Origin: Methylotenera sp.
Lineage (GTDB): Bacteria > Pseudomonadota > Gammaproteobacteria > Burkholderiales > Methylophilaceae
Direction of reading: 5' to 3'
DNA: 39,180 bases
Assembly (NCBI GenBank): GCA_028688575.1
Contig: JAQTXW010000019.1
Location: forward strand, 1-39,180
Shown here: piece by piece, positions 1-39,180 of the stretch
How positions within the stretch are numbered: the stretch's first letter is position 1
Layout: each line of letters begins with the position of its first letter
Position numbers and translations under genes: made by a program
Notes under the pieces: generated by a model
Databases searched by the model: none
What the model was told of the DNA's origin: nothing
Seen by the model: the letters and a program-made list of their open reading frames with translations, nothing else

Positions 1-348
1 GACTATGTGCACGCTAAAGACAAGCGTAACAATGACTATCTACCACGCATTTCACCGTTAAGACTGGGCGCAGGCTTGCAATATCGCCTCAATGGTTTCA
101 GTGCACGTCTAGACGTATTGCGCGCATTTAAGCAAAACAATACGGCTGAAAATGAGCTGGACACCGACGGCTACACCAATGTGACTGCAATGCTGGCATA
201 CAAGCTACCTACAAAACTGAATGTAGAACTGTTTGCAAAAGCCAACAATCTGCTGGATGATGAGATACGCGAGCATGCCTCCTTCTTAAAAGACATTTCA
301 CCTGCGGGTGAGCGCGCACTGCTGATTGGCGCACGCGCTGATTTTTAA
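1..348 (+). CDS. TonB-dependent outer-membrane receptor, C-terminal fragment
   Basis: This is the last 115 codons of a gene that begins before the window; the frame is open from base 1. The protein alternates short beta-strand stretches (for example LRLGAGLQYRL and VTAMLAYKL), has the typical NNLLDD turn, and ends in Phe (GARADF), as outer-membrane beta-barrel receptors do. The closing stretch with SFLKDISPAGER resembles the end of ZnuD-type (zinc/heme) TonB receptors, but the substrate cannot be decided from this fragment. By family knowledge these proteins import metal chelates or vitamins across the outer membrane using TonB energy. A terminator hairpin follows directly. Confidence 0.8.
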   Translation, partial: DYVHAKDKRNNDYLPRISPLRLGAGLQYRLNGFSARLDVLRAFKQNNTAENELDTDGYTNVTAMLAYKLPTKLNVELFAKANNLLDDEIREHASFLKDISPAGERALLIGARADF

Positions 349-361
349 GCGATAGTACTTT

Positions 362-392
362 ACAGGGGCGTCAAAATGACACCCCTGTTTTT
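362..392 (+). terminator. Rho-independent terminator after the TonB receptor
   Basis: A 12-bp stem with one C-A mismatch (ACAGGGGCGTCA at 362-373 and TGACACCCCTGT at 377-388), an AAA loop and a run of five T at 388-392. It lies between the receptor gene and the convergent dgkA gene. Confidence 0.8.
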
Positions 393-396
393 ACTT

Positions 397-816
397 TCAA
401 CCAAGTAACACCAGCCCCCAAACCACAGCCACTATCACCAAGGCAATAAATACTGCAGCACTACCAATATCTTTAGCTTGCTTTGCAAGTGCATGATGCT
501 CAGTAGATGTATGATCCACCGCCGCCTCAATCGCAGAGTTAAGTAACTCAACAATTAATACCAACAGCACACTGGCAATCAACAAGGCTTGCTCGACTGG
601 GGTGTGATCCAGATATATTGCCAGTGGGATCAACACCATGGCCAAAAACACCTCTTGCCTAAAGGCATCTTCATGCACAAACGCCGCCTTAAAACCTTCT
701 AAAGAATAACCAAACGCATTAATCAACCTGCGCAGTCCTGTTTTACCTTTAAACGGGCTCACAGCCAGCCCCAAGTGTTTGGATGGTTTTTGATTGGTTT
801 CAGGACTTTGCATCAT
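397..816 (-). CDS. dgkA: Diacylglycerol kinase
   Basis: A 139-residue integral membrane kinase that phosphorylates diacylglycerol to phosphatidic acid, recycling lipid released by membrane-derived oligosaccharide or LPS modification. The family signature ELLNSAIEAAVD is at residues 90-101, with Glu90, Asn93 and Glu97 matching the active-site region of E. coli DgkA. Three hydrophobic segments (about 55-70, 76-92 and 118-137) match the usual three-helix fold. The N-terminus is about 15 residues longer than the E. coli protein. The start is one of two consecutive Met codons. The gene stands alone, convergent with the TonB receptor, and has a repeat-bearing region upstream. Confidence 0.93.
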   Translation of the reverse strand: MMQSPETNQKPSKHLGLAVSPFKGKTGLRRLINAFGYSLEGFKAAFVHEDAFRQEVFLAMVLIPLAIYLDHTPVEQALLIASVLLVLIVELLNSAIEAAVDHTSTEHHALAKQAKDIGSAAVFIALVIVAVVWGLVLLG

Positions 817-1127
817 CAGCTTTCAGGTTATATTAAATTGCAAATTGCACAGTGCAAATTTTACCCCAGATTTTATATTGAACCCAGATTTTCCATTCGG
901 CGATTTTACGGCTACTTGCATGCCAATTTGCCCATTTTGCGTCTTTTTTTGTGCATATTTTATGAGGCAGCGCTCACCAATGATGACCCTATTACTTATG
1001 ACCACCCCCACGCCATCATGCACCTGCATTCACTCAAGATTTAAATGCTCCGATATAAAATCCAGAGTGAACATGCGTTATCATAACGTTTTAGCAATTA
1101 CATTACAGTTTTTATCAAAGGACGATC
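817..1127. other. Intergenic region between divergent dgkA and yggX
   Basis: About 310 bases with no credible gene; the short open frames lack family resemblance and overlap a dispersed repeat. It holds a small inverted repeat (TTGCAC/GTGCAA at 845-857), a partial CCCCAGATTTT at 864-874, and one copy of the ~68-nt repeat at 883-951. Promoters for both flanking genes must lie here, but I could not assign clear -35/-10 boxes. Confidence 0.6.
883..951 (+). repeat. Dispersed ~68-nt intergenic repeat, copy 1
   Basis: Starts with CCCAGATTTTCCAT (883-896), continues with GGCGATTTT, CTACTTGCATG and CCCATTTTGCGTC, and ends in a T-run. Copies 2 and 3 are at 18506 and 23184, all in the same orientation in this window. 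This copy lacks the right-hand inverted terminus seen in copy 3. Confidence 0.75.
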
Positions 1128-1400
1128 ATGGCACGCACAGTGAACTGCATAAAATTAGGCAAAGAAGCCGAGGGCATGGACTTTCCTCCCTACCCTGGCG
1201 AACTCGGTAAGCGTATTTATGCCAATGTTTCTAAAGAGGCGTGGGCAGCTTGGCTAAAACAACAAACTATGCTGGTGAATGAAAATAGATTAAGCTTAGC
1301 CGACCCCTCTGCACGCAAATATCTGGCAGAGCAAACTGAAAAATATTTTTTTGGTAGTGGTGCCGACACCGCCAGTGGCTATGTGCCACCCGCACCATAA
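1128..1400 (+). CDS. yggX: Probable Fe(2+)-trafficking protein, YggX family
   Basis: A 90-residue cytoplasmic protein of the usual YggX length. The N-terminus [20 protein letters not shown] contains the conserved Cys7 followed by the [15 protein letters not shown] block. The C-terminal half has the family's [10 protein letters not shown] segment and ends in a short proline-containing tail. Family knowledge links YggX to protection of Fe-S clusters from oxidation and to labile iron handling. It is often near mutY, which is not seen here. An AAGGAC Shine-Dalgarno sits about 6 bases before the ATG. It is monocistronic and followed by a strong bidirectional terminator. Confidence 0.95.
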
Positions 1401-1407
1401 CCTGCAA

Positions 1408-1444
1408 GCATAAAAAAAGCGCCTTGATGGCGCTTTTTTTATGC
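1408..1444. terminator. Bidirectional terminator between yggX and phoU
   Basis: A near-perfect hairpin with arms AAAAAAAGCGCC (1412-1423) and GGCGCTTTTTTT (1429-1440), extended by GCAT/ATGC on both sides. The A-run on the left and T-run on the right let it act for yggX on the plus strand and for phoU on the minus strand, whose stop is about 90 bases away. Confidence 0.9.
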
Positions 1445-1529
1445 TTGTGTTAACAAACTGTGATTTTTTATATGCAACAATTCACACGCACAAGGCTATG
1501 TTTCGCTGATAAAAGTCAGGGTTAAACCA

Positions 1530-2237
1530 CTACGATTGCAGTGTTTCGCGCTCCATCTCCTGCACTGAAATATGGCGCACATCTTTGCCTTTGACCATAT
1601 AAACCACATATTCAGCGATATTCTTAGCGTGGTCGCCAATCCGCTCAATCGCTTTGGCAACAAACAATACCTCTAGCGACATTGAAATCGTACGCGGATC
1701 TTCAAGCATAAACGTAATCAATTGACGCATCGCCGCACGAAAATGCTCGTCCACCTGCTCGTCCTGCCTCGCCACTTCTACGGTTTTACTCACGTCGAGG
1801 CGCGCAAAAGCATCTAATGAGGTACGCAGCATTTCACGCACAAGTGCAACCATGGCTTTAATCTCATTAAAGCGTGGTTTGTACATGCGATCTTCATCAA
1901 AGATTTTTTGTGCAGTACGCGCTATCTTGGTCGCTTCATCACCAATGCGCTCTAAGTCAGTGATGGTTTTAACCATCATCATCACCATACGCAAATCACT
2001 GGCCGCAGGCTGCCGACGCGCGATAATATGACTGCAGTCTTCATCAATCTCAACTTCCAGCGCATTGACACGTGCATCATTAACCATCACCTCTTTAGCG
2101 AGGTTGGTGTCTAATTTAACCAATGCTTCAAGCGCCTGAATGATTTGCTGCTCTACCAAACCGCCCATTTCAAGCACTTTGCCGCGCAAAGACTCTAACT
2201 CTGCATCATACTGTTTAAAGGTGTGTTCCGAATGCAT
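1530..2237 (-). CDS. phoU: Phosphate transport system regulatory protein PhoU
   Basis: About 235 residues, the normal PhoU length, all-helical with two PhoU repeats. Each repeat carries the metal-binding signature: ITDLERIGDEATKIA in the first and AKAIERIGDHAKNIAEY in the second. PhoU represses the Pho regulon by linking the PstSCAB transporter with the PhoR kinase. I chose the ATG at 2237 (MHSEHTFKQ): GGAAAAAAAC precedes it, and the only upstream start is a TTG at 2249. The pst and phoBR genes are absent from the window, so PhoU is encoded away from the rest of the system unless they lie beyond the edges. rpiA lies 81 bases upstream on the same strand. Confidence 0.95.
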   Translation of the reverse strand: MHSEHTFKQYDAELESLRGKVLEMGGLVEQQIIQALEALVKLDTNLAKEVMVNDARVNALEVEIDEDCSHIIARRQPAASDLRMVMMMVKTITDLERIGDEATKIARTAQKIFDEDRMYKPRFNEIKAMVALVREMLRTSLDAFARLDVSKTVEVARQDEQVDEHFRAAMRQLITFMLEDPRTISMSLEVLFVAKAIERIGDHAKNIAEYVVYMVKGKDVRHISVQEMERETLQS

Positions 2238-2318
2238 GTTTTTTTCCAATCGTTACTATTACATTAATCATAGCGCTCAAATATGACAGTTTAATGACAA
2301 GTCACACCCATAATCACA

Positions 2319-2978
2319 TTACTTCTGATAAGTCTTCACACCCTCAGCGGTTGCCAGCAACAGTACATTGGCGGGGCGTGCCGCAAAAAGACCATTAGTC
2401 ACAACGCCTACGATTTGGTTAATAGCGGCCTCTAATGCCACAGGATCAGCAATTGCCAAACCGTGCACATCCAGAATCACATTACCGTTATCGGTTGTAA
2501 AATCACGCAACTGTGGTTGACCACCCAATTTAACCAACTCACGTGCCACATAGCTTTTGGCCATAGGCAGCACCTCAACAGGCAGTGGAAACTTACCCAG
2601 CACTGGCACATATTTACTTGCATCACAAATACAAATGAATTTCTTAGCTACTGCTGCCACGATCTTTTCACGCGTTAGCGCGCCGCCGCCGCCTTTTAGC
2701 ATGTGCATATGTTCAGTAATCTCGTCGGCACCGTCGACATAAATATCAAGGCTATCAACCGAATTAAGATCAAACACTTCAATCCCATGCCCGCGTAAAC
2801 GCTGCGCTGTGGCTTCTGAGCTGGCGACTGCACCCTCAATTTTATGCTTAACCTTGGCCAATTCCTCAATAAAAAAATTAGCGGTTGAACCCGTACCCAC
2901 GCCAATAATCCCGCCCTTCACATATTCCACTGCGGCCTTGGCAACTTGCTGCTTCAATTCATCTTGTGTAAACGCCAT
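2319..2978 (-). CDS. rpiA: Ribose-5-phosphate isomerase A
   Basis: A 219-residue enzyme that interconverts ribose 5-phosphate and ribulose 5-phosphate in the pentose phosphate and ribulose monophosphate cycles. Landmarks: GTGST at 28-32 (phosphate loop), DGADE at 82-86, and [11 protein letters not shown] at 95-105. Asp82, Asp85, Lys95 and Glu104 correspond, shifted by one, to the E. coli active-site residues Asp81, Asp84, Lys94 and Glu103. Length is standard. It is transcribed toward phoU and diverges from ilvA, with about 80 bases between their starts. The enzyme is cytosolic. Confidence 0.96.
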
Positions 2979-3058
2979 TTACTTAATTCCTTATAAATTC
3001 TTTATAATGTCAATCAAACCATAACTATACACCGCTACTGGCGAATACAAAATAACGC

Positions 3059-4570
3059 ATGTCTATCAACTACCTAGAAAAAATACAAAACTCACACGTA
3101 TATGACGTGGCGCATAACACGCCGCTGGACTTTCAGCCCAATTTATCTGCGCGTATTCATAACCGTGTTTTATTAAAGCGCGAGGACATGCAGCCTGTTT
3201 TTTCATTCAAACTGCGTGGTGCCTATAACAAAATGGCAAATCTGCCCAAAGATGTGCTTGCGCGCGGTGTAATTGCGGCCAGTGCTGGCAACCATGCCCA
3301 AGGGGTTGCACTTTCTGCGCAAAAATTAGGCTGTCGCGCAGTGATTGTGATGCCGACCACAACGCCACTCATTAAAATTAATGCAGTTAAAAGCCGTGGT
3401 GCAGAAGTCGTTTTGTTTGGCGATAGTTACTCAGATGCTTATGTACATGCACTTGAGCTCGAAAAAACACAAAAACTCACTTTTGTGCACCCATATGACG
3501 ACCCTGATGTCATCGCAGGCCAGGGCACCATTGCGATGGAAATACTCAACGCACACCCTGAACCTATAGAAGCTATTTTTTGCTGTGTAGGCGGTGGTGG
3601 GCTGATTGCTGGCATTGCGGCCTATGTGAAAGCGGTCAGGCCAGAAATTAAAATCATCGGCGTAGAAGCGCGTGACGCCGAGGCGATGACTCAATCACTC
3701 AAACAAGGCCAGCGTGTGATGCTGGAGCAAGTTGGCCTGTTTGCAGACGGTGCTGCTGTTAAGCAAGTTGGCGAGCATACATTCGCCTTGTGTCAGCAAT
3801 ATGTCGATGAAATGATTGTGGTAGATAATGACGCCATTTGCGCCGCCATCAAAGATGTATTTGAAGACACACGCAGCATTCTGGAGCCCGCAGGGGCACT
3901 CGCCACCGCTGGGCTTAAAGCCTATGCCGCCCGAGAGAACTTACAAGACAAAACCTTAATTGGTATCGCATCAGGCGCAAACATGAACTTTGACCGCCTG
4001 CGTTTTATTGCAGAGCGGGCAGAATTAGGTGAAAAGCGCGAGGCAGTGTTAGCAGTCACTATCCCTGAAAAGCCAGGTGCTTTTAAAACCTTTTGCCGCC
4101 TGCTAGGCAACCGTAGCATCACCGAATTTAACTATCGGTATTCAGACCCTAAAGAAGCGCATATTTTTGTGGGGGTTGCAGTGACCAATCCTCAAGAGTC
4201 TGAAAATCTGGTCAAAGAACTGCAAACACAAGGCCTGCCCGCACTTGATTTGTCAGATAACGAAGTCGCCAAACTGCATTTACGGCACTTGGTAGGCGGC
4301 CATGCGCCACAAGCTGAAAATGAAGTTGTTTTCAGGTTTGAGTTTCCAGAAAAACCGGGCGCACTGATGAACTTTTTAGACAGCATGGGGCATGACTGGA
4401 ATATCAGCCTGTTTCATTACCGCAATCACGGTGCCGATTTTGGTCGTGTACTGGTTGGCATGCAGGTACCCCCGAATGAACTTATTGAGTTTTCTGATTT
4501 CTTAAACAATTTAGGTTACCCTTATTGGGATGAAACACAAAATCCAGCTTATAAACTGTTTTTAGGTTAA
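3059..4570 (+). CDS. ilvA: Biosynthetic threonine ammonia-lyase (threonine deaminase)
   Basis: A 503-residue PLP enzyme that converts threonine to 2-oxobutanoate plus ammonia, the first committed step of isoleucine synthesis. The N-terminal catalytic domain has the PLP lysine at Lys51 in FSFKLRGAYN, SAGNHAQG near residue 75, and the phosphate-binding GGGG at 178-181. Two ACT-like regulatory domains follow: one from about residue 328 (TIPEKPGAFKTF) and one from about 423 (EFPEKPGALMNF). This two-domain layout marks the isoleucine-inhibited biosynthetic form, as opposed to the catabolic TdcB form. No strong Shine-Dalgarno precedes the ATG. The gene is divergent from rpiA and followed by a large hairpin at 4581. 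Confidence 0.96.
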   Translation: MSINYLEKIQNSHVYDVAHNTPLDFQPNLSARIHNRVLLKREDMQPVFSFKLRGAYNKMANLPKDVLARGVIAASAGNHAQGVALSAQKLGCRAVIVMPTTTPLIKINAVKSRGAEVVLFGDSYSDAYVHALELEKTQKLTFVHPYDDPDVIAGQGTIAMEILNAHPEPIEAIFCCVGGGGLIAGIAAYVKAVRPEIKIIGVEARDAEAMTQSLKQGQRVMLEQVGLFADGAAVKQVGEHTFALCQQYVDEMIVVDNDAICAAIKDVFEDTRSILEPAGALATAGLKAYAARENLQDKTLIGIASGANMNFDRLRFIAERAELGEKREAVLAVTIPEKPGAFKTFCRLLGNRSITEFNYRYSDPKEAHIFVGVAVTNPQESENLVKELQTQGLPALDLSDNEVAKLHLRHLVGGHAPQAENEVVFRFEFPEKPGALMNFLDSMGHDWNISLFHYRNHGADFGRVLVGMQVPPNELIEFSDFLNNLGYPYWDETQNPAYKLFLG

Positions 4571-4580
4571 TGCAATGTTG

Positions 4581-4621
4581 CTGGTTGATATCAGCCAGAT
4601 TGGTTGGCTTATATCAACCAG
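4581..4621. repeat. Long perfect-type hairpin downstream of ilvA
   Basis: Outer arms CTGGTTGATAT (4581-4591) and ATATCAACCAG (4611-4621) pair over 11 bp, then one C-T mismatch, then AGCCA (4593-4597) with TGGCT (4605-4609), leaving a 7-base loop. It starts 10 bases after the ilvA stop but has no T-run, so it may protect the 3' end or be a repeat unit and not a classic terminator. Confidence 0.75.
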
Positions 4622-4775
4622 ACAGTCTTGGCGCAGCTGCTAATGCCTAGCATCAGCACAAATTACAATGTCATGCTAGCAAGCACAATTCTTGCATGCA
4701 CTATGTTTTTAAATACCTAAAAAACTATATAAATAGCACCATCCTTACATCAAAAAAACACTTTGGAGAGAATCA

Positions 4776-5900
4776 ATGAAGTTTACCCCCACCTTGAATA
4801 AAGTAAGAATTAGCTTGGTATTGCTGGCTATGCTGGCAACTGTGAGTAGCTGTGGTAAAAAATCCGAAGACAGCACAGCGGCTGCCGACGCTAGCGTAAG
4901 CGCAGGCGGCTTTGCTTATGTCACCAGTCAGGATGCGGGCGTCAGCGTCATTGACCTTGCCACCATGGAAGTTGTTAAACAGTTTGATGTAAAAGCTGAG
5001 GGTCCTCGTGGCCTCGGGGTAACAGATGACGGCAAAAAACTGATTGTTGCAACACGCGAGAATGAAAGCATCTCAGTGATAGACACCACAACAGGCGAAG
5101 TGCTGCAGCAGATTCATGTTGGCAAAAACCCGGAATTCGTCCGTATCAATGGCAATTTTGCTTATATTTCTTCTGAGCCCAGTTCAGTAGGCGGTCCACC
5201 ACCCAAACCAGGTACTGAGGAAGATGATGATGACGACGATGAAGAAAAGATTCCCGCTAAAATTGCCGTTGTTGATTTAACCAAGGGCGAAAAAGTGCGT
5301 GAAATCACAGGCGGCCCAGAAACAGAAGGCATTGAATTTTCGGCTGATGGCAAAAATCTGGTCATTACCAACGAGGCTGACAACACTGTTACCGTGCATA
5401 ATATTGCTGATGGTAGCTTGTTAAAAACCATTCACACCCATGAGCATGGCGACCGCCCGCGTGGCATTAAAGTTTCACCAGATGGCAGCACCTACCTAGC
5501 TACACTTGAGTATGGCAATAAGTTCATGGTGCTGGATAAAGACTTTAACTTTGTGCGCAATGTGGACACAGGCCAAACACCTTATGGCATTACTTATGAC
5601 CACACAGGCAAACATATCTTTGTTGCTACCAATAAAGAAAAATCCTTACAGGTGTTTGACGCACAAACCTACGAAAAAATTAAAGACATCCCCACAGGCA
5701 ACCGCTGCTGGCATTTTAGCTTCACCCCCGACGACAAACAAATCTTGCTTGCCTGCGGTAAATCAGATGCAGTGTTTGTGATTGATGCAGAAAAATTGGA
5801 AGTCACAAAACAAATAGAGGTTAAAAATATGCCTTGGGGTGTTGTCACTTACCCCAAAGCCATGGGCAGTCTGGATACAAAAATCGCTACCCAAGAATAA
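4776..5900 (+). CDS. YVTN-family beta-propeller lipoprotein
   Basis: A 374-residue exported lipoprotein. The signal sequence runs to the lipobox VSSC with Cys26 as the lipidation site. The rest is repeated YVTN/NHL-like blades, for example VTDDGKKLIVATRENESISV, FSADGKNLVITNEADNTVTV and YDHTGKHIFVATNKEKSLQV, giving about seven blades. This resembles the beta-propeller proteins that accompany PQQ-dependent alcohol catabolism, but no PQQ or dehydrogenase genes are nearby, so that role is only suggestive. An acidic run (Glu148-Glu157 with six consecutive Asp) interrupts a blade after a proline-rich stretch. A GGAGAG Shine-Dalgarno lies 7 bases before the ATG, and a clear terminator follows. Confidence 0.8.
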   Translation: MKFTPTLNKVRISLVLLAMLATVSSCGKKSEDSTAAADASVSAGGFAYVTSQDAGVSVIDLATMEVVKQFDVKAEGPRGLGVTDDGKKLIVATRENESISVIDTTTGEVLQQIHVGKNPEFVRINGNFAYISSEPSSVGGPPPKPGTEEDDDDDDEEKIPAKIAVVDLTKGEKVREITGGPETEGIEFSADGKNLVITNEADNTVTVHNIADGSLLKTIHTHEHGDRPRGIKVSPDGSTYLATLEYGNKFMVLDKDFNFVRNVDTGQTPYGITYDHTGKHIFVATNKEKSLQVFDAQTYEKIKDIPTGNRCWHFSFTPDDKQILLACGKSDAVFVIDAEKLEVTKQIEVKNMPWGVVTYPKAMGSLDTKIATQE

Positions 5901-5927
5901 ACTTAATAATTGTTTGATACAAAATAG

Positions 5928-5952
5928 ACCCCGCAAATTTGCGGGGTTTTTT
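5928..5952 (+). terminator. Terminator after the beta-propeller gene
   Basis: Perfect palindrome ACCCCGCAAATTTGCGGGGT followed by a T-run ending at 5952. It overlaps the stop codon of the convergent EVE-domain gene (5951-5953). Confidence 0.9.
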
Positions 5953-6409
5953 ATTTTAATTTTTCTAAAATAATCGCCCAGTCACGCGGATCAACAGGGG
6001 TAATAGATAAACGGTTACCTCGCTGCAATATGCGTAAATTTTGCAGTTCTGGTGTTTCGCGCATTTCTTTTAAACTTATTAAACGGGTTTTTTTAACTAA
6101 TTTGACATCCACATTAAACCAGCGTGGCGTTTCAGGTGTGGCTTTAGGGTCAAAATATTTATGCCCTTTTATAAACTGCAGTCGATCAGGATAGGCCAAC
6201 GCACTTACCTCAGCAAGCCCAGCAATTCCAGGCGTTTCACAGTTGGAGTGGTAAAACAGCACACCATCTCCCACCTGCATCTGGTCACGCATAAAATTGC
6301 GCGCCTGATAATTACGTACACCATACCAATCTACGGTTTGATTCGGCATGGCTGCCAAATCATCAATAGAAACATCCGAAGGTTCTGATTTCATGAGCCA
6401 ATAGCGCAT
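5951..6409 (-). CDS. EVE domain-containing protein
   Basis: A 152-residue single-domain protein of the EVE family (PUA-like fold, related to human THYN1). It begins MRYWLMKSEPSDVSIDDL, followed by the family's WYGVRNYQARNFMRD and the GDGVLFYHSNCETPGIAGLAEV block. Family knowledge: EVE domains are thought to bind modified bases in nucleic acid; no bacterial substrate is firmly set. I chose the ATG at 6409 because AGGGA precedes it and homology begins there; the frame stays open to 6520 but that extension looks non-coding. In many proteobacteria EVE genes sit near the 6S RNA gene, as here. Confidence 0.9.
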   Translation of the reverse strand: MRYWLMKSEPSDVSIDDLAAMPNQTVDWYGVRNYQARNFMRDQMQVGDGVLFYHSNCETPGIAGLAEVSALAYPDRLQFIKGHKYFDPKATPETPRWFNVDVKLVKKTRLISLKEMRETPELQNLRILQRGNRLSITPVDPRDWAIILEKLK

Positions 6410-6480
6410 TTGAATTTTCCCTGTAAACATTAAGCGCTTATGATAACCTATACCCGAATAATAAATAACGAAGCTCACAC

Positions 6481-6852
6481 ATGAATAAATCTTTAGCCAG
6501 AAATGTACTTGGCACACCATTACAAACTTGTAGCTTAAACCCCTTGACAGGCTTTAACCGCAATGGCTGCTGTGAAACAAGCGCAGAAGATACAGCAAGC
6601 CACACCGTTTGCGCACAAATGACAGAAGAGTTTCTGGCTTTTTCACGCTCACGCGGCAATGATTTGAGCACACCTCGCCCTGAATACGGATTTGAAGGAC
6701 TGCAAGCGGGCGACCGCTGGTGCCTATGCGCAAGCCGCTGGTTAGAGGCTGCTGAAGCTGGCTTTGCACCACCTGTGATTTTAGAGGCCAGTCACGAAAA
6801 ATGTTTAAATCTCATCTCACTGGCGGATTTAAAGTATCACGCTTTAAGATAA
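6481..6852 (+). CDS. DUF2237 family protein
   Basis: A 123-residue soluble, cysteine-containing protein of the DUF2237 family, function unknown. Landmarks: NVLGTPLQTCSLNPLTGFNR near residue 8, then GCCETSAEDTASHTVCAQMT, EFLAFSRSRGNDLSTPRPEY, and the GDRWCLCASRW motif. Several Cys (about residues 17, 30, 31, 44, 76 and 78) could bind metal or form a redox centre, which is my inference. It diverges from the EVE gene, sharing a 71-base intergenic region. A short palindrome (AAGATCA-G-TGATCTT, 6865-6879) follows the stop. Confidence 0.85.
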   Translation: MNKSLARNVLGTPLQTCSLNPLTGFNRNGCCETSAEDTASHTVCAQMTEEFLAFSRSRGNDLSTPRPEYGFEGLQAGDRWCLCASRWLEAAEAGFAPPVILEASHEKCLNLISLADLKYHALR

Positions 6853-6956
6853 ATAAAAACCAGTAAGATCAGTGATCTTTAGCCAGCGTAGTCGTCAGTC
6901 AGCGTAGGTTCGATGGAATGGAATGAAGGTTGCTGCATTGCTGCCTCAGCCAATTG
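6853..6956. other. Region upstream of 6S RNA
   Basis: Holds the palindrome at 6865-6879, a direct repeat of CAGCGTAG (6884-6891 and 6900-6907), and a CCTCA/TGAGG hairpin (6944-6959). The 6S RNA promoter should be here. I see no clear consensus boxes. Confidence 0.4.
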
Positions 6957-7163
6957 AGGAGTTCTCTACGAATACAGCCTAGGCCAGCATCCTGAACCAA
7001 AAAGGCTCAAGTGGTAACAGCCTAGAGCGCATTAGGTACACCCGCCAAGAAGCTCTTAAAAGAGACCTCAATTTAGAGCGCGCACACAGCTACTCGAATG
7101 ACTAAAACCGATGCTATAGACTAGTTCAAGGAATTATTAGCCTAAACCAACCCGTAGAGAACA
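6957..7163 (+). ncRNA. ssrS: 6S RNA
   Basis: A closing stem is formed by GTTCTCTACG (6961-6970) and CGTAGAGAAC (7152-7161), enclosing about 180 bases, which matches 6S RNA size. Inside, in the right order, are sequences close to E. coli 6S RNA as I remember it: GGCCAGCATCCTGAACC (cf. GGCCAGTCCCCTGAGCC), AAGAAGCTCTTAAAA (cf. GAGAAGCCTTAAAA), and GTTCAAGGAATTATTAGCCT (cf. GTTCAAGGGTTACAGCCT). 6S RNA mimics an open promoter and sequesters sigma-70 RNA polymerase in stationary phase. Ends are approximate, set by alignment to the E. coli 5' end. The nearby EVE gene supports the call. Confidence 0.85.
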
Positions 7164-7316
7164 AACTTTAAAATCTTTGTGTCTTTATTCCGAACATTTA
7201 ACGCGTATTTTTAACATTAAAAGCCCACTAAAAGCACAATATAAATCCACAAAAACATTCTACCGCATTTACAATTAAACTTTGTGACTTGCCAGAAATT
7301 TTAGCTAAAATTAATC

Positions 7317-8471
7317 ATGCTTAACACCTTAAAACTGCGTATCAAGCAAAATCATGCGTTGTTAATCGCGATTATTCTTTCACTCATTATTCACAGTTTA
7401 TTTTTAATCAACATCTCTATTAACCTGCCACTTTTTAAATCTTCACCTCATATCATAGAGGCAAATTTAGTGATGTTGCCTGCTGAAGATAAAACGCCTG
7501 CAGACTCATCAAAAACCGTAAAAGCGCCGACTCCAAAACCACAAAAGAAAAACAACACAGCAAATACTGACAAGGCAAAGCAAGACTTTGCGCCAGAACA
7601 ATCTCAGGTCGATGAGCCCTTAGCTACCGACGAAGCATTGCTCCCTGACACGCCAGCACCTGACCACTCACCCGCCAGCATCGCTAATCAGCTTGATGAC
7701 GTCCATACACAAGCTGAGACATCAATCGCAAATAACAACATCGTTATAAGTGACATTTCCAGCAACAATGCGGAAACAACCGAAAACTATTTTAAAGAAC
7801 ACTCTGCACCAACACCAGTAGAAACAAGCCGATACAAATATGTTGAAACGGATTTTGCAATCTATGCCAATGGCAACGCGGGCATCATTGGCGATGTCAA
7901 GGTGAGCTTTAGTCAAAATGACGATAATACCTATCAAATTGAAAGCAAGACGAGCGCAAGAGGCTTGGCGACACTTTTTTTTGATACATTAACTCAAAAA
8001 AGCATAGGCACATTCAACCAGGACACGCTTAAACCAAACCATTACACCTACAACTATGGCAACAACCAAAACAAAAGCCAATCGGCTAATTTTGCCTGGA
8101 CTGATGGTTTAGTGGTACTACAAAATAGTAAAGGAACTCAGACAGTACCGTTAAAAGATGGCGTACAGGATATGTTAAGTTTTATGTATAATTTTTCGCT
8201 ATCACCACCTCTAGACAACATGGAGTTATCAATCACTAACGGCAAGAACCTGCGCGTTTATCATTACCGCTTTGATGGGGAAGAAGAGGTTGATACTGGG
8301 GTTGGCCTATTAAAAACCTTGCATATTACCAAAACATCTAAAGACCAAGAAAAAACAGAACTCTGGCTTGCCGTAGATTATCAATTTATTCCAGTAAAAA
8401 TCCGTAAAACAGAAGAAAATGGCAGTTATATAGAACAAATAGCCACTAAAATCTCAGCCCTCCCCCAATAA
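7317..8471 (+). CDS. DUF3108 domain protein with TonB-like N-terminus
   Basis: 384 residues. A short basic start is followed by one transmembrane helix (about residues 14-36), then a low-complexity Pro/Lys/Asp-rich spacer (about 55-150) that looks like the periplasm-spanning region of TonB. The C-terminal half (about 175-384) is a DUF3108 domain, recognised by YANGNAGIIGDVKVSF, YTYNYG and VQDMLSFMY. Family knowledge: DUF3108 is predicted to be an exported beta-rich domain of unknown function, sometimes with a lipoprotein anchor. I infer an inner-membrane anchor with the DUF3108 domain in the periplasm. The ATG has no convincing Shine-Dalgarno, and only the 6S RNA lies upstream. Confidence 0.8.
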   Translation: MLNTLKLRIKQNHALLIAIILSLIIHSLFLINISINLPLFKSSPHIIEANLVMLPAEDKTPADSSKTVKAPTPKPQKKNNTANTDKAKQDFAPEQSQVDEPLATDEALLPDTPAPDHSPASIANQLDDVHTQAETSIANNNIVISDISSNNAETTENYFKEHSAPTPVETSRYKYVETDFAIYANGNAGIIGDVKVSFSQNDDNTYQIESKTSARGLATLFFDTLTQKSIGTFNQDTLKPNHYTYNYGNNQNKSQSANFAWTDGLVVLQNSKGTQTVPLKDGVQDMLSFMYNFSLSPPLDNMELSITNGKNLRVYHYRFDGEEEVDTGVGLLKTLHITKTSKDQEKTELWLAVDYQFIPVKIRKTEENGSYIEQIATKISALPQ

Positions 8472-8542
8472 ACTCCCCGCCCCAAAGAGGTTTTTTACCA
8501 TTGCGGCCTTCGGTTGCGTATTCTGTTGAATGTGAACAGCAC

Positions 8543-8644
8543 GTAGCCTTGATAGAGCATGGCGAAATCAAGGGGTTTGCGTTGTTAAATTATCCGCATC
8601 TTTATTTAGTTATACTCGATAGCATTGCATTTCATCGAGGTTAC
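8543..8644. repeat. REP-like inverted doublet A
   Basis: Unit 1 (8543-8573): GTAG, then arms CCTTGAT and ATCAAGG around a 13-base loop. Unit 2 (8615-8644, inverted): arms CTCGAT and ATCGAG around a 13-base loop, then GGTTAC, the near-complement of GTAGCC. The spacer is 41 bases. The same arrangement recurs at 18612-18711. Confidence 0.75.
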
Positions 8645-8678
8645 ACCAGCTGACAAATGCCAAAACCAAGACAATACT

Positions 8679-8716
8679 CACCCAGCTAACAACCTAAAGC
8701 TGGGTGGTATTAGGTT
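8679..8716. repeat. Two interlocking inverted repeats
   Basis: CACCCAGCT (8679-8687) pairs with AGCTGGGTG (8698-8706). AACCTAA (8691-8697), which lies in the loop of that stem, pairs with TTAGGTT (8710-8716). The stems can be alternatives or form a pseudoknot. Confidence 0.6.
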
Positions 8717-8796
8717 AACACCTTAAACGCATACGTAAGCGCCGCTGGCTACATTGCGCTAATAACGGCGCTTAATAGCCAGGTAAGCAAGCTCAA

Positions 8797-11700
8797 CTAG
8801 TCCACAGGCAACTCACGCCAGATGAGCCTGTTGCCACCAAATGCACCCGCATCTTCCAGCTCATTTGGATCTTTAGTAACAGTGTCGGTATCTCGTGTCG
8901 ATGCTGTCGTTTCGGAGTTATATTTTCCATCAGTGCCTTTTTTAAGCAAGGTAGTTAACCCTGTCACTGGAGCACCTAGATAGGTTGAGATAGTCGTAGC
9001 GGGGTCACCATCCACGGATGCACCTGTTTCGTAATCTAGCGTTAACAGCCACCCAAAACCTTCGGGCTCACAAACGCTGCCTGAGTTTACAGAGGTTGGA
9101 ATGGTCAACTCACCATCAATCAACTGGCCCATCACTGTCTGGCGCTCACCTGGCATCAGGTCAATATACCATCCTTTTTTATTACCTAATGTCCCACCAC
9201 CATTGTTGGTCACTGTGCGTGATTTTGCACTGACATCGGTCGTAAATACCTGCTCAATAAAATCACTAGAACCGTGAGGATTTAAAGTCGTGCCTGAATG
9301 ATCATCTCTAATCGCATACAGTGTTTGCGTATCTGAGTTTACAACATCAGCCGCCTCCAGCAATTTACCTGTGCCTACAAACACCAACGTATCAGTACCA
9401 TAATTTAATAGTAAAGGCGGTGTTGTAATCGGCTGATTATTACCGCCAGCCGTTAATTTTGCCAACAGTTGTGAAGTGCCTGCCAGCAAATCAAATTTCC
9501 ATAGATTACCTTCAAGGTCACCACCATAGGCATATTTTGTGGTGTTATCTTTCTGGTTATTCATGGCCAAGCCAGACACATGCCCCAAACCGCTTGATCC
9601 ACCCACGCCTGTGCCAATTTTGGCGATTTGTGCACCAGTTTTGGCATTTAGCACATAGAGGTAGCCTTTTCCATCACCTGGAGAAACATTGTTATAGCCA
9701 GAAGTCAGTAGCACAACCCAAGTGTTGTTGGCATCTGCCAACTTGGTAATGACTGGCTTGCCATAACTAAAGCCTAAATCCGCGTCTTCAGTCACATCAA
9801 ACTCCCACAACAAAGTAGGATTGCCTGGATTGGTGACATCCATGGCAAAGAATCCTCGGCCGCCTTCTTCCAAACCTGTGACCAAAATGGTTCTCCAGTC
9901 CGCACTTGCACTATTACAAGCACTCGCGCAAATATCCCCTGCTACAGGGTCGCCATTCACGTAATTTACGTGCTGTGTTGCGTAGTTCTTATCTGCAAGT
10001 TTATGTAGCTTAGGTAAAAGAATGGTCGGAATGTATGCCCAGCGCTCTTTACCATTGCTTGCATCAAAGGCGTGTAACATGCCGTCATTGGCTCCTACAT
10101 AAACCGTTCCTGCACGGCCAGCTTGTGCTGTTTTATATGCGGCATAGCCATTATCCAGATAGTCAAACAACGGTTTACCTACATGCACGGGGTCAGAAGC
10201 TGTGATATCACCCAGCACTGACTCGCGCTTACGGTAAATTCTATGATCCAACGCAGGGTTGGCAGCGAGATCTTCAAAGGTTTTCTGACCGTGTAAAAAG
10301 TCTACCAATGTTTCCTCTCCTACCACTGCAAGCTCCGCAGGGGTGTAGCCAGGATACTGGCTTAAACTGCCAGAGAAACTAATGGCGCCTGCCCCAGAGC
10401 CTAAAGTCTCGCTACCTCCATTCAGGTAAGTTTTTTTGAAAAACTTTTTCTGTGAAGTATGCATAGCGCCGTAATCAAAATCAATCAGATCATTGTTACC
10501 AAATTTCTTGGTATAGATTTTACGGTCATTAAATGCTCTTGATGCTAAATCACCCACACATCCTGGTGTGACTGAAGTATCAAGAATAGACACGTTATCA
10601 GCGCACCACACTGGCGCTGCATTATCAAAAAAGCTCCCAACATTCAATGAAAGCTCACGTGCAATCACGTTGCCACTCCACTCACCACCCACGTAGCTCG
10701 TCGTATAGGCAAAATTATCTCCTGCCGTAGGCTCTAAACTACTCACAGCTGGAGGTGCTCCTGATTTTACAGATTTTGATACTGCTGCCAGTGTATCCAC
10801 CAAAGCATTTTTCAATTCCTGTGGCGATTTAGCACTAAAATAAGTGCCATTGCTATTCACAGCAGCATGCCACAAATCATCAATGGTAGAAGCTTTATTA
10901 GCCAATGGTTTGGGCCAATTGACGCCATTCAGGCCATTTTTCAGCTCATAATAATCACCAGAGCTTGCATTTTCATAATCAGCATTTTGATAATCCAGCA
11001 CGCCATCCACCCCAAGGCCCAATGTAAATGTCACCATTTTCTGGGTTTGTGGTGTGGTGGATGTAGGCTTATTAAAACACACATCCTCACCTGATATTGC
11101 GCCTGTACAATTATTAAATGCTGGGTCACGGATATCGGTATCAAAATAATACTTGGCCACATCTGCCAGCGTGCCACTCTCATTTACAGCATCCAGTTTA
11201 GGTCGCAAGGTGGGTGCGCCATCCAGATTACCAACAGGCGTTGATCCATCAATTTGTACTCCAGTGACAGCGTCATTCCAAAAACCATCAGTGGTTAACA
11301 AGGTAAAGTTTTGCTGACAAGAAAACTGTACGGGGTCATCACTGGCAAAACCTGTGATAGGATGCTTACCCGCATATATTTGGCCTGCTTTAGATAAAGC
11401 CCCTTTGAGTGGCGTGAAGCCATCAGGGACAATTGCGTAGAGTTTCAGCAGCCAGTCCTTTTTTTGCGCCAAGGTAAAATCATTAATCGGCAAATAACGC
11501 CCAGCTGTTTCTGGGGAATTGATGGTCATGAACCCTACACGATAATTCTCATCAAGGCTTAACATCGCATGAGCAGATGCGCTTTTCATGAGTTTAATAC
11601 GGTTACTATAGTAGGCATACCAATTACCGATATTCGTCATTTCTTCATCGTAGCTGCAGCCACCCGCCCCCACGGCACCACTGCAATCGGTGCGCGTTGG

Positions 11701-13359
11701 ATATTTTTCAAATGTGTTGCCTGATTTCACATCTACACGCTCAAACAAGCCATAGCGCGCAACACGATAGTCGTTACTGCCATTACCTGTGTACCTGGCT
11801 TGACATTTTGTACCATCGGGAGAAACAGTCAGGTTAGTCGCCGTTTTTTCTACTGGGCTAGTCGAATCACGCTTACAATAGCGCACATAACTGGGCACGT
11901 TATAAGTGGCATCTGGCGCACCATCACTGACAAGTTTGCAATTGGTAAGTTTAGTGTTAGTGCAATACTCGATGGGTCTTACATTGTAATAAAACGGGGC
12001 AGAATGCCGATAGCGCTCACCATAGGTATAAAGATCCGCCACTGGGTTTTTGCCTAGTTTAGACTGACCATTCTGATGCTCCACAGAGTTAGCCCCTGTA
12101 CTGATAGTGACTGATGGGAAACTAGAGCCACCGTTAGTTCTGGCTGGATATTTGTAAGGATGGTTAGGGGAAGAAGCCACTGCATTGCTAGTGAGGTCGT
12201 TCTTTTTACAACGGCTTGACTCGAACCATGCCTGATCACTACTAAATGCTGCTGGCCGATTGGGCGTGTCACAAAACACCATATCAATAAATGTGCCCAC
12301 CGCAAGATTTCTCAATCCGCTATTCTGATTGCCACTTGCGTTTAGTTTTGTGCCATCTTCCCTGATCTTGGTCCAGTTAACTGTATTGGCTCTATTCATA
12401 GAAGGCAACAAATTATTGGGGTAGGGATTGCTCAAGCCATTGGGTGCTGGCGGGGGTTCATAATTTACCGTAGGGTCGTAAAATAATTGCTGTATCTTTG
12501 CCGCAGCTCTTGGTGGCTCATGTGCATTGGTAGCGCAACTTGAGGTTTCATTGCTTATTGGCATCATAGAAGCGTCCAAGGTTTCACTGGCACTAAATAC
12601 ACCACTGGTGCCAGCATTAGCCACCTTCACCTTGAGCACGCGCCCAGGTGTTGCGCTAGTGCCAGAGGTGCCACCTGTATAGCCACCAGTACACACATCG
12701 GCTACTTGCCTCCAATAACAGACGTCACTTGCAGCACCTGTAGTAAGATTTTGGCCACCGCCCAGATTCTTGGTTGTAGATGTATTGCTATAAGCTGGCA
12801 TAGGGGATGTAACAGCACACCCCTGCTCAAAATAAGGCGGAGTTTCACCGCTAGGAGTAACCCAGCCAGCAGCTTTTTGGTTGTACTTGGTTGGCTCCTG
12901 TACTGTCCAGCCCTGACAAGTGCCGGCACTCCCACTACTGCCACCAGCGTAATTACTCTCAATTACTTTGTATACGCCTGAAAAATCCGTGTTACCTGGG
13001 ATCGCCAGCATCACAACTTGATTCACACGATAATCACCTGAACTCAATGTAATGGTGAGTTCATCACCATCACGCTCTAGCTGCGTGATGCTATCTCCAT
13101 TACGATCCTTAGGGGCAACTTTACACTGTGATGCATCTTCTGTAGCGTCCGTCACACGATTGCCATTCATACTTGTGGAATTATCCAGCACATATAAAAA
13201 ATTGGGCTTTACTGCATTAGTGCTACCGTCAAACGGAGCGGAAGGTAAGTTAAGCACTGCAGCATGTGCAGAAAAAGAGGGTAATAAACATGTTGACAAT
13301 AGTGCCAACACAACACTCAAGCGCTGTAGCTTATCTTTTATCAATGTCGTCCTTATCAT
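8797..13359 (-). CDS. pilY1: Type IV pilus tip adhesin / biogenesis factor PilY1
   Basis: A 1520-residue secreted protein. A signal peptide ends near residue 34 (SAHA). The N-terminal part is a von Willebrand A-like domain: the MIDAS motif DNSTS is at 59-63, with FTPLKGALSKAGQIYA near 650 and LLTTDGFWND near 690, separated by a long Cys- and Gly/Ser-rich insertion. The C-terminal PilC-type beta-propeller begins around 920 and includes GTVYVGANDGMLHAFDASNG near 1085 and GGDLEGNLWKFDL near 1275. Family knowledge: PilY1 sits at the pilus tip with minor pilins, promotes extension and adhesion, and can sense surfaces. AGAGAGGTG precedes the ATG. The gene lies 246 bases after pilX, so it may have its own promoter. 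Confidence 0.95.
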   Translation of the reverse strand: MIRTTLIKDKLQRLSVVLALLSTCLLPSFSAHAAVLNLPSAPFDGSTNAVKPNFLYVLDNSTSMNGNRVTDATEDASQCKVAPKDRNGDSITQLERDGDELTITLSSGDYRVNQVVMLAIPGNTDFSGVYKVIESNYAGGSSGSAGTCQGWTVQEPTKYNQKAAGWVTPSGETPPYFEQGCAVTSPMPAYSNTSTTKNLGGGQNLTTGAASDVCYWRQVADVCTGGYTGGTSGTSATPGRVLKVKVANAGTSGVFSASETLDASMMPISNETSSCATNAHEPPRAAAKIQQLFYDPTVNYEPPPAPNGLSNPYPNNLLPSMNRANTVNWTKIREDGTKLNASGNQNSGLRNLAVGTFIDMVFCDTPNRPAAFSSDQAWFESSRCKKNDLTSNAVASSPNHPYKYPARTNGGSSFPSVTISTGANSVEHQNGQSKLGKNPVADLYTYGERYRHSAPFYYNVRPIEYCTNTKLTNCKLVSDGAPDATYNVPSYVRYCKRDSTSPVEKTATNLTVSPDGTKCQARYTGNGSNDYRVARYGLFERVDVKSGNTFEKYPTRTDCSGAVGAGGCSYDEEMTNIGNWYAYYSNRIKLMKSASAHAMLSLDENYRVGFMTINSPETAGRYLPINDFTLAQKKDWLLKLYAIVPDGFTPLKGALSKAGQIYAGKHPITGFASDDPVQFSCQQNFTLLTTDGFWNDAVTGVQIDGSTPVGNLDGAPTLRPKLDAVNESGTLADVAKYYFDTDIRDPAFNNCTGAISGEDVCFNKPTSTTPQTQKMVTFTLGLGVDGVLDYQNADYENASSGDYYELKNGLNGVNWPKPLANKASTIDDLWHAAVNSNGTYFSAKSPQELKNALVDTLAAVSKSVKSGAPPAVSSLEPTAGDNFAYTTSYVGGEWSGNVIARELSLNVGSFFDNAAPVWCADNVSILDTSVTPGCVGDLASRAFNDRKIYTKKFGNNDLIDFDYGAMHTSQKKFFKKTYLNGGSETLGSGAGAISFSGSLSQYPGYTPAELAVVGEETLVDFLHGQKTFEDLAANPALDHRIYRKRESVLGDITASDPVHVGKPLFDYLDNGYAAYKTAQAGRAGTVYVGANDGMLHAFDASNGKERWAYIPTILLPKLHKLADKNYATQHVNYVNGDPVAGDICASACNSASADWRTILVTGLEEGGRGFFAMDVTNPGNPTLLWEFDVTEDADLGFSYGKPVITKLADANNTWVVLLTSGYNNVSPGDGKGYLYVLNAKTGAQIAKIGTGVGGSSGLGHVSGLAMNNQKDNTTKYAYGGDLEGNLWKFDLLAGTSQLLAKLTAGGNNQPITTPPLLLNYGTDTLVFVGTGKLLEAADVVNSDTQTLYAIRDDHSGTTLNPHGSSDFIEQVFTTDVSAKSRTVTNNGGGTLGNKKGWYIDLMPGERQTVMGQLIDGELTIPTSVNSGSVCEPEGFGWLLTLDYETGASVDGDPATTISTYLGAPVTGLTTLLKKGTDGKYNSETTASTRDTDTVTKDPNELEDAGAFGGNRLIWRELPVD

Positions 13360-13605
13360 GATGCTTCACCTCTCTTTATTAATGCGAAACAAGCTTGGTC
13401 TTGCTTCGTTTTTTGTCTTGTTTAATATTCAATAGTTTTTTTACTTGCTGGTTTACTTGCTTAATGCAAGCGCTGTATCCGCTCGGTTTTAACTTAAACT
13501 TTGTTTAAACTTGGTTTCTAACATCCAGAGTTTTTAGCTCCTTGTTTTTAAACACCCTGCTACTAACATATGCTTTAAAATGGTAAAAAACATAACGCAC
13601 GCAAG
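13360..13605. other. Gap between pilX and pilY1
   Basis: 246 bases with no gene, AT-rich, holding one small hairpin, CTTGC-ATTAA-GCAAG on the minus strand near 13450-13470. It is unusually long for this otherwise overlapping operon, so an internal promoter or processing site is plausible. No consensus promoter is obvious. Confidence 0.4.
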
Positions 13606-14328
13606 CTAACTCAAAAAGGCCTGAATGTAGCTCACCGTATTTTTTGGCCCAACCACCTTTGCCGTCACCCGATAAATTGGCCCAGCCTCTGAAGAACAGG
13701 TTGGATTAGGGCATGCCATACCTGCATTATCAAACGAGGCTTTGTCTTTACTCGGGCCAAAAAGGCAAGTGTCTGGCAAAGGCGTGCCTGGGGCATTGCA
13801 TAGCCGCTGTATCACATAGGTAATGGTGTTTCCACTGACATCTTTGCCCGCTACAACACCGCTCCCTTCAGCATTTTTTGCCGCTGCATCTACCAGTGCT
13901 TTAGGGTCACCCTCATCCACCAAAGGTGTTAATGGATCATCCACAGAGGTCGCATAATAGGCTTGCCCCAGATTATTGGCATTTAAATTGGCTGGCACTT
14001 CTGCCAGCAACCAGGCAATCGCCGTTTCAGTGCCCGAATCTGCCGATATGGTAGCCGAGCGCTTAAACGCTAAATTACCTGAAATCAGATTTCCCGTATC
14101 AACTGAGCGAATCAAAGCCGCCGCCGCCAGTGACATCACCACCAATGCAATCAAGGCGAAAAAAAGCACTACGCCAGCTTGCGCATGCTTCGGTGACCTT
14201 TTATTTACAGCAATATGAATGACCTTCATGTTCACAAACCCCAACACTGCTAGTTTATTTTTCATTAATTTCATACCAACAACCATTAAATGCTTACCAA
14301 TAGCCTTCAAATTTAAACCACTCGCCAT
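13606..14328 (-). CDS. pilX: Type IV pilus minor component PilX
   Basis: 240 residues from the first ATG. The prepilin-like stretch HAQAGVVLFFALIALVVMSL (residues 48-67), with cleavage expected after Gly52, is the classic PilX N-terminus. The usual Glu at +5 is replaced by Phe, as is common in PilX/GspK-type pseudopilins. The following RSVDTGNLISGNLAF block and a four-Cys C-terminal half (LCNAPGTPLPDTC and CPNPTC) are also PilX-like. The ATG overlaps the pilW stop by one base (TAATG), suggesting translational coupling, but the resulting 52-residue leader is long. Met34 (at 14229) is an alternative start. Family role: part of the minor-pilin priming complex with PilV, PilW and PilY1. Confidence 0.9.
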   Translation of the reverse strand: MASGLNLKAIGKHLMVVGMKLMKNKLAVLGFVNMKVIHIAVNKRSPKHAQAGVVLFFALIALVVMSLAAAALIRSVDTGNLISGNLAFKRSATISADSGTETAIAWLLAEVPANLNANNLGQAYYATSVDDPLTPLVDEGDPKALVDAAAKNAEGSGVVAGKDVSGNTITYVIQRLCNAPGTPLPDTCLFGPSKDKASFDNAGMACPNPTCSSEAGPIYRVTAKVVGPKNTVSYIQAFLS

Positions 14329-15410
14329 TATGTTAAGCCCTCACTTGCCCAGATCATGTTACGCACAGGGATGATCGTTTCATAAACGCGGTAACGATAT
14401 CTGCGCCAATCAGCCAGTGTGGACAAATCAATCTGTGGTGCGGCACTTACATTGGTGTCATCCCATGCACAAGGCCCTGAACTTGCAGTTCCTTTCGCGG
14501 TGGTGCAAGATAAGGGCGTTACATTGTCTTTTTCCAGCAGATTATTGCGTGCCACTACCGCAAGCCTGATCGCTCTTATCCGATTACGGTTTGTCGGCGT
14601 TAGCGCGGCGGCGGCCCAAATCCCTGTCGCGTTCACCCACTGGGTGATTACGTTGGTATTGGCTGCATCGGAAACCCCGTATTGCGCCTGCATATTGACA
14701 ATATCACCTATCATTGGTGCCGCATTTAGCTGCAAGGCACCCGCATTAATGCTATAAGTGTTTTCTGTTAGGTTGCCTAAACAATACAGGCTCCCAACCG
14801 ACCCTAAGTGTGAAGCATCATGCATCACCACATGACCTGTAGGCGGAACATCGTAAGGCTTCACAGTTTTTAACGCACAGTTGCCAGAGTTCACATAAAG
14901 AGCTAAATCACCCACACGGCAACCCATGTTATTGTCAACTTTAAGCTTAAGAGGCGGAATTAATTGATCTCGTACTATCATCGGCATACCCGCTGTAGGA
15001 CTATCGCCATAACGCACGGTTAGGGTGTCTGAGGCGCCACCACCACCATCTACAATCACCACGGGTGAGAAACCACTTACGGGCATCACTGCGTTAGCCG
15101 TTGAGCGCATCGTTACGCAGCTAAAAGGCGAGTTTTCAGAAGCGATCACAGGCATACCAAATCCTGCTTGCTGCACATCACGACTAATGCTGTACAACGC
15201 AACATTGCCATTGGTTTGTGCATCAGAGCTACCTGAAGTGGTACGCTTACTACCCTCAAAGGCAGAAAAAGTTTGCATCACCACAAGCGTCACTAACAAG
15301 CCGATAATCAAACCGACCAATAACTCCACCAATGAAAAACCTTTTTGCAAGAGGTGGAGTTCTCGCATCGAGATTTTTTTGTGAGTCAATTGCTTTAGTT
15401 GTTTTTTCAT
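14328..15410 (-). CDS. pilW: Type IV pilus minor pilin PilW
   Basis: 360 residues. The type IV prepilin signal QKGFSLVELLVGLIIGLLVT has cleavage after Gly24 and Glu at +5 (Glu29). It continues with SDAQTNGNVALYSISRDVQQ and AGFGMP, typical of PilW, and ends with a large beta-rich domain containing several Cys. Family role: a minor pilin of the tip complex that primes pilus assembly. I keep the first ATG (15410) because AGGTG lies about 11 bases upstream; the ATG at 15368 would give a 10-residue leader but has no Shine-Dalgarno. It starts 23 bases after pilV and its stop overlaps the pilX start. Confidence 0.93.
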   Translation of the reverse strand: MKKQLKQLTHKKISMRELHLLQKGFSLVELLVGLIIGLLVTLVVMQTFSAFEGSKRTTSGSSDAQTNGNVALYSISRDVQQAGFGMPVIASENSPFSCVTMRSTANAVMPVSGFSPVVIVDGGGGASDTLTVRYGDSPTAGMPMIVRDQLIPPLKLKVDNNMGCRVGDLALYVNSGNCALKTVKPYDVPPTGHVVMHDASHLGSVGSLYCLGNLTENTYSINAGALQLNAAPMIGDIVNMQAQYGVSDAANTNVITQWVNATGIWAAAALTPTNRNRIRAIRLAVVARNNLLEKDNVTPLSCTTAKGTASSGPCAWDDTNVSAAPQIDLSTLADWRRYRYRVYETIIPVRNMIWASEGLT

Positions 15411-15433
15411 CGCTTTTTTTACACCTATCTCAG

Positions 15434-15859
15434 CTACAAATTCACGCGCGCATCGGTCGTCACATTATGCACATCAGGGCTGCCTGGCTCTTGCCATGTA
15501 ATCACGATCCTCACTTGCCCGCCGCCCAAATCGGTCACCGTACGCACGCCATTTGGCAGTAAATTTGAAATATCATCCAATGCTGCATCCGTACTGAATA
15601 CAGCCGCGTTTGCAGGATCAGCCCAAATCATACCTAAACGCTGCTGCACTAAATAGCTGGCATCCGCACGATATTTGGATGAGGTCGTGTTACTTATCAT
15701 CGTTGCCTGCAAACCAGCCAACGCAAGCAAGCCCATGGAAAAGATTAATACTGCAATCAGCGCTTCCAATAAAGCGATGCCCCGTTGGGCACGCCCAAAA
15801 CCAACTACTTTTAATTTAACTGGTTTTGCGTTTATTTTTTGCTTAAAATGAGTCATTTT
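15434..15859 (-). CDS. pilV: Type IV pilus minor pilin PilV
   Basis: About 141 residues. The prepilin motif QRGIALLEALIAVLIFSMGL has cleavage after Gly26 and Glu at +5, with Ile (not Phe) at +1, as is usual for PilV. The downstream GLLALAGLQATMISNT and YLVQQRLGMIWADPAN are characteristic of PilV. I chose the ATG at 15859 because an AAGGA Shine-Dalgarno lies at the right distance; the ATG at 15877 lies inside the end of the upstream gene. PilV works with PilW, PilX and FimT as a pilus-priming pseudopilin complex in the inner membrane. Confidence 0.92.
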   Translation of the reverse strand, partial: KMTHFKQKINAKPVKLKVVGFGRAQRGIALLEALIAVLIFSMGLLALAGLQATMISNTTSSKYRADASYLVQQRLGMIWADPANAAVFSTDAALDDISNLLPNGVRTVTDLGGGQVRIVITWQEPGSPDVHNVTTDARVNL

Positions 15860-15867
15860 TAATGTCC

Positions 15868-16428
15868 TTATGGGCATTTACGCGGATCTGTGGATGACAG
15901 CCCAGAATATGGGTCACACATCAGCACCGAGCCACCCACGCCTAGCACCACCCTCAACTCGCGGCTATCCGCTGCGGACAGTGCACTATTATCAATATCA
16001 AGCTGGTCAAATGGTGTCGTTGCTGCACCCTCAGCCACAGAGCGCACGCGACCTAAGCTGGTAAAAACCACAGTATCGGCGCCAGCAGGCGTAGGGGTTA
16101 CTGTAATATTCACTGACGAACCATCGCCAGCAGCGCGCGACTCTATCGGGTCAGGGCAGTCTGCGGTGACATTGACACAGCGCACCACCCACGCCGAGTT
16201 AGCGCCTAATTCAAACTCAACATCCGCATTGTGCTTAATCGCCTCTACTCTGGCCTTTTGCAACCCTGTTTGAATAGCATCCGCCGCATTACGAATGCGG
16301 CTATTTTGGAACCAGGTGGTATAGCTAGGGACTGCTATAGAGGCTAATATGCCAAAAATAGCAACGGCAATCATCAGCTCTATTAAAGAAAAGCCACTAT
16401 CCCTGTTATGTCTAGCGCTATTTAACAT
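15868..16428 (-). CDS. fimT: GspH/FimT family minor pseudopilin
   Basis: 186 residues. The prepilin signal [20 protein letters not shown] has Gly12 cleavage and Glu17. Next come the FimT-type [20 protein letters not shown] and [13 protein letters not shown] segments and a beta-rich C-terminal domain with a late Cys pair. Family role: a minor pilin; some FimT proteins bind DNA during natural transformation, but I cannot tell whether this one does. FimU is a close alternative name. Its start overlaps the end of pilE by 7 bases, and its stop lies 8 bases before the chosen pilV start, so it is embedded in the pilus operon. Confidence 0.88.
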
Positions 16429-16874
16429 GATCCATTTTTACCCGTTAACCAACAGCCTGCACCAGTAACACCATCATACTTTGACGCCTTAACGTTAGCC
16501 TGATCAACACTAAACTCGAAATTACTCATATCACCCTGACCTGCGGCTGTGATTAAAAAAGTGGTGTCTGTTAGATTTGTACAATCATAATCAAAATACT
16601 TGCCATTCGCAGGGCAGGGGCCACCAGCATAAGTACGGTTATCCTGATAAAACTGCTCCAGCTTTACCTTACCGTCGGCAATTGTAGAAGTTGCTTCAGC
16701 CGCCTTGCCACGCTTTACATAATCGGTATAGGAAGGCAATGCAATAGAAGCTAGAATGCCGATAATGGCCACCACAATCATCAATTCGATGAGCGTAAAC
16801 CCGCGCTGCTGCACATTGTGACTTGTAGATTTTGCGCTGGTTTCAATTTTAGCTGGTTGTTGTAAGGTGCACAT
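16422..16874 (-). CDS. pilE: Type IV pilin (major-pilin-like) PilE
   Basis: 150 residues. The signature [20 protein letters not shown] has cleavage after Gly25 and Glu30 at +5; mature length is about 125 residues. The helix continues with [20 protein letters not shown]. The C-terminal part has Cys pairs ([13 protein letters not shown] and [11 protein letters not shown]), the latter resembling the disulfide-bound D-region. AGGGGAA precedes the ATG. This is the first gene of the operon toward pilY1. Such PilE proteins in minor-pilin operons may be minor pilins (compare P. aeruginosa PilE), so whether this is the main fibre subunit is undecided. No clear -24/-12 sigma-54 promoter was found upstream. 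Confidence 0.9.
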
Positions 16875-17030
16875 GACAATTCCCCTTTTTAGTAAAATGA
16901 ATATTGCACTGTAACAAAGTCTATTGTCTATGAGTAGCCGATAATCGGTAAAAACTGATATACAAACGGCAAATTAAAACGAAAACCATGCACAAAAAAA
17001 CATTAATGATAGAATTATCACTTATAGTCA

Positions 17031-17056
17031 TTCACCGCATTTTTGAATGCGGTGAA
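17031..17056. repeat. Perfect 11-bp hairpin upstream of lptM
   Basis: TTCACCGCATT (17031-17041) and AATGCGGTGAA (17046-17056) pair perfectly around a TTTG loop. It ends 26 bases before the lptM ATG, within the region between the divergent pilE and lptM genes. There is no T-run after it. Confidence 0.7.
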
Positions 17057-17082
17057 CATTCAAAAACCAAACCATTACACTT

Positions 17083-17226
17083 ATGCAACCACTCTCAAAT
17101 AAAATCATATTGCTGGCATTACTCAGCAGCGTGTTAAGCGCCTGTGGCACGAAAGGCCCGCTGTACATTCCTGAGCAGCAATACCCGCAACCGACTGACA
17201 ACTCGAAGACCAACAGCACAAAATAA
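17083..17226 (+). CDS. lptM: LPS translocon maturation chaperone LptM (YifL-type small lipoprotein)
   Basis: A 47-residue lipoprotein. The signal peptide ends in the lipobox LSAC (Cys21) and is followed by the family's hallmark CGTKGPLYIP and a short Gln/Pro-rich tail. Family knowledge: LptM (YifL) helps the outer-membrane LptDE translocon mature. It stands 18 bases before lysA, and this small lipoprotein-lysA pair is conserved in beta- and gammaproteobacteria, which strongly supports the call. The gene is short and easy to miss in automated calls. Confidence 0.9.
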   Translation: MQPLSNKIILLALLSSVLSACGTKGPLYIPEQQYPQPTDNSKTNSTK

Positions 17227-17244
17227 TGGATTGAAACCCGCTTT

Positions 17245-18504
17245 ATGACCACTGCCAATACTTTTACATTTAAAAATAATACCTTGCATATTGAAAATGT
17301 CGCGCTGGATAAAGTCGCCGAGGCTTTTGACACGCCTTGTTATGTTTATTCAAAATCGGCCCTCACTGATGCGTTTGAGGCTTTTAATGCAGGCTTTGCA
17401 AACAGCCAGCATCTGGTTTGCTTCGCGGTGAAATCCAACCCCAGCCTGGCGATTTTGAACCTGTTTGCAAGGTTAGGTGCTGGGTTTGACATCGTCTCAG
17501 GTGGTGAATTGGCGCGGGTGATTGCCGCAGGTGGCGACCCTGCCAAGGTGGTGTTCTCAGGGGTGGGCAAAACGGCAGACGAGATGCGTGCGGCACTTGA
17601 GGCTGGCATTTTTTGCTTTAATGTGGAGTCTGCCAGCGAGCTGGTACGCTTAAACGACATTGCAGGTTACATGGGTAAAATTGCCCCAGTATCATTACGC
17701 GTAAATCCAAATGTAGACGCTAAAACACACCCTTACATCTCCACTGGACTTAAAAATAATAAATTCGGTGTCGCTTACGAAGATGCGCTGGATATTTATT
17801 TACAAGCCGCCACTATGCCTAACATTTCCATCCATGGGGTGGATTGCCATATCGGCTCGCAAATCACAGAACTATCGCCATTTTTAGATGCGTTTGACCG
17901 CGTGCTGGCACTGGTAGATAAACTCGATGAAGTAGGCATTGATATTCAGCACATTGATTTAGGCGGCGGCATTGGCATTTGCTATAGCGATGAAACCCCG
18001 CCTGACTTTTTCGCCTATGCCTCAGCCATGCAAGAAAAATTAGGCACGCGCAAAATCAAACTGGTGTTTGAACCTGGCCGTGCGCTAGTAGGCAATGCAG
18101 GCATTCTGCTGACTAAGGTCGAATATTTAAAACATACTGAATCCAAAAATTTTGCGATTGTAGATGCCGCCATGAACGACCTCATGCGCCCCGCACTCTA
18201 CGATGCCTACCACGCAATTGAAGCGGTAAAGCCACGAGATGAAGCCACACGCAACTATGAAATTGTTGGCCCAGTTTGCGAAAGTGGCGACTTTTTAGGT
18301 CACGACAGGGATTTAGCGCTGGCCGAAGGTGACTTATTAGCCGTAATGTCTGCGGGCGCATACGGCATGAGCATGGCCAGCAACTACAACACTCGTCCGC
18401 GCGCCGCCGAGGTGATGGTGGATGGTGAGCAATGCCATTTGATTAGAAAACGCGAAATCGTTGCTGATTTATTTGCTGGTGAAAGCGTGTTGCCGGGAGC
18501 TTGA
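17245..18504 (+). CDS. lysA: Diaminopimelate decarboxylase
   Basis: A 419-residue PLP enzyme that decarboxylates meso-diaminopimelate to lysine, the last lysine biosynthesis step. Lys63 in FAVKSNPSL binds PLP. The barrel continues with GFDIVSGGEL, HIGSQI and LGGGIGI. GPVCESGDFLG carries the catalytic Cys345, and YGMSMASNYNTRPRAAEV forms the C-terminal substrate site. Length is standard. The ATG lies 18 bases after lptM, so the two are probably co-transcribed. A dispersed repeat begins only one base after the stop codon. Confidence 0.97.
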   Translation: MTTANTFTFKNNTLHIENVALDKVAEAFDTPCYVYSKSALTDAFEAFNAGFANSQHLVCFAVKSNPSLAILNLFARLGAGFDIVSGGELARVIAAGGDPAKVVFSGVGKTADEMRAALEAGIFCFNVESASELVRLNDIAGYMGKIAPVSLRVNPNVDAKTHPYISTGLKNNKFGVAYEDALDIYLQAATMPNISIHGVDCHIGSQITELSPFLDAFDRVLALVDKLDEVGIDIQHIDLGGGIGICYSDETPPDFFAYASAMQEKLGTRKIKLVFEPGRALVGNAGILLTKVEYLKHTESKNFAIVDAAMNDLMRPALYDAYHAIEAVKPRDEATRNYEIVGPVCESGDFLGHDRDLALAEGDLLAVMSAGAYGMSMASNYNTRPRAAEVMVDGEQCHLIRKREIVADLFAGESVLPGA

Positions 18505-18505
18505 G

Positions 18506-18573
18506 ACCAGATTCTCCATTAGGCGATTTTGCAGCTGCTAGCATGTCAACTTACCCATTTTGCGTCTTTTTTG
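18506..18573 (+). repeat. Dispersed ~68-nt intergenic repeat, copy 2
   Basis: ACCAGATTCTCCAT, GGCGATTTTGCAGCTGC, CATGTCAACTT and CCCATTTTGCGTCTTTTTTG, in the same order as copy 1. It abuts the lysA stop codon. The T-run end could serve as a weak terminator, but no stable stem precedes it. Confidence 0.75.
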
Positions 18574-18611
18574 CTTGATTTCTATAGGCATACCAGAGCT
18601 ACATGTAATAA

Positions 18612-18711
18612 GTAGCCTCGATGCAGAGTAACGGAATCGAGGAAATGCTAAATGTTGAATACCTACAAATTTGACTAGCCATTACCTCGATTTCACTTCG
18701 TTACATCGACA
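18612..18711. repeat. REP-like inverted doublet B
   Basis: Unit 1: GTAG, then arms CCTCGAT (18616-18622) and ATCGAGG (18636-18642) with a 13-base loop. Unit 2: CCTCGAT (18685-18691) and ATCGA (18705-18709) with a 13-base loop, in the opposite sense. The spacer is 42 bases, matching the 41 of doublet A. It ends just before the purU stop. Confidence 0.75.
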
Positions 18712-18717
18712 AGCTGG

Positions 18718-19572
18718 TTAATCAAAAATCACTGTTTTATTTGCATATAACAAGATGCGATTTTCAATATGCCAGCGTACCGCTTTTGATAGCACTACTC
18801 GCTCCAGATCGCGACCTTTTTGAATCAGATCTTCTACTTGATCGCGATGCGAGATGCGGTCGGTGCCCTGCTCAATGATGGGGCCTTCATCCAGCACTTC
18901 TGTCACATAATGGCTGGTGGCACCGATCAATTTAACACCACGCTCAAATGCGCGATGGTAAGGACGTGCCCCAATAAATGCTGGTAAAAACGAGTGGTGG
19001 ATGTTGATAATCTGCTGCGGGTAGCGTGCGACAAAGTCTGGCGACAGAATTTGCATGTAGCGCGCCAGTACAATCAAGTCAATTTTGTAATCATCAAATA
19101 ATTTAAATTGTGCGGCTTCTGCCGCCACTTTATTTTCTTTATTAATGGCGACATGGTGAAAATCAACGCCATAGAACTTGACCAGCGCTTCAGTATCACG
19201 ATGATTACTAATCACCAATGGAATTTCGCAAGCCAATTCGCCGCTTTTGTGGCGATGCAACAAATCTGCTAAACAATGGTCATATTGTGACACCATGATA
19301 GCTACGCGCGTTTTGTGTTGTGATAGTTTCAGTTGCCACTGCATGCTGAATTGATGAGCGACTGGTGAAAACGCCTGCTCAAAGTGGTTGATATCGACAC
19401 TGAAATCGGTAAGATCCCATTCAACGCGCATCAAAAATAGCTTATTTTCCGCATCCTGATGCTGGTCTGCGTGTAAAATGTTGGCATTATTCCGATGCAA
19501 GAAGTCGGCAATGGCTGCGACAATACCTTTGGTGTCTGGACATGTGATCAGTAATGTTGCGGTGTTTTTCAT
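18718..19572 (-). CDS. purU: Formyltetrahydrofolate deformylase
   Basis: About 284 residues. An N-terminal ACT domain (TLLITCPDTKGIVAAIADFL) precedes a formyltransferase-like catalytic domain with HHSFLPAFIGARPYHRAFER and GATSHYVTEVLDEGPIIEQ. It hydrolyses 10-formyl-tetrahydrofolate to formate plus tetrahydrofolate, balancing the one-carbon pool, which is fitting for a methylotroph. I chose the ATG at 19572 (MKNTATLL), as homology begins there; a GTG at 19593 would add seven residues. Neither start has a good Shine-Dalgarno. REP-like repeats lie downstream. Confidence 0.94.
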   Translation of the reverse strand: MKNTATLLITCPDTKGIVAAIADFLHRNNANILHADQHQDAENKLFLMRVEWDLTDFSVDINHFEQAFSPVAHQFSMQWQLKLSQHKTRVAIMVSQYDHCLADLLHRHKSGELACEIPLVISNHRDTEALVKFYGVDFHHVAINKENKVAAEAAQFKLFDDYKIDLIVLARYMQILSPDFVARYPQQIINIHHSFLPAFIGARPYHRAFERGVKLIGATSHYVTEVLDEGPIIEQGTDRISHRDQVEDLIQKGRDLERVVLSKAVRWHIENRILLYANKTVIFD

Positions 19573-19708
19573 AGTAATATTTTTGTGAGTCACTTAGGCG
19601 AAAAATACATTTCGCGCTTAAGTGAATGACAAGTTAAATAATTAAAAAGATTGCGCAATTATACCTGATGCGCCTATCACCTGATGTAATTTGAATATTG
19701 AACCCGAT

Positions 19709-20704
19709 ATGAACCTAGCCCCTAAAAAATTAAATGCAGATAATTTAAACGATGTCAGTATTTCACTCGCCAATCCACGCGGATTCTGTGCGGGCGTTGA
19801 TCGCGCCATCATTATTGTTGAGCAGGCCTTAGAAAAATTCGGCGCGCCTATCTATGTGCGCCATGAGGTTGTACACAACAAGTTTGTAGTAGACGAATTA
19901 CGCGCCAAAGGTGCGGTTTTTGTTGAAGCGCTAGACGAGATACCCACGGGCAGCACTGTCATTTTCAGCGCGCATGGGGTTTCTAAGGCTGTGCGCGCTG
20001 AGGCCGAGGCGCGCGGCCTGACCGCTTATGATGCCACATGCCCACTCGTCACCAAAGTGCATATTGAAGTTGAAAAAATGCGTAAGGCCGACCTTGAAAT
20101 CATTATGATTGGTCACAAAGGCCATCCTGAAGTTGAAGGTACCATGGGGCAAGCAGAGGGTGACCAAGCGCAAAACGGGATGTATTTAGTTGAAACTCCG
20201 CAGGATGTGGCTGCATTACAAGTTATAAACCCGGAAAAACTTGCATTTGTCACCCAAACCACATTATCCATGGATGATGCAGCCAAGGTGATTGAAGCTT
20301 TGCAGACAAGGTTCCCTCATATTCGCGCACCTAAAAGTGATGATATATGCTATGCCACACAAAACCGCCAGGATGCCATTAAAATAATGGCCAAAGATTG
20401 CGACTTGGTCATTATTGTCGGCTCACCGAACAGCTCAAACTCCAACCGCCTGCGTGAAGTAGCGCAAAATCAGGGGGTTGAGGCCTACATGGTGGATAAT
20501 GCGGGCTATCTTAAACCCGATTGGCTGGTTGGCAAACACAAAATCGGCGTTTCTGCGGGCGCCTCCGCACCAGAAATTTTAGTGCAGGAAGTCATTGCCA
20601 AATTGCAGCTTCTGGGCGCGAAGAATGTTACCGAACTACAAGGCGTGGTGGAAAGTGTTGTGTTTCAGCTACCAAAGAACCTGACAAATGCCACTCCCAG
20701 GTAA
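19709..20704 (+). CDS. ispH: 4-hydroxy-3-methylbut-2-enyl diphosphate reductase
   Basis: About 331 residues. This [4Fe-4S] enzyme makes IPP and DMAPP in the last step of the MEP isoprenoid pathway. The three cluster cysteines are in [13 protein letters not shown] (Cys27), [10 protein letters not shown] and [12 protein letters not shown]. The catalytic-site segments [25 protein letters not shown] and [12 protein letters not shown] are also present. I chose the ATG at 19709; an in-frame TTG at 19691 would add six residues, and neither start has a strong Shine-Dalgarno. nudB follows after 16 bases, so an ispH-nudB unit is likely. Confidence 0.95.
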
Positions 20705-20720
20705 TGTGGTTGAATAAATC

Positions 20721-21173
20721 TTGAGCACTTTTAAAACACCCATCTCAGCACTGGTATTAATCCACACGCCTGACTTGAAAGTCTTGATTATGGAGCGGGC
20801 TGATAAAGCTGATTTCTGGCAATCGGTTACAGGAAGTGTAGAAGGTAATGAAACCCCTTACGAGGCAGCCATTAGAGAAGTGCGCGAGGAAACAGGGCTT
20901 GATGCCTTGCAATATGCGCTAACCGATTGGCACGCTTCAAATGTTTATGAAATATATCCACACTGGCGTCACCGCTATGCACCAGGCGTGACGCAAAACA
21001 CCGAGCATTTATTTGGGCTGATGTTGCCAGCGGCGCTACCCGTTCAACTGGCGCCCGATGAGCATGTGCGCTATGACTGGGTGGATTGGCGAGAGGCCGC
21101 CAAACGTGTTTTCTCATGGACAAATGTAGATGCATTAAAAAGATTAGGTGAGTTTCATCAACTGACGCTGTAA
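20721..21173 (+). CDS. nudB: Dihydroneopterin triphosphate diphosphatase
   Basis: A 150-residue Nudix hydrolase that removes pyrophosphate from dihydroneopterin triphosphate in folate synthesis. NudB-specific features include ADFWQSVTGSVEGNETPYEA, the Nudix core REVREETGL, and HWRHRYAPGVTQNTEH. The start is a TTG at 20721: a stop codon lies six bases upstream in frame, and the next ATG would cut into the fold, so TTG initiation is well supported. It starts 16 bases after ispH. Other folate genes are not near. Confidence 0.92.
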   Translation: MSTFKTPISALVLIHTPDLKVLIMERADKADFWQSVTGSVEGNETPYEAAIREVREETGLDALQYALTDWHASNVYEIYPHWRHRYAPGVTQNTEHLFGLMLPAALPVQLAPDEHVRYDWVDWREAAKRVFSWTNVDALKRLGEFHQLTL

Positions 21174-21229
21174 AATAATATAAGTAAACTAGTTCCAAAA
21201 AACTTTGATTTAATACGATAGACCATACC

Positions 21230-22327
21230 ATGCAAGTTTCGCCGATTAAGTTTGAGAAATACCAAGCCGCTGACGACACAGATTGCCAGCGCCGCATCAT
21301 TGCAGCCAAAGAAAAATTAGGTAAACGCCTGGTTATCTTAGGCCACCATTACCAGCATGAAAGCGTGTATCGCCATGCGGATTTTACTGGCGACTCACTC
21401 AAGCTCTCGCGCTATGCAGAAAATCTGGATGCCGAATTTATTGTTTTTTTAGGTGTGCATTTTATGGCAGAAGTAGCTGACATTTTAAGCCGCCCTGAAC
21501 AAATTGCCATATTGCCAGACATGGCTGCTGGTTGCTCAATGGCCGACATGGCTAACCTTGCCAAAGTTGAGCGCAGCTATCGCGAGCTCAACAAGGTGCT
21601 TAACTTTGATGAGCAAGTCACTCCCATCACGTATATTAATTCAGCCGCCGATTTAAAAGCCTTTTGTGGCGAACATAGCGGCATTGTCTGCACCAGCACC
21701 AACGCGCCAAAGATTTTAGAGTGGGGTTTTGCCCAGCGTGAAAAAGTATTGTTCTTTCCCGACCAAAACCTTGGACGCTGGAGTGGTTATAAAATGGGCA
21801 TCCCATTAGAACAAATGCCAGTGTGGGATCCAGATCAGCCACTGGGTGGATTAACCGTCGAGCAAATCAAAAATGCAAAAATCCTGCTATGGAAAGGGCA
21901 TTGTGCGGTGCATCAGATGTTCCGCCTGCAAAATATCACGCGGTTCCGCGCGCAGCACCCTGACGGCTTTGTAATTTCACATCCTGAAGCACCTTTTGAA
22001 GTATGCCAACACTCAGACTATGTAGGCTCTACAGAATATATTTTAAAAACCGTAAGTGAAGCCCCCGCCAACACCAAATGGCTGGTCGGTACCGAGCTGA
22101 ATCTGGTCAATCGCCTGGCAGAACAAATGAAACCGCAAGGCAAACTGGTACAGTTTATGAGTCATGTGGTGTGCGAATGCTCCACCATGGCACGTATTGA
22201 CCCACAGCATTTAGCCTGGGTACTGGAAAATCTGGCTGAAGGAAATGTCGTCAACCAGATCAAAGTACCAGCGCATGAAGCCAAGCTTGCCAAGCTTACT
22301 TTAGAGCGTATGCTGGCTGCTTCTTAA
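21230..22327 (+). CDS. nadA: Quinolinate synthase
   Basis: A 365-residue [4Fe-4S] enzyme that condenses iminoaspartate with dihydroxyacetone phosphate to quinolinate for NAD synthesis. Family blocks are LGHHYQHESVYRHADFTGDS, MAAGCSMADM, CTSTNA, LLWKGHCAVHQMF and VVCECSTMARI. The three cluster cysteines are expected in AGCSMADM, GHCAVH and the CECSTM block. nadB and nadC are not in the window. It is convergent with the SDR gene, with 36 bases between their stops. Confidence 0.95.
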   Translation: MQVSPIKFEKYQAADDTDCQRRIIAAKEKLGKRLVILGHHYQHESVYRHADFTGDSLKLSRYAENLDAEFIVFLGVHFMAEVADILSRPEQIAILPDMAAGCSMADMANLAKVERSYRELNKVLNFDEQVTPITYINSAADLKAFCGEHSGIVCTSTNAPKILEWGFAQREKVLFFPDQNLGRWSGYKMGIPLEQMPVWDPDQPLGGLTVEQIKNAKILLWKGHCAVHQMFRLQNITRFRAQHPDGFVISHPEAPFEVCQHSDYVGSTEYILKTVSEAPANTKWLVGTELNLVNRLAEQMKPQGKLVQFMSHVVCECSTMARIDPQHLAWVLENLAEGNVVNQIKVPAHEAKLAKLTLERMLAAS

Positions 22328-22363
22328 ATTACCAAAAACTTGAGACGCCTTTTGAACCGCGCG

Positions 22364-23161
22364 TTAATCCAGATTAATCCGCGGCTTATGTGGAGCATTT
22401 CTAGCTAAAAAATCCCACAACACGGGTGGAATCAAGCGCATCAATCTTGCAACCCACCCCATCTGCCAGGGAATCACCACAAAGCGGCGCTTGGCTTCAA
22501 TCGCATTTACAAACTTAGCTGCAGCAATATTTGCCGCCATTATAAATGGCATGCGATAACGATTGATTGCCGTCATTGGGGTGCGAATATACCCTGGGGC
22601 AATGGTGGTTACTGTAATGCCGTAATGCAGCATTTCTACACGCAAACTCTCAAGATAAGCAATCGCTGCCGCTTTGGATGCGCTGTAGGCGCCAGCACCC
22701 GGCAGGCCGCGAACACCCGCCATACTGGCGATGCCCACCAACTGCGCGGGCTGACCAGCGCCACTTGCCTCACGCATCACATGGATAAATGGCTGAAAGC
22801 TATACACCAAGCCCAACACGTTAATGTCCATGACTGCTTTAAATGCCGCGGCGTCTTCCACGTTTTCTGTCAAAGTACCGCTGCTCACGCCTGCGTTGGC
22901 AATCACCACATTGGGCGCTCCAAATTGCGTAATAAAATGTGAAGCTGCCTGTGTAAGTGCTACAGCATCACGCACATCCAACGGGTAAATAACACATTGA
23001 GCTGAATATTGACGCTCTAAAGTGTCTTTCAGTGCCTGCAAATGCGAAGCACGCCTTGCCACCAGCCCGATTATGACGCCCTCGCCTTGGTAGCGTTTTG
23101 CGTACTCATGTGCCAGCGCCTCACCAATACCGCTGGATGCACCTGTTATAAAAACCTTCAT
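22364..23161 (-). CDS. Short-chain dehydrogenase/reductase (SDR) family protein
   Basis: About 265 residues of classical SDR type. The Rossmann motif MKVFITGASSGIGEALA binds NAD(P), VIANAGV is the NAG motif, and GAYSASKAA gives the catalytic Tyr-x-x-x-Lys. The C-terminal stretch with FVVIPWQMGWVARLMRLIPP is hydrophobic and may associate with membrane. The substrate cannot be predicted. I chose the ATG at 23161 because GGAG lies 8 bases upstream and the glycine-rich motif follows at once; the longer frame would run into a dispersed repeat. It is the last gene of the argS-SPOR-dsbA-SDR block but is separated from dsbA by a terminator. Confidence 0.9.
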   Translation of the reverse strand: MKVFITGASSGIGEALAHEYAKRYQGEGVIIGLVARRASHLQALKDTLERQYSAQCVIYPLDVRDAVALTQAASHFITQFGAPNVVIANAGVSSGTLTENVEDAAAFKAVMDINVLGLVYSFQPFIHVMREASGAGQPAQLVGIASMAGVRGLPGAGAYSASKAAAIAYLESLRVEMLHYGITVTTIAPGYIRTPMTAINRYRMPFIMAANIAAAKFVNAIEAKRRFVVIPWQMGWVARLMRLIPPVLWDFLARNAPHKPRINLD

Positions 23162-23183
23162 CACACAACTCCATAGGGTTAAG

Positions 23184-23260
23184 CCCAGATTTTCCATCTG
23201 GCGATTTTGCATCTACTTGTATGTCAACTTGCCACTGCAAGTCTTAATGGAAAATCTGGG
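23184..23260. repeat. Dispersed repeat, copy 3, with terminal inverted repeats
   Basis: CCCAGATTTTCCAT (23184-23197) and ATGGAAAATCTGGG (23247-23260) are perfect 14-bp inverted termini, with TTAA just outside on both sides (directly flanking on the right, one base away on the left). Inside are GGCGATTTTGC, CTACTTGTATGTCAACTTGCC and a CTTGC/GCAAG mini-hairpin. It lies just upstream of the SDR Shine-Dalgarno. Confidence 0.8.
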
Positions 23261-23270
23261 TTAAATCAAT

Positions 23271-23303
23271 AAAAAACCCGCTTACCTTAAAGGTTAAACG
23301 GGC
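23271..23303 (-). terminator. Terminator of dsbA
   Basis: On the minus strand, GCCCGTTTAACCT, a TTA loop, then AGGTAAGCGGG, with one G-T pair and a small mismatch, followed by six T. It lies 76 bases past the dsbA stop and before the repeat. Confidence 0.8.
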
Positions 23304-23379
23304 TTATTACATGCTGATCAGTTTAATAGCCAATCTAAAAGTTTTTGATAAAACGTTTCAAACCAGCCTTTAGCTTGCA

Positions 23380-24030
23380 TTACTTTTTTGCAGGTTTTGC
23401 TGCCTTTGCTTTATCTGCGCGTAGATTAGCTATAATATAATCGGCTGTTTTTAAGGCCAGGTCGTTATTCCCTGCCATCGTGCTTGAGGTGATATAGCTG
23501 CCATCTATGACCAAACTTGGCACACCTGTGGCACCTGATGCGCGGAAAATATTCGCCGCGCGATTTAAGCTTGTGTTGGTAGAAAATGAGCCAAATGCTT
23601 CTTCAACTTTCTTTTTATCCAAGCCACTTTGCCTTGCAATCCATTCAATGGCAGCTTTTTCATCGGTTGGGTTCAGTGCCTTTTGTTTGTGAATCGCCTC
23701 AAACAATGGGGTGTGCAACTTATCCAATACACCTAAAATCTCCATCGCATAATAAGCTTTTGCCATAGGCGCCCATGACTTATTAGGTAAGCCTGGCACG
23801 CGTTTAAACACAACATCTGCTGGTAAATTTTTAACCCATGCGTGCAGCGGCGCCTCCATGTGATAGCAATGGCCACAGCCATACCAGAACAATTCAATCA
23901 CCTCAATTTTATTTGGGTTGTCTGTGTTGATGGCTTGCGCTGTTTTATCAAAATCTTTACCTAGTTGCGGGTCAGCAGCCATTACATTAAACGTCATCAA
24001 AAACATTAAGGCAGTAAGCAGTTTTTTCAT
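23380..24030 (-). CDS. dsbA: Thiol:disulfide interchange protein DsbA
   Basis: 216 residues. A signal peptide (MKKLLTALMFLMTFNVMAAD) directs it to the periplasm. The thioredoxin active site FWYGCGHCYHMEAPL has Cys52 and Cys55 in a CGHC motif, and GATGVPSLVIDG supplies the cis-proline loop. The C-terminus is Lys/Ala-rich. It introduces disulfides in exported proteins, and Cys-bearing pilins and PilY1 in this window are plausible clients (inference). It lies downstream of the SPOR gene with about 145 bases between. A terminator follows. Confidence 0.95.
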   Translation of the reverse strand: MKKLLTALMFLMTFNVMAADPQLGKDFDKTAQAINTDNPNKIEVIELFWYGCGHCYHMEAPLHAWVKNLPADVVFKRVPGLPNKSWAPMAKAYYAMEILGVLDKLHTPLFEAIHKQKALNPTDEKAAIEWIARQSGLDKKKVEEAFGSFSTNTSLNRAANIFRASGATGVPSLVIDGSYITSSTMAGNNDLALKTADYIIANLRADKAKAAKPAKK

Positions 24031-24175
24031 TCGATTTTCCCTAAGAAAGTGGTTGGTTTTTACAAGTAATTTTTATCAATATCAGGTTACAGTTTCTGGT
24101 TAACGCATCACACGCAAATTGCGCTGACACGTTAATGATTGCACAAGTTTGTAGATAGACAACAAGTGCATCCAA

Positions 24176-24799
24176 TTAGTTTTCAGTATTAATTTTAATG
24201 AGATCCGCTTTAAACCCACTACCTAACAAATCTGTTTTTGCTTTATTGATTTGATCCAAATCGTTAAGCGGCCCCACGCGCACACGATGCCAAATTCCTT
24301 TATTTGGAATGTCAGCGGTTTGCACCACAGCTTCAAAGCCTTGCAATGCTAACTTCGCCTTCATGTTGTCGGCCTCTTCCCCTGTTTGAAAAGCACCGAC
24401 TTGCAGATAATAATCATATTGCACAGCTGAGGGCGACTTAGCATTATCTCGCGGATGGTCTATGGTGTTCACTTTACGTTCACTGCCTGGCAGAATCGTA
24501 TAAAAATCAAAACGCGTTTTATCGTCAGCATCATCTACGCGATTGTCAGGCTCAATGACATTGGCTTCCGCCGCTTTATTGGCAGCCGCTTGTTTGTTAT
24601 TTTCTACGATGCGCTCAGCTAATGGCTTTTTGTTGCTTGTATTTTCAGCAAATGGGCTATCTACCCCCTTGATATACATCACTACCGCCAGCGATGCACC
24701 AACGCCCAGCAAAAAACCTACTAACAACCCACTCAAAAAAGGGCTGCCCTTGCTTGTTTTCTTGCTACGCTCAGGTCCTGGTTTGTAATCTCTACTCAT
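24176..24799 (-). CDS. SPOR domain-containing membrane protein
   Basis: 207 residues. It has a cytoplasmic basic N-terminus, one transmembrane helix (about 21-43, FLSGLLVGFLLGVGASLAVV), a charged Ala/Asn/Lys-rich linker, and a C-terminal SPOR domain (about 128-205) beginning YDYYLQVGAFQTGEEA. SPOR domains bind denuded peptidoglycan at the division septum, and the layout is FtsN-like, so a role in cell division or wall remodelling is likely. The order argS-SPOR-dsbA is common in Betaproteobacteria. It starts 83 bases after argS. Confidence 0.9.
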   Translation of the reverse strand: MSRDYKPGPERSKKTSKGSPFLSGLLVGFLLGVGASLAVVMYIKGVDSPFAENTSNKKPLAERIVENNKQAAANKAAEANVIEPDNRVDDADDKTRFDFYTILPGSERKVNTIDHPRDNAKSPSAVQYDYYLQVGAFQTGEEADNMKAKLALQGFEAVVQTADIPNKGIWHRVRVGPLNDLDQINKAKTDLLGSGFKADLIKINTEN

Positions 24800-24882
24800 T
24801 TTTATCCTAATTTAATGCATTCAATTTTATTCCGCATCTCGTTAACGCAGTGTTGCATCACATAAACACTCACTGGCCTAAT

Positions 24883-26541
24883 TTACATTTTCTCAGGAGC
24901 ACTCACGCCCAATAGGTTCAACCCATTTTTAAGCACCTGTTGCGTTGCGCTAATTAAGCTTAAACGTGCCAGTTTAAGCGCTTCATCATCAATTAAGAAT
25001 TTATATTCATTGTAGTAGCTGTGCAAATCACTCGCTAACTCTTTTAAATAGTTGGCAATCACATGCGGCGCCAATTCTGTGGCAGCATTGGCTACGACTT
25101 CCGGGTATTCACTTAAACGCTGCATCAAGCTTGTTTCATGCGTATTGTGCAGCAAAGTCAAATCTACGTGTGCCAGTTTGGCAGCGTCGTCATTCCACTG
25201 ACTCAACACACTGCTAATGCGAGCGTGCGCGTATTGAATGTAATAAACAGGGTTGTCATTACTTTGGCTACGCGCCAAATCAATATCAAACACCAACTGC
25301 GAATCAGCACGTCGCGCAGCCAGGAAATAACGCGTTGCGTCACAACCTACCTCTTCAATCAGGTCGCGCAAGGTCACATAACTACCTGCACGTTTTGAGA
25401 GTTTGACTTCTTCGCCCCCTCGCATGACGGTCACCATCTGGTGTAGTACATACTCTGGCCAGTCTTTTGGAATGCCAATATTCATAGCCTGCAAGCCAGC
25501 GCGCACACGCGTGATAGTGCTGTGATGGTCAGCACCTTGCTCGTTAATGACGCGCACAAAACCACGGTTCCACTTATCGGTGTGGTAAGCGACATCTGGC
25601 ACAAAATAAGTGTAGCCACCATCTGTTTTACGCATCACGCGGTCTTTGTCGTCACCAAAGTCTGTGGTTTTAAGCCAAAGCGCGTCATTGGCTTCATAGG
25701 TGTGGCCACTGTTAATCAATGCTTGTACAGTTTGTTCCACTTTGCCTGTGGTGTAGAGCGCGCTTTCGAGGGAGAACACGTCAAACTGAATTTGAAATGC
25801 TTTTAAATCCAGATCCTGCTCATGACGTAGATAAGCAACGCTGAATGCGCGGATTGATTCCAGATCATTCATATCACCACTCGCGGTTACTTCTATATCA
25901 TCGGCCACTACGGTATGTTTAGCGAGAAACGCTGCGGCTATGTCGTTGATATATTCACCTCGGTAGCCATTTTCGGGAAAACTTTCATGCTCGGTAGAGA
26001 TGCCCTTGCAGCGTGCGAGCACAGAAGTGGTGAGGTTATCTATCTGGGCACCAGCATCGTTGTAATAAAATTCACGGGTCACATCCCAACCGTTTGCATC
26101 TAATAAGCGGGCTAAGCAATCACCTACCGCTGCGCCACGGCCGTGACCCACATGCAGTGGACCAGTTGGGTTGGCAGAAACAAATTCTACTTGTACTTTT
26201 TGATGGTTGCCGCTAGCGTTGCGGCCAAATTGACTGCCTGCTTTAAAAATATCTTTAATCACCGCCTGTTTGGACTGAGCATTTAAAAAGAAATTAATAA
26301 AACCCGCACCCGCAATTTCTGTTTTAGCGATATAGTCACTGGCTGGCAAGGCATCAATAATTTGTGTTGCCAGCACGCGCGGATTTTGTTTTAGCGGTTT
26401 AGCTAAAACCAGTGCGAGATTTGTGGCAAAATCACCGTGCTCGGCAGATTTTGGGCGCTCTAATACTATATTTAAATTTGCAAGATCTGGCGCAATCGTT
26501 TTTGCAGCAGCGATGAGTAATTGGGTAAGATGTGTTTTCAC
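24883..26541 (-). CDS. argS: Arginyl-tRNA synthetase
   Basis: A 552-residue class I synthetase that charges tRNA-Arg. The N-terminal additional domain spans about 1-110. The HIGH-type signature is HVGH at 130-133 in [14 protein letters not shown]. The KMSKS-type loop is KLSKR at 380-384. The C-terminal DALR anticodon-binding domain lies near 430-552 and ends LGVSAPEKM. Length and motifs are standard. It diverges from priA and heads the SPOR/dsbA block. Confidence 0.97.
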
Positions 26542-26613
26542 AGTAATTGCATAAAATGCTAAAAGCGATATTTTAACCTACTCGTGATCTTTTTTCTTTA
26601 ATCAAACAATACC

Positions 26614-28824
26614 TTGACTAAATCCATATTAAAAATCGCTCTGGATGTGCCGCTAGATCGCTTATTCGACTATCTGGCGAATGACACAAACATTCAGATT
26701 GGGCATCGCGTACTGGTGCCGTTTGGCCGTCGTGAGCAAATCGGCATCGTCATCGACGTGAGTAGCGTCAGTGAGGTTAACCCCGAAAAACTCAAACCCA
26801 TCAAACAGGCATTTGTTAAAGAAGCGCCGTTGGATGCCGAAATGTTAGGTTTAGTTAAATTTAGCGCTGATTATTACCAATACCCCTATGGGCAAGCCTT
26901 GCTGTCTGCTCTGCCTGCAAGGTTGCGTCAAATTGCCCCTGCCGCTTCTCGCAAGCAATACGCATATTTGCTCACAGAAGTTGGCAGGCTTGTGAATATA
27001 GATGAAATCCCCAAGCGGCAACGCATCTTGCGCGAAGTGCTCGCGGCAATGCAGCTGAAAACACGATTAACCGAATCAGATCTGGATGCAATCTCCAGCT
27101 CTGCACGCAAGGCGGCCAAAGCACTCGTTGCGTTAAGTTACGCGAACACTGAACAAGTGCTGGCAACGCCTCGCATCGCTTTAGCACCTATTGTGCCAGA
27201 ACCTGAACTAAATACCGAGCAAGCTGCTGCTGTAGCGCTCATTTCGCGTGAAATCAGCACGTTTAAACCCTGGTTATTACATGGCGTCACGGGCAGTGGA
27301 AAAACCGAAGTCTATATGCGACTGATGCAAAAGGTTTTGCAAGAGGCCCAAGCGCAGATTTTGGTGCTAGTCCCTGAAATTAATCTCACACCACAACTTG
27401 AAGCACGCTTTAGAAGCCGCTTTCCACAATTCACCTTAATCAGCTTACACAGCAGCTTAAGTGAAAGTGAACGCTTACATCACTGGCAATTAGCACAATC
27501 AGGTGCAGCTCACATCATTATCGGAACAAGGCTTTCTATTTTCACGCCCATTCCCAACTTAAAACTTATTGTTATTGATGAAGAGCATGACAACTCTTAC
27601 AAGCAGCAAGACAGCATGCGCTACCATGCGCGCGATGTAGCATTGGTGCGCGCCAAACGGTTAAATATTCCTGTGGTGCTAGGCTCCGCCACGCCCGCAC
27701 TTGAAAGCTGGCATAACGCCACCGCCAATTTAAATGCCAACAAATACAATTTGCTACGCTTAAAACAGCGCGCTGTCAGCGCTGCGCAATTACCGCAGAT
27801 TAATTGCATTGATACCACCAAAGTCCATTTGCAACATGGCCTTACCCCTCAGCTTATTGCTGCGCTTAAATTAAGACTGCAACGCCAAGAGCAATCACTC
27901 CTGTTTATTAACCGCCGTGGATATTCGCCAGTATTACTTTGTTCAGCCTGTCACTGGATAGCGCCATGCACGCGATGCAGCAGCAAGCTGGTCGTGCATT
28001 TAGGGCAAAGAAAATTGCGTTGCCACCACTGCGGCCATGAGCAACGTATTCCCCATCAATGTCCAAGCTGCGGCAATGCAGACTTGCACCCCACAGGGCA
28101 TGGTACTCAGCGCCTGGAGCAGACGCTGGCGCAGTTACTCCCCGCGGCTCGTATCGCACGGGTAGATCGAGATAGTATCAGCCGTAAACATGCTTTGGTT
28201 GAGATTTTAGACCGTGTGCACAATCAGGAAATTGATATTTTGGTTGGCACGCAAATGCTGGCCAAAGGGCATGACTTTCCTAATTTAACTCTAGTCGGGG
28301 TCATTGATACCGACAGCGCTTTGCATAGCCCAGATTTTCGCGCAAGTGAACGCTTGTTTGCACAGCTGATGCAGGTGTCAGGGCGTGCTGGCCGTGCTGA
28401 CAAACCAGGTCAGGTGCTAATTCAAACGGCATTTCCTGACCATCCTTTATTTAATGCATTACGGATTCAGGATTATGAAAGCTACGCCAACACCTTGTTA
28501 CAGGAACGCGAGCAAGTACAATTTCCGCCGTTTGTATTTACCGCTTTATTGCGCGCAGAAGCCAATGAATATGCACTCGTGCAGAAGTTTTTACAGTTTG
28601 CGTTTGCTCACGCCCGCCACTTGAGTGATGCGGTCATGACATATGACCCCGTGCGGCCGCAAATGGAGCGTTTAAAGGGCATGGAGCGCGGTTATATACT
28701 CATGCATGCGCAGCAAAGACCCGCACTACAAAAGCTGCTTGCTGAACTGGTTGTTACGCTAAGAGCAGATAAGTTGGCAAACAAAGTGCGCTGGGCAATA
28801 GATGTGAACCCTCTGGAATTCTAA
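26614..28824 (+). CDS. priA: Primosomal replication-restart helicase PriA
   Basis: A 736-residue superfamily 2 helicase that reloads the replisome at stalled forks. The N-terminal 3'-DNA-end-binding domain begins ALDVPLDRLFDYL. Walker A is GVTGSGKTE near 228 and the DEAH-type box is IDEEHDNSYKQQD. The zinc-binding insertion spans CSACHWIAPCTRCSS and CHHCGHEQRIPHQCPSCG. Helicase motif VI-like GRAGRADKPGQV follows. The only usable start is the TTG at 26614: a stop codon is 15 bases upstream in frame and the conserved N-terminus begins immediately. It diverges from argS. Confidence 0.95.
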   Translation: MTKSILKIALDVPLDRLFDYLANDTNIQIGHRVLVPFGRREQIGIVIDVSSVSEVNPEKLKPIKQAFVKEAPLDAEMLGLVKFSADYYQYPYGQALLSALPARLRQIAPAASRKQYAYLLTEVGRLVNIDEIPKRQRILREVLAAMQLKTRLTESDLDAISSSARKAAKALVALSYANTEQVLATPRIALAPIVPEPELNTEQAAAVALISREISTFKPWLLHGVTGSGKTEVYMRLMQKVLQEAQAQILVLVPEINLTPQLEARFRSRFPQFTLISLHSSLSESERLHHWQLAQSGAAHIIIGTRLSIFTPIPNLKLIVIDEEHDNSYKQQDSMRYHARDVALVRAKRLNIPVVLGSATPALESWHNATANLNANKYNLLRLKQRAVSAAQLPQINCIDTTKVHLQHGLTPQLIAALKLRLQRQEQSLLFINRRGYSPVLLCSACHWIAPCTRCSSKLVVHLGQRKLRCHHCGHEQRIPHQCPSCGNADLHPTGHGTQRLEQTLAQLLPAARIARVDRDSISRKHALVEILDRVHNQEIDILVGTQMLAKGHDFPNLTLVGVIDTDSALHSPDFRASERLFAQLMQVSGRAGRADKPGQVLIQTAFPDHPLFNALRIQDYESYANTLLQEREQVQFPPFVFTALLRAEANEYALVQKFLQFAFAHARHLSDAVMTYDPVRPQMERLKGMERGYILMHAQQRPALQKLLAELVVTLRADKLANKVRWAIDVNPLEF

Positions 28825-28892
28825 ATTCCAAAATTATTAATGCACCTTCATAACAGTCAGCCAGAAAAATGCAGTAAAATAGCCCATCATAG

Positions 28893-28966
28893 GCGGGTGT
28901 AGTTCAATGGCAGAACGCTAGCTTCCCAAGCTCGATACGCGGGTTCGATTCCCGTCACCCGCTCCA
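28893..28966 (+). tRNA. glyU: tRNA-Gly (anticodon CCC)
   Basis: A cloverleaf with 7-bp acceptor stem GCGGGTG/CACCCGC, D-arm around GTTCAATGGCAGAAC, anticodon loop TTCCCAA with CCC at 28925-28927, T-arm CGGGTTCGATTCCCG and encoded CCA at 28964-28966. It closely follows E. coli glyU. The anticodon stem CTAGC/GCTCG contains one T-C mismatch at its second pair. A possible -10 box, TAAAAT (28875-28880), precedes it. thiD begins 27 bases after the CCA. Confidence 0.95.
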
Positions 28967-28992
28967 ACCTCAATCAAACATCTTAAAAAATT

Positions 28993-29853
28993 ATGCCCAA
29001 TATCACCCCTCCGTCAGTATTAACCTTTGCAGGCACAGACCCGAGTGGTGGCGCTGGCTTGCAAGCGGACATTCTGACATTTGCCAGCATTGGCTGCCAT
29101 CCGCTATCGGTAGTCACGGCCATTACCGCACAAGATACCGTAGGCGTGGATAGTGTGTTGGCAATGGATCCCGAGTGGGTGAATGATCAGGCGCGCGCGA
29201 TTTTAGAAGATGTACAAGTGTCGGCGTTTAAGCTCGGCCTATTGGGGTCGGTTGAAAATGTTGCGGTGATTGCTGAAATCATGGCAGACTACCCTGATAT
29301 TCCGCTGCTGATTGACCCGATTTTAACCTCAGGCCGCGGTGACGATTTAAGCAGTGAGGAGATGATGGAGGCTATGGCTGAACTGCTGTTTCCGCAAGCC
29401 ACACTGATCACACCCAATAGCCTTGAAGCACGCAGATTTGCCTTCCTGGATGAATCAGATGAAGTCGCCCTTACCTCACTGGATGAAAGTGCGGCGCACC
29501 TGCTGGCTATGGGTAGCGAGTATGTGTTGATTACTGGCACGCATGAGCGCACCGCAGACGTCACCAATACCTTATATGGTGATAACAAGCTGATTAAAGC
29601 TTACAGATGGGAACGCCTGCCTGGGAGTTACCATGGCTCTGGCTGCACGCTCACCAGCGCAATTGCTGCCTGCATGGCGCACGGTCTGAGTGTTGAAGAT
29701 GCCGTGCTGGAGGCGCAGGAATATACTTGGCAAGCACTCAAGAACGGCTTTAGGCCAGGCATGGGGCAATACATTCCCGACCGCATGTTCTGGGCGCGCG
29801 ATGAAGAGGACCCTGAGCTAAATTCAGGTGATGGCAGCATCAAGGCGCACTAG
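28993..29853 (+). CDS. thiD: Hydroxymethylpyrimidine/phosphomethylpyrimidine kinase
   Basis: 286 residues of the ribokinase-like ThiD family, which phosphorylates HMP and HMP-P for thiamine synthesis. Motifs are LTFAGTDPSGGAGLQADI at the start, VTAITAQDTVGV, LLIDPILTSGRGD, and the ATP/anion-hole block SYHGSGCTLTSAIAA. A C-terminal acidic tail (about 270-286) extends past the usual end. No TPP riboswitch is present: only 26 bases separate it from the upstream tRNA, so it may be expressed from the tRNA promoter (inference). thiE follows after 38 bases. Confidence 0.93.
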   Translation: MPNITPPSVLTFAGTDPSGGAGLQADILTFASIGCHPLSVVTAITAQDTVGVDSVLAMDPEWVNDQARAILEDVQVSAFKLGLLGSVENVAVIAEIMADYPDIPLLIDPILTSGRGDDLSSEEMMEAMAELLFPQATLITPNSLEARRFAFLDESDEVALTSLDESAAHLLAMGSEYVLITGTHERTADVTNTLYGDNKLIKAYRWERLPGSYHGSGCTLTSAIAACMAHGLSVEDAVLEAQEYTWQALKNGFRPGMGQYIPDRMFWARDEEDPELNSGDGSIKAH

Positions 29854-29891
29854 CTCGGCTCGCTCCATAAAATTTTCTTAAGTTTCATCAT

Positions 29892-30509
29892 ATGCTAAAA
29901 ATTTATGGCTTATATGCCATTACGCCAGACGAGCAGGACACGGACATTCTTCTTTGCAAAGTTGAGGAAGCCTTGCAGGGTGGCATCAGGATGCTGCAAT
30001 ATCGTAACAAACTTGCAAGTCACACGCTAAAAGTCCAGCAAGCCAGCACGTTGCTGCCTTTATGCCGCCAATACAATGTGCCATTAATTATCAACGACTC
30101 TGTAAAATTATGCCTGGAGTTGGATGCAGATGGCGTGCATTTGGGTGCAGATGACGGCAACTTAACCGAAACTAGAACCAGATTGGGAATCAATAAAATC
30201 CTGGGTGCATCTTGTTACAACCGTTACGACTTGGCGCTTTCTGCACAAAACTCAGGCGCAGACTACGTGGCATTCGGCGCCTGCTTTGCTTCGAGCACTA
30301 AACCCAACGCGCCTGTGGCTGCGCTAGATTTATTCACGCGCGCAAAAGCAGAACTTAATATTCCTGCTGTAGCAATCGGTGGCATCACATTAGACAACGC
30401 ACCGCTAGTGATTGCTGCTGGCGCAAGCTCCACGGCTGTTATCAGTGCAATTTTTAATGCAGACAACATTAAAATCAAAACGCAACAGTTCAGTCAGTTA
30501 TTTGGATAG
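29892..30509 (+). CDS. thiE: Thiamine phosphate synthase
   Basis: A 205-residue TIM-barrel enzyme joining HMP-PP and thiazole phosphate to form thiamine phosphate. It begins LYAITPDE, then GIRMLQYRNKLA, IINDSVKLCLELDADGVHLG, the signature ADYVAFGACFASSTKPNA, and the phosphate-binding IGGITLDNA. Length is typical. It lies 38 bases after thiD in the same direction, forming a small thiamine unit. An inverted repeat (TTTGGATA/TATCCAAA) overlaps its last codons. Confidence 0.94.
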   Translation: MLKIYGLYAITPDEQDTDILLCKVEEALQGGIRMLQYRNKLASHTLKVQQASTLLPLCRQYNVPLIINDSVKLCLELDADGVHLGADDGNLTETRTRLGINKILGASCYNRYDLALSAQNSGADYVAFGACFASSTKPNAPVAALDLFTRAKAELNIPAVAIGGITLDNAPLVIAAGASSTAVISAIFNADNIKIKTQQFSQLFG

Positions 30510-30889
30510 CCTACCAAAACTCCGATTATCCAAACATTTGCCACGTTTTCACCTAAACCACATCACAAGCTATATCAATAGTTACAGCACCCATATAGAA
30601 ACTAAAAAACCAGCTTCGCAATTTGGCGCGGGCCAAATGCGAAGCGATGCTTGGCCTACCCACGAATATCATAGTTTGCGGTTACAGCGCGGTGCGGCTA
30701 GCACACCACGCTACAACCAGCACACTTAGCCACTTAACCAGTGTCGCCAGAAGTAGGGTGGCTTAAGCATATTGCAATCAAACTTACCCGCCATCACCAT
30801 GAATCTTCATTGCAACGAGACCTAGCCACTCAAGCCATGATGGCTGGCGCTTTGTGACTGGATTAGGCGGAAACTGCTTGAAGGTTATT
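30510..30889. other. Gene-free region rich in inverted repeats
   Basis: 380 bases after thiE with no credible gene. Inverted repeats here: TTTGGATA/TATCCAAA (30501-30534); a strong GCTTCGCA...TGCGAAGC hairpin (30613-30645) that can alternatively pair as GGCCAA/TTGGCC (30631-30656); GCGCGGTG/CACCACGC (30687-30711); GCCAC/GTGGC (30729-30762); and TTGCAAT/ATTGCAA (about 30772-30825). None has a T-run. Confidence 0.6.
30613..30656. repeat. Strong hairpin with alternative REP-like pairing
   Basis: GCTTCGCA (30613-30620) pairs with TGCGAAGC (30638-30645) and TTTGGC (30622-30627) with GCCAAA (30632-30637), one bulged A, loop of four. Alternatively GGCCAA (30631-30636) pairs with TTGGCC (30651-30656) around a 14-base loop, followed by TAC, similar in shape to the REP-like units elsewhere in the window. 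Confidence 0.65.
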
Positions 30890-31108
30890 TTAATGCTTGG
30901 CTGCTTTGGTTAGAATTGCATAGATCTCATCTTTGAGATGTAGCTTTTCTTTCTTCAACGTTTCAGTCTCTTCAGCGCTTGCATTGGTAATATGTGCTTC
31001 AATGTTTTTAATTTCTTGATCTATTTCGTTATGGCGCTCAAACAGCTTGGTGAAATGTAAATCAGCATGTTTGAGTTGTGTGATAAGGTCACGGTATTCT
31101 GGAAACAT
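30890..31108 (-). CDS. YdcH/DUF465 family small coiled-coil protein
   Basis: 72 residues, almost entirely helical and charged: FPEYRDLITQLKHADLHFTK, then FERHNEIDQEIKNIE and a LKKEKLHLKDEIYAILTKA end. This matches the DUF465 (YdcH) family of short coiled-coil proteins with no established function. AAGG lies about 9 bases before the ATG. It stands alone, divergent from the rhodanese gene. Confidence 0.88.
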   Translation of the reverse strand: MFPEYRDLITQLKHADLHFTKLFERHNEIDQEIKNIEAHITNASAEETETLKKEKLHLKDEIYAILTKAAKH

Positions 31109-31279
31109 ATTTAAGCCTTTCAGGGTAATAATTAATAATGCTTACCACGTATTCTAGCCCAATCGTGTTACATCTGCTTTGCGCTATATCAATATAATAT
31201 CTGTGCCAGACTGACATTATTAGTGCGGGATACCAGCAAAATTGCTATTATTAGCGCTAACTAATTTAGGTTTGTTTTA

Positions 31280-31603
31280 ATGAGCACTTATAATGAAATC
31301 GACGCACATGATTTATCTGTCATGCTCACGTCGCAACCTCTGCTTTTAGTCGACGTGCGTAATGATGATGAAGTGGCGCGCGGCATCATTCAAGGCGCGG
31401 TGCACATACCCCTTGCCATGTTGCCTGTGAAATATGACACTTTAACCAAAGTTGAAAATCTCGTGTTTTACTGCCATAGCGGTATTCGTTCTGCACATGC
31501 GGCGGCCTTTGCGGCCAATAAAGGCTGTAAAAACGTGTACAACCTGGCTGGCGGCGTGCTGGCGTGGGCTAAAGCAGGCTACCCTTTTGTGCCAAAAAAA
31601 TAG
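31280..31603 (+). CDS. Single-domain rhodanese sulfurtransferase
   Basis: 107 residues, one rhodanese domain. LLLVDVRNDDEVARGIIQGA and VHIPL are conserved structural motifs. The active-site loop is YCHSGIRSAHAA, with catalytic Cys65 carrying the persulfide. The end is NLAGGVLAWAKAGYPFVPKK. GlpE- or PspE-like function (sulfur transfer from thiosulfate or another persulfide) is the family expectation; no signal peptide, so cytosolic. A TusA-like gene follows 28 bases downstream, suggesting a sulfur relay pair. Confidence 0.92.
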   Translation: MSTYNEIDAHDLSVMLTSQPLLLVDVRNDDEVARGIIQGAVHIPLAMLPVKYDTLTKVENLVFYCHSGIRSAHAAAFAANKGCKNVYNLAGGVLAWAKAGYPFVPKK

Positions 31604-31631
31604 CACTGCTCATCACTAAAGGACATTTAAA

Positions 31632-31865
31632 ATGGAATTTGACAAAGAAGTGGATGCTTCAGGTCTTAACTGCCCGTTGCCTATTTTGCGCTGCAAAAAA
31701 GGTTTAAATGAGCTTTCTGCCTCACAAGTACTTAAGATTATTGCAACCGACCCAGGCGCAGTAAAAGACTTTAATGCATTCTGCGTGCAAACTGGCCACA
31801 CCTTGCTGCAATTGGATGAGGACGCGGCAACTTTTACTTTTTACATCAAAAAGCGCGCTGACTAA
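31632..31865 (+). CDS. TusA/SirA-family sulfur carrier protein
   Basis: 77 residues of the TusA fold. The hallmark CPxP is present in LNCPLPILRCKKGL with Cys14 as the sulfur-carrying residue. VLKIIATDPGAVKDFNAFC matches the conserved second half, with another Cys near 56. TusA-type proteins relay persulfide sulfur, for tRNA thiolation or other routes. Here it is paired with a rhodanese, which could donate the sulfur (inference). AAGGA lies about 8 bases before the ATG. The exact TusA subclass is not resolved. Confidence 0.9.
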   Translation: MEFDKEVDASGLNCPLPILRCKKGLNELSASQVLKIIATDPGAVKDFNAFCVQTGHTLLQLDEDAATFTFYIKKRAD

Positions 31866-31903
31866 CAACAACAGCCTCACGGCATGGTTAGCCATCGCCT
31901 AAG

Positions 31904-32131
31904 CTACATTTTTTTGTTTGCACGTATCCAGTTTAAAACATGCAGCAGCATGGGCAACATCAGCACTACCCCTACAAAAATGAACACTAGCCCATAGCTT
32001 TCAAATTGATAATGCTCAGGGATAATATCCACCGCTGTAAAATGCTTAGCCACGCCCAAGGCAAGCAGCAGCACACCCATCACATCTAACATGATCAGGC
32101 TGAAAGGTATATGTGCCGATGGCTTAGTCAT
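31904..32131 (-). CDS. Small two-helix membrane protein, unknown function
   Basis: 75 residues with two hydrophobic segments (about 11-29 and 46-66) joined by a short loop (VDIIPEHYQFESYG) and ending in a basic tail (NWIRANKKM). It weakly resembles YbjC/DUF1418-type inner-membrane proteins, but I am not sure. It starts 12 bases after the valS stop on the same strand and is probably co-transcribed with valS. Confidence 0.7.
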   Translation of the reverse strand: MTKPSAHIPFSLIMLDVMGVLLLALGVAKHFTAVDIIPEHYQFESYGLVFIFVGVVLMLPMLLHVLNWIRANKKM

Positions 32132-32143
32132 GGGGTGTTTGCC

Positions 32144-35002
32144 CTATTTCAGTAATTTGTTAAGTTGAATGGTGAGTTTTTCAAGGCTCGCACTAAAGTC
32201 TGCCACCCGCGCCTTTTCTTGCTCAACCACGGCTGCTGGCGCACGCGCTACAAAGCTTTCATTGTTTAATTTAGCACTGGCCTTGTTAATTTCATTTTCC
32301 AGCCTTGCAATTTCCTTACCCAGACGCTCTTTTTCCGCTGCCACGTCAATTTCAACTTTCAACATCAGTTTAAAATCGTCGACCAACATTACTGGCGCAT
32401 CGTCTTCTGGCAGTTCTGCGACAACAGATACCGTTTCCAATTTCGCAAGGGCTTGCAAATAAGGTGCATATGCCGTTAATTTTTCAGCTTCTCCAGAGGC
32501 AATCAATGGCACACGTGCCGCAGGGGAAATGGCCATTTCACCACGTAGGCGGCGGCAAACATCGACCATTTGCTTGAGCTGTGCCACCCATGCCTCCGAG
32601 GCCTCATCCAGCTTGTCTGCCTGCGCTTTTGGATAAGCTTCCAGCATAATGCTGGCACCGTATTTTTCTGTCATCGGCGCAATGGTTTGCCATATTTCTT
32701 CGGTGATAAATGGCATCACCGGATGCGCTAAACGTAGAATCGTTTCTAGCACTCGCAACAATGTGCGGCGTGTCGCACGTTGTTCAGCGTCATCTCCATG
32801 TTGAATTTGTACTTTTGCCAGCTCCAGATACCAATCGCAGTATTCATCCCACACAAATTCATAAATCGCTTTTGCGGCTAAATCAAAGCGATAATCTTCA
32901 AAGGCTTTTTCAACCTCAGCTTCCGTGCGCTGCAATATACTCACAATCCAGCGGTCGGCTTGCGAGAATTTGCGGCCACCTTCACCACAGCTTGCTGCAT
33001 CAAAGCCGTTATCCTGACCTTCTGTATTCATCAATACAAAACGTGTGGCATTCCATAACTTGTTACAGAAGTTGCGATACCCATCACAGCGCTGCAAATC
33101 AAATTTAATGTCACGGCCAGGAGATGCCAATGCCGCAAATGTAAAACGCAACGCATCGGTACCATAAGCGGCAATCCCTTCGGGGAACTCTTTGCGCGTG
33201 CGCTTCTCAATCTGCTCGGCCTGTTTGGGATTCATCAGGCCCGTGGTGCGCTTTTTAATAAGTGCATCCAAGTCAATACCATCAATCAAATCAATTGGAT
33301 CAAGCACGTTACCCTTGGATTTGCTCATCTTCTGCCCCTCGGCATCGCGAATCAGGCCGTGTACATAGACGTGCTTAAACGGGATTTTGCCTGTGATGTG
33401 CGTGGTCATCATCACCATGCGTGCTACCCAGAAGAAAATAATATCAAAACCTGTGACTAATACGCTTGAGGGCAAGTACTGTTGCAAGGCTTGATTCTGC
33501 GCGTCCACAGCCTCATCGCCAGTCCAGTCAAGCGTTGAGAAAGGCCACAAGGCACTTGAATACCAAGTATCCAGCACGTCGTTATCGCGCACTAAATTAC
33601 CAGTGTAGCCGTCTTTTTCCGCCAAGGTTTTTGCTTCAGCTTCGTCATGTGCCACATAGACTTTGCCATTGTCAGAATACCAAGCGGGAATTTGATGCCC
33701 CCACCACAACTGGCGTGAAATACACCAATCCTGAATGTTATTCAGCCACTGATTATAAGTATTGACCCAGTTCTCTGGGTAAAACTTAATCTCTCCATTC
33801 GCTACGACATCCAACGCTTTTTGCGTGATAGATTTTCCATCCGCCGCAGGTTTACTCATGGCCACAAACCATTGGTCGGTCAACATAGGCTCAATGACTA
33901 CCCCAGTGCGATCGCCACGTGGCACTTTGAGCTGGTGTTTATCCACTTTAACCAAATAACCCTGCGCTTCTAAATCGGCTACCACCTGCTTGCGCGCAGC
34001 AAAACGCTCCAGGCCTTGGTATTGTGCTGGCGCTGCTTCATTCACAAAACCTTGCAAGTTTAAAATACCGATCATCGGCAACTTGTGGCGCAAACCTACC
34101 GCATAGTCGTTAAAGTCATGTGCAGGCGTTACTTTCACCACGCCAGTACCAAAATCTTTATCCACATATTCATCAGCAATAATCGGTATCTCACGATCAC
34201 ATAGCGGTAATTTAACGTTTTTGCCAATCAGATGTGCGTAGCGTTCATCTTCTGGATGTACCATCACTGCTACGTCACCCAGCATGGTTTCAGGACGAGT
34301 TGTGGCCACCGTGAGATTTCCAGAACCGTCGGCAAGCGGATAGTTGATGTGCCACATAAAGCCATCTTCTTCTTCCTGTACCACTTCCAGGTCAGAAACC
34401 GCTGTGCCCAACTTTACATCCCAGTTCACCAGACGCTTGCCGCGATAGATCAAACCTTCGTTATACAAACGCACAAAGGTTTCCGTCACTACTTTGTTCA
34501 AGCCAGCATCCATGGTGAAGCGTTCGCGGCTCCAATCGGGCGAAGTGCCTAAGCGGCGCATCTGCTGGGTAATGGTGCCGCCTGAATACTCTTTCCACTC
34601 CCAGACTTTTTCCAAGAATTTTTCACGGCCCAAATCATGACGTGACACACCTTGCGCATCCAACTGGCGCTCCACGACAATTTGCGTAGCAATTCCTGCG
34701 TGGTCTGTACCTGGCTGCCACAACGTGTTATCACCTCGCATGCGATGATAACGCGTCAGCGCATCCATCAATGTTTGGTTGAACCCATGCCCCATATGCA
34801 AGGTACCTGTGACATTGGGTGGCGGCAGCAAAATGCAAAAATTATCTTTGACTTCAGGGTTTAAGCCCGCACTGTAATAACCCTTACCCTCCCAAAATGT
34901 ATACCATTTGTTTTCTATGGTTTTGGGGTCAAAGGATTTAGCCAGTACTTGATCTGGTGCCTGATTGGGTGTGCTTGTATGTTGAGTATTCATAGCGCGC
35001 AT
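32144..35002 (-). CDS. valS: Valyl-tRNA synthetase
   Basis: A 952-residue class Ia synthetase. HMGH at 69-72 in [15 protein letters not shown] and KMSKS at 558-562 form the ATP site. The editing domain lies between them, with [20 protein letters not shown] and a [19 protein letters not shown] stretch. The C-terminal anticodon domain ends in the coiled-coil arm typical of ValRS (about 890-952, [20 protein letters not shown]). Two ATG codons (35002 and 34993) are possible; GAGG lies about 11 bases before the first. A small membrane-protein gene follows directly. Confidence 0.97.
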
Positions 35003-35066
35003 TTTAACATAGGCCTCAGCGTTATCTAAAGCTAGTCACGCATATGATGCGTTGTATAAAAAGTCA

Positions 35067-35978
35067 CTAGGAAAACTTCAACATACTCAATACCAGCACC
35101 ACGACCATTGCAAAATGCACCATGGCCCAGTGACGATAACTCTCAAGTAGCGCTTGTGGAGATTGAGCAGAAATCAAAAACAAATGGCCATCTGCGGGTT
35201 TTGACAAGGTGAAGTCACCTTGAAATGCATGCATGGCATGTCTGGCCTGCACTTGAGCGATGGCATCTCGGCGCGCTAACTCCCATTCAGACATTTCTAT
35301 CTCCCCGTTGCGGTCGTGATCATACTGATTCAGGAGCTTTTGCGGGTTGCGCTTCAGCTCTGCGAGTGTTGCGCGTACATCACGGTTAACCGCATCTTCA
35401 TTGAAATACTCATGGCGCGTATCCAGCTGTCCAAGCACATACAATGGCTTTCCTGCTGGCAGATACGCTTCCACATAGCGGTGCTCATTTTTAAAAAAAG
35501 TACGCTGTTCGGCAAAAATGATTTCTGCCCCCCTAGGGTCCACCGTGCAAGTGCCAGTATCGTCATTAAGCTGAAAAGAAACATCACTCTCAACATACTC
35601 CAGCAATCGGTTATCAACTATTTTGCTTGAATAGCTTTGTTCACGGCGATTAGCATAGACCCATGCCCGATACCATACGCATGGAATGCCATGATAAGGC
35701 GTTTTAAGTAGCTTATCTGTTGACGCCACGCCTTGCAACTCTACATAACCCTGCGCCGCAGCGGCAATTGTAGAAACAGGTGCTTCGGTGATTTTAAGCA
35801 GCCGCCAATAATTAAAATAAGCCGCAAAAGTGCTGGCAGCCAATGCCAGTAAAATTAAAAACAACCAGGCTGCTTTCTGTGCTGTGTCTAAATGCAGCAA
35901 ATAGGCCGCGTACAACATCCCTAACGGGAACGCAACGCCTATCAAATTAACCACATAAGTATTTATTCTGTTAAACAC
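35067..35978 (-). CDS. GIDE-domain membrane protein with an EF-hand
   Basis: 303 residues. Two transmembrane helices at the N-terminus (about 10-28 and 36-56) are followed by a GIDE-like domain (about 65-205), recognised by AAAQGYVELQGVA, TPYHGIPCVWYRAWVY and the later EAYLPAGKPLYVLGQ. Unlike animal MULAN there is no RING finger. A canonical 12-residue EF-hand loop DHDRNGEIEMSE lies at 220-231, and a last transmembrane helix at about 285-301. Bacterial GIDE proteins often pair with LemA, which is encoded 86 bases upstream on the same strand. Function is unknown; calcium control of a membrane process is my inference. Confidence 0.82.
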   Translation of the reverse strand: MFNRINTYVVNLIGVAFPLGMLYAAYLLHLDTAQKAAWLFLILLALAASTFAAYFNYWRLLKITEAPVSTIAAAAQGYVELQGVASTDKLLKTPYHGIPCVWYRAWVYANRREQSYSSKIVDNRLLEYVESDVSFQLNDDTGTCTVDPRGAEIIFAEQRTFFKNEHRYVEAYLPAGKPLYVLGQLDTRHEYFNEDAVNRDVRATLAELKRNPQKLLNQYDHDRNGEIEMSEWELARRDAIAQVQARHAMHAFQGDFTLSKPADGHLFLISAQSPQALLESYRHWAMVHFAMVVVLVLSMLKFS

Positions 35979-36064
35979 TGCTTAATCGCTTAAACAAAAT
36001 CACTGCCAAGCATACACCATAGAATGGCTAACATTTGCTTATCGTAATTACTGTAAAAGCCCTG

Positions 36065-36628
36065 TCATTGTCGATTAAATCTGGCAGAAACGTCGATGTC
36101 CTTCAGTTGTTCGGATGAAAACTTCAACATCTCTGCACGCTCAAAGCCAAACAATGCCGCCACAATCACATCTGGGAACTGTTTAATCCTGACATTATTA
36201 TTAGTAGCCGTGTCGTTATAGAACTCACGCCTATCCGCAATCTGATTCTCCAAGCCTGTAATGCGCTGCTGTAAATTTAAAAAAGTTTGATCCGCTTTTA
36301 AATTGGGGTAATTCTCTGCCACCGCAAACAAACCACCTAAGCTCGTGGTGAGTGCGGATTCAGCCAAATTCAATGCGGCAACGTCATGTGTTTCTCGCGC
36401 GGAATCCACACCAGCTCGCGCCTTTATCACGTTTTGCAAGGTTTGCGCCTCGTGCGTCATATAAACCTTGCAAGTATCTATCAGCTTCGGCAATTCATCA
36501 TTTCGCTGCTTTAACAACACGTCAATATTCGCCCATGCTTTTTCCACATTATGTTTAATATTGATTAAACTGTTGTAAGTTACCACTAAATAAAATGCAA
36601 TAATAATTAAAACAATCCAGAATATCAT
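36065..36628 (-). CDS. lemA: LemA family protein
   Basis: 187 residues. One N-terminal transmembrane helix (about 1-17) is followed by the LemA signature YNSLINIKHNVEKAWANIDV and LLKQRNDELPKLIDTCKVYM, then long helices including LGGLFAVAENYPNLKADQTF and NLQQRITGLENQIADRREFY, and the closing IKQFPDVIVAALFGF. LemA proteins are membrane-anchored helical bundles of unclear function, often beside GIDE or TPM-domain genes. Here a GIDE gene follows on the same strand, so the two probably form an operon. AGGGAG lies about 8 bases before the ATG. Confidence 0.92.
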   Translation of the reverse strand: MIFWIVLIIIAFYLVVTYNSLINIKHNVEKAWANIDVLLKQRNDELPKLIDTCKVYMTHEAQTLQNVIKARAGVDSARETHDVAALNLAESALTTSLGGLFAVAENYPNLKADQTFLNLQQRITGLENQIADRREFYNDTATNNNVRIKQFPDVIVAALFGFERAEMLKFSSEQLKDIDVSARFNRQ

Positions 36629-36682
36629 ATCGTTAGCTCCCTTTTATTCCTATAAATCCTGATAAATTATAGACCACCTTAT

Positions 36683-38047
36683 TTATAAGGCACCGAGTAT
36701 GGTGGGGCCAACCTTCTCCCAATAACGGGAAAAGCGCTTTAGCCGCTGCTCGCTAATTTCCACATCCACCAATTTAGCCACGGGCTCCCATCTTGTTGCA
36801 TATGGCCTCAATAATGTCTTTATTTTTGAATTCGGCGTCTCTTGCGTCACCAGTTGCCCCACGCCCTTTTGTTGCAACACGTCATAAGTGTGACCTAGCC
36901 ATACTTCCACATCAATCATTTCACTTAAACAGTCTGCCATAAACTGCAATCGGTTAAGTGGCCAATCTTCATATAAAACAGGATCAAATACAAAAATCTT
37001 GGGGAAAGGCTTTTGCATTAAAAGATTACTGGCACACAACATTTCGTCATGTACGAATACGGCAATTGTTTTAGAATCTGATGATGCATGCATCGGCATT
37101 GGTTTGACTGCATATTGCTTACCAGACCCTGCCGTGGCCTGCTTAAATAAGCGTACGCTCAGCGCTTCATAGCTATCATCAAATGGACAGGTGACATGAC
37201 AGTCTGCGCAGTATCTCTGGCCTGTATAGCGCGCCAGGCTCTCTTTATTGAAATAATAGGGTTTGGAACTAAATGTAGACGCCACCCATTGCCATGACAA
37301 ATGGTTACTTGCCAAATCACCATCTAACAAACACAACTCAAACCAATCGGCAGCCTCGCGCCAGTCCATTTTCAAGTGATGCACAATGTAGCTTGCGAGC
37401 CACATACGCGCATGGTTATGCAAATACCCCTCACTCAATAATGTCTGAATAAACCCATCCATGCACGGCAGTCCTGTTTTTCCCTGCCTGACTGCATCAC
37501 TCAAGGGTCGATATTCTAGCATGACCTTTGCGGGCTCCATTTCGCTCAATATCGCATTGTCTTTTGCATACCAGACTTGCCGCCAATAGTCGCGCCAAGC
37601 CAGCTGCATCAGCATATTTTCCGCAACCACGCCAAAACGACGCTTAACAAATACCAGCACTTCATTTAAGGTAATGCAACCATGCCGTAAATAGGGGGAT
37701 AAGTGCGTGACTGCACCATTCAAAAAATTACGATTTTTAGCATAAGCGATGGCATCGACATCATTCAGCTTTTTAATGGCCTGCATACGGCCACCCGCCC
37801 ACTCTGAGCGTAAATCCATGCCCTTGGCCTCGGGAAACAACCGTTTAATATAATGCAAACGTTCTATATGATCATGAGGCAATTTAATTTTTTGTATTGG
37901 CCGCATTGCTGCATTTCCGATAAATTTGCTTAAGTGTACACCACCCCGCTGCATTTCACCCAACAGCCCGATTGCAGGTAATAAAATTTTTATATGCAAA
38001 AATAATGAAATATCATGCAATAATAATCGCTCATATCGGCTATGCAT
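36683..38047 (-). CDS. Photolyase/cryptochrome-like FAD-binding protein with apparently permuted domains
   Basis: Up to 454 residues. About 50-300 is the helical FAD-binding domain of photolyases: LSPYLRHGCITLNE, AWRDYWRQVWYA, GLPCMDGFIQTLL, GYLHNHARMWLASYIVHH and LDGDLASNHLSWQWVAST (near 240-258). After a cysteine-bearing segment, RYCADCHVTCPF, near 277, residues about 325-425 look like the alpha/beta domain that normally precedes it: IAVFVHDEML, KIFVFDP, then a helix, a VEVWLGHTYDVLQ strand-helix unit and QLVTQETPN. No such domain is upstream. Starts at Met32 (37954, GGGTG upstream) or Met48 (37906) are also possible, and the first 31 residues do not look conserved. DNA repair versus photosensing is undecided. 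Confidence 0.78.
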   Translation of the reverse strand: MHSRYERLLLHDISLFLHIKILLPAIGLLGEMQRGGVHLSKFIGNAAMRPIQKIKLPHDHIERLHYIKRLFPEAKGMDLRSEWAGGRMQAIKKLNDVDAIAYAKNRNFLNGAVTHLSPYLRHGCITLNEVLVFVKRRFGVVAENMLMQLAWRDYWRQVWYAKDNAILSEMEPAKVMLEYRPLSDAVRQGKTGLPCMDGFIQTLLSEGYLHNHARMWLASYIVHHLKMDWREAADWFELCLLDGDLASNHLSWQWVASTFSSKPYYFNKESLARYTGQRYCADCHVTCPFDDSYEALSVRLFKQATAGSGKQYAVKPMPMHASSDSKTIAVFVHDEMLCASNLLMQKPFPKIFVFDPVLYEDWPLNRLQFMADCLSEMIDVEVWLGHTYDVLQQKGVGQLVTQETPNSKIKTLLRPYATRWEPVAKLVDVEISEQRLKRFSRYWEKVGPTILGAL

Positions 38048-38072
38048 ATTTTATGAATATTAAGGAACAAGA

Positions 38073-38522
38073 ATGATAGAACCCGTATGGTTTTGGGCAG
38101 TACTTGGTATTGTTTTAATCGCCTTTGAAATTTTAGCAATCGGCACGCTTTATGTTTTATGGTTTGGTTTAGCCGCGCTTTGCTTATCTTTTGCCACATG
38201 GCTCGCACCTGAGCTGCCCTACACCGTTCAGTTTATTGCTTTCGCCATACTCTCGGCCAGCTCACTATGGGTGTGGAAAAAATATGATAAAAAAACTGAC
38301 AAAAATTTTGCCATCGGTCAATCTCGTGGCGAAGAAATTGGCCGCATTGGTATTGTAAAGAAACCCACAGGCCCAACCCAAACGGGCATGATTCACTTTG
38401 CCCAAGGTCTCATGGGCAGCCGTGAATGGACCGCCATTTCTGATGAAGTCATAGAAACTGGCAGCAGTGCCCAAGTAGTGGCCGTAGAAGGCAACATCCT
38501 GCGTATCAGCAAATCGCTCTAA
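38073..38522 (+). CDS. NfeD-like membrane protein
   Basis: 149 residues. N-terminal hydrophobic helices (about 4-26, 28-45 and 50-66) are followed by a small beta-rich soluble domain (about 85-149), consistent with the short NfeD (YbbK-type) layout: a membrane anchor plus an OB-fold. The start MIEPVWFWAVLGIVLIAFEI is typical. AAGGAA precedes the ATG. NfeD genes pair with SPFH/stomatin genes, and one starts 44 bases downstream. Family knowledge: NfeD supports stomatin-type membrane complexes. It is divergent from the photolyase-like gene. Confidence 0.92.
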   Translation: MIEPVWFWAVLGIVLIAFEILAIGTLYVLWFGLAALCLSFATWLAPELPYTVQFIAFAILSASSLWVWKKYDKKTDKNFAIGQSRGEEIGRIGIVKKPTGPTQTGMIHFAQGLMGSREWTAISDEVIETGSSAQVVAVEGNILRISKSL

Positions 38523-38566
38523 CCTTTTAACCTCAACATTTTCAACCTCAACAAAAGGAATTCCAA

Positions 38567-39180
38567 ATGACAGAATTTAGTTTTGTACTGATATTTCTAG
38601 TAATCGTCGCTATCGTCAAAGGTGTGCGCATCGTGCCACAAGGTGAAGAGTGGGTGGTGGAACGCTTAGGTAAGTTTGCTGGGATCTTAACGCCTGGACT
38701 CCATGTGATTAACCCTGTATTCACTAAAGTAAGCTACAAAGTGACCACTAAAGATATTATTCTAGACGTGCCCGAGCAAGAGGTCATCACCAAGGACAAT
38801 GCTGTAATTTTAGCCAATGCCATTGCATTTATTAAAGTCAGCAAAATTGAGCGCGCAGTTTACGGCATTGAAAACTTCCGTGAAGCCATGCGCAACATGG
38901 TACAAACCAGCCTGCGTTCGATTATCGGCGGCATGGATTTAAACCAGGCGCTCACCTCGCGCGAGCGCATTAAAACAGAATTAAAAACTGCAATTGCTGA
39001 TGAAGCACTAGACTGGGGTTTGACTGTTAAATCGGTAGAAATTCAAGACATCAAACCATCACGCAACATGCAGGATGCCATGGAAAGACAAGCCGCGGCT
39101 GAGCGTGAGCGCGTTGCCGTAGTGACTGAGGCCGAAGGCGCCAAACAATCGCTCATTTTAAATGCTGAGGCTCGCCTTGA
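38567..39180 (+). CDS. qmcA: SPFH/stomatin-family membrane protein, 5' part
   Basis: The first 204 codons; the gene runs off the window. An N-terminal hydrophobic anchor (FSFVLIFLVIVAIVKG) is followed by the SPFH domain: RIVPQGEEWVVERLGKFAG, LTPGLHVINPVF, YKVTTKDIILDVPEQEVITK, ENFREAMRNM and RSIIGGMDLNQALTSRERI, then the coiled-coil start with MERQAAAERER and AEGAKQ. This is the QmcA/stomatin subgroup, which forms large membrane cages. AAAGGAA lies about 5-11 bases before the ATG. It follows nfeD after 44 bases and is likely its partner. The gene symbol is by family similarity. Confidence 0.9.
   Translation, partial: MTEFSFVLIFLVIVAIVKGVRIVPQGEEWVVERLGKFAGILTPGLHVINPVFTKVSYKVTTKDIILDVPEQEVITKDNAVILANAIAFIKVSKIERAVYGIENFREAMRNMVQTSLRSIIGGMDLNQALTSRERIKTELKTAIADEALDWGLTVKSVEIQDIKPSRNMQDAMERQAAAERERVAVVTEAEGAKQSLILNAEARL

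Follow-up and report, generated by a model that had tools for sequence, protein, structure and literature searches.

Photolyases in which the usual domain order is reversed have been described in picocyanobacteria. Haney et al. 2022 (PMC9426592) named a fused form, Phr6, and a split form, Phr4 plus Phr5. In both, the FAD domain precedes the photolyase domain, and there are four Fe-S cysteines. According to that paper, the same gene set occurs in Nostoc punctiforme, and the choice between a heterodimer of the split halves and their joining by frameshifting was left undecided. Because of the Fe-S cysteines, the reversed form was predicted to be a (6-4) photolyase (PMC9426592). A Synechococcus phr4 mutant was harmed after UV-C, not UV-B, and the protection given by phr4/phr5 in E. 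coli was not significantly light-dependent (PMC9426592). Note that this paper was the sole match in our search for literature on reversed or split photolyases, the coverage of which left out most subscription journals.

Two further groups are relevant. NewPHL proteins (Emmerich et al. 2020), the Phr7 of Haney et al. (PMC9426592), have an inverted topology, with FAD first and a shorter C-terminal domain. They contain a Trp dyad, and the third Trp of the triad is absent (PMC8948257). Short photolyase-like (SPL) proteins are presented in PMC9649867 (citing Xu 2021) as CPD photolyases that contain an Fe-S cluster. NewPHL/SPL proteins are treated also in PMC13274461 and PMC12083526.

The gene studied here lies in a window of 39,180 nucleotides (the whole stretch of DNA analysed), which forms contig C27 in an assembly of 93 contigs and 2.25 Mb. 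Its product is probably an iron-sulfur DNA photolyase with the FAD domain first (Phr6, or Fe-S short-photolyase-like), and sequence comparison points to CPD as the most likely lesion. The domain order, and the existence of fused and split forms, are as reported for Phr6 and Phr4 plus Phr5, a likeness drawn from the published description rather than from picocyanobacterial sequences. The Fe-S cysteines of RS9916 Phr4 are C169, C254, C257, and C263; those of the window protein are at 195, 280, 283, and 287. The host differs, being a member of the Methylophilaceae (probably Methylotenera), where the classified copies are fused. Like NewPHL, the protein has an inverted topology, the FAD domain first, and a Trp dyad. 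However, Phr7 is described as having a short Z-domain and no Fe-S cysteines (PMC9426592), whereas the window protein has all four, which rules out filing it as NewPHL. It shares with SPLs the absence of an N-terminal alpha/beta domain and, by prediction, an Fe-S cluster. The SPL descriptions in PMC9649867 and PMC9178010, which present these proteins as CPD repair enzymes, mention no C-terminal alpha/beta domain in the passages at hand.

The earlier note had placed the novelty of this protein in its architecture, antenna site and function. The architecture is already in print, as Phr6 and Phr4 plus Phr5 (PMC9426592) and as NewPHL, whose C-terminal domain is shorter. What is new is the breadth of the family, the separated partner genes, and the evidence that the split/fused state changed more than once.

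The gene and its genomic surroundings

The open reading frame occupies positions 36683-38047, on the minus strand, and encodes 454 amino acids from its first ATG; residue numbers below follow this frame. It is real, as the earlier note had claimed, and all of the motifs quoted there (ARMWLASY, DGDLASNHLSWQWV, CADCHVTC, VFVHDEML, FVFDP, and VEVWLGHTYDVLQ) are in the minus-strand translation. The true start is probably Met48, at base 37906. In L004, which at 86% identity is the nearest relative, no Met precedes the equivalent residue; most relatives begin there; and a GGA lies 9 bases 5' of the ATG. The probable coding sequence of this Phr6-type, reversed-order Fe-S photolyase is therefore 36683..37906 (minus strand, 407 amino acids). 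The longest frame exceeds it by 47 in-frame codons (37907..38047, minus strand), on the side of a divergent NfeD-like gene. Most relatives start beyond this extension, which is probably untranslated.

The same-strand neighbours are a LemA gene and a GIDE-domain gene. Upstream, the next gene is the divergent NfeD-like gene, and the one after that reads like an SPFH protein. We rejected a conventional N-terminal alpha/beta domain hidden upstream, given the divergent NfeD-like gene and the fact that PF00875 matches just once in the genome, in a distinct, photolyase-like gene carried by contig C38. Filing as a class I CPD photolyase is likewise ruled out, there being no N-terminal PF00875 domain.

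Close named relatives are from Methylotenera and the Methylophilaceae. Within the genus, 28 of 37 genomes (its own included) carry the gene, which in one of the 28 is cut by a contig end. In genome G021 (contig C30, 235-487), only short gene pieces with in-frame stops are found, representing a decayed or truncated copy. Two loci have a second photolyase gene next to the reversed-order one. In G002 (L029), an FeS-BCP gene at 1-1458 is directly upstream of the reversed-order gene at 1486-2730, on the same strand. In G023 (L017; contig C111, about 2126-4920), the gene directly upstream is of the PF00875 photolyase type.

FAD domain, cysteines and probable lesion

As in Phr6, a PF03441 FAD domain is N-terminal in the window protein; FAD-first order is shared with NewPHL also. 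The core of this helical domain is matched by Pfam FAD_binding_7 at residues 146-266 (37250..37612, minus strand; E 1.2e-27). Besides this, Pfam gave one sub-cutoff DUF, and no DNA_photolyase domain, for the window protein. With NCBIfam, DASH and other photolyases matched below the cut-off, and a PDB search found photolyases and cryptochromes (best E 1.2e-19). A match to PTS mannitol IIA at residues about 219-345 straddles the domain junction and was treated as chance (NCBIfam E 0.0015, far below cut-off; PDB E 0.025).

Four cysteines are candidates for an Fe-S site. In alignment A2, comprising 34 rows of the FAD-domain family, Cys195 (37463..37465, minus strand) is found in all 34, and Cys280, Cys283, and Cys287, within CADCHVTC (37187..37210, minus strand), in 29. 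The five remaining rows are split forms (L093, L095, L111, L117, and L122) that retain Cys195. We aligned the family profile with that of 12 FeS-BCP-type proteins (the labels class I, FeS-BCP, and NewPHL on loci being assigned by motif and architecture, not by named reference proteins). The profiles matched at 97.8%, and Cys195, 280, 283, and 287 fell, one to one, on the four cysteines invariant in all 12. Hence, all four Fe-S cysteines of the Phr6 description are present in the sequence, and their ligand is likely a [4Fe-4S] cluster, with Cys195 the predicted first ligand. The earlier suggestion that CADCHVTC could bind metal thus gains weight, since the motif supplies three of the four. Among other split photolyases, L045 and L046 have Cys195 and no Cys280, 283, or 287; L047 is without Cys195 too. 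L046 and L111 are apparently identical in sequence.

For active-site residues, we used the E. coli PhrB numbering (E274, N341, M345, N378, W306, W359, and W382) and residue roles. Asn211 to Met215 (37403..37417, minus strand) occupy the positions of Asn341 and Met345, where Asn and Met are each found in 33 of the 34 A2 rows. These residues suggest a CPD-type enzyme, rather than the His-bearing (6-4) type. All 34 rows share the FAD-site Asn and two Trps, and the third Trp of the triad is missing from every one. Gln148 (37604..37606, minus strand) is at the Glu274 position, which matters for CPD repair and is Glu in 30 of 34 rows. This substitution would count against full CPD activity of the window protein. 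Note that FeS-BCP prokaryotic (6-4) photolyases have an N-terminal PF04244 domain, absent here, and that the active-site His of the aligned FeS-BCP row (L033) is replaced by Asn211. These two differences rule out filing the protein as FeS-BCP.

On this basis, we infer cofactors, activity, lesion, antenna, and packing for the window protein as follows. The N-terminal helical domain would hold FAD and a [4Fe-4S] cluster, the latter via Cys195, 280, 283, and 287. The C-terminal domain is the usual antenna-type alpha/beta domain of photolyases, attached at the other end, and is separately encoded in many relatives. It would pack against the FAD domain, cover the FAD, and possibly bear an antenna pigment. 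Reduced FAD, excited by blue or UV-A light, would reduce a flipped pyrimidine dimer by one electron, which would return once the ring splits. The Trp dyad would supply photoreduction and the Fe-S cluster would stabilise the protein. The substrate would most likely be a CPD, possibly within single-stranded DNA.

The main rival reading makes the protein a reversed-order (6-4) photolyase, where the Fe-S cluster marks (6-4) enzymes, as Haney et al. predicted for Phr4/5 and Phr6. We consider this unlikely. That the four cysteines are those of FeS-BCP agrees with it, whereas SPLs, described as Fe-S CPD photolyases (PMC9649867), do not. Similarly, the catalytic-position Asn and Met argue against a (6-4) enzyme, while Gln148 and the contrasting UV-C and UV-B phenotypes of the phr4 mutant (PMC9426592) are in favour. 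The window's genome has no PF04244 match, which also fits. However, such a match is found in 16 of the 37 genomes of the genus (partial in G016), and all 16 also keep the reversed-order gene (Fisher p 0.0024). Together with the adjacency in G002, this argues that the reversed-order gene is not a simple replacement of the (6-4) enzyme. Note that the co-occurrence may reflect genome size and completeness.

Alternatively, the protein could be a cryptochrome-like sensor of light or redox state, no longer capable of repair, and FeS-BCP RsCryB has reported regulatory functions (PMC9178010). We find this distinctly improbable. Gln148 would suit a sensor, as would the lack of a known activity, yet FAD-site and lesion-site positions are otherwise kept across rows labelled as five phyla. 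Furthermore, the LemA, GIDE, and NfeD neighbours include no obvious regulator, and in two congeners the gene adjoins photolyase genes. A CPD photolyase is the reading we prefer.

The C-terminal alpha/beta domain

The C-terminal domain spans residues about 325-454 (36686..37075, minus strand) and is recognised, in the same polypeptide, by family profile; no Pfam family matched the window's own segment. For the profile, we built alignment A3, consisting of 34 sequences, each a C-terminal domain or a homologue encoded by its own gene. The conventional photolyase profile was built from 28 of 32 loci, the four with no motif match being omitted. With hhalign, A3 matched these 28 conventional alpha/beta domains at 96.2% (E 2.2e-9) over 100 columns, co-linearly. 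Controls with all A3 rows gave 13.5% for the FeS-BCP N-terminal domain, 0.1% for USP, 0.8% for SDR, and at most 0.6% for five column shuffles. Fused rows alone behaved similarly (conventional 92.6%, FeS-BCP 0.2%, USP 0.1%, SDR 0.2%). For split rows alone, the conventional match was 96.5% and SDR 2.2%, and controls were less clean, since USP reached 12.6% and the FeS-BCP N-terminal domain 86.1%.

Searched singly with Pfam, the 34 members gave PF00875 in 11 (best E 7.9e-5), PF04244 in two, and Usp in two. A full-length Deinococcus relative matched PF00875 at 20 bits, under the 26.6-bit cut-off. Against PDB, the A3 profile had 17 weak matches (best E 0.0088); 15 were in the N-terminal domains of cryptochromes or photolyases and two were secretion substrates. 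A chance likeness, with the C-terminal segment unrelated to the photolyase alpha/beta domain, is hardly credible: the weak PDB matches and the lack of a Pfam match to the window's own C-terminus would allow it, and the 96.2% profile match with low controls, and PF00875 in 11 of 34 relatives, tell strongly against it.

The earlier proposal that the FAD domain comes first and the alpha/beta domain last is borne out by FAD_binding_7, the family profile, and the PF00875 and PDB matches. So, too, is its expected profile match to the photolyase alpha/beta family, which relies on the family profile rather than on the segment alone. Its suggestion of a permutation or fusion holds in part. A link with fusion stands, since split two-gene forms exist. 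Since the alignment is co-linear, whole domains have been swapped, and circular permutation within the alpha/beta fold is ruled out.

Split and fused relatives

A scan of named genomes confirmed at least 592 relatives, of which we classified the best 80 by similarity to a consensus, so that the frequencies given here for split and fused forms are biased. Among these best 80 of at least 592, the halves are neighbouring genes in 43, fused in 16, and, by alpha/beta profile, neither in 21. The 43 split loci (22 Cyanobacteriota, seven Acidobacteriota, seven Pseudomonadota, six Chloroflexota, and one Melainabacteria) have the alpha/beta gene near the FAD half, on the same strand, with a 4-base overlap in 13. 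The 16 fused loci comprise 13 labelled Methylophilaceae and three Pseudomonadota with no family given. All but one of the 21 remaining loci are cyanobacterial, with no alpha/beta half in the stretch. Three further split pairs are L045-L047.

We searched whole genomes for 16 of these 21 loci (all but L079, L090, L100, L123, and L124). An alpha/beta gene was found in 16 of 16, and in both positive controls. In two, the FAD half was nearby, on the same strand at a distance of 4.5-6 kb. In the other 14, it was absent around the alpha/beta gene (up to about 9 kb per side, less at contig ends). Hence, the two genes are not neighbours in these cyanobacteria, although all 16 genomes hold both, which speaks for two proteins in those lineages. 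This makes the assembly of photolyase subunits directly testable, with the fused proteins as single-chain references.

The survey of homologues for the same domain order, proposed in the earlier note, thus finds fused relatives in Methylophilaceae and on Deinococcus plasmids, and split ones in other groups. Reversed-order and split photolyases extend beyond picocyanobacteria to Methylophilaceae, Deinococcus plasmids, Acidobacteriota, Chloroflexota, and SAR116. All three Deinococcus plasmids examined encode fused relatives with the cysteines, annotated as FAD-binding domain-containing protein.

To compare fused and split forms, we used a second tree of 58 FAD-domain rows, from which L083, a wrongly chosen ORF, and eight FeS-BCP rows were left out; this tree and the first both warn of long branches meeting. 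A single clade of all 19 fused rows is rejected on the 58-row tree (p-AU 7.8e-5, in a test run after the first tree was known). The fused/split character requires at least two changes on the same tree. The Methylophilaceae clade has low support (49/85). It is contained in a 20-row set (99/95) with split Ferrovum L103 and NewPHL-like L031, L032, L048, and L059; another five NewPHL-like rows fall in other parts of the tree. Cyanobacterial split forms L070, L087, and L099 join the Methylophilaceae in a 36-row set (97/99), in different subclades of a tree that contains no RS9916 or NS01 sequences. The C-terminal domain of L031, L032, L048, and L059 matched A3 at 96.6%, and the conventional profile at only 3.9%. 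For six other NewPHL-like proteins, the values were 33% (all A3 rows) or 41% (split rows), and 9.1% for the conventional profile.

One possible history, which we put forward tentatively, is that a two-subunit photolyase underlies the family. Its repair subunit, with Fe-S and FAD, and its antenna-type alpha/beta subunit, the product of a separate gene, would assemble in trans, with the genes kept apart in some cyanobacteria and overlapping in other bacteria. Single-chain forms would have arisen by fusion at least twice, in Methylophilaceae and in Deinococcus with a Rhodospirillales MAG, and NewPHL-like proteins would be relatives in which the cluster is gone and the alpha/beta domain has been eroded. 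These proteins likewise consist of one chain, and for this reason the tree is silent on whether splitting or fusing came first.

Ten phage records also match the family, in the FAD part only. The L093 split pair comes from a metagenome bin titled Klebsiella pneumoniae. This label is probably wrong, because in the tree the sequence falls among forms with Alphaproteobacteria and Obscuribacterales labels.
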